A stretch of 64,000 nt of DNA. It comes from an uncultured Pelagibacteraceae bacterium (GTDB lineage: Bacteria > Pseudomonadota > Alphaproteobacteria > Pelagibacterales > AG-422-B15). Positions 1 to 64,000 of this stretch are shown in pieces; within the stretch, counting starts at the first letter, position 1; the number at the start of each line of letters is the position of its first letter. A program made the translations under genes and the position numbers. The DNA lies in contig CACNCV010000002.1 in assembly GCA_902619105.1 (NCBI GenBank), positions 108,436 to 172,435 on the forward strand, given 5' to 3'. The notes below the pieces were generated by a model. That model was not told the origin of the DNA. It did no database searches and worked only from the letters and a program-made list of their open reading frames with translations.

Positions 1-195
1 CATACCATTGTCTAATGTACCTGTGTAAGTCACGTATGCTGATTCTGTAACTGATATCCTTTCCTGAGACGCGTAAGAATCTCCATCTCCCCACAAGCCA
101 TTAAAAGTACCGCCAACAGTTACATCTGCTTGCGCACTTGAAAGAGCCATTATACTAGCAAGCGCAGTCGTCGCACTTAAGATTTTTTTATTCAT
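1..195 (-). CDS. Porin-like outer membrane protein, N-terminal fragment (continues off the window)
   Basis: Manual reverse translation from ATG at 195: MNKKILSATTALASIMALSSAQADVTVGGTFNGLWGDGDSYASQERISVTESAYVTYTGTLDNGM; signal peptide followed by porin-like beta start; open to window edge. Confidence 0.75.
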   Translation of the reverse strand, partial: MNKKILSATTALASIMALSSAQADVTVGGTFNGLWGDGDSYASQERISVTESAYVTYTGTLDNGM

Positions 196-474
196 ATATT
201 ACTCCATTAATTAATTGATAAATGAAGTCATACATGAGATTTCATAAAATTTTAGTTAAGTAAATATTAACAATTATTAAGGTCTTTTAAAATTTTGTTT
301 CAGATAAATTAATGTTATTTCAACTTTGTTAAAATTATATAACTGTTTATTTTTTTATATGTTTAAACCTGTTTTTTTATTTCAAAATTATTTCAATTTA
401 ATTTCTAATTATTAATTTTTTATTTCAAATTCATTAAGATGATTACTGTATAAAAAAATTTTTTTGAAGTGTTG

Positions 475-1482
475 TTATTTTGCAACGCGTGATGCAGTTT
501 GATGTGACAAAAACAGCTTAGAAACCTCATGCCAATCAAATTTTTTACTATAATTTATACAATCTGTACGACTCACTTTTCTCGCCTTATCAATTGAATT
601 AATTAAATTATGATCAAGACAATTATGTTTAAAATTATCAAAAACATCAATTGGACCTGGAACAGGATATGCGGCCACGGGAAGTCCACTGGCGAGAGCC
701 TCAATCATGACCATTCCAAACGTATCTGTTTTACTTGGAAATACAAAAATATCTGAAGATGCATAGTACTGGGCCAGTTCACTTCCTTTCTTCACTCCTA
801 CAAAAACTGCATCAGTATATTTTTTTTCTAGTTTTTTCTTAGAGGGTCCATCACCTACAAGTAATTTTGTACCTTTTAAATTTAATTTAAGAAAATCCTC
901 TAGCGATTTTTCCTTAGATATTCTTCCTACATATAAATAAATTGGTTTTTCTAATTTGAGATCAATCTTTTTTTTCGGATGAAAGGCTTCAATATCAACA
1001 CCCCTGGACCATTTAACTGTTCTTTTAATTCCATGTGAATTAAGTTCATCTATAATTGAATTAGAAGATACCATTACTGCGCTAGAATTTTTGTGAAACC
1101 ATTTCAAAATTTTATATGTAAAAGATATAGGTATCTTAGCTATCGTGTTTATATATTCAGGGAATTTTGTACAATACGAGGTTGTAAAGGCATAATTATT
1201 CTTTGAACAATAATTCCTAACCGCTAAGCCAATAGGTCCCTCTGTAGCAACGTGTATAAAGTCAGGCTTAAACTTCTCAATGATCACGCCAATTTTGAAC
1301 CAATGATTAATCGCAAGTTTTATTTCAGGATAAATAATCAGTGGAATTGTAATAAATTGATCTGGAGTTATGTACCTAACCTCATGTCCTTGACTTGTAA
1401 GTTTATCACCAAGTGTTTGATAAGTTCTAACAACACCATTTATTTGAGGGAGCCATGCGTCTGATGCGATGAGTATTTTCAA
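475..1482 (-). CDS. Glycosyltransferase family 4 (Agt-like lipid glycosyltransferase)
   Basis: MKILIASDAWLPQINGVVRTYQTL N-term, EALASGLPVAAYPVPGPIDV GT4 motif; directly downstream of the phosphoesterase. Confidence 0.85.
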   Translation of the reverse strand: MKILIASDAWLPQINGVVRTYQTLGDKLTSQGHEVRYITPDQFITIPLIIYPEIKLAINHWFKIGVIIEKFKPDFIHVATEGPIGLAVRNYCSKNNYAFTTSYCTKFPEYINTIAKIPISFTYKILKWFHKNSSAVMVSSNSIIDELNSHGIKRTVKWSRGVDIEAFHPKKKIDLKLEKPIYLYVGRISKEKSLEDFLKLNLKGTKLLVGDGPSKKKLEKKYTDAVFVGVKKGSELAQYYASSDIFVFPSKTDTFGMVMIEALASGLPVAAYPVPGPIDVFDNFKHNCLDHNLINSIDKARKVSRTDCINYSKKFDWHEVSKLFLSHQTASRVAK

Positions 1483-2322
1483 TTAACTTAATACCTTTAA
1501 GGAGTCCTTATGTTTGTTGATAATTTCATACTTTTCAGCGATATCTTTCCAGAAAAGAATTTCCATTGATCCATCAAAATTTTCTATTATAAAGGAGCAA
1601 CTTTCTACCCAGTCCCCATCATTATAGTAATGAACTCCATTTATTATTCGATGTGAAGCATGATGAATATGTCCACAAATAACTCCTTTTAGATTTTTCT
1701 TTTTTGCATAACCTGCAACTATTTCTTCGTACTTATTAATGTAAGAAACAGCATTTTTTACTTTTAATTTCAGATACTTTGAAAGCGACCAATATTTCAA
1801 ACCCAATAATAATCTTAATTGATTAAATCTTCTATTTAGCCATAAAGCTAAATCGTATGCGCTAGCGCCAAGATGGGCTAACCAGGGTGCGATATTGATA
1901 ATTGAGTCAAATTTGTCTCCATGCAGTATAAGATATTCAGATCCATCTACTGTCTTATGTTTGATTTCATTAACTACTCTAATTTCGCCTAGTGTTATTG
2001 GCACAAATTTTCTAACAAGCTCATCATGATTTCCTGATACATAAAACACTTTAGTTCCATGTCGTGCTTTTCTTAGAATTTTTTGTATTACATCACTGTG
2101 ACTTTGTGGCCAGTACCATCTATTTTTAAGTCGCCACCCATCTATAATATCTCCAACTAAGTATAGGTAATCTGATCTGGTATTTTTTAAAAAATCAAGC
2201 AACTGTTCAGCTTGACAACCTTTTGACCCTAAATGAATATCTGAAATAAATATGGAACGATATTTTAAGAGAGGAATAACATTATTTTTTTCGTTGACCA
2301 TAAATTGGTAAAAAAGAATCAA
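1483..2322 (-). CDS. Calcineurin-like metallophosphoesterase (LpxH/PlcP-like)
   Basis: SDIHLG, GDIIDGW, SGNHDE, CGHIHHA metallophosphoesterase motifs. Confidence 0.85.
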   Translation of the reverse strand: MILFYQFMVNEKNNVIPLLKYRSIFISDIHLGSKGCQAEQLLDFLKNTRSDYLYLVGDIIDGWRLKNRWYWPQSHSDVIQKILRKARHGTKVFYVSGNHDELVRKFVPITLGEIRVVNEIKHKTVDGSEYLILHGDKFDSIINIAPWLAHLGASAYDLALWLNRRFNQLRLLLGLKYWSLSKYLKLKVKNAVSYINKYEEIVAGYAKKKNLKGVICGHIHHASHRIINGVHYYNDGDWVESCSFIIENFDGSMEILFWKDIAEKYEIINKHKDSLKVLS

Positions 2323-2430
2323 TTTTCATTACATTATCAATAATCTATGAAAGATTTGTTAAGCCATACTTTCTAGAAATATGTCATAAAATTTTAATAT
2401 TCTTGTAATTTTTATGACAAAATTAAAAAT

Positions 2431-2525
2431 TATAATTTACTCGTTGAGTAACTAGACAGAAGACTGAACTTCCTCATTTAATCCTCCACCCTTCCAAATA
2501 TAAATGGGGAAGTTCTTCTCTTATT
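2431..2525 (+). ncRNA. Candidate small RNA with 15-bp hairpin and C-rich anti-SD loop
   Basis: GAACTTCCTCATTTA (2466-2480) pairs with TAAATGGGGAAGTTC (2501-2515), one G-U; loop ATCCTCCACCCTTCCAAATA; TATAAT at 2431-2436; U-rich tail TTCTCTTATTT; no ORF on this strand. Confidence 0.35.
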
Positions 2526-2590
2526 TCCATTAAGGTAATTTGTATATTGGGATCATTATAAGAAAAAAGAGGAAAAATCAGGATTTTATA

Positions 2591-2634
2591 AAAAAAAAGG
2601 CCCAAACAAAGTATTTTGAAAGGGCCTTTTTCTT
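2591..2634. terminator. Rho-independent terminator-like hairpin
   Basis: AAAAAGGCCC ... GGGCCTTTTT, T-tracts on both strands, just 3' of the minus-strand gene ending at 2650. Confidence 0.75.
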
Positions 2635-2649
2635 GATTATTCAGTCTTT

Positions 2650-3069
2650 TTACATAGTAACGCCAATTCGCATGCCTGATCTATTGTACAAAATATTCAT
2701 CAGTACAAATACGAGTATAGATGCAATCATTGGTACAGGGTTTGCGCCGCCGTCAGCTCCCATATAAATTACAATTAATCTAATCGAATTTATAAATGAA
2801 CCGACAAGCATCATTCTAAAAAAAACCGTCGATTGCTCAATCGGCGCAAGCAAAGTTGCAACAAATGCAATTGCAAAGATTATATATGTCCAACCCAAGT
2901 TAGAAATTAACTGCAAATGATTTGCGTCTATGTCCCCACTACTAGTACCAAGTCGCTCGATAAACGCAGTAGCCGATTCTGCACCAGTAAACATGAATCC
3001 ATAAAACAGGAATAATAATGTTAGAAAACAAATTATTACTCTACTTATCGTGTCTTCAACTTTAATCAT
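2650..3069 (-). CDS. Small integral membrane protein, unknown function
   Basis: 139 aa, about 4 predicted TM segments by eye; 9 bp after the upstream membrane gene. Confidence 0.7.
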   Translation of the reverse strand: MIKVEDTISRVIICFLTLLFLFYGFMFTGAESATAFIERLGTSSGDIDANHLQLISNLGWTYIIFAIAFVATLLAPIEQSTVFFRMMLVGSFINSIRLIVIYMGADGGANPVPMIASILVFVLMNILYNRSGMRIGVTM

Positions 3070-3078
3070 ATATTCCTC

Positions 3079-3873
3079 CTAAAAATTAGATTGGTTTCTG
3101 AAGTAAATAGTCATTAGAACTATAAAATTCAAAATTATAAAAATTGCTAATAGAGGATTCCCGCTATCAGGATTGGTGGCAGTTCCAACCATTAATGCCG
3201 CAAGGAACATTGCAGCACCCACAGCACCCATTGAAACAAGAACGCCACTGAAACCCACTCGATACTGGTAAACCAATGAAATTAATATCGCTATATTAAT
3301 CATAGTTATTCCAAGAACAGCATGCTCTGCTTGAGGGCTGCTTTCAAGGTATGGAGTTTGTCTTATAAAACCACCAGGATCAATTACGTAACTGACAATA
3401 TTTATCACACTTATAAGTATCGCAATGTAGCCCATAATTTGTGATGTTTTGTCTGTAACGCCAAAAGCACTACTAGCCTTATCGTATGTAAAAGGCATTC
3501 CTGCTTTTACTCTCGATACAACAAGCAAGGCTAAAAGAATTATCCAGACTACAAGACCTGTAATGTTTTCCTCTCCAGTTTGTGCATTGGACATAATAAT
3601 CCAAATTACTTGAAGTAAGACAACAGGTATTGCATAAGCAAAGAAGCCTCTATCAAGACCTTTAAAACCCATATAAAGGATACCTACATATGCAACAAAG
3701 CTTACTGCTCCAAACCAGTTAAGAAAGAAAACTGTTGTTTGGTTATTCTCAAATGTTGGGTATCGTTCCATCATGAAATCTGTGTTGAACATCATGACGG
3801 CGCCATAAGCAAAAAATATAAGTCCTGCTAGAAACATGCAGCCTTGTATTAATTTATCGTCAGTATTAAACAT
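3079..3873 (-). CDS. Integral membrane protein, unknown function, two similar halves by eye
   Basis: 264 aa, about 8 hydrophobic segments. Confidence 0.7.
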   Translation of the reverse strand: MFNTDDKLIQGCMFLAGLIFFAYGAVMMFNTDFMMERYPTFENNQTTVFFLNWFGAVSFVAYVGILYMGFKGLDRGFFAYAIPVVLLQVIWIIMSNAQTGEENITGLVVWIILLALLVVSRVKAGMPFTYDKASSAFGVTDKTSQIMGYIAILISVINIVSYVIDPGGFIRQTPYLESSPQAEHAVLGITMINIAILISLVYQYRVGFSGVLVSMGAVGAAMFLAALMVGTATNPDSGNPLLAIFIILNFIVLMTIYFRNQSNF

Positions 3874-4048
3874 TTTAATTCCCCTATTTAATTAAAAATC
3901 AATTGAGATTATTAAGCTTAAATGCATATTTGAAAATTAAATTATTAATTATAATCATCTAATTTTTATCACTTAATAATTACAAAATGATGTATATTAA
4001 GGTCTTAAATTTGCTTTAACTTAAAGTAATTTATTAGAAATTATATAT

Positions 4049-4930
4049 ATGCAATTGATTCAATTAATAATTGATGGAGTAGCTTCTGGATGCATTTATG
4101 GGCTTGTCGCATTAGGCTTTGTTTTAATCTACAAAGCGACAGAAACCATTAATTTTGCTCAAGGCGATATTCTTATGCTTGGTGCCTTTGTTGCATACTC
4201 ACTCATTGGTATTTTAGGCATGGATTACCTCACAGGTTTTGCTCTTACTGTTTTAATAATTGCTGTTTTTGGATTTTTCCTTGATGCCGTTGTAGTAAGG
4301 CAGATTATTGGACAGCCTGCGTTCGCAACTGTGATGCTAACTATCGGCTTAGGTTTTATTTTTAGAGGCTTTGCATCAATTTATTGGGGAACTGATATAT
4401 TTTCATTCAGTACTCCTTTCTCTGGAAAGATAACTGAGTTTAACGGTCTTATAATTTCATATGTAAACCTCTCTATAATAATTGGGACTGCAATTCTAAT
4501 GTCTGCTCTCTATTTCTTTTTTACTTTTTCAAAAATTGGTGTTGCTATGAGGGCATCTTCTGAAAACCAATTAGCGGCTTACTATATGGGAATACCAGTT
4601 AAATTTATTTTTTCATTAATATGGTCAATATCTGCAGGAGTTGCTGCTGTCGCGGGTGTGCTTCTCGCACCAATTACATTGGTAGATACATCAATATCAT
4701 TAATTGGTTTAAAAGCTTTTGCTGCAGCTGTTCTAGGAGGATTTGGATCAATACCTGGAGCAATTGTTGGTGGTATTATAATTGGTATTGTCGAACAATT
4801 ATGTGGAACTTACGAAAATTATTTATTTGAGGGGGTAAGAGAAATATCTGCTTACCTCGTTCTTATCTTAACATTGATTATTTATCCAAGAGGATTGTTC
4901 TCTGATAAAGCTGAGGTCAAAAAAGTATAA
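4049..4930 (+). CDS. livH: Branched-chain amino acid-type ABC transporter permease LivH
   Basis: GLVALGFVLIYKATETINFAQGD motif; start of livHMG cluster with overlapping start/stop codons. Confidence 0.92.
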   Translation: MQLIQLIIDGVASGCIYGLVALGFVLIYKATETINFAQGDILMLGAFVAYSLIGILGMDYLTGFALTVLIIAVFGFFLDAVVVRQIIGQPAFATVMLTIGLGFIFRGFASIYWGTDIFSFSTPFSGKITEFNGLIISYVNLSIIIGTAILMSALYFFFTFSKIGVAMRASSENQLAAYYMGIPVKFIFSLIWSISAGVAAVAGVLLAPITLVDTSISLIGLKAFAAAVLGGFGSIPGAIVGGIIIGIVEQLCGTYENYLFEGVREISAYLVLILTLIIYPRGLFSDKAEVKKV

Positions 4931-6003
4931 TGAGATTTATTTTTAAAACAAAATATTCACAAGATATAAATATTGCAAAACATAACGGTGATCGTTTTTG
5001 GTATTCACTGCTTATTTTAATCATGGCAGCGTTACCGCTTGTATTAGATGATTTTTACTTAGGTGAAATCTCATATATTTGCATTCTATCCATTGCTGGT
5101 ATTGGTTTAATGATATTATCTGGATACACAGGTCTTGCATCCTTAGGTCATGCCGCGTTTTTAGGAGTTGGCGCTTATACTCATGCCTTCTTACTTACGA
5201 ATGGAATACCTTTTTATGCGTCAATTCCTATTGTAATAGTTGTTTCATTTCTAGTAGGTGCAGCAATTGGAATACCAATCCTACGCTTAACAGGGATGTA
5301 TTTAGCTATCGCAACATTAGCCTTAGGCTTTATTGCGGAACATGTTTTTATAAAATGGGAACACTTTACAGGCGGCAACAGAGGCTTACCTGTGCCTCAA
5401 CCAGAATTCTTAGGTATGAGCTTCTTTGACAGTGTTTTCTTTTATTATGTCTGCCTTGTCTTTCTTATTGCAGCGATGTTTGCGGCAATCAATATACTCA
5501 GATCTCCAACTGGGAGAGCGTTTGTTGCTATTCGAGACAGTGAAATTGCAGCACAAAGTTTAGGCGTTAACTTAGGTCTCTATAAAGCTTTATCATTCGC
5601 TATTTCTGGTGCTTTTACTGGATTAGCAGGTGCATTACTTGCTCATTACATTGGTTACTTAGCTCCAGATATATTTAATATCTTTTTATCTTTAACGTTA
5701 CTTTTACTTATCGTTGTTGGTGGTATGGGAAGTTTACATGGAACAGTGTTTGGAGCGATATTCGTTGGCTTCTTACCGCAATTAATTGCCATCTGTCGTG
5801 ACTATTTACCAAGTTCTATTGGCTCACAGCCAGGTCTTGAGCCAATGTTGTTTGGATTGATACTTGTATTCTTTATTTTGTACGAACCTCTTGGGATTTA
5901 TGGAAGATGGATGAAAATAAAATTATTCTTTGAACTGTTTCCTACTTACAAAAGACAAACATTTAAAAAACAAAAAGTATTTACTAAATCGGACCGAGTA
6001 TAA
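4930..6003 (+). CDS. livM: Branched-chain amino acid-type ABC transporter permease LivM
   Basis: GLASLGHAAFLGVGAYTHA, VVGGMGSLHGTVFGA motifs. Confidence 0.92.
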   Translation: MRFIFKTKYSQDINIAKHNGDRFWYSLLILIMAALPLVLDDFYLGEISYICILSIAGIGLMILSGYTGLASLGHAAFLGVGAYTHAFLLTNGIPFYASIPIVIVVSFLVGAAIGIPILRLTGMYLAIATLALGFIAEHVFIKWEHFTGGNRGLPVPQPEFLGMSFFDSVFFYYVCLVFLIAAMFAAINILRSPTGRAFVAIRDSEIAAQSLGVNLGLYKALSFAISGAFTGLAGALLAHYIGYLAPDIFNIFLSLTLLLLIVVGGMGSLHGTVFGAIFVGFLPQLIAICRDYLPSSIGSQPGLEPMLFGLILVFFILYEPLGIYGRWMKIKLFFELFPTYKRQTFKKQKVFTKSDRV

Positions 6004-6761
6004 TGAGTTTGTTTGAAGTAAAAAATATCACTGTAGCATTTGGAGGGGTAAAAGCCCTTAATGATGTATCGTTCGGTGTCGACAAAGGTGAAATATTTAC
6101 AATAATTGGTCCTAACGGAGCAGGTAAATCAACACTCTTCAATGTAATAAGCAGAATCTATGAGGCAAGCAAAGGTGAGATATATTTTGAAAATCAAAAC
6201 ATCTCAAAAACTAAGCCTCACAATATATCAAAGCTTGGAATAGCAAGAACGTTTCAAAATTTAGAATTATTTGAAAATGCAACTGTTCTACAGAATTTAC
6301 TTCTTGGACGACACATTTATAAAAAAACAAATATTTTATCCGAGGTATTTTTTACGCCCAGTGCCCGTAAACAAGAACATGAATACAGACTTAAAGTTGA
6401 AGAAGTAATTGACTTTCTAGACCTTCAACATTACCGAGATACTCTTATAAACGGCCTTCCCTACGGTGTTCGCAAAAATGTTGAACTTGCAAGAGCTCTT
6501 TGCACTGATCCAAAATTGCTTCTATTAGATGAACCGTCATCGGGATTAACAAATGAGGAAACAATTGATCTTGGCTTTTGGATAAAAGATATTCAATCTT
6601 TATTAGGAATTACCATAATTATGATTGAACACGACATGAGTTTTGTAAATAAAGTGTCAGATCGTATACTTGCACTTAATTATGGTAAGATACTTGCATC
6701 TGGTCTACCTGAGGAAATTAAAAATAATGCTGATGTTAAGCAAGCTTACATGGGTGAATAG
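6003..6761 (+). CDS. livG: ABC transporter ATP-binding protein LivG
   Basis: Walker A GPNGAGKST, GLARTFQN-type motif (GIARTFQN), LLLDEPSSGL Walker B. Confidence 0.92.
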   Translation: MSLFEVKNITVAFGGVKALNDVSFGVDKGEIFTIIGPNGAGKSTLFNVISRIYEASKGEIYFENQNISKTKPHNISKLGIARTFQNLELFENATVLQNLLLGRHIYKKTNILSEVFFTPSARKQEHEYRLKVEEVIDFLDLQHYRDTLINGLPYGVRKNVELARALCTDPKLLLLDEPSSGLTNEETIDLGFWIKDIQSLLGITIIMIEHDMSFVNKVSDRILALNYGKILASGLPEEIKNNADVKQAYMGE

Positions 6762-7538
6762 TTAAATAATTAAAATAATATAGAACATCCATATTGGAAT
6801 AAATAATATCCAATACCCATACATCCACATCATCCCAACTACTCCGCCCCAATCGTTACTTTCAAAAGATAATTTTCGATCATTAATTGAGTTTTTTAAT
6901 TCCACTTTAACCTTTGATAAAGCCACTTTGAATTCTTGAGCTTTGATTTCAGGATTATCATTTATTCTTTTTGTTATTGACTTTAAATGCAGCACTTGCC
7001 ACGGAAGATATAAAGCTCCAAAAACAATATTAATAATAATAAGTGAATGATGAGCATTTGATAGATCTAAGCTGAGCATAGCTATGCTTAAAATCGTATT
7101 AATGGAAAATATTACAAACCATCCAAACTCTTCATAAAAGTAAAAACGTTCGTATTTTAAAAGTATTGCACCCCAACAAAAAAACTGTGAAACAATTACC
7201 TGAATAACCATGAACCAAGAAATTAAATCAATAAACATATATTGATCAGAATTAATAATCCTGAGCACATAACTAAACATATAGATATATGTCACCTCAA
7301 CGATGGTTACTAAAAATCGTGTCACAAATACTGATGAAAGAACTGAGTCAATAATTACTGATTTAGAGGCATAATTTACAGGAAACAAACATCTAAATGC
7401 TGAAACTGAAATTAGAATTATAGCAGGAACAACAAGGAATAAGTCATTGCTAATGTTTGTTATTGTTAAAGAGGCCCCAAGTAGAAATAAATTAGAAATG
7501 ACGCCTATTCTAAGTCCTTGCAGGAAATATTTGTACAT
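6762..7538 (-). CDS. Integral membrane protein, unknown function
   Basis: 258 aa multi-TM; abuts the DoxX gene. Confidence 0.65.
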   Translation of the reverse strand: MYKYFLQGLRIGVISNLFLLGASLTITNISNDLFLVVPAIILISVSAFRCLFPVNYASKSVIIDSVLSSVFVTRFLVTIVEVTYIYMFSYVLRIINSDQYMFIDLISWFMVIQVIVSQFFCWGAILLKYERFYFYEEFGWFVIFSINTILSIAMLSLDLSNAHHSLIIINIVFGALYLPWQVLHLKSITKRINDNPEIKAQEFKVALSKVKVELKNSINDRKLSFESNDWGGVVGMMWMYGYWILFIPIWMFYIILII

Positions 7539-7940
7539 CTAATGTCCTAATTTATATTTTCCTGGATGAGCAGCGGATAATATTAATAAGCCCGCAATTA
7601 TTCCTGTATTTTTAACAAAATTTTGAAGTTCATGCCTTTGCTCCAAACCTTCATTCATATTCCAAAAATCATGCATATAATAATTAATTAATATTGTGAG
7701 TAGCGCTAATACAAAGGCAGATAATTTTGAATAATAGCCAACTAAGATTGAAATTGAACATGCGCCTTGTAAAATTATTGTTATTATTAAAGATATTTCT
7801 GTATACGGCACTTGATGATCAAACATATAATTAAGAGTAAATTCATAATTAAATAATTTAAATATTGCTCCAAAAACTAAAAAATAAATTCCAATTATTA
7901 TTCTTCCCAAAAGTAAATTAACATTACTCATATTAATCAT
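7539..7940 (-). CDS. DoxX family membrane protein
   Basis: LGRIIIGIYFLVFGAIFKLFNY and ILVGYYSKLSAFVLALLTI pattern. Confidence 0.65.
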   Translation of the reverse strand: MINMSNVNLLLGRIIIGIYFLVFGAIFKLFNYEFTLNYMFDHQVPYTEISLIITIILQGACSISILVGYYSKLSAFVLALLTILINYYMHDFWNMNEGLEQRHELQNFVKNTGIIAGLLILSAAHPGKYKLGH

Positions 7941-8469
7941 TCCAATTCATATACTTTTTACAGCCCGGAGGTATATTTTCAAAATAACTAAATCCTTCCT
8001 GCCAAATATAACCTGCCTTAAGACAGCATGAAAGTTTTTCTTCTGTATCACTATGAAAATCATAACACATTTTCTCTAAAGGGACTCTTTTTTGATAATT
8101 GAATGTCTCAATTCCAAAAATTACAATCGAGCTGACTAATAAATATAAAATCCCAACACCTATGCTTAAAATTCTAAATTTAGAAACTAATGGTATAAAA
8201 TATAAGTAAAATATTGCAGGCACCGGAGCAAATATAACTATCAAAAAATATAACGCATAATTAGGTATAATAAACTGAACATTTAGTTCGTTTGTGTAGT
8301 AGTAGTCTATGAAAGGCAAATAAGATAAATATGCTAAATAAAGAAGCCACAATAGAAGAAAAAAAGATTGGAAGCTTAATAGTTTATTGTGAGATATTCT
8401 CTGACGAAATAAATAATAAGGAAGTGAGTAATAGGCTATTATTTTTATCGTTAAGTAAAAATAAAACAT
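7933..8469 (-). CDS. Membrane protein, unknown function, Cys-rich C-terminus
   Basis: 178 aa; C-term EKLSCCLKAGYIWQ...PPGCKKYMNW; overlaps neighbours on both sides. Confidence 0.6.
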   Translation of the reverse strand: MFYFYLTIKIIAYYSLPYYLFRQRISHNKLLSFQSFFLLLWLLYLAYLSYLPFIDYYYTNELNVQFIIPNYALYFLIVIFAPVPAIFYLYFIPLVSKFRILSIGVGILYLLVSSIVIFGIETFNYQKRVPLEKMCYDFHSDTEEKLSCCLKAGYIWQEGFSYFENIPPGCKKYMNWND

Positions 8470-9539
8470 TATTTATTTACTAGCTTCCAAATTCCACTAT
8501 CTTCGTTGTCAATAATAACATAAATTTCGCCAGCACTATTCGTTTCTACATCGCGAACTCGACCAACTTTCTCAAATAACATAGTTTCATTTCTTGCTTT
8601 TTTACCGTCAAATTCGAGTGAAATTAATCTTTGTGCTTTTAAACTGGTCACCAAAATTTTATTTTTTAATTCAGGAAACAAGTCTCCTCCATAAAACGTC
8701 ATGTCACTGACTGCAATTGATGGAACCCATGTGTATATTGGCTTTAAGAGACCTTCTTTCCATGCACTGCCATCTCCAATAATTGAACCATCATAATCAA
8801 TTCCTCCCCAAGCAACATCCGCCCAACCGTAATTAGTGCCTGCCTCTACTTTTCCAAAAAAATCACCACCTCTTGGCCCGTGATTTGTAATATATATTTC
8901 ACTATCATTTGGATAGAGCATTATGCCTTGAGGGTTTCTAAGTCCTATTTGATAAATCTCAGGTAACCAGTCTTCGTTCATTGAATATGGGTTATCCTTA
9001 GGTGCGGTTCCATCTTTATTTATTCGTATCATTTTCCCAAAATAACTGGTTGGATCTTGTGCAACACTTCCATAACCACGCTCGCCAATACTTGCATACA
9101 ATAAACCATCTTTAAACATTAGCCTTGATCCCCAATGGATGTTGTTCCATGAAGAACCTGATTGGAAAATATTTTCTATTTCACTAAAACTGTCGTTTTC
9201 AATAAAACCTCGAGCTATTGACGTGCTGGTTTTATCATCTCCTCTGTCTTCTGTATAACTAACAAAAATCTCACCATCCTCGTAAATAATATCTAGCATT
9301 CCAGCTTGCCAATGCGGTTGAACAACTTTTAAATTATGAGGATAATTTTTTACTTCTTTTGTTGATAAATTAATTTTTAAAATTTCACCTGATTTTTGTG
9401 TAAGAAATAATTCTTTATCGTTAATAAAACTCATACCCCATGGCTTATTAAGGCCAGAGATTACTTTTTCTAATTTATATTCTGATGCGTTTAAATTAAA
9501 GGTGAGTAAAAAAAAGATTATTGAGATAAGAAATTTCAT
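8469..9539 (-). CDS. PQQ-dependent sugar (aldose) dehydrogenase, exported
   Basis: Signal peptide; LEKVISGLNKPWGMSFI, PEIYQIGLRNPQG, THGPRGGDFF, GLLKPIYTWVPSIAVSDMTFYGG soluble glucose dehydrogenase motifs. Confidence 0.88.
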   Translation of the reverse strand: MKFLISIIFFLLTFNLNASEYKLEKVISGLNKPWGMSFINDKELFLTQKSGEILKINLSTKEVKNYPHNLKVVQPHWQAGMLDIIYEDGEIFVSYTEDRGDDKTSTSIARGFIENDSFSEIENIFQSGSSWNNIHWGSRLMFKDGLLYASIGERGYGSVAQDPTSYFGKMIRINKDGTAPKDNPYSMNEDWLPEIYQIGLRNPQGIMLYPNDSEIYITNHGPRGGDFFGKVEAGTNYGWADVAWGGIDYDGSIIGDGSAWKEGLLKPIYTWVPSIAVSDMTFYGGDLFPELKNKILVTSLKAQRLISLEFDGKKARNETMLFEKVGRVRDVETNSAGEIYVIIDNEDSGIWKLVNK

Positions 9540-9544
9540 TATTA

Positions 9545-9928
9545 TTAATTTAATCTATTTACCGCGTGCTCTTCTAATTGCTCTTTTGTCACAAAGTTTA
9601 AAGAATTTAAATGACAACTTTCAAGGTGTACTTTTGGCGCTACGCCTGCGTCATATGCCTCTTTCCATCTCAAAGCACAAAGACACCAGCGATCGCCTTC
9701 TTTTAATCCAGGAAAATTGAATTCAGGCCTTGGCGTTGAGAGATCATTTCCTTTAGATTTACTAAATTCTAAAAAATCATCAGTCATTACTGCGCAAACT
9801 ACATGACTGCCATAATCGTGTTCGTCTGTATTGCAGAAACCATCTCTAAAATACCCAGTCATCGGATCATAGCAACAAGCTTCAATTTCATCACCGAATA
9901 TGTTAGTCACCCTCTCTTTTTCAGACAT
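9545..9928 (-). CDS. DUF2237 family protein
   Basis: CCYDPMTGYFRDGFCNT...HVVCAVMTDDFLEFSKSKGNDLSTPRPEFNFPGLKEGDRWCLCALRWKEA. Confidence 0.85.
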   Translation of the reverse strand: MSEKERVTNIFGDEIEACCYDPMTGYFRDGFCNTDEHDYGSHVVCAVMTDDFLEFSKSKGNDLSTPRPEFNFPGLKEGDRWCLCALRWKEAYDAGVAPKVHLESCHLNSLNFVTKEQLEEHAVNRLN

Positions 9929-9937
9929 ACAAATTAC

Positions 9938-10153
9938 TTATACCAAAAGATATATATTACCAATTATAAACAAGGGAATTTGAAGTCCAAAATTTGTTAA
10001 TATTGCACGATCTGCCATCATATACCCTACCATTGTCCATCCAATCGCACCTGTTCCATGAACAAAAATATTTAAGGGATAAATATTTAAATTAGTCAGC
10101 AAAATACCAACCAAGATAAAAAAAGTGCTAGCCCACTTAAGTTGATTAATCAT
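9938..10153 (-). CDS. Small membrane protein, unknown
   Basis: 71 aa with two hydrophobic segments; co-directional with the DUF2237 gene. Confidence 0.5.
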   Translation of the reverse strand: MINQLKWASTFFILVGILLTNLNIYPLNIFVHGTGAIGWTMVGYMMADRAILTNFGLQIPLFIIGNIYLLV

Positions 10154-10248
10154 AATAATCCTTTCAAATAAATAGCTGAAAAATCTGCTTGATTTAAAAA
10201 GCTCTATAAAGTCTAATACTCAAATTATTTATAAATCTGGGAAAAACA

Positions 10249-11229
10249 ATGATTAAAACAAAAATTACTGAAATGTTTGATATAGAACATCCTATTGTAC
10301 AAGGCGGGATGCATTACGTTGGCTTTGCTGAAATGGCTGCCGCTGTTTCTAATGCAGGAGGCTTAGGAATAATAACCGGTCTTACTCAAGCCAGTCCAAA
10401 AGATCTTGCAAACGAAATAGCTCGTTGCAAAGATATGACTGACAAACCAATTGGTGTTAATTTGACTTTCCTTCCAGGCTTTGCAAACCCAGATTATCCT
10501 GGCTATATAGAGTCAATTGTAAAAGGTGGAGTGAAAATTGTAGAAACGGCAGGAAGAAGTCCTGAAAAATTTATGCCACTTCTTAAAGATGCTGGAATAA
10601 AAGTAATACATAAGTGTACGTCTGTTAGACATGCTCTAAAAGCAGAAAAAATTGGATGTGATGCTGCAAGTGTTGATGGTTTTGAATGCGGTGGTCACCC
10701 AGGTGAGGATGATATTCCTAATATGATACTTTTACCTCGTGCATTTGAAGAATTAAAAATTCCATTTATTGCATCTGGCGGTATGGGAAATGGTCAACAA
10801 CTCGTTGCTGCTCTTGCAATGGGAGCGGAGGGTGTAAATATGGGAACTCGCTTTATTGCTACAAAGGAAGCTCCCGTTCATCAAAATGTAAAAGAAGCTC
10901 TAGTCAATGCGAGTGAACTTGATACCGAACTGATCATGAGACCCCTGAGAAATACTGAAAGAGTACTAAAAAATGATGCAGTTACTCGAATACTTGAAAA
11001 AGAAAAATCGCTTGGAGCTGATATTCAGATTCAAGATATATTCGGTGAAGTTGCAGGTGTTTACCCAAAAATTATGCAAGAAGGTACCATGGACGCAGGA
11101 GCTTGGAGTTGTGGAATGGTCGCAGGACTTATTCACGATATACCAACGTGCAAAGAATTAATTGATAGAGTAATCAACGAAGCAGAAGAAATTATTAACA
11201 ACAGACTTAGTAAACTTAAGACTGCTTAA
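10249..11229 (+). CDS. Nitronate monooxygenase (2-nitropropane dioxygenase family)
   Basis: IVQGGMHYVGFAEMAAAVSNAGGLGIITGL, FIASGGMGNGQQLVAALAMGAEGVNMGTRFIAT. Confidence 0.9.
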   Translation: MIKTKITEMFDIEHPIVQGGMHYVGFAEMAAAVSNAGGLGIITGLTQASPKDLANEIARCKDMTDKPIGVNLTFLPGFANPDYPGYIESIVKGGVKIVETAGRSPEKFMPLLKDAGIKVIHKCTSVRHALKAEKIGCDAASVDGFECGGHPGEDDIPNMILLPRAFEELKIPFIASGGMGNGQQLVAALAMGAEGVNMGTRFIATKEAPVHQNVKEALVNASELDTELIMRPLRNTERVLKNDAVTRILEKEKSLGADIQIQDIFGEVAGVYPKIMQEGTMDAGAWSCGMVAGLIHDIPTCKELIDRVINEAEEIINNRLSKLKTA

Positions 11230-12052
11230 TAACTTTTTTTCTTGTTCCGGGCAGAGGTGGTGTTTCTGCACCGCCAGCAAAACATTGGGCAATTGACATC
11301 CAATCGTTTGCTATATCGCCTGATACTTTCAAGTTAACATCTTCAATATTTCTTACTTGTGTAACGACTTGACAAAATTCTTCAGCCTTTCCAGATATTT
11401 TATTTTCATTAGACGGATTATTAAATTCCCAAACTTCACCAGATGGTGCAGTTAATTCTAATCTTGGAGTATCTTCAGGAAGTTCTCTTTTATTTATGGT
11501 AAAACAATATTTAAATGTGTTATTTCCAATAACAACTATGTTTTTAATACGATCCTCGTTAATTCTGTCTACACCAAGCGTATCATATAACTCTTGAGCA
11601 TGAGCCCATGTCTCCATGTGTCTTGCACTTATTGAAGATCTTGCGCTCATATCTGGACCCATCCATTTAACTCTCTTTTTTGGGTCAGCTGCCGCAAATC
11701 GTTCAGTCATCTTCTCGTAATATGATTTCCAAGTATCTAATAATTCTCTTCCTTTAATTCCCTTAGTTATAGTTTCCTCAAATTGGTTCATCGTTGAACC
11801 TTTACCAAGCATTTCAAGTGCACTGTTGGCAAAGTTTTTCCAATCATCTCCATCTTGAAGGGATAAATCTGCAGCATAATTCCATACATGAAGGTGCCCG
11901 ATAACGTTGTTAAAGTTCCAGCCTTTAAACTGAGTTTTTTCTTCATAATCGCTATCACTTAAAGATAATAATAGTTTGTATACTGCATTGCTTTCATCAC
12001 AAAAATCATAAGCTTGTTGTAATTCTAAATTTTGATCTGTCATTTTGACCAT
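11216..12052 (-). CDS. DinB/maleylpyruvate isomerase-like protein (TIGR03084-type)
   Basis: FKGWNFNNVIGHLHVWNYAADLSL, SARHMETWAHAQELYDTLG mycothiol-type MDMPI pattern. Confidence 0.7.
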   Translation of the reverse strand: MVKMTDQNLELQQAYDFCDESNAVYKLLLSLSDSDYEEKTQFKGWNFNNVIGHLHVWNYAADLSLQDGDDWKNFANSALEMLGKGSTMNQFEETITKGIKGRELLDTWKSYYEKMTERFAAADPKKRVKWMGPDMSARSSISARHMETWAHAQELYDTLGVDRINEDRIKNIVVIGNNTFKYCFTINKRELPEDTPRLELTAPSGEVWEFNNPSNENKISGKAEEFCQVVTQVRNIEDVNLKVSGDIANDWMSIAQCFAGGAETPPLPGTRKKVIKQS

Positions 12053-12846
12053 TTCGGTTTACGTTTCTCAATAAAAGATGCGATGCCTTCTCTACCTTCA
12101 TCGCTTAACATGCGTTCAGCAAAACCTTTTGCAGCAAAATCTATCATTTCACTTCTCTCTAGATGTCTTGTTGCTAAGACAATTTCTTTTGTAATTGCAT
12201 TTGCTCCAGGAGCACAATTCATAACTCCTTTGATTATATCAGACTCAATATTTTTTAAATCATTAGCATCCTTTGCTATAAAATCTGCTAATCCCATTTC
12301 GAACGCTTCTTTTCCGGTGAACCTTGCTGCTGTAAGCATAATGCGTCTTGCTTTAGCTAAACCAATTCTTTGTGCAACAAAAGGAGCAATTTGCGCAGGA
12401 GGTATTCCTAGTGTAGTTTCTGTTAAAGCAAATTTACAGTCTTCAGTTACTACCACAATATCTCCAGCACAAAGCATTCCGAGACCGCCAGCCATCGCTG
12501 CACCTTCAGCTAGCATAACAACTGGCTTTGGATAAGAGTTTATCATATCAAAAAATGCACCAGTCAAAGCACTTGCTTCTTCAACATCTTTCATTCCCTG
12601 CTCTCCACCTTGAAAACCGGTTTTAAACATTTTTAAATCTCCACCTGCACAGAATATTCCCCCTTCTCCTCTCATGGTAACGCCTCTCACGCTTAAGTCA
12701 TCACGTGCAGCATCAAAAATATTTTTAATATCAGCAGTTAATTCACTAGTTAATGCATTTCTTTTTTCTGGTTGATTGAATGAAATTGTTAACCATTCAT
12801 TTTCTGTATTAACTTTACAGGCTTTTGTTTCCGGCAATGTAGTCAT
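12040..12846 (-). CDS. Enoyl-CoA hydratase/isomerase family protein
   Basis: FNQPEKRNALTSEL, GEGGIFCAGGDLKM, AEGAAMAGGLGMLCAGDIVVV crotonase motifs. Confidence 0.9.
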   Translation of the reverse strand: MTTLPETKACKVNTENEWLTISFNQPEKRNALTSELTADIKNIFDAARDDLSVRGVTMRGEGGIFCAGGDLKMFKTGFQGGEQGMKDVEEASALTGAFFDMINSYPKPVVMLAEGAAMAGGLGMLCAGDIVVVTEDCKFALTETTLGIPPAQIAPFVAQRIGLAKARRIMLTAARFTGKEAFEMGLADFIAKDANDLKNIESDIIKGVMNCAPGANAITKEIVLATRHLERSEMIDFAAKGFAERMLSDEGREGIASFIEKRKPKWSK

Positions 12847-12848
12847 AC

Positions 12849-13979
12849 TTATAAATTATTAATAATTTTCAATGGTTCGTAATTATAAATATTCTTAGTT
12901 CTTCGCATAGCAATATCTGTATTTTTTAGCATAAAATTTCTTAGTGATTTCAAAATTGGGTTTCCTAAATGATTTATATATCCCTGATATCTTGAAGATC
13001 TTTTAATTGCATTAGTCCTACCCACCCTCAATTTCTCATAATTATTTCTTATAAAATTAAAATCGTCAGATTTGTTTACTAAATTTCCGAATATGTATGC
13101 ATCTTCCAGTGCCATTGCGCCACCTTGACCCAAAAACGGCATCATCGGGTGCGCCGAGTCTCCCAACAGTGATATATTGTCTTTTGAAAAAGAATTAAGT
13201 GAATTTCGATCAAATAAACCCCATTTATAAACTTTTTTTGAAGATTGAAATAATGATTTAATGAAACTTCCATAGGATGAGAAATCCTCTAATAAATCCT
13301 CATGACTTCCCTCTTCTCTCCAACTTTCATTATTTTTTATTTTACTTTTTTTTATTGCAATAAAACTTGTTTCTAGTTTTTCATTAACGGGGTAACAGAC
13401 AATATGGCTATTCTTACCAAGGTATATATTTATCCTTTTGCTATCGGACGAACCAATACCTCTCCACGCGGTATAGCCTGAAAATGTAATTTTATCCTTT
13501 TTGATTTTATTTGTTCTAATTAGTGATTTTATACCATCGCAGCCTGCAATGTAGTCTACACCTATATTTTTCTGATTTTTGAAAACTAATTCTTTTTCAT
13601 TTATTATATCTAACAATTCATGATTGAATTTTATTTCTCCACCTAGATTAATAAATTTCTCATACAGTTTATTTATTAAGACTTTTCTATTTGATGTAAT
13701 TACTTCTCCAAATTCATTGATATTAACTTTTTTTATGACATTTCCCTGATCATCTCTCCAAGCAATATCTAATGGAGAACAAGACTCTGCTCTAACAGCA
13801 TCTAAAATATCTATTTCATCTAGTATTTTACAAGCATTGGGAGTTAATGATATGCCTGCGCCATGTTCACTTAGCGCGCTTGATCTTTCAAAAATTTCAC
13901 ATTCTTTTCCAGATCCCTTTAGAACGCAACCTAAAGTAAGACCAGATATGCCTCCGCCAATTATACCAATTTTTTTCAC
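12849..13979 (-). CDS. FAD-dependent monooxygenase (salicylate hydroxylase-like)
   Basis: GIIGGGISGLTLGCVLKGSG Rossmann, ISLLGDSAHPMMPFLGQGGAMALEDA motif. Confidence 0.9.
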   Translation of the reverse strand: MKKIGIIGGGISGLTLGCVLKGSGKECEIFERSSALSEHGAGISLTPNACKILDEIDILDAVRAESCSPLDIAWRDDQGNVIKKVNINEFGEVITSNRKVLINKLYEKFINLGGEIKFNHELLDIINEKELVFKNQKNIGVDYIAGCDGIKSLIRTNKIKKDKITFSGYTAWRGIGSSDSKRINIYLGKNSHIVCYPVNEKLETSFIAIKKSKIKNNESWREEGSHEDLLEDFSSYGSFIKSLFQSSKKVYKWGLFDRNSLNSFSKDNISLLGDSAHPMMPFLGQGGAMALEDAYIFGNLVNKSDDFNFIRNNYEKLRVGRTNAIKRSSRYQGYINHLGNPILKSLRNFMLKNTDIAMRRTKNIYNYEPLKIINNL

Positions 13980-14590
13980 TACTTAATTCCTATAAAAACA
14001 ATAATTGTACTTTCAGCTTTCACTGTAAAGCTATCTCCATTTACTTCGTTACTTATGCCATGAGAAAAAGATTTCAATTTTTCGTTATTTAAATCATACT
14101 TTAACCCTCTTGTTGTAATTTTATTATCTGACGACAATGAAATAATAGATACCGGCACATTATGAGCATTTATTTTTGTATTTTCTCTCACAAAGATTAT
14201 TCGATAAAAGCTGGTTATCAGTTCAATTTGTAAAATATCTGAGTAAGTGCTGGCTATTAGAACATTTGCCATTGTATGATCTTCCCTCAAACCGGTACTT
14301 CCTAATATCACAACTTTTTTAATACTATTCTCCTTACAATAATCTAACGATTTTTCTAAATCAGTCTTGTTCTGATCGGATAATTCAACAACTTCTATTT
14401 TACTATCAAGATCATCAACTGCAGCAGAGTCAAGATCACCTAAAATTAGGTTAGGCTGAACTCCTAATTCTTTTAAATTTTCTGATTTAGCATCAATACT
14501 AATAAAGTAATCGTTAATATCTATTACCTTTTTAACGTAATTAGTTTTTGAAACATTTCCGTTTGCAATTAAGACAGCGCTCTTTATCAA
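13979..14590 (-). CDS. Thiamine pyrophosphokinase
   Basis: VLIANG, LILGDLDS, DQNKTDLEKSLDYC, ILGSTGLREDHTMAN motifs. Confidence 0.85.
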   Translation of the reverse strand: MIKSAVLIANGNVSKTNYVKKVIDINDYFISIDAKSENLKELGVQPNLILGDLDSAAVDDLDSKIEVVELSDQNKTDLEKSLDYCKENSIKKVVILGSTGLREDHTMANVLIASTYSDILQIELITSFYRIIFVRENTKINAHNVPVSIISLSSDNKITTRGLKYDLNNEKLKSFSHGISNEVNGDSFTVKAESTIIVFIGIK

Positions 14591-14603
14591 GTTTGTACCG
14601 TAA

Positions 14604-15761
14604 TTAGTAATTAATTGGTCCGGAAATTACTTCAAATCTCTCATTTTGAATCTGAAAGAAATAAGAAATATTACTTCCTTGTCTTTGATCTGGATTAAAT
14701 GTTACAGAGCCAAGTTTTAGTGGATCCTCGTAATCTTTGAGAGTTTCCATAGCCTCAACAAAGCTATCAACAGTTAAATCTTTTCCGGCTCTTTTGATGG
14801 CTTCAACAACTATATCTGCAAAAATATATCCATAGATGGCTCCCGTATTAGGATCTGTTGCATAAATAGATTTAAATTTATCCCACCATTTTTTTTCAAT
14901 TTCATTAGCCGTATCGTAATAAGGAAATACGACAGAATTTAAACAGTACAGCCCATTCATTACTCCATTTGGTTGTTCTGCCACAACTGTGTAATAGCTT
15001 GCTGAAGTTGTCACAAAATCAACATCTGTCCAATTTATTTCCTTTGCTTTCATAAAAGGTAATATAGTTGTTCGAACAATTGTTCCCATGGCCACTAAAT
15101 CGCATCCTGCATTATAAAGTTTTTTTATTTGAGCAGTGAAATCAGTATCTGTGGGTTTTGCTGACGCACTCTCAACTAATGTCATATTCATTGCTGCAAG
15201 TTGATCATCCACGGCATCAACAATTTCCTGTCCAAAATCGGTATCTTCATACAAAACACATACTGACTTTCGATTGTTATTCTCAATAAGATATTTTAAT
15301 CCTGTTCTGATCTGATCATAATATGTTGATCCTGATGTAAACTTCAAACGATCATAGGGTTCAAACATTGATCGTGCAGCTGTAAGAGGAAATAAACTTG
15401 GAATATTCATTGCTAGTTGATCAGACATCACTGCATTATTCATTGGCGTACCAAGAGAACCTAACATAAAGCCAATTTTATCTTTTCTTAACAGTTTATT
15501 GGCCGCTTGCACCGCTCTTGGGACAGTATATTGATGGTCTTCAACAATAAATTTTATTGTTCTGCCATGAGCTCCACCCGCTTGATTAAATTCATCAATT
15601 CGCATGTTTACACCGTCAACACTTTGTTTTCCAATCATAGAGGCAGGTCCACTTAGATCAGTATGCATTCCAATTAAGATCTCATCTTCTGTAATTCCTT
15701 GGTCAGCAAACGACAAGCCAGAGACAAATAATGAAAGAAATAAATAAACAAAAATTTTCAT
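14604..15761 (-). CDS. ABC transporter substrate-binding protein (LivJ-type), paralog 2
   Basis: Signal peptide; ILIGMHTDLSGPASMIGKQSVDGVNMRIDEFNQAGG. Confidence 0.9.
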   Translation of the reverse strand: MKIFVYLFLSLFVSGLSFADQGITEDEILIGMHTDLSGPASMIGKQSVDGVNMRIDEFNQAGGAHGRTIKFIVEDHQYTVPRAVQAANKLLRKDKIGFMLGSLGTPMNNAVMSDQLAMNIPSLFPLTAARSMFEPYDRLKFTSGSTYYDQIRTGLKYLIENNNRKSVCVLYEDTDFGQEIVDAVDDQLAAMNMTLVESASAKPTDTDFTAQIKKLYNAGCDLVAMGTIVRTTILPFMKAKEINWTDVDFVTTSASYYTVVAEQPNGVMNGLYCLNSVVFPYYDTANEIEKKWWDKFKSIYATDPNTGAIYGYIFADIVVEAIKRAGKDLTVDSFVEAMETLKDYEDPLKLGSVTFNPDQRQGSNISYFFQIQNERFEVISGPINY

Positions 15762-16937
15762 TTAGTATGTATATTCTTTATTATCCGTTTGAATAAAAGT
15801 TCCATTTTGAACTTCAAATAAATAAGCAACATTTGCACCTAAATGTTTTTCTGGGGACCAAGAAAGTACTGTGTCGCCAAAAGGTATTTTATAATCATTT
15901 ATGCTTTCTAATGCGTTTAGGAAACTATCTGTTGTTAATTCACGACCAGCAATTTCTAGTGCTCTAGCAGTTATATCCATGTACATATAACCATAAGCTG
16001 AACCTATATTTGGTAGGTTTCCAAAAGTTGACTCATAGGTATCAATCCAATCACAAATCTCAGGTGAACAATTTGCTTTACTTGGGGTATCAAATTGAGC
16101 AAATGTATAAAACCCATCTGTAACTCCATCAGGTTGCGATGCTATAACGGGGTGAAAACTTGCAACCTGTCCAAAAAATAACGCGTCCCATTTCATTTGT
16201 CTTGCCTTCGTGTAACCAAGAATTGTGTCTTTAACAATTGTACCCATTGCAACAGCTTCACAGCCTGCATTTTTTAATTTTGTAATTTGAGAAGTTAAAT
16301 CTGTATCAGTTGGCTTATTGGTTGCTTTTTCATGCAACTCTAAACCCATTTCGTTGAGTTGGTCTACAGTCGCCTCGTATGTTTCTTGTCCAAAATCATT
16401 ATCTTGATAAAGAACGCAAATTTTATTTTTTCCCCTCTCATTGATTGCCCACTTAACTCCAGCTCTGATTTGATCGTAATAACTTGAAAGAGCTCCAAAT
16501 TTTAAACGATGCAAAGGATCAGTCATTGATCTTGCTGATGATAGAGGAAACAAATTTGGTATATCTTTTTTTTCTTGAGCTTCAAACACAGCATTGTTCA
16601 TAGGAGTGCCTAAACTTGCAACCATCAGAAATATCTTATCTTTATTTAGAAGCTTATTTGCTGCCTGGACTGCGCGAGGTACTTGGTATTGATGATCTTC
16701 TGCAATTATTTTAAGCATTCTTCCATGAATACCTCCTGCTTTATTAATTTCATCAATTCTCATTTGAACACCTTCAACGGAATATTTTCCAAATGAAGAA
16801 ACTGGTCCACTTATATCCGTATGCATGCCAAGAATGATTTCATCTTCAGAAACACCTTGAGAATAAGAATTGTGGCCAAAAGTTAATAATAGTGCCAATA
16901 AAATTGTAAAAATTGAAAATCGCTTACTTATCATCAT
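15762..16937 (-). CDS. ABC transporter substrate-binding protein (LivJ-type), paralog 1
   Basis: Signal peptide; IILGMHTDISGPVSSFGKYSVEGVQMRIDEINKAGG; similar to its neighbour along its length. Confidence 0.9.
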   Translation of the reverse strand: MMISKRFSIFTILLALLLTFGHNSYSQGVSEDEIILGMHTDISGPVSSFGKYSVEGVQMRIDEINKAGGIHGRMLKIIAEDHQYQVPRAVQAANKLLNKDKIFLMVASLGTPMNNAVFEAQEKKDIPNLFPLSSARSMTDPLHRLKFGALSSYYDQIRAGVKWAINERGKNKICVLYQDNDFGQETYEATVDQLNEMGLELHEKATNKPTDTDLTSQITKLKNAGCEAVAMGTIVKDTILGYTKARQMKWDALFFGQVASFHPVIASQPDGVTDGFYTFAQFDTPSKANCSPEICDWIDTYESTFGNLPNIGSAYGYMYMDITARALEIAGRELTTDSFLNALESINDYKIPFGDTVLSWSPEKHLGANVAYLFEVQNGTFIQTDNKEYTY

Positions 16938-16985
16938 TCGTCCTCTTGAATTTAAAAGGAAATCTTATTATTTCACAGAGGAAAA

Positions 16986-18809
16986 TCAAGCAGATTGATA
17001 CATGCTTTCAATGATATCGCCGTATTTTTGATTTATGAATTTGCGTTTCAGCTTCATGGTCGGAGTGAGCTCATCGTCTTCGGCTGTTAATTGTATATCA
17101 ATTAATGAGAATTTTTTTACTTGTTCTACAGATGCAAATTTTTTGTTTACTTTATTGACCTCATCATCGATCAAGGAAACTATTTCCTCTGATTTACAGA
17201 GACTTTCAAAATTAGAAAATGGTATGTCATTATCCTGAGCGTGTTTCATCACATTCTCTTCATCTATCATTATTAGACATGACAAAAACTTTCTTTTATC
17301 ACCAATTACAACAGCATCTGATATAAATGGACTAAATTTTAATTCATTTTCTATTTCAGATGGAGATATATTTTTTCCACCAGCTGTAATAATTATGTCT
17401 TTTTTTCTATCTGTAATTTTTAAATTTCCATAGTTATCAATTTCACCAACATCCCCAGTATGCAGCCATCCATCAATCAGAGTTTCTTTTGTTTGTTCAG
17501 GTTTATTTAAATAACCACAAAACACGCCTGGACCTCTAAATAAAATCTCTCCATCCTTAGCAATTCTCACTTCAGAATCATTAACTGCTCGACCAACATG
17601 TCCTAGTTTTATTTCTCTGGAGTAAAATGCAGTTCCAACTCCAGCAGTTTCTGTCATTCCCCATCCTTCTCTCATATCTATACCAAGAGAAAGATACCAA
17701 TTTATAAGATCAGGGGATATAGGCGCAGCGCCGCTTAGTGCGTAACGACAGTTATTCAAACCGAGAAGTTTTTTTATATTTTTTAAAACCAGTTGATTAC
17801 ATATCCAATAAGATAATTTCAATGATAAAGGAGGTTCTTTTCCGTCTATGAAGTACTCTTTATATTTGGATCCTACATTTATTGATAATTGATAGAAGAA
17901 CTTGCCAATAAAAGTTGCATCCTTCATTAGAATTGTAATCGATGAATAAAACTTTTCCCAAATCCTTGGAACTGCAATAAATACCGTTGGAGAAACTTCT
18001 CGAATATTTTCAGGAACAGTATCAATACTTTCTGCAAAATTAACTACTGCGCCAGTTTTTAAAGGGATCATAACTGAAACTGACCGCTCTAATATATGAC
18101 ATAACGGGAGAAACGATAATTGTTCCTCGTGTTCCATTACATCAAAGATATCATATCCAGTATTAATTGAATAAAGTAGGTTTGTATGATTAATCATTGC
18201 ACCTTTTGAAGGTCCTGTTGTACCTGATGTGTAAACTAAAATTGCAATGTCATCTGGGCTTACATTATTTACTAAACTTTCCCAAAGATCAGGGTTTTCT
18301 TGATTAGTTTTTTCACCAATTTTTAGAAACTCTTCATAGCTAATAACTTGATCATCATGAAAGTCATTTAAACCTTCCATATCATAAACAATAATTTTCT
18401 TTAATGTAGGACACTCACTTCTTACTTCTAGAATTTTATCAAGTTGTTCTTCATTTTCAGCAAAATAAAATTTGGTCGCACTATCATTTACTAGATACTT
18501 AACCTGCGCAGCCGAGTCTGTTGTATACACTCCACTAGAAATTCCTCCCGCACCAATAGTACCCATATCAGTATAAAGCCACTCGGGGTTTCCTTCGCTT
18601 GCAATTGAAACCACATTGCCTTTTTCTAGTCCTAAAGTGGAAAGAGCAAGACCAGTTAGTTTTGCCCTTTCTCCATATTGAGACCATGAAATTTCTTGCC
18701 AAATACCAAGATCTTTTTCTCTCATGGCAACTTTTTCTCCACGAGATTTAACTGAGTCCCAAAAAAGTCTTGGAATTGTATTTATCTCCACATTTTTTTC
18801 TTTTTCCAA
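16986..18809 (-). CDS. Long-chain acyl-CoA synthetase / AMP-dependent ligase
   Basis: ILVYTSGTTGPSKGAMINHTNLL, GWLHTGDVGEIDNYGNLKITDRKKDIIITAGGKNISPSEIE. Confidence 0.92.
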   Translation of the reverse strand: MEKEKNVEINTIPRLFWDSVKSRGEKVAMREKDLGIWQEISWSQYGERAKLTGLALSTLGLEKGNVVSIASEGNPEWLYTDMGTIGAGGISSGVYTTDSAAQVKYLVNDSATKFYFAENEEQLDKILEVRSECPTLKKIIVYDMEGLNDFHDDQVISYEEFLKIGEKTNQENPDLWESLVNNVSPDDIAILVYTSGTTGPSKGAMINHTNLLYSINTGYDIFDVMEHEEQLSFLPLCHILERSVSVMIPLKTGAVVNFAESIDTVPENIREVSPTVFIAVPRIWEKFYSSITILMKDATFIGKFFYQLSINVGSKYKEYFIDGKEPPLSLKLSYWICNQLVLKNIKKLLGLNNCRYALSGAAPISPDLINWYLSLGIDMREGWGMTETAGVGTAFYSREIKLGHVGRAVNDSEVRIAKDGEILFRGPGVFCGYLNKPEQTKETLIDGWLHTGDVGEIDNYGNLKITDRKKDIIITAGGKNISPSEIENELKFSPFISDAVVIGDKRKFLSCLIMIDEENVMKHAQDNDIPFSNFESLCKSEEIVSLIDDEVNKVNKKFASVEQVKKFSLIDIQLTAEDDELTPTMKLKRKFINQKYGDIIESMYQSA

Positions 18810-19555
18810 CGCCTCTCTCCTCTTATACCTTCATCTTGCTGTCCAAGATAAAATTCTTTTATATCTTCTTTTTCTAGAAGCTCTTTACTGTTTCCTTCCA
18901 TTACAATTCGACCAAGTTCTAACACATAGCCAAAGTCGGAGTTACTAAGTGCAATATTAGCGTTTTGCTCAACTAAAAGTATTGTAGTTTTTAATTCTTT
19001 ATTTATTCGAATTATAATTTCAAATATTTCCTTAACTAGCTTAGGTGACAACCCTAATGACGGCTCATCTAAAAGCATAATTTCTGGCTTGCTCATAAGA
19101 GCTCGACTGATGCATAACATTTGCTGCTCTCCACCAGACAATAAACCAGCTGGTTGGTTCATCCTTTCTTTTAGTATAGGAAAATATTCAAAAACTTGTT
19201 CAATATCTTTATTTATTTCTTTCTTATCTGATCGTGTAAAAGCACCCATTTGAAGATTCTCGATTACAGAACAATAAGGAAATACTTCTCTACCTTCAGG
19301 CGCATGACTCATTCCTAGTCTTAATATTTTATCAGGATCTTTTTTTTGAATTTCACTACCGTTTAAAAAAACTTTACCTTTTCTCGGATCAATTGCTCCC
19401 GATATCGTTTTGAGAATTGTTGTTTTCCCTGCTCCATTAGATCCAAGAATAGTTACAATAGATCCCTGATTAACTTTGAAACTGATACCTCTAATGGCCA
19501 TGATTGGACCATAATAAGTTTCAATATTTTCTACGTTTAAAAGAGATTTAGACAT
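18782..19555 (-). CDS. livF: ABC transporter ATP-binding protein LivF
   Basis: GSNGAGKTT, LLSGGEQQMLCISRALMSKPEIMLLDEPSLGLSP. Confidence 0.92.
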   Translation of the reverse strand: MSKSLLNVENIETYYGPIMAIRGISFKVNQGSIVTILGSNGAGKTTILKTISGAIDPRKGKVFLNGSEIQKKDPDKILRLGMSHAPEGREVFPYCSVIENLQMGAFTRSDKKEINKDIEQVFEYFPILKERMNQPAGLLSGGEQQMLCISRALMSKPEIMLLDEPSLGLSPKLVKEIFEIIIRINKELKTTILLVEQNANIALSNSDFGYVLELGRIVMEGNSKELLEKEDIKEFYLGQQDEGIRGERRWKKKKMWR

Positions 19556-20148
19556 TATTTTATTACCACCTCAATATCATCAAAGTTTGCTTTTAAGGTC
19601 GCAAGACACCTCATAGGGCTTACATTCTGCTCAAAAGCAAGTTCTTTAGTGGGTCTAATAGTAATCTCTAAATATGTAGATTCAACTAAACTTTTTCTTA
19701 GTTGCTCATCTACTGAAAAATAATACTGTGTAGTTGGCGATGCAAATAAATCTGATAAATATGATGAGGCCATTGAATATCTACTACCTCCATAACCTCT
19801 GTTTTGAGTCAACTTGTTAACAGTTTCTACAAAATAATCCCTACACTTGTAATTTGTTGAAAGGTAATTTCCTTCATTAAATCCGTAATTTTGCTCAAAA
19901 GATATAGATGCGATTATTCTCTCATTTTTCCAATCATAATAAACATTCGTTAACACGTTCTCTTCATCTAAATTATTTGTAACATATGATGCAAGATCTT
20001 CTTCAAATCTGATTAATCCAAAATCTAATAAATTAAGTTTATTTGAAGACAATGTATTAAATAAATTATTATTAAATAAAGTTTTTTCTTCGGAGAAAGA
20101 ATTAAGTATTGAAAGAAAAAAAATTAATATTGTAAAAATAATTTTCAT
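19555..20148 (-). CDS. Exported protein of unknown function
   Basis: 197 aa with N-terminal signal peptide (MKIIFTILIFFLSILNSFSEE); in operon with livF. Confidence 0.65.
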   Translation of the reverse strand: MKIIFTILIFFLSILNSFSEEKTLFNNNLFNTLSSNKLNLLDFGLIRFEEDLASYVTNNLDEENVLTNVYYDWKNERIIASISFEQNYGFNEGNYLSTNYKCRDYFVETVNKLTQNRGYGGSRYSMASSYLSDLFASPTTQYYFSVDEQLRKSLVESTYLEITIRPTKELAFEQNVSPMRCLATLKANFDDIEVVIK

Positions 20149-20152
20149 TTGT

Positions 20153-21940
20153 CTATTCTAATAGATTTGCAGGAATTGGTATCATCTGATCAAGAAGTAT
20201 TTGCGCATAAGCTTTGCCTTGAGGATCGTTTCTAAGACTTGCTGGCCCACCACCGCCTAGAACATCATTTAAAATAAAATTAATAGAATTTGAGCCGGGT
20301 AAAAAGTATCTTTCAACAGATCCTTCAAGAAAGTCAGCAAAACAATCTTTAACAACTTTTTCATCAAGGAAATTGCATATTGCTGGATAAAACTTAGGAT
20401 CACGTGAAATTATACCAATGTTCGCTTTATTGCCTTTATCGCCACTTCGCCCGTACGCAACTTTAATAAGTGGTACATCGACAAACTTTTCATTTACATC
20501 TTCAAAATCTGGAGCTGTTGTTTGTTCAATACTTTTCAAGTCAAATTCTTCAGATCGTGGTATCTTTATTTCATTCTTTGAAGAACCATTATCTATTGTT
20601 ACGTTCACTTGATCCTTATCAATTAAAAATGAGAACAGCCTTACAATTGGTGATGGTTTTGGCCGCCCTCCAACAAAACCAGATAATCCTGGAGGAGTTG
20701 CAAGGCCTAAGCCAACAGACTCTTTAAGCATAATACCTACCGCTCTAATATCTTGGTGTTTAGCAGCAAATTTAAGAACCACTTCACGATTATTTTCATT
20801 TGATGATTGCTTGCTGTATTGACTGTTATCCCCAATAATTTCAATACTCGTTTCATCAAAGTCAGCAATATTCATCATGCGCATTATCATCTTTGATCGT
20901 TCAAATATTGCCTCTCCGTATGTACGAGCTTTTTTAGCAGCATCTATACCAACAAATGAACAAACATGTCCTGCCCTGAAACCATCAGCGTATGTTGCGC
21001 AAACTTTATATTGATTAGGAGCTGGATAACCTTTTGCTCCAGAGATTTTAACTTTATCTTTTTCGGTTTCTTCAATTTTTACATTTGAAAAATCACAAAT
21101 AACATCAGGTAATATATATGCTTGAGGATCACCTATCTCATACAGCATCTGTTCAGCGACAGTTCCAAAACTTACCATACCGGTTGAATTTTTTGACTTA
21201 GTACAATCGAAACTGCCATCTTCAAAAACTTCCACAATGGGATAGCCTATTTGATGCAGATCTTTTGATACTAATTCCCAATCAGTGAAATTACCTCCAG
21301 TACTTTGAGTTCCACATTCAATAATGTGACCAGCTAAACTACCTGCAGCAAGTTTGTCATATTCTTTTTCATTCCATCCAAACGCATAAATACATGCGCC
21401 TAATGTAACTGCGCTATCAACACTTCTCCCAGTAATAACTATATCAGCGCCACTTTTAAGAGCTTCTGCTATAGGAAATGCACCAAGATATGCATTAATG
21501 CTTGCTATTTTGTCCTCAGCAGGAAAATCCTCATTTGAATACATTTCCTTTATATTCAGCTCTGAAAATTTATTCTTTTCCCCCATTAAATCATCGCCTA
21601 ATACAACTGACACTTTTAAATCCAATTTAAGTTCTTTAATTAATTCTCTGATGGCCTCAGCGCATGCCTCTGGATTTACGCCTCCAGCATTGCTGAGAAT
21701 TTTTACTTTTTGATCTGCTATTTGTCGCAAATTTAACTTTAATACACTTGATACAAAATCGACTGCATACCCTTTTGTGGCATCTTTTGCTCGAGCCCTT
21801 GCCATAATTGACATGGTGATTTCTGCCAAATAATCATAAACAATAAAGTCTAGATCGTTTCCATTCAATAATTGAGGTGTTGCAATAACGGAATCGCCCC
21901 AAAATCCACTTGCCCCACCTATTCTAAGTTTTTTTGACAT
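20153..21940 (-). CDS. Acyclic terpene utilization AtuA family protein (DUF1446)
   Basis: RIGGASGFWGDSV, DFIVYDYLAEITMSI, LSNAGGVNPEACAEAI, DIVITGRSVDSA; C-terminal AYGRSGDKGNKANIGII AtuA C-domain. Confidence 0.88.
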   Translation of the reverse strand: MSKKLRIGGASGFWGDSVIATPQLLNGNDLDFIVYDYLAEITMSIMARARAKDATKGYAVDFVSSVLKLNLRQIADQKVKILSNAGGVNPEACAEAIRELIKELKLDLKVSVVLGDDLMGEKNKFSELNIKEMYSNEDFPAEDKIASINAYLGAFPIAEALKSGADIVITGRSVDSAVTLGACIYAFGWNEKEYDKLAAGSLAGHIIECGTQSTGGNFTDWELVSKDLHQIGYPIVEVFEDGSFDCTKSKNSTGMVSFGTVAEQMLYEIGDPQAYILPDVICDFSNVKIEETEKDKVKISGAKGYPAPNQYKVCATYADGFRAGHVCSFVGIDAAKKARTYGEAIFERSKMIMRMMNIADFDETSIEIIGDNSQYSKQSSNENNREVVLKFAAKHQDIRAVGIMLKESVGLGLATPPGLSGFVGGRPKPSPIVRLFSFLIDKDQVNVTIDNGSSKNEIKIPRSEEFDLKSIEQTTAPDFEDVNEKFVDVPLIKVAYGRSGDKGNKANIGIISRDPKFYPAICNFLDEKVVKDCFADFLEGSVERYFLPGSNSINFILNDVLGGGGPASLRNDPQGKAYAQILLDQMIPIPANLLE

Positions 21941-22000
21941 TTGAATGATTATATCTATTTTTGTTATAATTGGTTAAATAATTAAATTGTCTAATACATT

Positions 22001-22396
22001 ATGAGTTTTTTCAAATCAATAAACAATGCATTCGTGAAATGTTTTGATTTTAAGACCAGAGCCAACAGGGCTGAGTTTTGGTACTTTTACTTGTTCACAA
22101 CAGCTGTTGGTTTTGTTGGATTGCAGCTTGATATGTTTTTTCAATTACAACTAGTCGGTATTGAATTAGCTAATTCAACAGACTCAATAATGCTAGGGCC
22201 TATGTATATTTTTTTATATTTTCTTTTTATTGTTCCAAGTTTCGCACTATACGTAAGAAGACTGCATGATGTAAATCGTTCAGGTTGGTGGCTCTTAATT
22301 GTACTGGTTCCTTTTATTGGAATAATTACTATTATTTTTTTTATGTGCTTAAAAGGAACAGAAGGTAGTAATGATTTCGGAGAGGTCTCTTCTTAA
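22001..22396 (+). CDS. DUF805 family membrane protein
   Basis: RANRAEFWYFYLF, VRRLHDVNRSGWWLLI, KGTEGSNDFG motifs. Confidence 0.9.
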   Translation: MSFFKSINNAFVKCFDFKTRANRAEFWYFYLFTTAVGFVGLQLDMFFQLQLVGIELANSTDSIMLGPMYIFLYFLFIVPSFALYVRRLHDVNRSGWWLLIVLVPFIGIITIIFFMCLKGTEGSNDFGEVSS

Positions 22397-22569
22397 TTTT
22401 CGTTTGACTTATTTTTTGCTTTAAATGCTTTCGGGCCGCTACAGCTACTACACCCTGAGCCTTCATTTAAAACTTCACTCTCAATGTCTTTTTCTAATAA
22501 ACTAAACGTTGCAATTCCTAATAGGAAGAACATTGGAATGAGAATTAATAAATTTTTTTTAATTGTCAT
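22393..22569 (-). CDS. Small membrane-anchored protein with GCSSCSG motif (not in ORF track)
   Basis: Manual translation: MTIKKNLLILIPMFFLLGIATFSLLEKDIESEVLNEGSGCSSCSGPKAFKAKNKSNEN, 58 aa; overlaps the flavin reductase 3' end by 11 bp. Confidence 0.55.
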   Translation of the reverse strand: MTIKKNLLILIPMFFLLGIATFSLLEKDIESEVLNEGSGCSSCSGPKAFKAKNKSNEN

Positions 22570-23035
22570 TTTTCAAGGTTTGATAATTACTTCTATAATA
22601 AATAAGTGGATTTCTATTGTCGTCAATTTTTAAATCTTCAACCTTGCCTATTACTAAAACATGATCAGCAATATCAATTTGTTGATAAACCGATAACTCA
22701 ATGTGGCCTAAAGTATTATCCAAAATGATATTATTGCTTGATGATATAGTATGGCTTGTTTTACTCACTTTTTCAGGATCTTTTGTAGCAAACAAACGTG
22801 ATATTTCTTCTTGTTCGTTTGAAAGAAAGTTAATTACAAATGAATTATTTTTTAAAAAGTCTACATGGTCAGTTTCAGACTTATAAATATTAAAGATAAT
22901 CAAAGGTGGCTTTAAGCTTAGAGAGGCGAATGAATTAATTGTAAATCCACTTTTATGTGAGGTGGCTACTGCAACTCCTGTTGCAAAAGAGCCAAATGCT
23001 TTTTTTAGAATATTTTCCTCAAAATCAACTGTCAT
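22559..23035 (-). CDS. Flavin reductase-like FMN-binding protein
   Basis: FGSFATGVAVATS...TINSFASLSLKPPLIIFNI, flavin reductase domain pattern. Confidence 0.85.
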   Translation of the reverse strand: MTVDFEENILKKAFGSFATGVAVATSHKSGFTINSFASLSLKPPLIIFNIYKSETDHVDFLKNNSFVINFLSNEQEEISRLFATKDPEKVSKTSHTISSSNNIILDNTLGHIELSVYQQIDIADHVLVIGKVEDLKIDDNRNPLIYYRSNYQTLKNDN

Positions 23036-23048
23036 TTAAGTAATTAAA

Positions 23049-23993
23049 TTAAATTAATACAGAACGAAGCATAGAAACATACCCACTTTTAATCTCTAGA
23101 TCTTCATTAGAATGTTTCTTAAGTATCATCTCGTGAGCTTTCTTGAGTTTGTAACATGGAACAAACATGAATAAATGATGCTCAAGATGGTAATTTACAT
23201 AATATGGAGCAACAAAGGCTCTTTCTATAATATTTGCATACGTAGTACGTGCATTGTTAAAGTCATTTTCAGATTTTACACCAGCATGTTCTGCTATGTT
23301 TCTAATTCTTAAAAAAAGTTGAAAAAATGTGAAAAGTGGCAATAACCAGAATGCTAAAAAATACCACCATTGTCCTAAAATCCAAAAAAATAAGAATATA
23401 ATAATATTAGAAATTAGTATGCCATAAAGAGTATTTCTTGACTCAAAACCACTTATTTTCTTTCCGTCATTTTTTTTTGTGTCACTTTTAAGTAATGTTT
23501 TAAAAATCAATTCATATCTTTGAACAAGGCCTGATATGCCAAGAATATCTCTAAGTACTTTTCTTAACATGCTCTTTTTTTCTACAGGAAATGGTTTGGA
23601 TAAACTTAAATCTGGATCATCTTCAAGTTGAGTATTTCTATGATGGGCTAAGTGGTAATGTCTGTATCCGTAAGTATCTGACCACACTGGAAAAGCACAA
23701 ATCCATTGGGATAGATGATTATTTAACTTTGTATTGTTAGTAATTAGACCATGTGCACCTTCATGCATTAATATTGCTAGTCCTAGTTGTCTTCCAGCAA
23801 TTACAAGAACTGCTGCTAAAAACGTAAATATATTTGGAAATAAAGAGTAAACTAAAACTGATAAACCAATTATAAACCAGGCATGAAATAATAGAGCGAT
23901 GCCTTTAAAATCGCTTTTCTCTTTTAAATAATCAACTTCAGTTTCTGATAAAACTTCATTTGGTTTCAAAAATGGTGTTAATTTTTTTGTCAT
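23049..23993 (-). CDS. Fatty acid desaturase (start placed at internal Met)
   Basis: HEGAHG, HLAHHRNTQ, NYHLEHHLF histidine boxes; ORF-track start at 24038 adds an implausible N-terminus over a TA repeat. Confidence 0.88.
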   Translation of the reverse strand: MTKKLTPFLKPNEVLSETEVDYLKEKSDFKGIALLFHAWFIIGLSVLVYSLFPNIFTFLAAVLVIAGRQLGLAILMHEGAHGLITNNTKLNNHLSQWICAFPVWSDTYGYRHYHLAHHRNTQLEDDPDLSLSKPFPVEKKSMLRKVLRDILGISGLVQRYELIFKTLLKSDTKKNDGKKISGFESRNTLYGILISNIIIFLFFWILGQWWYFLAFWLLPLFTFFQLFLRIRNIAEHAGVKSENDFNNARTTYANIIERAFVAPYYVNYHLEHHLFMFVPCYKLKKAHEMILKKHSNEDLEIKSGYVSMLRSVLI

Positions 23994-24167
23994 TATTACT
24001 ATATATATATATAAAATTTTAGAGATTTCACACCCCATGGAATAATCTAATTATTACATATAGTTAGTAAAGTTATTAATTAATAACACTATCTATTAAA
24101 TGTAATAAATATCATATTTTTGAAATACAAATCCCATACAATTTTTAGAAACATTAAGGAGATAAAT

Positions 24168-24872
24168 ATGAATAACTTTCTAAAAACCTTGTTGGTGTCA
24201 TTATCATTATTTGTACTTACTATCACTTATTCAAAAGCCTGGGTAATGGATGTTTGGACAATTGAAGGAATGGACGCTCAAGAATTATCAGATGCAACAG
24301 CTGCCTACAAAGAAAAAGCAATGGCAGGTGGTGCTAAAATGGTAAACATTAGATCATCCTCAAAACTTAGAGGTGATAAACCAGGTGATACTACATTTGT
24401 TCAAGTTTACTACAATAATTTTAGTGATATGATGAGTGATCAAATGTTAGCAGCTGCAAATCCTGATTGGTTTGCTAGTACTTATGGCAAAATAAACCAG
24501 GATGCTTCAAGTAACAATGCAATCATGGCAAATGATAAGCCAATGCCTGAAGGGGGAGCTGCTGGTCAAACTGTTGCCTACGCATTTGTTGAAATAACTA
24601 GTGGTATAAACTTTTTATTAAATATGCCAAAGTTTCAAGAAGTGATGCAAAGTGCAGGAGCAAAAGTTCAGGTGGATAGTTTGAATTGCGCTACATGCGG
24701 AGAGTCAGTACTTCCTGCAAATGCAATGATTTATTTCGCAGCAGCAAATATGAAAGATATGGGTGAAGCAATGGATATATTTGCATCCAGTGATATACAA
24801 AGATGGGTTTTTGCAAATATTGCACCTCACATAAATATAACTGACGCTGGCGTCTTAGCTTTTAATAATTAA
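24168..24872 (+). CDS. Exported protein of unknown function
   Basis: AAGGAG Shine-Dalgarno 8 nt before ATG at 24168; signal peptide MNNFLKTLLVSLSLFVLTITYSKA; ORF-track start 24120 is upstream. Confidence 0.7.
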   Translation: MNNFLKTLLVSLSLFVLTITYSKAWVMDVWTIEGMDAQELSDATAAYKEKAMAGGAKMVNIRSSSKLRGDKPGDTTFVQVYYNNFSDMMSDQMLAAANPDWFASTYGKINQDASSNNAIMANDKPMPEGGAAGQTVAYAFVEITSGINFLLNMPKFQEVMQSAGAKVQVDSLNCATCGESVLPANAMIYFAAANMKDMGEAMDIFASSDIQRWVFANIAPHINITDAGVLAFNN

Positions 24873-24909
24873 TCCAATTATTTAGTTGTCCCAAAGTTTA
24901 TTGGGGCAA

Positions 24910-26094
24910 CTAAGCAAGCATATAATTCCTTGAGTCAGGGACAGTTTTCTTGTTTTTTGATAATTGCATTTGAAAGACAACTAATGTCGACTCCTCAAAG
25001 GAAGCTTGAGAGGATGAAAGGTAGAAGTCCCACATTCTACAAAATTTTTCATCATAAATTTCTTTGACCTTTTCTATGTTGTCATAAAAGTTGTATCTCC
25101 ATCTTTTTAAAGTTTCTGCATAATGAAATCTTAAAACCTGAACATCTGTTAATGAAAGGCCTGATTTTTCTACTCTAGATACTGTTTCACTAAGTGCAGG
25201 AATATATCCACCTGGAAATATATATTTATCTATCCAAGGGTCAGTATTACCTGGCTCGTTTAATCTTCCAATAGTATGAATAAGGGCCACTCCACTGTCA
25301 TTTAAAAGATCATAGACCTTATTAAAAAATTCCTGATAATGAGCTGTTCCAACGTGCTCAAACATACCAACAGATACTATTCGATCATATTTTTCATTAA
25401 CATTTCTGTAATCCTGCAATCTATATTCAACCTTTTCTAACTTTTCTCTGATTTTTCTTTGCTGTGCATAAGCAATTTGCTCTTCGGATAGCGTTACCCC
25501 AACAACATTTGCATTTGATTTTTTATAAATATGTGCTGCCATTCCACCCCAGCCGCAGCCAATATCTAAGACTGATTGATTTTCTTCAAGAAGAAGTTTT
25601 TTTGAAATTAATTCTTTTTTATTTATTTGAGCCTGTTCTAACGTATCATTTGGAGAGTTAAAGTAGGCACAAGAATATTGTCTATCCGGATCTAAAAATA
25701 GTTCGTAGAGTTTATCAGATAGATCATAATGATGGGCAACGTTTCGTTTTGATTTTGATATGTAGTTACTTGTAGTAAGTTTATTTGATATTGCTCTAAC
25801 TACTTTTGAGAGCTTCATCACCCAATGATCAATATCTACTTCCGTATTAGCAAAAATAAGTTTTAAGAAATCATGAATACGTCCCTCCTCTACCACAAGT
25901 GATCCATTCATATAACTTTCACCAAAATGTATTGATGGGTTCATCAATAATTTTATCTCTGAGAAGTTATTTGTAGTTCTTATCTTTATGGGATCTCCTG
26001 TTCCATCGCCGTACGTATTAATTTCGCCATTCGGCATTACCCATGTGAGGTTTCCTGTTTTTATGATTTTAGAGAGAAGGCTTTTTGTTATCAT
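24910..26094 (-). CDS. cfa: Cyclopropane-fatty-acyl-phospholipid synthase family methyltransferase
   Basis: NVAHHYDLSDKLYELFLDPDRQYSCAYF, VLDIGCGWGGMA, GMFEHVG motifs. Confidence 0.92.
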   Translation of the reverse strand: MITKSLLSKIIKTGNLTWVMPNGEINTYGDGTGDPIKIRTTNNFSEIKLLMNPSIHFGESYMNGSLVVEEGRIHDFLKLIFANTEVDIDHWVMKLSKVVRAISNKLTTSNYISKSKRNVAHHYDLSDKLYELFLDPDRQYSCAYFNSPNDTLEQAQINKKELISKKLLLEENQSVLDIGCGWGGMAAHIYKKSNANVVGVTLSEEQIAYAQQRKIREKLEKVEYRLQDYRNVNEKYDRIVSVGMFEHVGTAHYQEFFNKVYDLLNDSGVALIHTIGRLNEPGNTDPWIDKYIFPGGYIPALSETVSRVEKSGLSLTDVQVLRFHYAETLKRWRYNFYDNIEKVKEIYDEKFCRMWDFYLSSSQASFEESTLVVFQMQLSKNKKTVPDSRNYMLA

Positions 26095-26139
26095 GTGCTA
26101 AATTTAATATAATCTTGAGAGAATTTTCAATAATAAAAA

Positions 26140-27210
26140 TTAAGCTGGCTTTTCTGTTAAAATAATTAAAATCTTACTATTTTCATCAATTCCACTTTCT
26201 GGATATTTTTTTGCTTCTTTGATAGCAGCGTATCCAGCCCCACCTGATGGAGAAGTATCAAATTTGTTTTGTTTTAAATCTTCAACCGCAATATCTGCAT
26301 CTTCATCTTCAATAGTCATAAAATTTGTACACGTTATTGCAAGTGATGATAGAGCTCTTATCGAAGGGCTTTTACAATCTAATCGTCCCATATTAGAAAC
26401 ACCACCTGTGACAGTTACTGCTTTTCCCTCGATTATAGACTCGAGCAATACTGGAGCCTTTGTGGGTTCAACAATTATTATTTTTGGATCATTACCAAAA
26501 TATTTTCTCATATAGGTTGCAATGGATGCAGGAAAACCTCCCACTCCGGCTTGTAAAAATATATGTGTTGGAGTTTCATCGCATTTTGTACACGCTTCAT
26601 CTGCAAGAACTAAATATCCCTGCATAACTCTCAAGCCGTGATCGTATCCTTCCCAGGTTACATCTGACAAAAGCATCCAATTGTTTTTCTCAGCTTCTTG
26701 CTTTGCACCCTCTAAACTCTCTTCATAGTCATTGCCGCATACAACAACCTCTGCACCAAAACTTCTAATTTTATCTGCAAAGCTTGAAGGGACATTTTTA
26801 GATAAATAAATTACTGCCTTTGCTCCAAATATTCTTGCGCCAGCCGCTAGAGAAATCCCATGATTACCTGCACTGGCTGATATATAAGTTTTTCCATTTA
26901 GAGCCGAACTCCATTTTGCATCCTTACTGAAAGATTTTAAATTTTCTGCAGCATCACTTGCAATTACAAACGCTGCACCAAGCGCTTTAAAACTTCCAAG
27001 GCCCATTCGGTCTCTTTCATCCTTAAACCATAATTTATTTATACCTAATTCATGACTTAATTTGGCTGACTCAGCTAACGGTGTTTCAGCGGCTTTGGGA
27101 CACAAACTCAAAAGCTTTTTTACAGCCTCAACATCTGTACTAACAGGATCAATGCCATTATCTCCTGGAAGTCCTTTTTTAAAATATGGATTTGTAATAA
27201 ACTTTTTCAT
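26140..27210 (-). CDS. PLP-dependent enzyme, diaminopropionate ammonia-lyase-like
   Basis: KDERDRMGLGSFKALGAAF PLP lysine, SASAGNHGISLAAGARIFGA, LQAGVGGFPASIATY. Confidence 0.75.
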   Translation of the reverse strand: MKKFITNPYFKKGLPGDNGIDPVSTDVEAVKKLLSLCPKAAETPLAESAKLSHELGINKLWFKDERDRMGLGSFKALGAAFVIASDAAENLKSFSKDAKWSSALNGKTYISASAGNHGISLAAGARIFGAKAVIYLSKNVPSSFADKIRSFGAEVVVCGNDYEESLEGAKQEAEKNNWMLLSDVTWEGYDHGLRVMQGYLVLADEACTKCDETPTHIFLQAGVGGFPASIATYMRKYFGNDPKIIIVEPTKAPVLLESIIEGKAVTVTGGVSNMGRLDCKSPSIRALSSLAITCTNFMTIEDEDADIAVEDLKQNKFDTSPSGGAGYAAIKEAKKYPESGIDENSKILIILTEKPA

Positions 27211-27239
27211 TAAATAAAAACCTTATCAGATTTAAAAAT

Positions 27240-28124
27240 ATGCGTATATTTATTAGCTATACTATAATAAGTTTTTTTTTAGCTTCAGCTGTGTTTTCTG
27301 ATGAAAAACCAGGAAGAAACTTCACTGATCTTCCTGATATTGATGACGGTTATAATATTCATGTTATGTACGTTTTACCAAAAGATGGTGTTGATAAAGA
27401 ATATGATCTTGATAGCAAAATAAGCATGTTAATGTATCAAATCGATAAATGGTTTAACTCAAAAACTAAAGATAGATTATTTGCAGATGGTCAAAATCTT
27501 AAATTTGATCGTAAAGATGATAGTAAAATTGATATAACCTTTTTAAGATTGGATATTAATGATGATGAAATATCCAAACACGGAATTCAGGCAGTTAATG
27601 TATTACAGCCTGCAATAAGTCGATTTGGTTTTAACGACCCAAAAAAAGTTTATTTCATCATCTATGGCGGCTCTAACAGAGATGTTTGTGCGTCTTCTCA
27701 ACTTCCAAGTTATGCAACAGAGAGTGTAACAGCTAACACGGCAGCCCTTTATTACCCAGGAAAAAGAAGTGGATCATGTATTGAAAACAATGGTGGTTTT
27801 AAACCTGAATTTAATGAAACTGCTAAAGCTGCTCTTCATGAGATCCTGCATGTTTTGGGGGCCGTACCACAGTGTGCAGAAGATCATCTCGTTTTTAAAG
27901 ATGAAGGTACAATTAATGATGGCATCGGAGGGCACTTATCAATACCTGGCGATATAATGTACAGCGTACAATCTAATAAAACTTACGATAAAGCGAAACA
28001 TTTAGATTTCAAAAGTTCAAATTATTATAATCACAATAATGAAAATTGTTTAGATATTGCAAAAAGTAGATATGTGCTTCCAACAGTTAGTAATCCTCAA
28101 CTGCCCACTTTTTCAACAAAATAA
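27240..28124 (+). CDS. Exported putative zinc metallopeptidase (metzincin-like)
   Basis: Signal peptide; HEILHVLG (HExxHxxG) followed by GDIMYS Met-turn-like segment. Confidence 0.6.
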   Translation: MRIFISYTIISFFLASAVFSDEKPGRNFTDLPDIDDGYNIHVMYVLPKDGVDKEYDLDSKISMLMYQIDKWFNSKTKDRLFADGQNLKFDRKDDSKIDITFLRLDINDDEISKHGIQAVNVLQPAISRFGFNDPKKVYFIIYGGSNRDVCASSQLPSYATESVTANTAALYYPGKRSGSCIENNGGFKPEFNETAKAALHEILHVLGAVPQCAEDHLVFKDEGTINDGIGGHLSIPGDIMYSVQSNKTYDKAKHLDFKSSNYYNHNNENCLDIAKSRYVLPTVSNPQLPTFSTK

Positions 28125-28125
28125 G

Positions 28126-28644
28126 TTATGGTGTTGCAGCTGGTATTGGCGAATAATTATACATAACATAAAGTTGCTGGTAGCATAGCTTGCCTGTTTT
28201 CGCTGCATAATCCTGATGGTACTCTTCTGCAGGATAAAACTCTACTGTTTCTCTAATTTCTGTAACTATTGGGTTTTCAAACTTGCCTGATAAATCTATT
28301 TTTTCAATTTTACTCTCAATAATTTCTTTTTCATCTTCGCTGTTGAAGAAGAGTATCGATTTATATTGCTCCCCAATATCAGGTCCTTGACGATTTAAGG
28401 TTGTTGGATCATGAATGATAAAAAATGTATCAATCAATTCATTAAAAGTAACTTCACTGCTATCATAATCAATCTTGACCACTTCAACGTGACCTGTCTC
28501 GCCAGTTAAAACATCCTCATATCTAGGATTATCTAAATGACCACCAGAATAACCTGAGGTTGCATTGATAACGCCAGGCATTTGTTCATATAAGACTTCA
28601 ACACCCCAAAAGCATCCAGCTCCCACTATTAAAGATGATAACAT
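28126..28644 (-). CDS. msrA: Peptide methionine sulfoxide reductase MsrA
   Basis: GAGCFWGVEVLYEQMPGV, GYSGGHLDNPRYEDVLTGETGHVEVV. Confidence 0.93.
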   Translation of the reverse strand: MLSSLIVGAGCFWGVEVLYEQMPGVINATSGYSGGHLDNPRYEDVLTGETGHVEVVKIDYDSSEVTFNELIDTFFIIHDPTTLNRQGPDIGEQYKSILFFNSEDEKEIIESKIEKIDLSGKFENPIVTEIRETVEFYPAEEYHQDYAAKTGKLCYQQLYVMYNYSPIPAATP

Positions 28645-28681
28645 ACTAGTTGATATAAATTGCTCTTGAGAAATTCAATAT

Positions 28682-29785
28682 TTATTTTCGGTCAGCCACA
28701 AGCATTTCGTCATAAAACCATAATCCGTCATGATCACGAATTATGTCCTCAATACACTTAATATAACTTTGATCTGCTTCCTTTTCCTTAACCATTTGAT
28801 CACTTATTTGAGCAACATATGTGCAAGCATTCCATGCAGAAAATACTAATGATGTGGCAATACCACTGTTTATCTCATTTGGCTGCGACCTCAGTTTGTA
28901 TTCAAATATCTCTGGTTCTCTGAAATGAATTTTGCCATTAAGTTCATTACCTAAGTTATTTTTCATGTACTGAATGATGTCATGACCTTTATTTGGAAAT
29001 GGATTTTCATCAGGCCAAAGTTGATTAATTGCATTTAGACCAGGGTCATTTCCGTAAGAGTGAAAAGCAACCATTTTTCCATTTGGCGCTAGCAAACTAA
29101 CCATAGGTTTAATTACATTATTAACTTTTTTTTCAACACTTGCTCGTGAGCGATATGCTTGTGAGACAATAACTAAATCAAATTCATTAATAGACTCGTT
29201 TTTAGATGGAATTATTTGATCTAACGTGAATTCGTGATCTTTTCTATATATGCAAATTACAGATGGATTTTCATAAGTTGTATTTCCCTGCTTATTTTCT
29301 TCAACTCTCCAATTTTCTTTTAAAAGTGGGCCCAACTGTCTTAATTGCTCATAGAAACCAAATGAAGAGTCACCATCTAATGCAATGCTACTCCAGTTCA
29401 TATTTTGTTGCTTAGACTGGTTATTTGATTTGAGATACCCAGCCTCAGAGTAGTGTAAATTAGATATTGTAAAAACCATATTTGGATGTTCAACAAATCT
29501 ATCAGCAAGTTTTTCAATTGTAATTCTTGCATCTTCCATGCTTACATCTTTGCAAGAAACATAAAAAGGAACAGTTGGAAATTTTTGATGGGCAATTCGA
29601 AGTACATTCATTAACACTGCTCCATCACCTACACCAGCATCAAATATTTTTAGAGCTGGTTTTATTGGTTTCAATTCATTAATGATATGAGATAGTTTTT
29701 CAGCTATTACTGCCTTTTCATTTGTAGTTGTTACAAATAATAAATATCTCTGTCGATTGTCAAAAAAACGGACTTCTTCTTCCAT
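28682..29785 (-). CDS. SAM-dependent methyltransferase-like protein, unknown substrate (start placed at internal Met)
   Basis: IFDAGVGDGAVLMNVLRIA motif I; MEEEVRFFDNRQRY start avoids overlap with the divergent DUF1192 gene. Confidence 0.65.
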   Translation of the reverse strand: MEEEVRFFDNRQRYLLFVTTTNEKAVIAEKLSHIINELKPIKPALKIFDAGVGDGAVLMNVLRIAHQKFPTVPFYVSCKDVSMEDARITIEKLADRFVEHPNMVFTISNLHYSEAGYLKSNNQSKQQNMNWSSIALDGDSSFGFYEQLRQLGPLLKENWRVEENKQGNTTYENPSVICIYRKDHEFTLDQIIPSKNESINEFDLVIVSQAYRSRASVEKKVNNVIKPMVSLLAPNGKMVAFHSYGNDPGLNAINQLWPDENPFPNKGHDIIQYMKNNLGNELNGKIHFREPEIFEYKLRSQPNEINSGIATSLVFSAWNACTYVAQISDQMVKEKEADQSYIKCIEDIIRDHDGLWFYDEMLVADRK

Positions 29786-29812
29786 ATTTAATCTTAACAA
29801 GTTGCCAAAAAA

Positions 29813-30010
29813 ATGAAACACTCAACTTTAATGGATACTGATGATTTAGAGCCAATTATTAAGCCAAAAGAAATTGATTTTGATACTTTGAGTATAGAAG
29901 AACTTAAAGATTATATTAAAGAACTTAATGCAGAAATAAAGAGAGCTGAAAACTATATTTCATCTAAAGAAAAAGATCGTCTAAATGCCGAAAGTTTATT
30001 CAAAAAATGA
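29813..30010 (+). CDS. DUF1192 family protein
   Basis: LSIEELKDYIKELNAEIKRAENYISSKEKDRLNAESLFKK. Confidence 0.85.
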   Translation: MKHSTLMDTDDLEPIIKPKEIDFDTLSIEELKDYIKELNAEIKRAENYISSKEKDRLNAESLFKK

Positions 30011-30234
30011 TTAATAGATACGGCTTAGTTCCATTAGCATTCGCACTTTTCGTTTTTGTCATTTTTTTTACATCTCTTGTTCCTTCACCGCACAAGAGTT
30101 GTATTGATCGAAATTTGGCTGTTTTAAATAATTTAGATGAGGCTAAATATTCAGAAAGCGAGATAAAAGAACTTGGTTTATCGATTGGAACTGGCTGCAG
30201 AGAAGATAATTCCTTTCAACTTGCAGCCAATTAA
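30007..30234 (+). CDS. Small membrane protein, unknown
   Basis: 75 aa with one N-terminal TM; overlaps the DUF1192 stop (ATGA). Confidence 0.55.
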   Translation: MINRYGLVPLAFALFVFVIFFTSLVPSPHKSCIDRNLAVLNNLDEAKYSESEIKELGLSIGTGCREDNSFQLAAN

Positions 30235-30238
30235 AATT

Positions 30239-30532
30239 TTAGCTTGGAAAATTTAAGAGGGCATCTTCAGTCATAACTGTCATCACCGTTGTCTCAGTTA
30301 AAGCTCCTGCCTCTTGCCTGGCTTTAGTTAATTCTTCGTCGTTTTTAAAAGCCATAAGTCCTTCTTTATCATCATAATGCATAATAACTACCATGGAGTT
30401 ATCATCTTCAGCATGAGATCCAGCAAATATAATTCTACCTTTAAAGCCCTCTAGTTTATGTTTATTTTCATGAACCATATCTTTCCATGATTTAAAACCT
30501 TTGGATAATTTTTGTGTCAACATAACGTACAT
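30239..30532 (-). CDS. Small protein, likely dimeric alpha-beta barrel (ABM/EthD-like)
   Basis: 97 aa; MYVMLTQKLSKGFKSWKDMVHENKHKLEGFKG... Confidence 0.55.
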   Translation of the reverse strand: MYVMLTQKLSKGFKSWKDMVHENKHKLEGFKGRIIFAGSHAEDDNSMVVIMHYDDKEGLMAFKNDEELTKARQEAGALTETTVMTVMTEDALLNFPS

Positions 30533-30547
30533 ATTTAAATCTCCTTT

Positions 30548-30925
30548 CTATGATTCCATTGAAGCTATTACTTCAGCATTAAATGACATATCAGTTTGAT
30601 ATTCAGCCATGCCTGCCATCTTTTCAGCGGCAGGATGTGATTGCCAAAGTTCAAAATGCTTCATTGCTCCTTGATCAGTAACGTACACCTCATGTAAGGA
30701 ATATATTATCTTTCCTGATGGACCTTTTTCTAAATCATTGTCGATATACTGAGGTGCTTTTGAAACAGAATAGTCAACAATCCTTGGCTCACTGTCTCCG
30801 CTTAAATTGTGTGTTTCTCTCATCCACGCCTCATGCTCAGAAAAGAAGCTTTCAAATTCAGATTTCTTTTCTTCTGGTACAATCCATTGAGTAGTAAGAG
30901 TATATTGCGATTTATTAGTTGTCAT
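30548..30925 (-). CDS. Antibiotic biosynthesis monooxygenase-like protein
   Basis: LTTQWIVPEEKKSEFESFFSEHEAWMRET...HEVYVTDQGAMKHFELWQSHPA. Confidence 0.6.
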   Translation of the reverse strand: MTTNKSQYTLTTQWIVPEEKKSEFESFFSEHEAWMRETHNLSGDSEPRIVDYSVSKAPQYIDNDLEKGPSGKIIYSLHEVYVTDQGAMKHFELWQSHPAAEKMAGMAEYQTDMSFNAEVIASMES

Positions 30926-30927
30926 AA

Positions 30928-31284
30928 TTACTCACCCCATTTACCTGCAAATTCATACACAACAGCAGGATCATCACCTACAACCCATCCATCGTGACCA
31001 GGTGCAATTGAATACGCATCACCGGCAGTATAAGACATTTCAGTGCCATCGTTGTGCTTGACTGCAACTGTTCCACTCACAATCACGCCCAAATGCGTTG
31101 CTTGGCAACTATCTGTGCCCACTGTAGGCTTGATATCATTCGACCACTTCCATCCTGGTTCAAGTGATAATTTCATAATGCGTTGTCCACCTACATTTAC
31201 AGCTTCAATTTTTGCATTATTAAAATTGTCATTAATTTCATCGGCATTAGCAAAACTTTTTACCTCAACACTACTCATAAACAC
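30928..31284 (-). CDS. Cupin domain protein
   Basis: LEPGWKWSND...GVIVSGTVAVKHNDGTEMSYTAGDAYSIAPGHDGWVVGDDPAVVYEF. Confidence 0.8.
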   Translation of the reverse strand: MFMSSVEVKSFANADEINDNFNNAKIEAVNVGGQRIMKLSLEPGWKWSNDIKPTVGTDSCQATHLGVIVSGTVAVKHNDGTEMSYTAGDAYSIAPGHDGWVVGDDPAVVYEFAGKWGE

Positions 31285-31287
31285 TCC

Positions 31288-31668
31288 TTATTTCTTCATT
31301 GCATTAAACGCAGTAAGCGTATCATCAAAAGTCATCATGACTTTGAATTGATTGTTCTCAACTTCAAAGTAATGACCAAACATAGTATCCATACCATCAG
31401 CAGTTCCTTTTACTAATGCGAATACTTTGTTGCCTTCACTAATCATTGCTTGCGGTGTAACCATAAAATTATCCCAGTACTCAGGGATTTTTGACATATT
31501 TGCAATGAAATTTTCCTTACCTTTATGCACACCTGCTAATGGATGTTTTCCTTCTTCTCCTGGAAAAGTCCATGTTATGTCGTCATGAACTATTTCACCA
31601 AAGAATGTTTCCATATCTCCAGATCCAAATAAATCATAACCTCTTTGTACTACTTCTTTAACGTCCAT
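31288..31668 (-). CDS. SnoaL-like / NTF2-fold protein (start placed after GYD stop)
   Basis: MDVKEVVQRGYDLFGSGDMETFFGEIVHDDITWTFPGEEGKHPLAGVHKG; AGGAGG SD immediately upstream. Confidence 0.8.
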   Translation of the reverse strand: MDVKEVVQRGYDLFGSGDMETFFGEIVHDDITWTFPGEEGKHPLAGVHKGKENFIANMSKIPEYWDNFMVTPQAMISEGNKVFALVKGTADGMDTMFGHYFEVENNQFKVMMTFDDTLTAFNAMKK

Positions 31669-31669
31669 A

Positions 31670-31996
31670 TTAACCTCCTGGTTTAGAATAGCTGCCAAGT
31701 GCTGTACCTGCTTTGGAAACAATCTCTGTCATATCCACTGCTTCCAAAATAACTGCATCAGTTGCCATACCAGTAGATTGTACAGCAATTTTTGCACCTG
31801 CCGCTGAATTAAAATCAATAGAGTCTACAACCATCACTAAATCATAGTCCCCTCTAACTATATCAAAAGATAAAAGATTTCCCCCAACTGACTCAACAAG
31901 CTTGGTTACAGCTGCCTTTCTGTCATCTTCAGGTTTGCTTAAAAATCCTTTAAGGGCTTCTGGGGTATATTTTGCCATCATATAAAATTTAGCCAT
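31670..31996 (-). CDS. GYD domain protein
   Basis: YMMAKYTPEALKGF...VESVGGNLLSFDIVRGDYDLVMVVD. Confidence 0.85.
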   Translation of the reverse strand: MAKFYMMAKYTPEALKGFLSKPEDDRKAAVTKLVESVGGNLLSFDIVRGDYDLVMVVDSIDFNSAAGAKIAVQSTGMATDAVILEAVDMTEIVSKAGTALGSYSKPGG

Positions 31997-32079
31997 ATTT
32001 ACTCCTTTAAATAAAAATATTATGAACTATCTTAGTGAAACTTTTATGACAAATTTTTATACCTTTTTAAGGAGTTAAT

Positions 32080-32943
32080 ATGACTGATCTCAAGGGAAAA
32101 ACATTATTTATAACTGGTGCTACTAGAGGCATCGGACATGCAATTGCTGAACGTGCTGCAAAAGATGGTGCCAATATTGCAATTATTGCAAAAACCACTG
32201 AACCGCAACCAACATTGCCTGGCACAATTTTTACAGCAGCTGAAGACTTAATCAAGGCTGGGGGTAATGCAATTGGAATTAAAACAGATATAAGATTTGA
32301 GGATCAGGTGCTTGCTGCTGTTGAAAAAACTGTAGAAACATTCGGTGGTATTGATATTTGTGTAAACAATGCAAGTGCTATTAGCTTAACTCCAACTGTA
32401 AATACAGAAATGAAAAGATACGATCTAATGCATAACATTAATACTAGAGGAACATTTCTTGTTTCTAAGTCATGCATTCCTCATTTAAAAAAAGGAAACA
32501 ATCCACATATTCTAAATCTGGGTCCACCGTTAAACATGGAAAGCCAGTGGTTTAGTCCGCATGTAGCTTATACTATGGCAAAATATGGAATGAGCATGTG
32601 CACTCTTGGCATGTCAGAAGAATTAAAGTCATCAGGCATTGCAGTAAATTCATTATGGCCAAGAACGATGATTGATACTGCTGCTGTTAACAATATTTTA
32701 GCGGCATCAATGGATGACCAGGGCAAAAGTAAATGTAGAACACCTGCTATCATGGGTGATGCTGCATATGTAATACTTACTCAAGACTCTAAAAAATTTA
32801 CAGGAAACATGTGTGTTGACGACAGTACGATGATGAAAGCTGGTAAGACGGATTTATCTGAATATCTTGCAACTCCTGATGCTGAACCGTTTCCAGATTT
32901 CTTTGTAAACAAAGATGATGGCGAAGACATAATTCTTAGTTAA
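32080..32943 (+). CDS. Short-chain dehydrogenase/reductase
   Basis: LFITGATRGIGHAIAERAAKDGANIAII, DICVNNASAIS, YTMAKYGMS. Confidence 0.92.
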   Translation: MTDLKGKTLFITGATRGIGHAIAERAAKDGANIAIIAKTTEPQPTLPGTIFTAAEDLIKAGGNAIGIKTDIRFEDQVLAAVEKTVETFGGIDICVNNASAISLTPTVNTEMKRYDLMHNINTRGTFLVSKSCIPHLKKGNNPHILNLGPPLNMESQWFSPHVAYTMAKYGMSMCTLGMSEELKSSGIAVNSLWPRTMIDTAAVNNILAASMDDQGKSKCRTPAIMGDAAYVILTQDSKKFTGNMCVDDSTMMKAGKTDLSEYLATPDAEPFPDFFVNKDDGEDIILS

Positions 32944-32951
32944 GTAGTTTT

Positions 32952-33065
32952 ATGGAACAGTTTAGTTTCAAACAGTTCTTACAAATTATTTATAGAATTC
33001 TCACTTTTCCATTAATGGCGCTCATTGTCTTTCTGGTTTTGATGCTGTTTTTGTATCTTTTTTGA
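32952..33065 (+). CDS. Very small hydrophobic protein (not in ORF track)
   Basis: Manual translation MEQFSFKQFLQIIYRILTFPLMALIVFLVLMLFLYLF; one TM; 8 bp after the SDR stop. Confidence 0.4.
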   Translation: MEQFSFKQFLQIIYRILTFPLMALIVFLVLMLFLYLF

Positions 33066-33070
33066 TTTGA

Positions 33071-33244
33071 TTATTCATCAAAGCGTTTGGTGTTACAAGA
33101 CTGCAGAGTTGTATCATAATCATCATTATGTTCACCTGAGCAACATGGGTCGATATTAGTCTTACAATTTGGGCATTGATAGTGACCATGTACATCAATT
33201 GGAATTATTGAAGTATTACACCATTGGCAGTTTTGCTGGGTCAT
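33071..33244 (-). CDS. Small zinc-ribbon-like Cys protein (not in ORF track)
   Basis: Manual translation MTQQNCQWCNTSIIPIDVHGHYQCPNCKTNIDPCCSGEHNDDYDTTLQSCNTKRFDE, paired CxxC motifs. Confidence 0.65.
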   Translation of the reverse strand: MTQQNCQWCNTSIIPIDVHGHYQCPNCKTNIDPCCSGEHNDDYDTTLQSCNTKRFDE

Positions 33245-33333
33245 TTTTTAATACCAAATATATTTATCAAATATATTAATTGATTCTTATAAAGAATTAT
33301 CTATAAGGATCATCAATCCACGTTATCATCATG

Positions 33334-33368
33334 AAAAGCTTAAATACTTTCTGTATTTAGGCTTTTTT
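33334..33368 (+). terminator. Rho-independent terminator-like hairpin
   Basis: AAAAGCTTAAATAC TTTCT GTATTTAGGCTTTTTT with T-tract. Confidence 0.6.
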
Positions 33369-33379
33369 CATTTTTAATT

Positions 33380-33560
33380 CACATTTTGAGAGTGCTTGAT
33401 ATTATTTAGTTGATGATAATGTGGAGGTTAAAAAGTTGACGCCACCAACATTGTAAGGGGTGGTGTCCACAACCATTTCAAAAATATTCTAAAATCTACA
33501 AGACGTAGATGTTTGAAATAAAACAAAAATAAACCCCATCTATAGAGATGGGGTTTTTTA
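33380..33560 (+). ncRNA. Candidate structured small RNA (three hairpins, last is a terminator)
   Basis: GACGCCACC/GGTGGTGTC hairpin; ATTTCAAA...ATCTAC/GTAGAT...TTTGAAAT nested stem; AACCCCATC/GATGGGGTT TTTTATTTT terminator; no ORF. Confidence 0.4.
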
Positions 33561-33562
33561 TT
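33531..33562. terminator. Bidirectional rho-independent terminator
   Basis: AAAAATAAACCCCATC TATA GAGATGGGGTTTTTTATTTT. Confidence 0.85.
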
Positions 33563-34187
33563 TTCCGTTTGTTTTTTTGTAAAAATATAAAGATATTGAA
33601 TAAAAAACTATTGTTCCAATAATCCATGCAGATTGAGATTGAAGCGTTATGTCTCTTTCACCAAAATTTATTAATGTTGGATTAAAATAAGGGCCAAATG
33701 GCATTAATGGCGCCCAAGAAATTGCTGCATCGCTTCCTACTTGATTGTGATAAATAACAGCCTCTACTAAAAAATTTTGACCCATGAACCAAATAAAAAA
33801 CATAGACAAAAACACTAATTGAAATTTCTCATACTCAAGAGCTCTTTTTGGAAAAATCCAATAAACAAGAATAATTGCAAACCAAACAATTCCAGTATCG
33901 GCCATTGAATTTACTAACCAATTAATTTCCATTGGAATTGCACATGTCATTGCATCAGATCTTCTGAGATTAACCGGATCACCGTCAATAAGTCCAAAAT
34001 TAACCCATATTTCCCATCCAAGCGCAGCAATTAAAAATGAAGATAATAATGTTAATGAAATCCATTTCTTCATTTGATTTTTATATATTAGATATGAAGA
34101 TAAAATTATCGGAGCCATTGCAGATAAATAAACTACTATAGTTCTTCTCCACTCAACAATATCTAACCCACAATCAAATAGCCACAT
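33558..34187 (-). CDS. Integral membrane protein, unknown function
   Basis: 209 aa multi-TM; directly downstream of CIA30 gene. Confidence 0.65.
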   Translation of the reverse strand: MWLFDCGLDIVEWRRTIVVYLSAMAPIILSSYLIYKNQMKKWISLTLLSSFLIAALGWEIWVNFGLIDGDPVNLRRSDAMTCAIPMEINWLVNSMADTGIVWFAIILVYWIFPKRALEYEKFQLVFLSMFFIWFMGQNFLVEAVIYHNQVGSDAAISWAPLMPFGPYFNPTLINFGERDITLQSQSAWIIGTIVFYSISLYFYKKTNGK

Positions 34188-34193
34188 ATCTCT

Positions 34194-34739
34194 CTATTCA
34201 ATGAATTCTAATTCCTTTACGTAAATCTCTGCAACATGGTCTCTTCCATAAGCTACAATGGCTACTGAAGTTATTTTCTTTGGATTAATTTGCTTTGCTA
34301 ATAAAGTTCCTGATTTCTTAAAATCTTTGATCGGCATTATAAATTCATTATATTTTTCATTAACTGTAAATTCATGTGAATAGTATTGCCAGGGCAATAT
34401 AGTTCCAGTTGTTCTTAAAAAAATAAAATATTTCTCATTATTGCCTCTCGCATACAGTCTGATCGACTTTGCTTTACTTAAATCAATATTTTTAAGTTCT
34501 CGACGAATTTGAATGAAACCACCATTGTTTTCCGTACTAACATTGCCACTAAGTAGTGCATAAACATCGCTATCAAATGAATTAAATTCAACTTCACCCT
34601 CAGAAACACCCCCCATCACATTGTCCGCAATATAAGTCCATTCATTCTTGTTTGTAAAATTATCTTTCAAAATATTTTCTCCATTCGACCCACTAATAAA
34701 AGTAATTGATAATAAAAGTACAATTAGAATTTTTTGCAT
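34194..34739 (-). CDS. CIA30 family protein (NADH:ubiquinone oxidoreductase intermediate-associated-like), exported
   Basis: DNFTNKNEWTYIADNVMGGVSEGEVEF...GNVSTENNGGFIQIRRELKNIDLSKAKSIRLYARGN. Confidence 0.85.
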   Translation of the reverse strand: MQKILIVLLLSITFISGSNGENILKDNFTNKNEWTYIADNVMGGVSEGEVEFNSFDSDVYALLSGNVSTENNGGFIQIRRELKNIDLSKAKSIRLYARGNNEKYFIFLRTTGTILPWQYYSHEFTVNEKYNEFIMPIKDFKKSGTLLAKQINPKKITSVAIVAYGRDHVAEIYVKELEFIE

Positions 34740-34761
34740 TAAAATATTATTTAATAGTTAT

Positions 34762-35601
34762 TTAATCTCTTCGATCCTTTAAAACTGTTACTCTATGCAT
34801 TACTCGTTTTTCGGGCATATAATCACCAATTGCATAATGCATCGTACAACGATTATCCCAAATAACTAACGTATTTGGTGTCCATTTAAATCTAATTTGA
34901 AATTCTGGTTTATTCATAAAATTAAATAAATAAGAAAGTAAGTTATTAGAGTCTGTTGTTGTCATGCCAACGATCTGGGACGTAAAACTAGGATTAATGT
35001 AAAGAAATTTCTCGCCCGAAATTGGATGAACCTTTACAACTGAATGGACAGCATTTCCAAATTCTTCAAACCCTTTATTTAATTTAACTGAAGACTCTCT
35101 ATTGTCATCATTCATATAATTATTTCGAAAACTTCCCATGTCATGAATAGCTCTTAAGTTTTCAATCTGTGCTTTTAATTCATTGGGAAGTGCGTCATAT
35201 ATTTTTGATAGTGAACTCCATAAAGTATCACCTCCAACTTCTGGAATTATTTTACTGTACAATATAGACGCAAAAGGTGGATCATTTTTAAACGTTACAT
35301 CAGTATGCCATTCATCTGTATCTGGTGCGTTATCCTCATCATTTTCCAACAAGACAATTTCAGAAAATCCATCTACATGAGGGTAAACAGGATGTGGTTC
35401 TTCAATCGATCCAAAACTTTTTGCAAATTCAATATGAAATTTTGGTGTAATATCTTGATCCCTAAAAAATAGAACTTTGTAGTGAATTAAATCTTTATAA
35501 ATTTGATTTTGAATTTCTTCATTAAAGTCTTTTGGCAAATTAATTCCATTAATCTCTGCCCCCAGCGCTGGACTTAGTTTATTTATATGATATTTTTGCA
35601 T
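34762..35601 (-). CDS. TauD/TfdA family Fe(II)/2-oxoglutarate dioxygenase
   Basis: LGAEINGINL, LFFRDQDIT, EWHTDVTFKNDPPFASIL, LVIWDNRCTMHYAIGDY (HxD...H). Confidence 0.9.
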   Translation of the reverse strand: MQKYHINKLSPALGAEINGINLPKDFNEEIQNQIYKDLIHYKVLFFRDQDITPKFHIEFAKSFGSIEEPHPVYPHVDGFSEIVLLENDEDNAPDTDEWHTDVTFKNDPPFASILYSKIIPEVGGDTLWSSLSKIYDALPNELKAQIENLRAIHDMGSFRNNYMNDDNRESSVKLNKGFEEFGNAVHSVVKVHPISGEKFLYINPSFTSQIVGMTTTDSNNLLSYLFNFMNKPEFQIRFKWTPNTLVIWDNRCTMHYAIGDYMPEKRVMHRVTVLKDRRD

Positions 35602-35609
35602 TGTTCATA

Positions 35610-35774
35610 TTAGAACAATTTTGTAACGATAAAGTAAAGTATAATAGAAATAGCAACAAACGAATACCATATGATTACTGTGTTTCTAGCTTTATTTGGA
35701 TTTAGTTTTTTGGGATTCTTGAGATCTTCCTCAGTTGGAACAGGTCCTAGTTTATGATAAAATTTTTTTTTCAT
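35610..35774 (-). CDS. Small single-TM protein (not in ORF track)
   Basis: Manual translation MKKKFYHKLGPVPTEEDLKNPKKLNPNKARNTVIIWYSFVAISIILYFIVTKLF, 54 aa. Confidence 0.6.
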   Translation of the reverse strand: MKKKFYHKLGPVPTEEDLKNPKKLNPNKARNTVIIWYSFVAISIILYFIVTKLF

Positions 35775-36137
35775 CTTAGATAAATATTTTTGAATTCTTA
35801 GTTTTCAAGTAATTGTTTACTATAAAAATTTAATTTAATCATTCAAATAGTCCCTAATTTTATTTACTCTGCTTTTATGCGCTCCTTTACTTTCGCATTC
35901 TTTCCAAATATCAGAAAATGTTACACTCTCTGTACTTTTTCTAGTTTTACAGGTATAAAACTATTTTTATAAGGTAAAATATAAATTTTTTTAATAACAA
36001 TAAAATTACCAAAATTCTTTTAAAAATGTTTTTTGTTAAGTTTTAAGTAGACTTAAGTTTTAAGGATAATAATTTGCTGTTTTCAATCAAATATATATAA
36101 TTGTTATAATTCAACAAATATCTTTTAAATATAATAA

Positions 36138-37145
36138 ATGATTGCAGACGATAAAAAACATGTGATGGTTCTCAGCACAGGAAGAACTGGTACTAAATAT
36201 CTATATGATTTCTTAAGATATCAAGGTCTTTTGAGTTATCACGAAGAACTGTATGGGAACATAGAACCTTCCAAATATGCAGAAGCTTCAAATTTAATTT
36301 CTAATAATTGGTACAAAAATATATTTGGAAATGATGATATATGCATGAATATTGTAGATGATTATGTAAATAATTTATCAAATATTATTGGCCGTAAAAA
36401 TCTTTTTCAAAGTTTTTATTCCGGATCTCCTAAACATAGTGTTAAAGCAAAATTATTATTATTCAAAAAATATCTTAAATATCCATATGCGTTATCAAAT
36501 AAAATTGTAATTGACTGTAATAACGGAAATTCGCCATTATTTAGCAAAATATTTGAAGCTTGTAAGTCTATTGGAATAAAAAATTATTTTATTATATTAT
36601 ATCGTAATCCAATAAAGATGATTCATTCAATTTATAGAGTAGAATCTTTATCAGATTTCTCAGATAGGCCATCAGAATTCAAGGAAAATCAAAAAGGTTT
36701 TATTGCTGCTGCATGCATTTGGAAAAATTTTTATAATATGTTTTTGGATAAACTGAATGACTCATCAGATATAAAATGCTTACTATTAAATATTGAAAAT
36801 TTAAATAATGATTATTCAACAATTCTTCCACTATTTGATTTTTTAAACGTAAAATTTAATGAGAATATGTGGAAAAAAAGATATAAAGAAATTTACCTTA
36901 AAAGAAAATTTAGGAATGGGAAAGGTAGTAATCCAATTAAACGTTTTGTGGAAGGCTCTCCTTCAGACATAATCAATTCTGATTTGTATTTAGATAAATC
37001 TTTTTATTTCAGTAAAAAGGAAGTGGATCAAATCCTACCCATAATTAATGATACAGCTAAAAAAATGAAGATAGATCTTAATAAAAGCTCAGAAGAATAT
37101 TTTGATTTTCACATAAATCGTAAAAATAAAATAGGGTTTAAATAA
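36138..37145 (+). CDS. Sulfotransferase-like protein
   Basis: VLSTGRTGTKYLYDFLRYQG PAPS-loop-like motif; YFIILYRNPIKMIHSIYRVES 3'-phosphate-binding-like motif. Confidence 0.65.
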   Translation: MIADDKKHVMVLSTGRTGTKYLYDFLRYQGLLSYHEELYGNIEPSKYAEASNLISNNWYKNIFGNDDICMNIVDDYVNNLSNIIGRKNLFQSFYSGSPKHSVKAKLLLFKKYLKYPYALSNKIVIDCNNGNSPLFSKIFEACKSIGIKNYFIILYRNPIKMIHSIYRVESLSDFSDRPSEFKENQKGFIAAACIWKNFYNMFLDKLNDSSDIKCLLLNIENLNNDYSTILPLFDFLNVKFNENMWKKRYKEIYLKRKFRNGKGSNPIKRFVEGSPSDIINSDLYLDKSFYFSKKEVDQILPIINDTAKKMKIDLNKSSEEYFDFHINRKNKIGFK

Positions 37146-37188
37146 CTCCATTAGAATATTAATAATCAATGAAAGTTGGTAGTTTAAG

Positions 37189-37264
37189 TGGCGAGCCCGC
37201 TCGGGTTCGAACCGAGGACAACTCCCTTAAAAGGGGAGTGCTCTACCAACTGAGCTACGGGCTC
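37189..37264 (-). tRNA. tRNA-Lys (anticodon TTT), CCA encoded
   Basis: Reverse complement GAGCCCGTAGCTCAGTTGGTAGAGCACTCCCCTTTTAAGGGAGTTGTCCTCGGTTCGAACCCGAGCGGGCTCGCCA folds as cloverleaf; loop CTTTTAA. Confidence 0.95.
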
Positions 37265-37331
37265 TTAATTTGAGTTTATATATGATTATTATCTAAAATA
37301 TATAGGTATTTTTGTATTTCAAGTGGATATC

Positions 37332-37640
37332 TTACATCATGTCTAGTTCTAATCTTGCAACATCTGACATGCGTGACATATCCCATGGTGGATCCCATAC
37401 AAGATCAACTGCAACATTTTTTACCCCAGGAACAGCATCAACAGCTTCTTTTACTTTTTTTGGCATTTCATCAGCTACAGGACAATTTGGTGTAGTTAAT
37501 GTCATTTGAATAATAACATCATTATCAGGAGTAACCTCACATTTGTATATTAGACCTAATTCGTACAAATCAACTGGAATTTCGGGGTCAAATACAGTCT
37601 TTAACGCATCTATAACTTTTTGGTCTTCTACTTTTTCCAT
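37332..37640 (-). CDS. sufT: SufT / DUF59 (MIP18-like) iron-sulfur assembly protein
   Basis: VFDPEIPVDLYELGLIYKCEV, MTLTTPNCPVADEMP; end of suf operon. Confidence 0.88.
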   Translation of the reverse strand: MEKVEDQKVIDALKTVFDPEIPVDLYELGLIYKCEVTPDNDVIIQMTLTTPNCPVADEMPKKVKEAVDAVPGVKNVAVDLVWDPPWDMSRMSDVARLELDMM

Positions 37641-38222
37641 TTAGTTGAATAATTCTACAAAATCCTCATAGCCTTCTTCACTTAACTTCTCTAGTGGAAC
37701 AAATCTTAATGAAGCTGAATTAATACAATATCTTAATCCAGTTTCAGTGGGTCCATCATCAAATAAATGACCTAGGTGTGCGTCACCATATTGACTTCTT
37801 ACCTCTGTACGAACCATTCCATGAGATTTATCAATAACTTCTACAATTTCTATCCCTTTTATTGGCTTATCAAAACTCGGCCAACCTGTCCCTGAATCAA
37901 ATTTATCTAAAGAGGAAAATAAAGGTTCCCCCGAAATTACATCTACATAAATCCCAACATCTTTATTATTCCAATATTCATTAAAAAATGGCCTCTCTGT
38001 TCCATTCTCTAAAGCAACAATTCTCTGTTCTTCAGTAAGGTTATTAATAGCTTCCTGTCTTTCTTCAGGTGTGGCAGAACACCAGAAAGGTGTATCCATT
38101 ACTTCTACTTTTGACATATCGTACTCCTCTAAGTTTATATCGGCAAAAGACCGGTTTCCATAAATAAGTTGCAAAACAATAAATAAAACAAGCAGTGCAA
38201 GATATACAGGATATAGTCTCAT
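37641..38222 (-). CDS. msrB: Peptide methionine sulfoxide reductase MsrB with N-terminal TM/signal
   Basis: [70 protein letters not shown]-term. Confidence 0.92.
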
Positions 38223-38224
38223 AA

Positions 38225-38659
38225 TTAATCTTTTAAAGCCTGGTTAAAAGCATGCCATGCCATTGTTGCGCACTTTACTCTCATTGGAAATCCACCTACT
38301 CCCTTTAAGGCATAAAGTGAATCTTCCTCATTTAAAACTTTTAGGTCTTCATCTGAGCCTGAAACAAGATTTGTAAAATCCTTAAATATTTCCTCAGCCA
38401 CTTCAATTTTTTTACCTTTTAATTTTTCTGTCATTAATGATGCAGAAGCAAGTGATATGGCACATCCCTCTCCTGTGAATTTAATGTCTTCTATTATATT
38501 TTGATCATTAAGAAGAAAAGTAAGCTTTAAATTGTCACCACACAAAGGATTATGACCATCGGCACTTTTATTATGAGGTTCACATTCGCCAAAATTTCTT
38601 GGTTCACGTCCGTGATCTAAAATTATTTCTTGGTAAAGATCATTTATTAAATCATTCAT
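38225..38659 (-). CDS. sufU: SufU-type Fe-S scaffold/sulfur transfer protein
   Basis: [45 protein letters not shown]. Confidence 0.92.
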
Positions 38660-39888
38660 TTATTAAAAAACTCCTTACACTTATGTAGCGCAATAACAAA
38701 TTTATCAACTTCTTCTAATGAATTATACACACCAAAAGATAATCTGGCCGTTGAATTGACACCGAGATGTTTCATTAAAGGCTGACAACAGTGATGACCT
38801 GCTCTAATTGCTATTCCTTCAACATCTAAAAACGAAGATACTTCGTGAGAGTGAACATTTTTAATATTAAAGGATATGATAGAATTCCTTTTATTATCTC
38901 CACCATGAATTTCGATAAAATCAATTTCGTTTAATTTATTAAACGCATATTTAGTAATTTCATTTTCATGCTCGATAATATTATCGAGTCCAATTTTATT
39001 CATGTAATCAATTGCTATACCCAATCCGTGCGCTTCGACCAATGGAGGAGTTCCTGCTTCATATTTCGCTGGTAATTCTGCATAACTTGCACCTTCTAGA
39101 CTCACATCTCCAATCATTCCTCCTCCACCTTGATAGGGGGGCATTTCTGATAAAAGATTTTCAGTTCCATATAAAACTCCAATGCCAGCAGGACCATAAG
39201 TTTTGTGTCCAGAGAAAACAAAAAAATCACAACCTAGCTTTTGAACATCAATTTTTAAATGAGCAGCTGATTGACAACCATCAAGGAGAATGGGAATATT
39301 TTTATTTTTACAGATACTTATAGCCTTTTCATTTAATTCAGTACCAAAAACATTTGAAAGATGTGTCAAAGATACAATTTTTGTTTTATTTGTGAATAGA
39401 CTATTAAAATGATCAATATCAATTTCTCCTGATGGTTGAATATTTGCAAACTTTAGCACAACGCCATACTTATCTCTTAAAAAAAACCAAGGTATTAAAT
39501 TTGAGTGGTGCTCGATTAAAGATAAAATTACCTCATCTCCCTTTTGCATAAACTTTTCATAGAAAGTTTGAGCAACTAAATTTATTCCTTCTGTGGCACT
39601 TTTTGTGAAAATAATTTCATTTTCAGACCTTGCATTTAAGAATTTTTGAACTTTTTTTCTAGCGTCCTCATATCTAAATGTTGATTCAACAGATAATGTA
39701 TGAACTCCCCTGCTAACATTAGAATAGTGATTTTTATAGAAATCATTTGTTTCATCAATAACTGTATTTGGTTTTTGAGCAGAAGCTGCGGTATCAAAAT
39801 AAATAAGATCTTTTTTTTCCAATATCTTTTTTGAAAGAATTGGAAAATCTTTTCTAACATTTAAATTTAAAGTTTTAGAGTCATCCAT
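38656..39888 (-). CDS. sufS: Cysteine desulfurase SufS (start placed after sufD stop)
   Basis: LIYFDTAASAQKP, FSGHKTYGPAGIGVLYG, RAGHHCCQPLMKHLG. Confidence 0.93.
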   Translation of the reverse strand: MDDSKTLNLNVRKDFPILSKKILEKKDLIYFDTAASAQKPNTVIDETNDFYKNHYSNVSRGVHTLSVESTFRYEDARKKVQKFLNARSENEIIFTKSATEGINLVAQTFYEKFMQKGDEVILSLIEHHSNLIPWFFLRDKYGVVLKFANIQPSGEIDIDHFNSLFTNKTKIVSLTHLSNVFGTELNEKAISICKNKNIPILLDGCQSAAHLKIDVQKLGCDFFVFSGHKTYGPAGIGVLYGTENLLSEMPPYQGGGGMIGDVSLEGASYAELPAKYEAGTPPLVEAHGLGIAIDYMNKIGLDNIIEHENEITKYAFNKLNEIDFIEIHGGDNKRNSIISFNIKNVHSHEVSSFLDVEGIAIRAGHHCCQPLMKHLGVNSTARLSFGVYNSLEEVDKFVIALHKCKEFFNK

Positions 39889-39889
39889 G

Positions 39890-40804
39890 TTAACAATTCT
39901 CGTTGATAAAATTTTGGCCTTTAATTTGCATTTCTGCATCTTCAATCTTTTCTATAAACTCTGATAAAAAGCCCTGTATATATATTCTTTCAGCATCACT
40001 CTTTGAAATTCCTCTAGAAGCTAAGTAAAACAGTACTTCCTCATCAGCTTTTCCTGAAGCCGCACCATGAGAGCAAACTACATCATCATTATTTATTTCA
40101 AGTATTGGTGTAAGATTAATTTTAGACTCCTCGTCAATTAATAAACCTTTGCTAATTTGGTTAGATTGTGTATTTGAGCAATTTTCATCAACAAATACTT
40201 TTCCTCTAAACGAAACATTGGATGATCCACGAGTTACAGCTTTGAATGAACAATCTGATACCGCAGATTTACTTAAGTGCCTTATTTCTAAATTATTTTC
40301 ACATTTTGATGAATTGGACATGACAACGCCACTACCAATATACTTTGCATTTTCTTCATTTAAATTAATCTTAGTCTCGTTATTTGTAAAATCTGAACCG
40401 TTTGTAAAATTAAAATCCTTAAACATTGAACCATTTGACATATTACAGGTATGAACATATGAGTTGTTAGTATCGGATTGAAACTTATTAAATCTGTATA
40501 ATTCAAGTACTGAGCGGGAACCTAAAAATGATTTTAAAATAAAAGATGTATCAATTATATAATCATTTTCGTCAATAATCTCTAAAGTAGCATCCTTGTT
40601 TAAATATATATCAGCAAAAATTTTTAAGTTGCTCCTATTACTGCTTATTAATTTTATTCGTGAAGGTATTTGTGAATAATTCGAAGTGATTTTTAATTTT
40701 ATTTCATTATTTATTATCTCGTGGGATATAGATAGATCCTTAGAATTAGTTTCAATCGAAAAATTATCTGTTATTTCCATTATTGAGGGTTTTAAAGTTT
40801 TCAT
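39890..40804 (-). CDS. sufD: SufD, Fe-S cluster assembly
   Basis: VVCSHGAASGKADEEVLFYLASRGISKSDAERIYIQGFL. Confidence 0.92.
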   Translation of the reverse strand: MKTLKPSIMEITDNFSIETNSKDLSISHEIINNEIKLKITSNYSQIPSRIKLISSNRSNLKIFADIYLNKDATLEIIDENDYIIDTSFILKSFLGSRSVLELYRFNKFQSDTNNSYVHTCNMSNGSMFKDFNFTNGSDFTNNETKINLNEENAKYIGSGVVMSNSSKCENNLEIRHLSKSAVSDCSFKAVTRGSSNVSFRGKVFVDENCSNTQSNQISKGLLIDEESKINLTPILEINNDDVVCSHGAASGKADEEVLFYLASRGISKSDAERIYIQGFLSEFIEKIEDAEMQIKGQNFINENC

Positions 40805-41544
40805 TAACTGTATCCCTCTTGATCTATTCTTGAAGCTAAAGTCTTGTCACCAGTTTCTATAACTGAGCCATTTTGAAATACATGAACGTAATCAGGCTCA
40901 ATATATTCTAATAATCTTAAGTAATGAGTTATAATAATAAATGATCTTTCATCATTTCTTAATTTATTAATTGCGTCTGCAGTGGTTTTTAGCGCATCAA
41001 CATCTAGGCCTGAGTCTGTTTCGTCCATAATAATTAAACTTGGATTGAGCAAATCCATTTGAAGGACCTCGTTTTTCTTCTTCTCTCCTCCAGAAAAGCC
41101 AGCATTTACAAAACGACTGTGCATGTCCATTGGTATATCTAGAAGTTTTGATTTTTCTTTTAGAATTTTTAGAAATTCTCCAGCATCAATTGGTGTTTCT
41201 TTTCTTGACTTTCGATGTGCATTAACAATCTGCTTTAGATAAGAAGCATTAGTGACTCCAGGAAGTTCAATTGGGTATTGAAAAGCAAGGAAAAGACCAT
41301 TTAATGATCTCTCATAAGGATCTTTAGAGAGCAAATCTTCACCATTGAGATTAACTGCCCCTGACTCTACATTATAGTTTGGTTTACCAGCTAAAGTATG
41401 AGCAATAGTGCTTTTACCTGAACCATTAGGACCCATTATGGCATGTACTTCACCCTTTCCAATATTTAAATTTAAATTTTTTAAAATTTGTTTTTCTTCA
41501 ACAGTAACATTTAAATTTTTAATCTCTAACATACTATCCAACAC
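40804..41544 (-). CDS. sufC: SufC ATPase
   Basis: [48 protein letters not shown]. Confidence 0.95.
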
Positions 41545-42976
41545 TTCCTTCCAAACTTATACTCACAAGTTTTTGAGCTTCGACAGCAAACTCCATCGGT
41601 AATTTTTGCAGTACTTCTTTACAAAACCCATTTACAATTAAACTTTGTGCTTCTTCCGCATCTAAACCTCTTTGCATACAATAGAACAATTGCTCATCAC
41701 TTATTTTTGAGGTTGTTGCTTCATGCTCTATAGATGATGAATTAGAACTATTTTCGGTTAACGGAATGGTATTGGCTTTACACTCGCTACCAACTAATAA
41801 TGAATCACACTGGGTAAAGTTTTTTGCATTTTTAGCTTTTTTATGAAAGCTGACAAGCCCACGATAAGTATTAGATGACTTTCCTGCAGAAATTCCTTTA
41901 GAAATTATCCTACTTTTTGTATTTTTCCCTAAGTGGATCATTTTTGTACCAGTATCAGCTTGCTGATAATTATTGGTAATAGCTACAGAATAAAATTCAC
42001 CAGTCGAATTATCTCCTCTTAAAATACAACTTGGATATTTCCATGTTATAGCAGAACCTGTCTCAATTTGAGTCCAGGAAATTTTAGAGTTTTTTCCTTT
42101 ACATAGACCCCGTTTAGTTACGAAATTATATATTCCACCTTTTCCATTTTCATCACCAGGATACCAATTCTGAACTGTAGAATACTTTATTTCAGCATCA
42201 TCAAGTGCAACTAATTCAACATTAGCTGCATGCAATTGATTTTCGTCTCTCATGGGAGCCGTACAGCCTTCAAGATAACTTACGTAACTACCTTCATCTG
42301 CAATTATAAGTGTCCGCTCAAACTGCCCTGTTTCAGAGGCATTAATTCTAAAGTATGTAGATAATTCCATTGGGCATTTAACTCCTTTAGGTATGTAAAC
42401 AAATGAACCATCGCTAAATACAGCTGAATTTAAAGTAGCGTAGAAGTGATCAGTTACAGGAATAACGGACCCAATGTACTTTTTCACAAGCTCAGGATGT
42501 TTTTGAATAGCTTCTGAAATAGGACAAAAAATAACACCTATTTCGTTAAGTTTCTCCTTAAAAGTTGTTGCAACTGACACGCTGTCAAAGACTGCGTCTA
42601 CTGCAACACCAGCTAAAACTTTTTGTTCCTTTAGCGGTATGCCTAGTTTCTCGTACGTTTCCAATAATTTAGGATCAACTTCGTCTAGTGATTTTGGTTT
42701 TTCTTTGAAATCCTTAGGCGATGAGTAATAGTATAAATCTTGAAAATCAATTTCATCTATTTCTGCTTTAGCCCATTTGGGAACTGACATATTTTCTAGT
42801 CGTTTGAATGCTGACAGTCTCCATTCCAACATCCATTCTGGTTCATTCTTTTTCTTTGAAATCAACTTGATTACATCTTCATTTAACCCTTTTGGAATTT
42901 TTTCACTTTCAATTTCAGTAACAAATCCATACTTGTACTTTTCTTGTGTAAAATTATCTTTGCTTACCTTATTCAT
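41534..42976 (-). CDS. sufB: SufB, Fe-S cluster assembly
   Basis: [72 protein letters not shown]. Confidence 0.96.
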
Positions 42977-42977
42977 A

Positions 42978-43400
42978 TTATTTTACCAACGTTTGTTCTT
43001 CTACTAAATCACTGAGATGTACCGTACTCAAATAATTACCGATGACTCCCTCAAGATTTTCCCAAAAATTATGAGTTAAACACTTTTTGTTAGTTCCTGA
43101 ACAAAAAGCATTAGGATTATTGCCACATCCTGTAGTTTTTATTTTTTCATCTATTGCATTAAATATGTCCAAAATTTTAATTTCTTCTGTTTGTTTATTT
43201 AAAATATATCCCCCGCCTGGTCCTTTTTGGCTTTTTACTAATTCAGCTTTCTTAAGGTCGTTAAATATCTGCTCCAAATAAGACAAAGATATATTTTGCC
43301 TAACAGAAACATGTGACAAGCTGCATGGTTTTTGTGATCCAAATTTGGCAAGATCAACCATTGCCAATACAGCATATCTACCACGCGAAGTTATCTTCAT
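42978..43400 (-). CDS. iscR: Rrf2 family regulator, IscR-like
   Basis: [43 protein letters not shown]-x7-C-x6-C-x2-H cluster ligands ([20 protein letters not shown]). Confidence 0.88.
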
Positions 43401-44077
43401 TTATTTTCCTCAATTAATTTTTCAAGCTTTTCAATTCTATTTCTTAAATCAGAGTTATCTTTTTCCAATTTTTCAACTACAGTTGCCCTGCTGTCATCTC
43501 CCTTGCTGAGACCATATGCTCTGAATTTCTTTACTCCTGAAGAATTTGGTACAATTGTATATCGAGCTGGATTTCCAATTACACTTTTGTTTGACTCAAC
43601 ATCTTTTGTAACTACTGAATTAGAGCCAACTTTTGAATTGGCACCAATTGTAATCGGGCCAAGAATTTGTGCTCCAGATCCAATTATTACTTTATCTTCA
43701 AGTGTTGGGTGTCTTTTCTTGTCTTTCTGACTTGCGCTATCCTCACTTGGAGAAACTCCTCCAAGGGTTACTCCGTGATAAATAGTTACGTCATTGCCGA
43801 TTTCAGCTGTTTCACCAATAACAACTCCCATACCGTGGTCTATGAAAAAACGCTCACCGATCTTTGCTGCAGGATGAATTTCAATACCTGTTAATATTCT
43901 ACCGATGTAAGACAATAACCTTGCTAAGATTGTAAGCCTTATTGACCACAAAAAATTTGATAGTTTATATATACCAATAGAATGCAAGCCAGGTGAAGTA
44001 ACCAAAGTCTCAATTCTACCTTTTGCAGCTGGATCTCTATCAATATAAGAGTCAATTAAATCAATGATTTTACTCAT
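43397..44077 (-). CDS. cysE: Serine O-acetyltransferase
   Basis: [44 protein letters not shown] hexapeptide repeats. Confidence 0.93.
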
Positions 44078-44140
44078 TTTAAAAAAAAACCTTGAATTTT
44101 AAATGTCAAATTTAGTATACCGTCTCAGAGGTTAAATATA

Positions 44141-44165
44141 ATAACCTACTATTTTAGTCAACTAT
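44141..44165. promoter_or_regulatory. Putative type-1 IscR binding site
   Basis: ATAACCTACTATTTTAGTCAACTAT vs ATASYYGACTRWWWYAGTCRRSTAT, 23/25; 64 bp upstream of cysE start. Confidence 0.8.
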
Positions 44166-44178
44166 CTAATACCTAAAT

Positions 44179-44841
44179 ATGAATAATCAAGTAAAAGAAA
44201 TAGTTTTTACAGGTCCAGACGGAAAACTAGTTGGAAAGTACAAAAAAGGTCAGTCTTTAAACCCTCCGATAGCACTTTTAATACACCCTCATCCACTCTA
44301 TGGCGGAACAATGAACAATCCAATAGTAATGGACTTGTTTTCTATATTTGACTCTCTTGGTTTTTCAATTTTTCGATTCAATTTAAGAGGTGTTGGTAAA
44401 AGTGAGGGAAAATTTGATAATGGTTTAGGTGAACTTGCTGATGCTGCTGCAGGTCTAGATTGGATACAAAGGCAAAATCCAAATACAAATCAATGTTGGG
44501 TTGCTGGTTTTTCTTTTGGCGCCCTACTCTGCATGCAACTATTAATGAGAAGACCCGAAATAACTAGATTTATAAGTATTTCACCTCAACCAAATTTATA
44601 TGATTTTAATTTTTTGGCCCCATGTCCTGCATCAGGCTTAATAGTTCAAGGTAAAAAAGATGACTTAGTGCCGCCCGAAGAGACTTCAAGGCTCGCTGAA
44701 AAACTAAAATCTCAAAAAAATATAACTGTCGACTACGAGGAGATAACCGGAGCAAATCATTTTTACGATAATGAAACTGATAAGCTTGAAAGAACAATAC
44801 GAAGTTATATTGAAAGAGAGCTTAATTCAAAATATAGATAA
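44179..44841 (+). CDS. Alpha/beta hydrolase
   Basis: LLIHPHPLYGGTMNNPIV, FNLRGVGKSEG, AGFSFGALLCMQ. Confidence 0.88.
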   Translation: MNNQVKEIVFTGPDGKLVGKYKKGQSLNPPIALLIHPHPLYGGTMNNPIVMDLFSIFDSLGFSIFRFNLRGVGKSEGKFDNGLGELADAAAGLDWIQRQNPNTNQCWVAGFSFGALLCMQLLMRRPEITRFISISPQPNLYDFNFLAPCPASGLIVQGKKDDLVPPEETSRLAEKLKSQKNITVDYEEITGANHFYDNETDKLERTIRSYIERELNSKYR

Positions 44842-45924
44842 CTTAGTAATTTTCCCTCCAGTAATAGGATTCTTAACGCCCGTGGTTCCTGGAAATGATA
44901 TAGGCAGATTCTTTACTCTTCTTATACCCAAATAAGCAAAAGCCTGAGACTCTATGAATTTTGAATCACCATAAATTTCATCAATTGAGATAACTCTATT
45001 CCCCAAATTTTCTTTTATTAAATTTAAAATAAATTTATTTTTCACTCCTCCACCAGAAAGAATAATTTTTTGATTATCTATTTTTTTTAGATTATTAATT
45101 ATCGCGTAAGCAGTAAATGCAGATAAAGTAGCACATGCATCGTAAAAATTTATTTTTAATACTGAGTTAAATGAGAAATAATTTCGGTCTAAAGATTTAG
45201 GAGGACTTCTTTTAAAAAAATTGTCATTAAGAAGTTGTCTTAAAATACTTTTATTAATTTTGCCTCGAGAAGAATATGCTCCATTATTATCATAAGGTCG
45301 CTTCTTTTTGAAATTTACGTATTGGTCTAGTAAACACATTCCTGGTCCAATATCATGCGCTGTCAACCTACCTCTTTTGTCTAAAAGGGAAATATTAGAT
45401 ATGCCTCCAATATTTATAAAAGAAGAAGGTTTTTTAAGTTTTAGTTTATTGATTAAAAGCTTATGAAATATTGGTACTAATGGAGCTCCCTCTCCACCGT
45501 TCAAAAGATCATCTTGTCTAAAATCAGTTACAATAATACTGTTAGTTTTTTCGGCAATATACGAACTATTACACAACTGAATCGATGATTTATTTTTAGA
45601 TGAATGGTAAATAGTTTGACCATGTAAGGCGATAAGATCAACTTTTTGGATATTTTTAGATATTATAAATTTTCTAATGGCATTTACATAATCTTCACTA
45701 ACTAAATTTTCACAATCGCTTATATTTGATATGCTATTTTTATTTTTCGTAAAGTTGTTCACAAGATTATAAAGAGACTTTCTAGTTGAATCCCTAAACT
45801 TAAATAAAGATGAGCAATTATGAGTAAATATGCTTTTTCCGTCAGAACTTACGTATGAAACATCGATTCCATCTAATGAAGTGCCGCTCATAATGCCAAT
45901 TGCGTGAAGTTTATTATTGCTCAT
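44827..45924 (-). CDS. anmK: Anhydro-N-acetylmuramic acid kinase
   Basis: AIGIMSGTSLDGIDVSYV, LIALHGQTIYH, NIGGISNISLL, GPGMCLLDQ. Confidence 0.95.
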   Translation of the reverse strand: MSNNKLHAIGIMSGTSLDGIDVSYVSSDGKSIFTHNCSSLFKFRDSTRKSLYNLVNNFTKNKNSISNISDCENLVSEDYVNAIRKFIISKNIQKVDLIALHGQTIYHSSKNKSSIQLCNSSYIAEKTNSIIVTDFRQDDLLNGGEGAPLVPIFHKLLINKLKLKKPSSFINIGGISNISLLDKRGRLTAHDIGPGMCLLDQYVNFKKKRPYDNNGAYSSRGKINKSILRQLLNDNFFKRSPPKSLDRNYFSFNSVLKINFYDACATLSAFTAYAIINNLKKIDNQKIILSGGGVKNKFILNLIKENLGNRVISIDEIYGDSKFIESQAFAYLGIRRVKNLPISFPGTTGVKNPITGGKITKLSIF

Positions 45925-45974
45925 ATATTTTGTATAATTAGTCTAAATAATTTATACATTACTGAATATAGAAA

Positions 45975-47210
45975 ATGACACTTATTGAAGAACTCAAATA
46001 CCGCGGTTTCTTACATCAATGCACTGATGAGGAGTCTCTAAACAAAAAATTAAAATCTGAAAATATTACATTTTACATAGGTTTCGATTGTACGGCTAAA
46101 TCATTGCATATAGGCAGCTTAATACAGATAATGATAATGCGCTTATTTCAAAAATACGGTCATACCCCAATAATATTAATTGGTACAGGAACTACCCGCA
46201 TTGGTGATCCTTCTGGTAAAGATGAAACTAGAAAAATACTTACTGACGATGAAATAAAGAATAATGCAAACAATCTTAAAACTGTTTTTGACAAATATTT
46301 ATCTTTTAAGAATGAAGAGAATAAAGCGTTAGTAATGGATAATGCAGATTGGTTAGATAAGCTTAGTTATGTAGATTTTTTAAGAGATTTTGGGAAACAT
46401 TTTACAATAAATAAAATGTTAACATTTGATAGTGTAAAAATACGTCTTGAAAGAGAACAGTCTCTCAGTTTTGTAGAGTTTAATTATATGATATTTCAAG
46501 CTTATGACTTCTATGAGCTTAATAATCGAAATTCGTGCACCTTACAGATTGGAGGCTCTGATCAATGGGGAAATATTGTAAATGGAGTGGAGCTCATAAG
46601 AAGAGTAAATGGCAAAGAAGTTTTTGGACTCACAACTCCACTTCTCACTAATTCAAATGGTGATAAAATGGGCAAGACAGCTGATGGAGCAATATGGCTT
46701 AATGATGACCTTCTATCAGCTTACGATTACTGGCAGTTTTGGAGAAACGTAGACGACAGAGACGTAATTCGTTTTATGAAACTTTTTACAGATTTAAACA
46801 AAGAACAAATTGATGGTTATGAAAAAGATTCATCGGAAAATATTAATGATTTAAAGATAATACTTGCAAATGAGGTAACTGCTATGCTTCATGGGATTGA
46901 AAGCTCAAGAAAAGCTGAGAAAGCGGCAAAACAAATATTTGAAAACAAAGGTTTGTCAGAAGATATGCCTACTCTCAATTTAAGTAATGAGGATGTGCAA
47001 AATGGTGCGCTATTATCAGATCTTATAGTTCAAATGAAATACGCTAACTCAAAATCTGAAAGTAGGAAATTGATACGAGGGAAAGGTGTAAGATTAAATG
47101 GAAAGATTGTAGACGACGAGCTTCAACTTTTAGACTATGCACAAATTACACAATTTGAAAATGTAATTAGTGTTGGAAAGAAAAAACACTTTAAAGTAAT
47201 TATTGGATAG
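45975..47210 (+). CDS. tyrS: Tyrosyl-tRNA synthetase
   Basis: YIGFDCTAKSLHIGSL, QIGGSDQWGNI, GDKMGKTADGAIWL; C-term S4 domain. Confidence 0.96.
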   Translation: MTLIEELKYRGFLHQCTDEESLNKKLKSENITFYIGFDCTAKSLHIGSLIQIMIMRLFQKYGHTPIILIGTGTTRIGDPSGKDETRKILTDDEIKNNANNLKTVFDKYLSFKNEENKALVMDNADWLDKLSYVDFLRDFGKHFTINKMLTFDSVKIRLEREQSLSFVEFNYMIFQAYDFYELNNRNSCTLQIGGSDQWGNIVNGVELIRRVNGKEVFGLTTPLLTNSNGDKMGKTADGAIWLNDDLLSAYDYWQFWRNVDDRDVIRFMKLFTDLNKEQIDGYEKDSSENINDLKIILANEVTAMLHGIESSRKAEKAAKQIFENKGLSEDMPTLNLSNEDVQNGALLSDLIVQMKYANSKSESRKLIRGKGVRLNGKIVDDELQLLDYAQITQFENVISVGKKKHFKVIIG

Positions 47211-49743
47211 TTGAGCTATTTTCGATGGCTTCTATTGCTCTCTCTATTATTCTAGGCTTAATTATAGTTAATGGGTTAGACTCTACTTCGGGATCATCAG
47301 ACGAGCCCGACATTAAAAAATCAATTGAAAACATTCCTTCACCTTCACCTCCTACAATAATTGGTCCCAAAATAGGTAATTTCTGAATAATTGCGTTTAC
47401 AAGATGCATTGGACTTATTTCTCCCTTCATATCAATAATCTTTTCTTTTCTATCAATATTTCCATCCATAATAAGACCCAAGCTATCACTAACAGCAAAA
47501 GCTTCAATTTGATCAAATCTATTTTCTGTTTCTATATAGTTAATTTCTCCATAGCCAAAGCGAATTCCCTCTTCACCCTCAGCGATGCTAACTAAACCAG
47601 AGATTGAAGGTAGAGATAACAATTTGAGAGATGCCGGTGTATTTATTAATACAAAATCATTTAAATTAATTTTTACATCCGCTGCTTGTGTATTTAAATT
47701 TCTTATTGAAGTCATTTCAAACTCTCCGTCACTTAATAGTTTTTTTGCAGGGTGGCTATTGTTTACAAAATATGTGATATCGCTTGAATTAATAATATTA
47801 ACATCAATGTTATCGTTTTTTTCTCTTGAATAGTTTAAATCGTGCCCCATGAAAGACGCATGGCTGTTTACGGTTAAAATTGAGCCTTGTTTCTCAATAT
47901 CTGCTTTAAAATCATTTACTCTTACTGATCCAGCAAAAATTACTTCATCAGTATTAATTGAATAATTTTCCCTCTTTAAATAATAAACCCTCTCTTTTTT
48001 CTTTGTCTCAATTTTATTTGCAGAAAGATCAATGATATCTCCACTAATATTTAAATTTAAGATACGCTCTGATAAATCTCCTGAAAGATTTAACTTAACG
48101 TTTGAATTATTGTTAATTGAAAAATCTTCTAAATAAATATGATTAGTTTTAGTTATTTTTATTCTACCATTAAAATCAATCTCACTATCGAGCGAGTCAA
48201 ATGTTATTAAACTATCATTCAGTGTATTTGTATCACCTTCAAATTGAATTTTTAAACCTGTTTCATTATTTTTAATTAAATTAATTTGTCTTATAAAGGC
48301 TGAAGTATCTGATAAATTTATTAATCCCTTAAATAAAGGGTTTGGAGTTTCTAAATTTTTAATTTCAATATAGTAATTTACAGGGCCTGAGATAAAATTA
48401 GGATTCTCATTATCGTCAAAAATAAAATTTGTTTTTAATTCTCCAGAAGATGCGACATATAGACTTTTTAGAGATTTAATTATGTTGTCCGAAGTTGGAT
48501 CAATATTGAAATTAAGTGTTATATCGTTGTTCTCATTTAAGTTTTGTTGAAGGAAACTGCTTACACGATCAGTTCTAGTCTCTCGTGAAAGAATAGTATT
48601 TTGTAAATAGTTTATTGCAGCATCTTTATTAATTCTTGTTACCAAATTGACATTTGCATCGTCTAAGTCATAATTTAATTTAAAAAAACTTCCTTTTTTT
48701 AGAACTAATTGATCATTTTTAAAATGATTTATATCGATTACAAATTTTTCTTTATCGTTATAAAGCTCTAAATCATATTTTGTCACATCACCGAAGTTTT
48801 GATAAAACTTATCATTGGGCATTAATGTATTTAATTCATAAATTCCAGATATATTAAGATGTAAATTTCTGATCGCAGAATTTATTATATTTCTATCCTC
48901 ATAATTAAAATTTGTCTCAAGTAAAATAGATTGCCAGCCCTTAAAACTATTAATAAATGGAAATAATTGACTTTCATCATTTAAGCTAAGAATATTTATT
49001 AACGAGTCTTTTTTTGAATTAATATCAAGTTTAGTTTTTATATTTTTGTACTTAGTGTTGTATTGTATAAAACTTGTTTCATTCATGTAAAAGTGGTCTC
49101 CACTAAACTGCAGAATATTTATTTGCTTGCTTGTGGGAATAAATTCAAAGTTTGTTTGAAAACTTTCTTTATTTATTGATAGATTAGTTGATATTAAACT
49201 CCTGGAGTCAAAAACATCAAAAATTGAATTTGTATAAAATAAAATATTATTATCGACTGATTGAAAATTGAGAGCATAATGCTTTGACTTAAGATCTATT
49301 TTTTTACAAGATGCAACGACTCTATCAAGTTCATCAAATTTAACATTAAAATTATCAAAGAATATTTGAAAATCATCATTGGATATGTTTATTTTTTCAG
49401 ATGATATTTCATTTTTTTCATCTATTGAAAATGTAATTACATTAAATAAATTAAAATCCCAACTAATTAAACTTGTATCTAATACCAAACCATTTGTGCT
49501 AATAATTTTCAATTTTTCTATTTCCAAATAAAACCCTTTTTCATTAGATCTTTTTAGAACAATATTTTCTATATCTGCATCAAAAGAATAATATAGTTTC
49601 AATTCATCAGATATTCTTTTTCCAAATATATTAAGATTTAATCCTCCAAATGATGCTTTGATTGAAACAAACGAAATAAACAGAAAAATTAATACGAATA
49701 TTAATAAAGTTACATAAATAGATATTTTTATATTCTTACTCAT
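47200..49743 (-). CDS. AsmA-like/DUF3971 family large envelope protein
   Basis: 847 aa, N-term TM, C-terminal GILGPIIVGGEGEGMFSIDFLMSGSSDDPEVESNPLT-like ending. Confidence 0.8.
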   Translation of the reverse strand: MSKNIKISIYVTLLIFVLIFLFISFVSIKASFGGLNLNIFGKRISDELKLYYSFDADIENIVLKRSNEKGFYLEIEKLKIISTNGLVLDTSLISWDFNLFNVITFSIDEKNEISSEKINISNDDFQIFFDNFNVKFDELDRVVASCKKIDLKSKHYALNFQSVDNNILFYTNSIFDVFDSRSLISTNLSINKESFQTNFEFIPTSKQINILQFSGDHFYMNETSFIQYNTKYKNIKTKLDINSKKDSLINILSLNDESQLFPFINSFKGWQSILLETNFNYEDRNIINSAIRNLHLNISGIYELNTLMPNDKFYQNFGDVTKYDLELYNDKEKFVIDINHFKNDQLVLKKGSFFKLNYDLDDANVNLVTRINKDAAINYLQNTILSRETRTDRVSSFLQQNLNENNDITLNFNIDPTSDNIIKSLKSLYVASSGELKTNFIFDDNENPNFISGPVNYYIEIKNLETPNPLFKGLINLSDTSAFIRQINLIKNNETGLKIQFEGDTNTLNDSLITFDSLDSEIDFNGRIKITKTNHIYLEDFSINNNSNVKLNLSGDLSERILNLNISGDIIDLSANKIETKKKERVYYLKRENYSINTDEVIFAGSVRVNDFKADIEKQGSILTVNSHASFMGHDLNYSREKNDNIDVNIINSSDITYFVNNSHPAKKLLSDGEFEMTSIRNLNTQAADVKINLNDFVLINTPASLKLLSLPSISGLVSIAEGEEGIRFGYGEINYIETENRFDQIEAFAVSDSLGLIMDGNIDRKEKIIDMKGEISPMHLVNAIIQKLPILGPIIVGGEGEGMFSIDFLMSGSSDDPEVESNPLTIIKPRIIERAIEAIENSSTIQ

Positions 49744-49746
49744 ACT

Positions 49747-50833
49747 TTATTTGATATTAGAGAAGATCAATTTATCAATTTCGCCGTCTAGGACTGCATC
49801 TGGATCACTGTCTTCATAATCACTTCTTAGGTCCTTTACCATCCTATATGGATGCAAAACATAAGACCTTATCTGATTACCCCAGCCAATATCAGATTTT
49901 TTATCCTCAGACGCTTTTTTTTCAGTCTCAATTTTTTGCATTTCCATTTCATATAATTTTGATTTTAAAAGGTTGATAGCTGTTGCCTTATTTTTGTGTT
50001 GAGATCGTTCATTTTGACATTGAACAACAATACCTGTGGGGATATGTGTTATTCTTATTGCGCTATCGGTCGTATTTACATGTTGACCACCAGCTCCTGA
50101 GGCTCTGAAAGTATCTATTCTCATATCTTTTTCGTGAAGATTAATTTCTATCGTTTCGTCAACATATGGTGATATCCATACTGATGAAAAACTTGTATGC
50201 CTTCTTGAATTAGAGTCAAATGGCGAAATTCTTACCAGTCGATGGATACCAGACTCTCTTTTTAAATAACCAAATGCATACTTTCCCTCTACTAAAACTG
50301 TGCATGATTTGATGCCCGCCTCCTCACCAAATGATTCATACACTATTTTAAATTGAAATTTTTTTCTTTCTGACCATCGCATGTACATTCTTTGCAACAT
50401 TTGTGCCCAATCCTGACTTTCAGTTCCACCGGCACCGGCATGAATTTCTAAATAGCAGCTATTTGCATCTGCTTCACCATTAAACTGCATTTGAAACTCA
50501 GATTTTTCGAGCTCACTTATAAGTTTATTTAAAATATCGTAACACTCAGTTATTGAGATTTGGTCAGCTTCATCACTTGCTAATTTAAAATACTCGGTTA
50601 CATCAATTATCTTATTTTCAAAATTATTAACTAAATTTATATTGTGCTCAAGTTCACTAATTTCGACCATGACTTTTTTTGCCTTTTCATTATCAGACCA
50701 AAATTCTTTTTTTTCGCTTAGGGTTTTTAGTTCAATTAGCTGTTTTTTTATAACATCTAAGTCAAAGATGACTCCTAATAAAATTTAGTTTTTTATTCGC
50801 TAAATCGACTAAAGTTGAAAAATCATTTTCCAT
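49747..50833 (-). CDS. prfB: Peptide chain release factor 2, joined by programmed +1 frameshift at the in-frame TGA (50764-50762)
   Basis: GGQHVNTTDSAIRITHIPTG GGQ domain; 0-frame MENDFSTLVDLANKKLNFIRSHL-TGA, then +1 frame DLDVIKKQLIELKTLSEKKEFWSDNEKAKKVMVEISELEHN; CTT-TGA-C slippery site with upstream AGGAG. Confidence 0.93.
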
Positions 50834-50834
50834 T

Positions 50835-53231
50835 TTAGTATATTAAATATTCCTCTATAATATCTTCTTCTATCTCTATTATTTGAAAACCTTGTGAGCC
50901 AACAAGAGTTTGATCATTTGTAGCGAGATTATCACTTTTAGTGAATGCCTCATAGACACTATTAATATCCTGCATGCCTTTAGCAACTGTACCTGTATCA
51001 TAATCGATTCTTACTAATTCTATACCTCTGGGAATTGTAAATGGCAATATAGGTTTGTCCTCATAATATTTTGATACAAATTCTCTAAAAATTGGAACTG
51101 CAATAGATGATCCTGTCTCTCTTTTTCCTAATGATTCTGGACTGTCAAATCCAGCGTAAACCCCTATGATTAATTCAGATGTAAAACCAACAAACCAGGC
51201 GTCAGTATTATTATTAGTTGTGCCGGTTTTTCCGGCAATCTCAATACCCTCTATTTTAGTTTTTCTACCAGTTCCCCTATCTACAGCTCCCTTTAGTATT
51301 GATACCATTTGATATGACTTTGCTTCATCAAATATTCTTTCAGATATATCATTTAAATTTGGCTCAGCATTTTCTTCTAGATAAGGCTCCCTGCAGTTAT
51401 CACACGTAGTGTAGCTTTCTAAATATATATTTTTTCCTCTTCTGTCTTGAATTCTATCTATTAAACTTGGTTTGACTTGTTTTCCACCATTAACAAATGA
51501 TGAATATCCTGAAGTAAGATTTATTAGAGATGTTTCGCCTGCACCTAAGGCCATTGATAAAACCTCTGGCATGTTATACATAATCCCAGCTCGCTCAGCT
51601 ATCTCTGCAATTTTATTCATTCCTAAATATTGAGCTATTCTGATAGTCATTAAGTTTCTTGAATTTTCAATTCCTTTTCTCAAAGTTGATGGTCCATAAA
51701 ATTTCTTTCCATAGTTTTCAGGTTTCCATTTTCCTAATTCTGCCCCTTGGTCTACTACAAATGGTGCGTCTAAAATTAAACTATTTGGCTGTAACCCATT
51801 TTCTAATGCAGACATATAAACAAATGGCTTAAAGGATGAACCGGGTTGTCTTTTAGCTTGGATTGCTCGATTAAACTTACTTAAATTAAAATCAAAGCCT
51901 CCAGATAAAGCAAATACTCTTCCCGTATAAGGATCCATAACAACTATTCCACCATTAATTTTTGGAACTTGTTCCAGATTGAAGGAACTTTTTTTATTTT
52001 GTGAAACATAAACTATGTCACCAACCCTTAATAAATCACTTACTTTGTTAACCTCAGGTCCAACATATCCGTTTGATAAACTTTTTCTTGCCCATTTAAA
52101 ATTTGTTAAAATTCCAGGTACTTTTTTTTTATTTGAAAGTACTTCGATGCTCGCTTTATTTTCTAATTCATCAATATTATTAATTTTAGCAATTAAAAAA
52201 TTGTAAGGTTTTTTCTGATCTAAGTATGTTAAGTGCCAGTCTTCATTTGAATTATTTGCTATTGGCCCCCTGTATCCATGTCTCTTATCATAATTTAAAA
52301 GACCATTTTTTAATGACTCGTCTGCGATAATTTGAATTTCAGTATTTAATGACGTTCGCACCGATAAGCCCCCATTATATAAATAATCTTCTCCGAAAAC
52401 TGATATTATTTCTTTTCTAATTTCTTCTAGATAATAGTCATTTGCAAATACTCTATTGTTATTTTTTAAATAAGTTTTTATGGGTATTTTTTTAAAAGAA
52501 TTTACTTCAAATTTATCAATATAATTATTAACAAACATTCTATCTAAAACCCAATTCCGTCTTTCGAATGATAATTCATAATTTTTATTTGGATTATATC
52601 TACTTGGAGCTTTTGGAAGCGCGGCTAAAAAAGCAACTTCAGGGATATTCAATTCACTTAATGATTTTTTAAAGTACCTATTTGAAGCTGCCGCAACTCC
52701 GTAGGTACCAGATCCTAAATAAATTTGATTTAAATACAATTCTAAGATTCGATCTTTAGAAAGTGTTCTTTCAATCTTTATTGCAAGTAATCCCTCTTTA
52801 ATTTTACGAGTAAAGCTTAATTCATCCGATAATAGAAAATTTTTTGCTACCTGCTGAGTAATTGTTGAAGCACCCTCAGGTCTTTTATTTGAAAATACAT
52901 TTAAGATATTCTTTAAAAAAGCCCGTGTAATACCCAACAGATCAACTCCAAAATGCTTATAAAAATTTTTATCCTCCGCTGAAATAAATGCATTCTTTAT
53001 ATTTTGTGGTATATCATCAATAGGTACGAATATTCTATACTCTCTTGAAAACTCTTTTACCAAATCACCATTTGATGCATGGATTCTTGTCATCACATTT
53101 GGCTTGTAATTTTGCAGACTTGAATCATCTGGAAGTTTACTGATAAAATATAAAACTGTTCCGGTTGTAAGTAGAATTAATAACAATCCAATATAACTTA
53201 AATATTTTACATATTTGATTATCAGACTCAT
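50835..53231 (-). CDS. Penicillin-binding protein 1A
   Basis: FISAEDKNFYKHFGVD, GASTITQQVAKNF, RQPGSSFKPFVY, AGKTGTTNNNTDAWFVGF. Confidence 0.94.
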   Translation of the reverse strand: MSLIIKYVKYLSYIGLLLILLTTGTVLYFISKLPDDSSLQNYKPNVMTRIHASNGDLVKEFSREYRIFVPIDDIPQNIKNAFISAEDKNFYKHFGVDLLGITRAFLKNILNVFSNKRPEGASTITQQVAKNFLLSDELSFTRKIKEGLLAIKIERTLSKDRILELYLNQIYLGSGTYGVAAASNRYFKKSLSELNIPEVAFLAALPKAPSRYNPNKNYELSFERRNWVLDRMFVNNYIDKFEVNSFKKIPIKTYLKNNNRVFANDYYLEEIRKEIISVFGEDYLYNGGLSVRTSLNTEIQIIADESLKNGLLNYDKRHGYRGPIANNSNEDWHLTYLDQKKPYNFLIAKINNIDELENKASIEVLSNKKKVPGILTNFKWARKSLSNGYVGPEVNKVSDLLRVGDIVYVSQNKKSSFNLEQVPKINGGIVVMDPYTGRVFALSGGFDFNLSKFNRAIQAKRQPGSSFKPFVYMSALENGLQPNSLILDAPFVVDQGAELGKWKPENYGKKFYGPSTLRKGIENSRNLMTIRIAQYLGMNKIAEIAERAGIMYNMPEVLSMALGAGETSLINLTSGYSSFVNGGKQVKPSLIDRIQDRRGKNIYLESYTTCDNCREPYLEENAEPNLNDISERIFDEAKSYQMVSILKGAVDRGTGRKTKIEGIEIAGKTGTTNNNTDAWFVGFTSELIIGVYAGFDSPESLGKRETGSSIAVPIFREFVSKYYEDKPILPFTIPRGIELVRIDYDTGTVAKGMQDINSVYEAFTKSDNLATNDQTLVGSQGFQIIEIEEDIIEEYLIY

Positions 53232-53412
53232 ACTAACTTCTTACAATTTATCAAAATTATGGCAATGGTTTGTCTCAAAAGGGCTTGATTTATAGGCTTA
53301 AATTAAAAGAAAATAATAAATATTGATTTTTACAATATCTAAATATATCAATGCAATCATATAGTTAGATAAATTTCATGATTTATAAAATATTCACACA
53401 CAAATATTCAGT

Positions 53413-53433
53413 GCCACAGTACGTGGCTTTTTC
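53413..53433 (+). promoter_or_regulatory. Small terminator-like hairpin in the rne leader
   Basis: GCCAC AGTAC GTGGC TTTTTC, about 20 nt upstream of rne ATG. Confidence 0.35.
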
Positions 53434-53451
53434 TTTGAAAGGTTTCTTTAA

Positions 53452-55299
53452 ATGTCACAAAAAATTATTATTGATGGCTCAGGCAAGAGTCAAACACAGG
53501 TCGCTCTTTTATCAGAACAAGGCTTGGAAGATTTTGAATTTGAGTCTGTTTCCAAGCAAAATCTAAAAGGAAATATATATCTTGGAAAGGTGTCAAGGAT
53601 TGAAGCTTCTTTACAGGCGGCATTTGTTGATATCGGATCAGAAAAAAATGGTTTCCTTGCATTTGGTGAAATTCATCCCAACTACTTTCAAATTCCCGTA
53701 GCTGATAGAGAAGCTTTAATTAAGGCTGAAGCTGAAATAGAAGAACAACATCTAAATGATGAAGAATTGAATATTAGTAATGAAAGTAATGATGCTCAAG
53801 ATAAAAATACTTTAGCTGAGATAGAAAATGAGATTGAAACAACTAATAATGATTTAGAAAAAAAGGAATTATCTGATAACGAGACAGATAGAAAAATCTT
53901 TAAACGAAAAAATAACTCTAATTTACGCAGGAAATTATATAGATCTTATAAAATACAGGAAGTTATAAAAACTGGACAATTAATTCTTGTACAGGTTGTT
54001 AAGGAAGAAAGAGGAAATAAGGGCGCAGCTATAACATCTTATATTTCTTTAGCTGGAAAATATTCAGTTTTAATGCCTAACTCGACTAAAACTAAAGGTA
54101 TCTCACGTAAAATATCAATTTCAGATGATAGAAAAAAATTAAAACAAATAATTGATGATTTAAAAATTCCATCGGAAATGGGGCTTATAATAAGAACTGC
54201 TGGCTTAAATAAAACAAAAAATGAAATAAAAAAAGATTACACCGTTCTCAATAAATTATGGGTACAAATCGTAAGTGAAACAAAAAAAGCAATTGCCCCA
54301 GCGTTGATTCATGAGGAAGGTAATCTTTTAAGAAGAGTGGTCAGAGATATTTATACAAAAGAAATGAAAGAAGTTCTTGTTCAAGGGAAAGAGGCATATC
54401 AAGAGACAAAAAAGTACATGTCACAAGTTTTACCTGGGTGCTCTAAATTTGTAAAACTTTACAAAAATAAAGTACCTATTTTTACAAAACATAATGTTGA
54501 AAAAGAAATTATTAAAATGTTTGATCCTGAAGTTAAACTAAAATCTGGCGGGTATATTGTTATAAATCCAACTGAAGCATTAGTTGCAATTGATGTTAAT
54601 TCAGGAGGAGCAACTAAAGAGAGGAACATCGAAAAAACTGCGTTAAAGACAAATCTTGAAGCAGCAATTGAAATTGCAAAACAAATAAAAATTAGAGACT
54701 TGTCAGGCTTAATCGTAATTGATTTCATTGATATGTACGAAATGAGAAATAATCGTCAAGTAGAGAAAAAAATGAAAGACCTTGTTAAGAAAGATAGAGC
54801 AAGAACGCAAGTGTCCAGAATAAGTCAATTCGGTCTTCTTGAAATGTCTAGGCAAAGATTGAGACAAAGTTTTATTGAATGGAAAACTGAACTAAGTCAT
54901 TCATCTATTGTACTTAAAATTTTATACCAAATTAAAGAAGCTATTAACAAAAAAACAAATAAGAATTTAATAATTAAAGTTAGTCCATTTATAAAAGAAT
55001 TTGCAATTAGAAATTTTAAGAATGAATTAGAAAGTATAGAAAAAATTAATAATTCTAAGTTCACGATAATTGAAGATCAAAATCTAGATCATGTTGACGT
55101 AATATTTGATGAATCTCCTAAAAAAGAAAAAGAAATAAAACCTACAAAAAAAAGTGCTGTCAAAAGAAAAAAAAATAAAGTTACACCTAAAAAAAAGTCC
55201 ATTTCTAAAAACACTAAAAAAAGTATAAATGAAATCGCAAATGAAAAAGTAACATTAAAAGTAATCAAAAATAAAAAATCTGGTTGGTGGCAAAAGTGA
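53452..55299 (+). CDS. rne: Ribonuclease E/G family protein
   Basis: GNIYLGKVSRIEASLQAAFVDIG S1 part, YIVINPTEALVAIDVNSGG, GLIVIDFIDM; C-term GWWQK. Confidence 0.93.
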   Translation: MSQKIIIDGSGKSQTQVALLSEQGLEDFEFESVSKQNLKGNIYLGKVSRIEASLQAAFVDIGSEKNGFLAFGEIHPNYFQIPVADREALIKAEAEIEEQHLNDEELNISNESNDAQDKNTLAEIENEIETTNNDLEKKELSDNETDRKIFKRKNNSNLRRKLYRSYKIQEVIKTGQLILVQVVKEERGNKGAAITSYISLAGKYSVLMPNSTKTKGISRKISISDDRKKLKQIIDDLKIPSEMGLIIRTAGLNKTKNEIKKDYTVLNKLWVQIVSETKKAIAPALIHEEGNLLRRVVRDIYTKEMKEVLVQGKEAYQETKKYMSQVLPGCSKFVKLYKNKVPIFTKHNVEKEIIKMFDPEVKLKSGGYIVINPTEALVAIDVNSGGATKERNIEKTALKTNLEAAIEIAKQIKIRDLSGLIVIDFIDMYEMRNNRQVEKKMKDLVKKDRARTQVSRISQFGLLEMSRQRLRQSFIEWKTELSHSSIVLKILYQIKEAINKKTNKNLIIKVSPFIKEFAIRNFKNELESIEKINNSKFTIIEDQNLDHVDVIFDESPKKEKEIKPTKKSAVKRKKNKVTPKKKSISKNTKKSINEIANEKVTLKVIKNKKSGWWQK

Positions 55300-55305
55300 C
55301 AAAAT

Positions 55306-56634
55306 ATGCGTTTTTTATCTCAAATAATAATACTTTTTAGCTGTTTTTCTTTGCCCTCAGCTGCACTAGAAATAATTAGGGATATTGAGCTTGAGCAATT
55401 TACTGGTGATGTTATTGCTGCCATTTCTGATACCAGTGAGATTAAACATGATGAGATAAACATCTATTTTATTAAAAGTGATCAAGTAAATGCATTTGTG
55501 ACTGGTGGAAAAAATATTTTTATAAATACAGAGCTAATTATCAAAGCTGAAGATTACAGAGAATATGCAGCGGTTTTAGCCCATGAACTAGCTCATATTA
55601 AAGGTGGACACATATTTAACACTTCAATTGAAATATCAAATTTAAGTGACAGAGCATTGCCTGTTTATTTATTAGGAATTATAGGGATTATGGCAGGGTC
55701 AGCGGAATCTGGATTAGCAGGAATTATGGTTGGCCAAGCGAGCATAAGTGATGGATTTGCATATTATTCCAGAACTCAAGAAGCTTCAGCTGATCAAGCG
55801 GCTGTCAAAATTCTATGTGAAAATGGAATTGATGCAAATTTTCTTATAAGTTTTTTAAATAAAATTGAACGAATCGAAGAGCTTTCAACAACTGAAAAAA
55901 TTAATTATAGATCTACTCACCCTCTGGTTAAAAACAGAATTACTTGGATAACCTCATCACTTAAAAATTATGCTCAATGTCAACACAAAATTGATGATCA
56001 GATGAATAAACGTTTTAATTTGCTTAAGGCAAAGCTACACGGTTTTACTCATAGTCATGATGAAACAAAGTCAATATATGACCTTAATAATGAAGTAGAC
56101 TTGTATGCAACAGCAGTTTCAAATTATTTTATAGGAAATCATTCTAAATCAATACATAATTTAGAAAAGCTTATTCATCTAGACCCAACAAATCCTTTTT
56201 ATAAAGAATTGATTGGTGAAATATATTTTGTAAATAATAAGCATGAAATTGCTACAAAGTATCAAAAAGAAGCTATTAAATACAATGAGCATGAGAGTGA
56301 TTTATATTATATGATGCTCGGAAACTACTTGTTAGCTTTCAATACCCAGAAAGAGACAACTGAGGCAATAAAATATCTAAAAAAATCAATACAAATAAAT
56401 CCAAAAAATGCCTATTCTTGGTATCTATTGGCAAGAGCATATTCTGATATTAATGAGATTTCACTAGCAAATTACGCAACTGCAGAAAGGTATTTTTTGA
56501 TAGGAGAACGGCCATTATCTTACGAATTTGCAACTAAAGCATTAGAAAATATCGATGAATATTCACCTGAGTGGTATCGTTCTCTAGATTTAATTAATAT
56601 TTTAGAGAAAGAAGTTATAATAAACAGGCAATAA
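55306..56634 (+). CDS. M48 family metalloprotease with TPR region (BepA-like), exported
   Basis: VLAHELAHIKGGH zinc motif; QEASADQAAV; C-terminal TPR-like repeats. Confidence 0.9.
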   Translation: MRFLSQIIILFSCFSLPSAALEIIRDIELEQFTGDVIAAISDTSEIKHDEINIYFIKSDQVNAFVTGGKNIFINTELIIKAEDYREYAAVLAHELAHIKGGHIFNTSIEISNLSDRALPVYLLGIIGIMAGSAESGLAGIMVGQASISDGFAYYSRTQEASADQAAVKILCENGIDANFLISFLNKIERIEELSTTEKINYRSTHPLVKNRITWITSSLKNYAQCQHKIDDQMNKRFNLLKAKLHGFTHSHDETKSIYDLNNEVDLYATAVSNYFIGNHSKSIHNLEKLIHLDPTNPFYKELIGEIYFVNNKHEIATKYQKEAIKYNEHESDLYYMMLGNYLLAFNTQKETTEAIKYLKKSIQINPKNAYSWYLLARAYSDINEISLANYATAERYFLIGERPLSYEFATKALENIDEYSPEWYRSLDLINILEKEVIINRQ

Positions 56635-56650
56635 ACAATATAATGTATCT

Positions 56651-57094
56651 ATGAGTAAAAAACTAATTCAGTTCATTGATGGCCCAAATCTAAATATGCT
56701 TGGAGAAAGAGAGCCTGAAATTTACGGATCTATGACTTTGGATGAAGTTCATAAGATTGTGAAGGGTCATATCGCCATAAACTATAAAGAAATTGATGTG
56801 AATTTTTTTCAATCTAATTCTGAAGGCGATATTGTAGACTGTATACAAAAATCAAAAAATACTGCATCTGGATTGATAATCAATGGAGGCGGCTTTTCGC
56901 ACACCTCAGTTGCAATATTAGATGCACTTTTAACAATAGAAATCCCAAAAATTGAAATCCATTTATCCAATTTATTTAGGAGAGAAGACTTTAGACATTA
57001 CTCATATATAAGTAAAGGGGTGCACGGAGTTATTTGCGGATTTGGGGCAAATAGCTATGTGCTTGCAGTTGAAGGAATGGTTAAACTAATATAA
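56651..57094 (+). CDS. aroQ: Type II 3-dehydroquinate dehydratase
   Basis: DGPNLNMLGEREPEIYGSMTL, FFQSNSEGDIVDCI, IEIHLSNLFRREDFRHYSYIS. Confidence 0.95.
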   Translation: MSKKLIQFIDGPNLNMLGEREPEIYGSMTLDEVHKIVKGHIAINYKEIDVNFFQSNSEGDIVDCIQKSKNTASGLIINGGGFSHTSVAILDALLTIEIPKIEIHLSNLFRREDFRHYSYISKGVHGVICGFGANSYVLAVEGMVKLI

Positions 57095-57106
57095 AAGGAT
57101 AATCTT

Positions 57107-57553
57107 ATGAGTGATAAGTCTAAAAAAAATATTGACCCAAAACCTATAAAAGATTTAGCAAAAATTCTTGAAGAATTAAATTTAACTGAAGTTTCATATT
57201 CAGATGGGGATTTTTCAGTAACAGTTGCAAAAGGCGCTCGCTTACAACCTGTTGATAGAGATACTCCGAATCAAAATAATTCAGAAATGCAAGTAAGTGA
57301 AGATGATTACAAAAACGATCCAAGAGTAATTAAATCACCAATGGTTGGAACTGTTTACCTTCAACCAGAACCAGGTGCTAGTAAATTTGTAAATATTGGT
57401 GACTCTGTTAAATCAGGTCAAACAATTCTTATTGTTGAAGCAATGAAAACAATGAATCCTATAGAATCTTCACTGCAAGGAAAAGTAATCAAAATTTTAG
57501 TTGAAAATGAGCAAGCTGTAGAATTTGGCCAACCGTTAATGCTCATAGGATAA
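57107..57553 (+). CDS. accB: Acetyl-CoA carboxylase biotin carboxyl carrier protein
   Basis: VKSGQTILIVEAMKTMNPIES biotinyl motif. Confidence 0.95.
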   Translation: MSDKSKKNIDPKPIKDLAKILEELNLTEVSYSDGDFSVTVAKGARLQPVDRDTPNQNNSEMQVSEDDYKNDPRVIKSPMVGTVYLQPEPGASKFVNIGDSVKSGQTILIVEAMKTMNPIESSLQGKVIKILVENEQAVEFGQPLMLIG

Positions 57554-58893
57554 TGTTTGATAAAGTACTTATTGCTAACCGAGGTGAAATTGCGGTTAGA
57601 ATAAATCGAGCCTGCCAAGAGCTTGGAATTTCAACTGTAGCTGTTCACAGTGAAGCAGATACTGAATCTATGCATGTCAGAATTGCCGATGAGAGTGTTT
57701 GCATAGGGCCTAACCCAGTTAATAAGAGCTATTTAAATGCACATGCCATAATTTCAGCGTGTGAAATTACAGGTGCTCAAGCAGTTCATCCAGGATATGG
57801 CTTTCTCTCTGAAAATGCTTCATTTGCCAAGATGCTGGAAGATCATAAATTGACTTTTATTGGACCAAAATACTCTCATATTGAAATGATGGGTGATAAA
57901 ATTGAGGCTAAAAGAATAATGAAAAAATTTGGCGTGCCAACAGTTCCAGGTTCTGAAGGTGAAGTCAAAAGTGAGTCTGATGCGCTGACAGCTAGTGATG
58001 AAATAGGATACCCTGTTTTACTCAAGGCTAGTGCTGGAGGTGGTGGCAGAGGAATGAAAATTGTTAATTCTAAAAAAGAATTAAAGGATGCATTACCAAT
58101 TATTAAACAGGAGGCGCTTTCTTTTTTTGGAAATGATTCAATATATATTGAAAAATTTATTGACTCACCTCGTCATATTGAAGTTCAGGTAATTTGTGAC
58201 ACTCATGGTAATTTTCTTCATTTGCATGAAAGAGACTGCTCTGTACAAAGACGTAATCAAAAAGTTGTCGAAGAAGCTCTTGCACCTAACATAGATGAGA
58301 AAAAAAAACAGAAACTATTTAAGACTTGCGTTGATGCAATGGAAAAGATGGGATATTTGGGATTAGGTACTCTCGAATTTTTATTCGACGGTAAGGAGTT
58401 TTATTTCATGGAAATGAATACAAGGCTTCAGGTAGAACACCCTATTACAGAAATGTTAACTCGAGTGGATCTCGTTAGAGAACAAATATGTGTTGCTCAC
58501 GGAGATAAAATTTTTACAAACCAAGAAAACATTAAACCACTAGGACATTCAATTGAATGTAGAATAAATGCAGAAAGCTCAAAAGATTTCAAGCCATCTG
58601 CAGGCAAAATAGAAATGTATCATCCTCCCGCAGGCAATGGAATTAGACTAGATACCTTTATTTATTCTGGTTATAAAGTTCCGCACTATTATGATAATTT
58701 ATTGGCTAAATTAATTTCTACTGGTAGAACAAGAAATCATGCAATTAAGCGCGCATTGAGGTCACTTAATGAAATTGTGATTGACGGAATAGATACTAAT
58801 ATTGAGCTTCATAAAAAAATACTGTCTTCTTCTGAGTTTAAGAATGGAGGGGTGGCTATAAATTGGTTAGAAAATAATATTGAGAAGCTATAG
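57553..58893 (+). CDS. accC: Acetyl-CoA carboxylase biotin carboxylase
   Basis: FDKVLIANRGEIAVRINRACQELGI, GFLSENA, MNTRLQVEHPITEM. Confidence 0.96.
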   Translation: MFDKVLIANRGEIAVRINRACQELGISTVAVHSEADTESMHVRIADESVCIGPNPVNKSYLNAHAIISACEITGAQAVHPGYGFLSENASFAKMLEDHKLTFIGPKYSHIEMMGDKIEAKRIMKKFGVPTVPGSEGEVKSESDALTASDEIGYPVLLKASAGGGGRGMKIVNSKKELKDALPIIKQEALSFFGNDSIYIEKFIDSPRHIEVQVICDTHGNFLHLHERDCSVQRRNQKVVEEALAPNIDEKKKQKLFKTCVDAMEKMGYLGLGTLEFLFDGKEFYFMEMNTRLQVEHPITEMLTRVDLVREQICVAHGDKIFTNQENIKPLGHSIECRINAESSKDFKPSAGKIEMYHPPAGNGIRLDTFIYSGYKVPHYYDNLLAKLISTGRTRNHAIKRALRSLNEIVIDGIDTNIELHKKILSSSEFKNGGVAINWLENNIEKL

Positions 58894-59400
58894 TTTATAG
58901 CAACCATTTACCCAGAGATCATATATAGGATGTTCCATTGATGATATTGATGGAAGTGATTTGATCATCCATCCATTAAATATTTTTTTCATCGTTTTCT
59001 CGATGTAAATATTCAAATATACAGCTGTTTCAGCTTTTTCTAATGGCTTGCTATTATAGCAATCAATCACATAAATTTTTAATTCCTCATAAAGATAGTT
59101 TTCTTTCAGTTTAATATTTATAGTTTTAACTTCTGCTGTAATTTTGTTTAATATGCTGACAGTAGCAAACGACTCTTCAAATTTTTTATTTTTATTCTTA
59201 ATAAAATCACTATCTTTTAAATCATTTTCAATATTTTGATTTAAAACTTCATCTTCATAAGTTGGTTCAAGTTCATTTAAATTTATCAATGGTAAATCTT
59301 CAATATTTTGAGCATAAAGGCTAGAGATCAATAATAAACTCAAAAATAATATATCAAATATTACTCTAATTTTTTGGACTCCATTTTTTATAATCATCAT
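58888..59400 (-). CDS. DUF2155 family exported protein (start approximate)
   Basis: FNGWMIKSLPSISSMEHPIYDLWVNGC conserved C-term; signal peptide; ORF-track start at 59454 overlaps the upstream gene deeply. Confidence 0.8.
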   Translation of the reverse strand: MMIIKNGVQKIRVIFDILFLSLLLISSLYAQNIEDLPLINLNELEPTYEDEVLNQNIENDLKDSDFIKNKNKKFEESFATVSILNKITAEVKTINIKLKENYLYEELKIYVIDCYNSKPLEKAETAVYLNIYIEKTMKKIFNGWMIKSLPSISSMEHPIYDLWVNGCYKL

Positions 59401-59734
59401 TTTTAGCAACTGACTGCTTTTCCTTTTTACTGTTTTCTGGATCATAGGCAGCATTAGTACCTGTTAAATTCGGCAAATGATCTATCTGCCATTCATGTTT
59501 TTTAAGTTCAGATGGTTTTGATAGTGAAGTGTATCTAAGCCAATTGTTCCATTCCGGGTTAACAAGGGTTGACTCAACTACATTGCTGTAAATAACCCAC
59601 CTCTTAGTATCTTTTTTATTTTTATAATATTTATTACCCTGATCATCAGCGCCGACCAAAACTCCATTAAAATAAGACCAAATTCTGGTACCAATGGTCT
59701 GCCCGTTCCACCAAGTAAATATCTCTCTAAACAT
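59366..59734 (-). CDS. NDUFA12-like NADH:ubiquinone oxidoreductase subunit
   Basis: FTWWNGQTIGTRIWSYFNGVLVGADDQGNKYY, RWVIYSNVVESTLVNPEWNNWLRYT. Confidence 0.9.
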   Translation of the reverse strand: MFREIFTWWNGQTIGTRIWSYFNGVLVGADDQGNKYYKNKKDTKRWVIYSNVVESTLVNPEWNNWLRYTSLSKPSELKKHEWQIDHLPNLTGTNAAYDPENSKKEKQSVAKNDDYKKWSPKN

Positions 59735-59850
59735 GATTATTTATGAATATTTAACCTTAAAATTAACAGTTTTTTCAACAATTAGTGAATTATCTTGAGT
59801 TGATAAAACACTGAAAATATTGACTTTTTTTAATTTTAATAACATTTTAT

Positions 59851-59897
59851 ATACCTTATATAGTAGTTTTCAATTTTTTTTACACAATATGTTGACT
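59851..59897. promoter_or_regulatory. Putative tandem NrdR boxes upstream of nrdJ
   Basis: Box A 59851-59866 ATACCTTATATAGTAG (weaker, 11/16 by my count) and box B 59882-59897 ACACAATATGTTGACT (13/16) vs ACACWATATATWGTGT; starts 31 bp apart. Confidence 0.5.
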
Positions 59898-60046
59898 TCA
59901 TTTTTCAAATAATAAATTATCAACAATCTAGAAAGTTACTCATTTAGCATTCTGGCACAATTTACGGTCGAGACCATTAAATTATTGATATTGGTTTTTT
60001 TTATAAGCTCGTCTGTTGCAATGATTATATTTTAGAAGGGAAAATA

Positions 60047-63000
60047 ATGAAAATAAATAGAGAATTTACAACTGCTAATCAATCACCATACGAAAAAATT
60101 AAATTTAAAAAAGTTTCAAGTGAGATAGTCAATCCTGATGGGTCACTTGTATTCAAATTAGAAAATTTTGAGGTTCCAGAACAATGGAGTCAAGTTGCAA
60201 GCGATATTCTCTCTCAAAAATATTTTAGAAAAGCTGGTGTTCCCTCAAAACTAAAACGAACCGATGAAAAAAATGTTCCATCATGGCTTGCTCCGAGAAT
60301 TGCTGATGAAAGTGATGGAGAAGTAAGTTATTCGTCCGAAACAAGCTCACAGCAAGTTTTTGATAGACTTGCAGGGGCATGGACATATTGGGGATGGAAA
60401 GGTGGTTATTTTTCATCAGAAGACGATGCAAAAGCTTTTTTTGATGAAGTCCGTTATATGCTTGCTAACCAAATGGTTGCACCAAACAGTCCTCAATGGT
60501 TCAATACAGGATTAAACTGGGCCTATGGAATCGATGGTCCTTCTCAAGGTCATTTTTATGTTGATCATGAAACTGGAAAGCTTACTAGATCATCAAGTTC
60601 TTACGAGAGACCTCAACCTCATGCATGCTTTATTCAAAGCATAGATGATGATTTGGTAAATGATGGCGGCATTATGGATTTGTGGGTACGTGAAGCGAGA
60701 CTGTTTAAATATGGATCAGGGACTGGAACAAACTTCTCAAACCTCAGGGGTTCTTCTGAAGGCTTATCTGGTGGAGGAAAATCATCTGGACTGATGAGTT
60801 TTCTTAAAATTGGTGATAGAGCTGCGGGGGCAATTAAATCAGGCGGTACAACTAGAAGAGCTGCCAAGATGGTTGTAGTAGATATAGATCATCCTGATAT
60901 TGAAGAGTTTATTAAATGGAAAGTTACAGAAGAACAAAAAGTAGCATCAATTGTTACAGGATCAAAAATATGTTCAAAACATCTAAAAAGCATTATGAAT
61001 GCTTGCCACAACTGTGAAGCTGATGGTGAAAGTTGTTTTGAACCTGCAAAAAACCCAGCTTTAAAAAGAGAAATTATTGCTGCAAGAAAAAATGAAGTTC
61101 CTGAAAATTATATTCAAAGGATTATACATTTTGCAAAACAAGGATACAAATCCATTGAGTTTGAAACCTATAATACAGATTGGGATTCAGAGGCTTATGT
61201 GACAGTTTCTGGTCAGAATTCAAATAATTCAGTTCGAGTTACTGACGATTTTTTAAATGCTGTAATTGAAGACAAAGATTGGAACTTAATGAATAGAATT
61301 GACAATTCAGTGAGTAAAACAGTAAAGGCAAAAGACCTTTGGGATCAAGTTGGATATTCTGCTTGGGCCTGTGCTGATCCTGGTATTCAGTTCCATACGA
61401 CAATTAATGATTGGCACACATGCCCAGAAAGTGGGGAAATTAGAGCTTCAAATCCTTGCTCAGAGTATATGTTCTTAGACAATACAGCCTGCAACTTAGC
61501 ATCTCTAAATCTAATGACATTTATGGATGAGAACAAATGTTTAAACACTGACTTGTTCAAACATGCTGTAAGAATATGGACATTAATATTGGAAATTTCA
61601 GTCATGATGGCTCAATTTCCGTCAAAGGAAATAGCTAAACTCTCTTATGAATACAGGACACTTGGTCTTGGATATGCGAATTTAGGTGGCTACCTAATGT
61701 CTAAAGGTGTAGCCTACGATAGTGAAGAAGGAAGGGCAAATTGTGCAGCCATAACAGCTTTAATGACTGGCATATCTTATGCAACTTCAGCTGAAGTTGC
61801 ATCCGAACAAGGCCCCTTCCCCGGATATCAACAAAACTCTAAAAATATGCTTCGTGTTATGAGAAATCATAGAAGAGCCGCATATGGTAAGACTGATGAG
61901 TATGAAGGTTTACATATTAATCCTGTGCCATTTGTAGTTGAAGATTTAAGAGATACAAACTTAGGAATGGAAGCGCAAAGTGCATGGGATCAAGCTTATG
62001 AGAATGGTCAAAAGTTTGGTTTTAGAAATGCACAGACAACAGTAATTGCGCCAACTGGAACCATTGGTCTTGTAATGGACTGTGATACAACAGGTATCGA
62101 ACCTGATTTTGCAATGGTCAAATTCAAGAAACTTGCTGGAGGTGGTTACTTCAAGATTATAAATAGAACGGTTCCAGAAGCATTAAGGCAACTTCAATAC
62201 ATAGAGGATGAAATTGAAGAAACAATTAATTATGCCGTTGGTCACGGTACGCTTAAAAATGCACCCGCTATAAATCACGAGACTCTAAAAGAAAAAGGCT
62301 TTGAAGAGGAACAAATCGAACTTCTTGAACAAAATTTAAAGAATGTTTTTGATATTCGATTTTCTTTCAATTCATATACTTTCGGGATGGAATTCTGTAA
62401 AGAGAAGCTGAATTTTTCAGAAGAACAGCTTACTGACATGAATTTTAATATGCTAACTGCTTTAGGTTTTACAAATGATGAAATCGATGAAGCAAATACC
62501 TTCTGCTGCGGCACCATGACCTTAGAGGGCTCACCGCATATCAAAGATGATCATTTAGCTGTATTCGATTGCGCGAATCCGTGCGGTAGGATCGGCAAAA
62601 GATATTTATCTGTAGAAAGTCATATACGCATGATGGCAGCGGCTCAGCCTTTTATATCAGGAGCTATATCAAAAACAATCAACATGCCTGCAGAATCTGA
62701 TGTGGAAGATTGTAATGAAGCTTATTTACTGTCTTGGAAACTCGGCACAAAAGCAAACGCTCTCTACCGTGATGGCTCAAAATTAAGTCAACCACTTGCA
62801 TCAAAACTTGTTGATGAGGATGTTGAAGAAGAAATAGAACAACCGGATAACCAAATTGATAGAACGATTGCTGTTGCCAAAGAGGCCATGAATTCTGTTG
62901 TTTACGGTTCAAGAAATAAAGTTCCAGATAGAAGAAAAGGATACATTCAAAAAGCTATTGTAGGAGGCCATAAAGTTTATCTTCATACCGGAGAATATGA

Positions 63001-63631
63001 GGATGGTAGCTTAGGTGAAATCTTTATTGATATGCATAAAGAGGGAGCTTTTCTGAGGAGTCTGATGAATAATTTTGCAATTGCAATATCAATTGGTCTT
63101 CAATATGGAGTTCCACTAGAAGAGTATGTGGAAGCTTATACTTTTACCAGATTTGATCCGGCTGGAGTAGTGCAAGGTAACAATAGAATTAAAAATGCAA
63201 CATCTATTTTAGATTATGTATTCAGAGAACTCGCTGTTTCTTACCTAGGCAGGAATGATCTGGCTCATGCAGATAATACTGATGTTGATTTCTCACTTGG
63301 AACTGGTGCTGAGGAAGGAACTCTAAAAAATAACGAAATCCCATGGAAGCTTGTTAAAAAAGTTTCAAGCCAGGGTTATTTACGTGGTCAGGATGGACTT
63401 TCAGTAGTTAGTTCAAATGGAAGTATGGAGACTGTTTCAGCTGAACAAGCCCCAATTAGTGCTGCAGTAAGCACGGGCTCTACATCTGATCAATCAATGA
63501 GTAGAGTTCAAGCTGCAAGAATGATGGGCTACGAAGGGGATGCTTGTCCTGAGTGTGGTTCTTTTACTCTTGTTAGAAATGGCACTTGTTTAAAATGCGA
63601 TACTTGCGGTGCCACAACTGGCTGTTCATAA
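60047..63631 (+). CDS. nrdJ: Vitamin B12-dependent (class II) ribonucleotide reductase
   Basis: [26 protein letters not shown]-type ([15 protein letters not shown]), [22 protein letters not shown]-terminal CPECG...[14 protein letters not shown]. Confidence 0.96.
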
Positions 63632-63632
63632 T

Positions 63633-64000
63633 TTATTCATCAGTTGGTTTAACTTCTAAATTCAACTCATCAAGTGTAGTCTTATCGACTTCAGCAGGAG
63701 CTAACATCATCAGATCCTGCGCCTGTTGATTCATTGGGAACAATATTACCTCACGAATATTTTTTTCTTGAGCAAGCAGCATGACTATTCTGTCTATTCC
63801 TGGCGCAATGCCGCCATGAGGAGGTATGCCATAAGTAAAAGCGTTTATCATGCCTCCAAATTTTTCATGCACTTGATCTTTACTGTAGCCAGCTATTTCA
63901 AAGGCCTTATACATAATTTCTGGAACGTGATTTCGTATAGCGCCTGATGATAGCTCGACGCCATTACAAACAATATCATATTGATAACCTAAAATATTTA
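63633..64000 (-). CDS. aspS: Aspartyl-tRNA synthetase, C-terminal fragment (continues off the window)
   Basis: Read-through to edge: [36 protein letters not shown]...[43 protein letters not shown]. Confidence 0.94.

Follow-up and report, generated by a model that had tools for sequence, protein, structure and literature searches.

A predicted PhoB-controlled small RNA divergent from the plcP-agt lipid genes in one SAR11 genus

The locus

A 64,000-nucleotide (64-kb) stretch of DNA from a SAR11 bacterium of the genus AG-422-B15, referred to throughout as the window, carries close to its left end a pair of minus-strand genes and, divergent from them, a compact hairpin with promoter-like elements ahead of it. 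The features on which our argument draws are as follows, in window coordinates.

475..1482, minus strand: agt-like glycosyltransferase (Glycos_transf_1), directly after plcP
1483..2301, minus strand: plcP, a calcineurin-like, LpxH-like phosphoesterase (PF00149), divergent from the RNA
2381..2424, plus strand: predicted PhoB-binding site of four heptamers at 11-bp spacing (ATGTCAT/TTTTAAT/TTGTAAT/ATGACAA)
2431..2436, plus strand: -10 element TATAAT, exactly 10 nt past the last Pho heptamer
2443..2535, plus strand: inferred RNA gene, from promoter position and sequence, with its 3' end in a U-rich stretch at ~2520-2535
2446..2453, plus strand: conserved 5' motif GAGTAACT, invariant in all aligned homologs, with variable flanks
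2466..2480, plus strand: 5' arm of the stem
2481..2500, plus strand: 20-nt loop, ATCCTCCACCCTTCCAAATA, containing CCUCCACCCUUC (2483-2494)
2501..2515, plus strand: 3' arm of the stem, from an inverted-repeat scan and the homolog alignment
2588..2637, either strand: inverted repeat resembling a bidirectional terminator, with the RNA on one side and the convergent gene 2650-3069 on the other

The gene at 1483-2301 scores far below LpxH cut-offs and is best read as plcP, given its family and its synteny with agt, while the top NCBIfam resemblance of the gene at 475-1482 is to alpha-monoglucosyldiacylglycerol synthase, under the cut-off. In Pelagibacter HTCC7211, the plcP-agt operon exchanges phospholipids for glycolipids under phosphate starvation, and Pho boxes have been reported for plcP gene clusters (PMC4796936); gene pair and Pho control are common to that locus and the one described here. 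To the left of plcP-agt come a porin-like gene, sixA and a gene interpreted as ppk, followed further left by phoR, pstS, pst transporter genes, phoU-like open reading frames (named from sequence) and phoB. Together they make up a Pho island spanning roughly 16 kb, and the hairpin marks its right edge. The porin-like gene (195 to -737) runs past the left edge of the window, is preceded by a strong Pho-box-like site (345-313, minus strand) and is probably a phosphate-starvation porin. On the other side of the hairpin, the minus-strand region 2650-3873 and its homologs encode two small membrane proteins without a Pfam match, 31-97% identical between genomes, at a locally variable spot that adjoins conserved transporter genes.

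A Pho-type promoter facing the hairpin

Both strands of the window were scanned with a Pho-box matrix trained on pstS promoter units only. The top four-unit match anywhere in the window is the plus-strand site at 2381-2424, with 17.7 bits; in a three-unit scan it ranks second to the site at 345 (minus strand) ahead of the porin gene, a result that serves well as an internal control. No shuffle of the intergenic region out of 500 reached the observed scores, 64-kb Markov nulls peaked at 13.9 bits (9.2 when a -10 was required at 10 nt), and 66 kb of other DNA from the genome held no site of at least 7 bits, the best scoring 6.5. In the pstS promoters of the genus, four heptamers with 11-bp spacing precede a TAnnnT by 10 nt, and the 10-nt gap between box and TATAAT reproduces this layout. 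The arrangement is that of a Pho-regulon promoter, with 7-bp repeats every 11 bp ahead of the -10 in place of a -35; no consensus -35 was found on the plus strand. PhoB itself is encoded in the genome (TIGR02154 above cut-off at G000:C2:95056-95733).

The promoter is also retained among relatives. The four units and their spacing recur in every one of the 17 homologs scanned, most of which have CTGTCAT as the first heptamer, and the -10 elements of these homologs (TATAAT, TACAAT, TATTAT, TATCAT, TATAGT or TATGAT) vary as TAnnnT, as would be expected if the -10 is functional. The TATAAT that the sequence-only reading had placed about 30 nt upstream of the stem lies 29 nt before it, and transcription would be expected to start at ~2443, 7 nt past the -10. 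The box is oriented toward the hairpin, and the plcP side shows weaker units only (three-unit scores of 7-12). Between 2302 and 2380 no Pho box on the plcP side matches the strength of that on the RNA side; plcP may be switched on from the opposite strand of a shared box or from the weaker units at 2364-2332.

The hairpin

The same reading had described a 15-bp stem with one G-U pair, a 20-nt loop and a U-rich tail, all of which are present at the positions it gave. The stem is 93% Watson-Crick with the single G-U making up the rest, its arms stand 20 nt apart around the unpaired sequence AUCCUCCACCCUUCCAAAUA, and a U-rich stretch, UUCUUCUCUUAUUU, follows on the 3' side. Folded as RNA, the hairpin has a minimum free energy of -24 kcal/mol (z = -3.8), equalled by none of 200 shuffles, and it holds the anti-Shine-Dalgarno (anti-SD)-like bases CCUCC exposed within its loop. 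The loop is unique within the window even with up to 3 mismatches allowed, and the genome carries the element only once. Rfam returned no match to the hairpin at gathering or relaxed thresholds. No open reading frame of at least 60 aa in the window list overlaps it, bearing out the earlier statement that no coding sequence explains the structure; none lies between promoter and hairpin, and direct reading of the alignment found no short plus-strand frame kept across homologs. The window holds many longer, imperfect, AT-rich inverted repeats, and the length of the hairpin alone is not rare; it is set apart by near-perfect pairing, conservation and promoter context.

Distribution and conservation

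With a covariance model based on 14 homologs, the RNA is recovered from 20 of 43 AG-422-B15 genomes at E-values of ~1e-13 or better. Neither 10 further genomes from the family nor the remainder of a sample of 297 genomes from the order gave a convincing match. Weak matches in other genera (E 0.03-0.9) were not accepted as homologs; one of them (G088), whose loop differs and which has no plcP in its vicinity, seems to be an unrelated hairpin of terminator type. The genus genomes in which it was not found vary in how incomplete they are, but among genomes at least 90% complete the RNA is still present in 5 of 10. The adjacent minus-strand phosphoesterase gene occurs in exactly the same 20 of the 43 genomes as the RNA. 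The sequence-only reading contained neither the Pho box nor the plcP link nor the conservation at the level of the genus, all of which are additions to it.

Genomes of the genus without the RNA carry pstS, phoR and a membrane protein beside the same right-hand neighbours, so that the genus has two alternative Pho sets (plcP/agt/ppk versus pstS-phoR) with a junction immediately 3' of the hairpin (L086, L087 and L094, in G002, G027 and G021). Elsewhere the divergent position is occupied differently: in Pelagibacteraceae loci L046-L052 a diacylglycerol-kinase-type gene diverges from plcP across a common intergenic region that holds Pho-like repeats facing both ways, and the sister genus g7 has another open reading frame there, whereas in the RNA-bearing AG-422-B15 genomes the place of a protein gene is taken by the RNA.

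Across the aligned homologs, 98.2% of the cells of the stem pair. Three stem pairs vary with pairing maintained on the plus strand, one by a two-sided and two by one-sided change: the diverged clade (G018, G035 and G031) carries a G-C to A-U change, in its G-U form in one genome, together with U-G to C-G, and one further genome has replaced A-U by G-U. At the G-U position, pairing is lost in one genome. The compensatory change anticipated across relatives was thus seen at a single pair, 2466-2515, which is G-C, A-U or G-U in different homologs; as a count it does not stand out, being reached by 200 of 500 shuffles, and covariation is thin because the homologs are close, all from one genus. Nor is overall conservation above neutral, since between the two clades the hairpin is 79% identical and four-fold sites of plcP are 89% identical. 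The case for selection therefore rests on the pattern of change and not on its rate. Within the loop, CCUCCACCCUUC is identical in all aligned rows but two, the diverged clade included, while adjacent unpaired bases vary; in the exceptions, L009 and L014, it is altered to CCTCCACTATTC and shortened by one deleted base, respectively. CCTCCACCCTTC is likewise kept in the loop in all but two rows. This retention argues, not strongly, against neutrality.

That the hairpin arose by chance in a promoter region and gives no transcript is quite improbable in our estimation. The genome is AT-rich and full of inverted repeats, and the homologs are all close, as such an account would have it, but chance would have to accommodate the folding z-score, a Pho box and -10 in alignment with the hairpin, and a stem kept in the diverged clade through G-C to A-U and U-G to C-G changes.

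Strand and transcript

The sequence-only reading had proposed a plus-strand small RNA, and its candidate is strengthened by a predicted promoter of its own, a conserved stem and the conserved loop motif. Folding of both strands favours the plus strand in most homolog variants, although the hairpin also folds on the minus strand. Stem variants that form G-U pairs on the plus strand become C-A mismatches on the minus strand, which favours a plus-strand RNA, as does the orientation of the Pho box and -10. The downstream neighbours of the RNA change from genome to genome, which argues that it is an independent unit and not the leader of a downstream gene. Its latest possible 3' end is the bidirectional terminator at 2588-2637. 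We regard a PhoB-controlled small RNA on the plus strand as likely.

The opposite strand offers another account, in which the loop reads GGAAGGGUGGAGG and, followed by AUUAA-AUG, supplies the Shine-Dalgarno (SD) sequence and start of a 15-codon leader peptide of plcP, sequestered by the stem. The SD and start are perfect (GGAGGATTAAATG) and the minus-strand fold exists, yet direct reading of the homologs shows the frame to be lost, with 15 codons in the window against 7 in the G018 clade; with the C-A mismatches and a promoter directed to the plus strand, translation control of plcP from this strand is improbable.

The strongest rival is that the promoter is a leftover, its divergent gene having been lost, and that the hairpin merely ends a short transcript or is neutral, with a loop that has no function in trans. 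In its favour, this place is held in Pelagibacteraceae by the diacylglycerol-kinase-type gene, with a Pho-like box of its own, and in g7 by a different frame; the U-rich stretch after the stem and the empty target searches reported below point the same way. Against it, the hairpin would terminate poorly with its 20-nt loop and interrupted U tract, no terminator was predicted there, and a better one lies 70 nt further downstream in the window. Furthermore, CCUCCACCCUUC and GAGTAACT have been kept in the diverged clade where other unpaired positions changed. On balance we regard an orphaned promoter as unlikely, though a serious contender.

A model of action and the search for targets

Under the regulatory RNA that we favour, phosphorylated PhoB would bind the four-heptamer box at 2381-2424 as phosphate runs out and activate the plus-strand promoter with its -10 at 2431-2436, yielding a short RNA of ~80-90 nt divergent from plcP-agt. 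The product would be little more than one stable hairpin presenting a single-stranded CCUCCACCCUUCC loop, which could pair with GGAGG/GGAAGG, purine-rich stretches in the start regions of certain mRNAs, and reduce their translation without requiring Hfq. From its promoter and locus the element is probably an RNA regulator of phosphate stress. For the model as a whole, from PhoB induction to anti-SD action in trans, the arguments seem to us evenly balanced. The sequences show the hairpin, the layout of its promoter, its conservation and its linkage; transcription, control by PhoB in vivo and anti-SD action are each predicted.

Anti-SD pairing by the loop is plausible: its CCUCC corresponds to the anti-SD core, and the genome's own 16S ends in the canonical anti-SD. 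Hfq gave no match in this 90%-complete AG-422-B15 genome, in a search that registered it in 5 of 14 control genomes. Since GGA is missing from the plus-strand loop, competition for CsrA by this strand is unlikely. An SD-like 4-mer precedes only 15 of the 62 open reading frames of the window, and against the window's start regions the loop paired no better than shuffled loops. Across the genome, extended complementarity to the loop is not enriched (23 matches versus 27 for the reversed pattern), and complementary sites fall nearly all inside genes, none of them at a convincing start site. Two individual candidates were set aside: the sufC start region (-22 kcal/mol) is equally present in genomes without the RNA, its pairing being explained by conservation of the SufB C-terminus, and the phoU start region pairs more strongly in genomes that lack the RNA.

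Comparison with known RNAs

RNAs of the CcsR/cuckoo type present a CU-rich hairpin loop similar to the anti-SD, and a parallel with them had been drawn from the sequence. It does not carry over to this locus, where there is a single hairpin, no open reading frame separating it from the promoter, a promoter of PhoB and not RpoH type, and no match in Rfam. In Rhodobacter, the four units CcsR1-4 share a transcript with the DUF1127 gene ccaF1, made from an RpoH promoter, and are excised by RNase E (PMC10253847); no such features are seen here. Closer in its proposed mode of action is NfeR1 (ar14) of Sinorhizobium meliloti, a 123-nt RNA with three anti-SD hairpins controlled by LsrB and NtrC, which is induced by nutrient stress, acts independently of Hfq and pairs with start regions through its anti-SD loops (PMC10746234). 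The SAR11 RNA differs from it in having one hairpin and a Pho-type promoter and in lacking any sequence match. The similar CU-rich loop, and in ar14 the Hfq-independence and induction by nutrient stress (PMC10746234), would suit membership of the cuckoo/CcsR or ar14 families; with no Rfam match to them at E-values up to 5, one hairpin in place of three or a tandem array, no adjacent DUF1127 gene and, within the order sample, no occurrence outside a single SAR11 genus, such membership is very improbable.

Small RNAs responsive to phosphate stress are known in S. meliloti and E. coli (PMC8829014), several of them linked to Hfq and all in larger genomes, in contrast to the SAR11 genome here, which is streamlined and gave no Hfq match. 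In the texts found on the plcP-agt locus no divergent hairpin RNA is described, the titles and abstracts found for SAR11, PhoB and small RNAs mention no such RNA, and the literature searched yielded nothing on PhoB-dependent small RNAs.

Significance

We offer as a distinctly doubtful proposal that this element founds a new SAR11 family of single-hairpin, Hfq-independent small RNAs, born of a PhoB promoter left behind when a divergent gene was lost, and coupling lipid remodelling in phosphate-starved cells to the shutting off of translation for selected SD-led genes. In the ocean, SAR11 rank with the most numerous cells, and their regulators are very few. If the reading is true, a phosphate-starvation RNA would be acting in a genome without detectable Hfq and, tied as it is to the lipid-remodelling genes, would constitute a post-transcriptional arm of a well-known SAR11 nutrient response.
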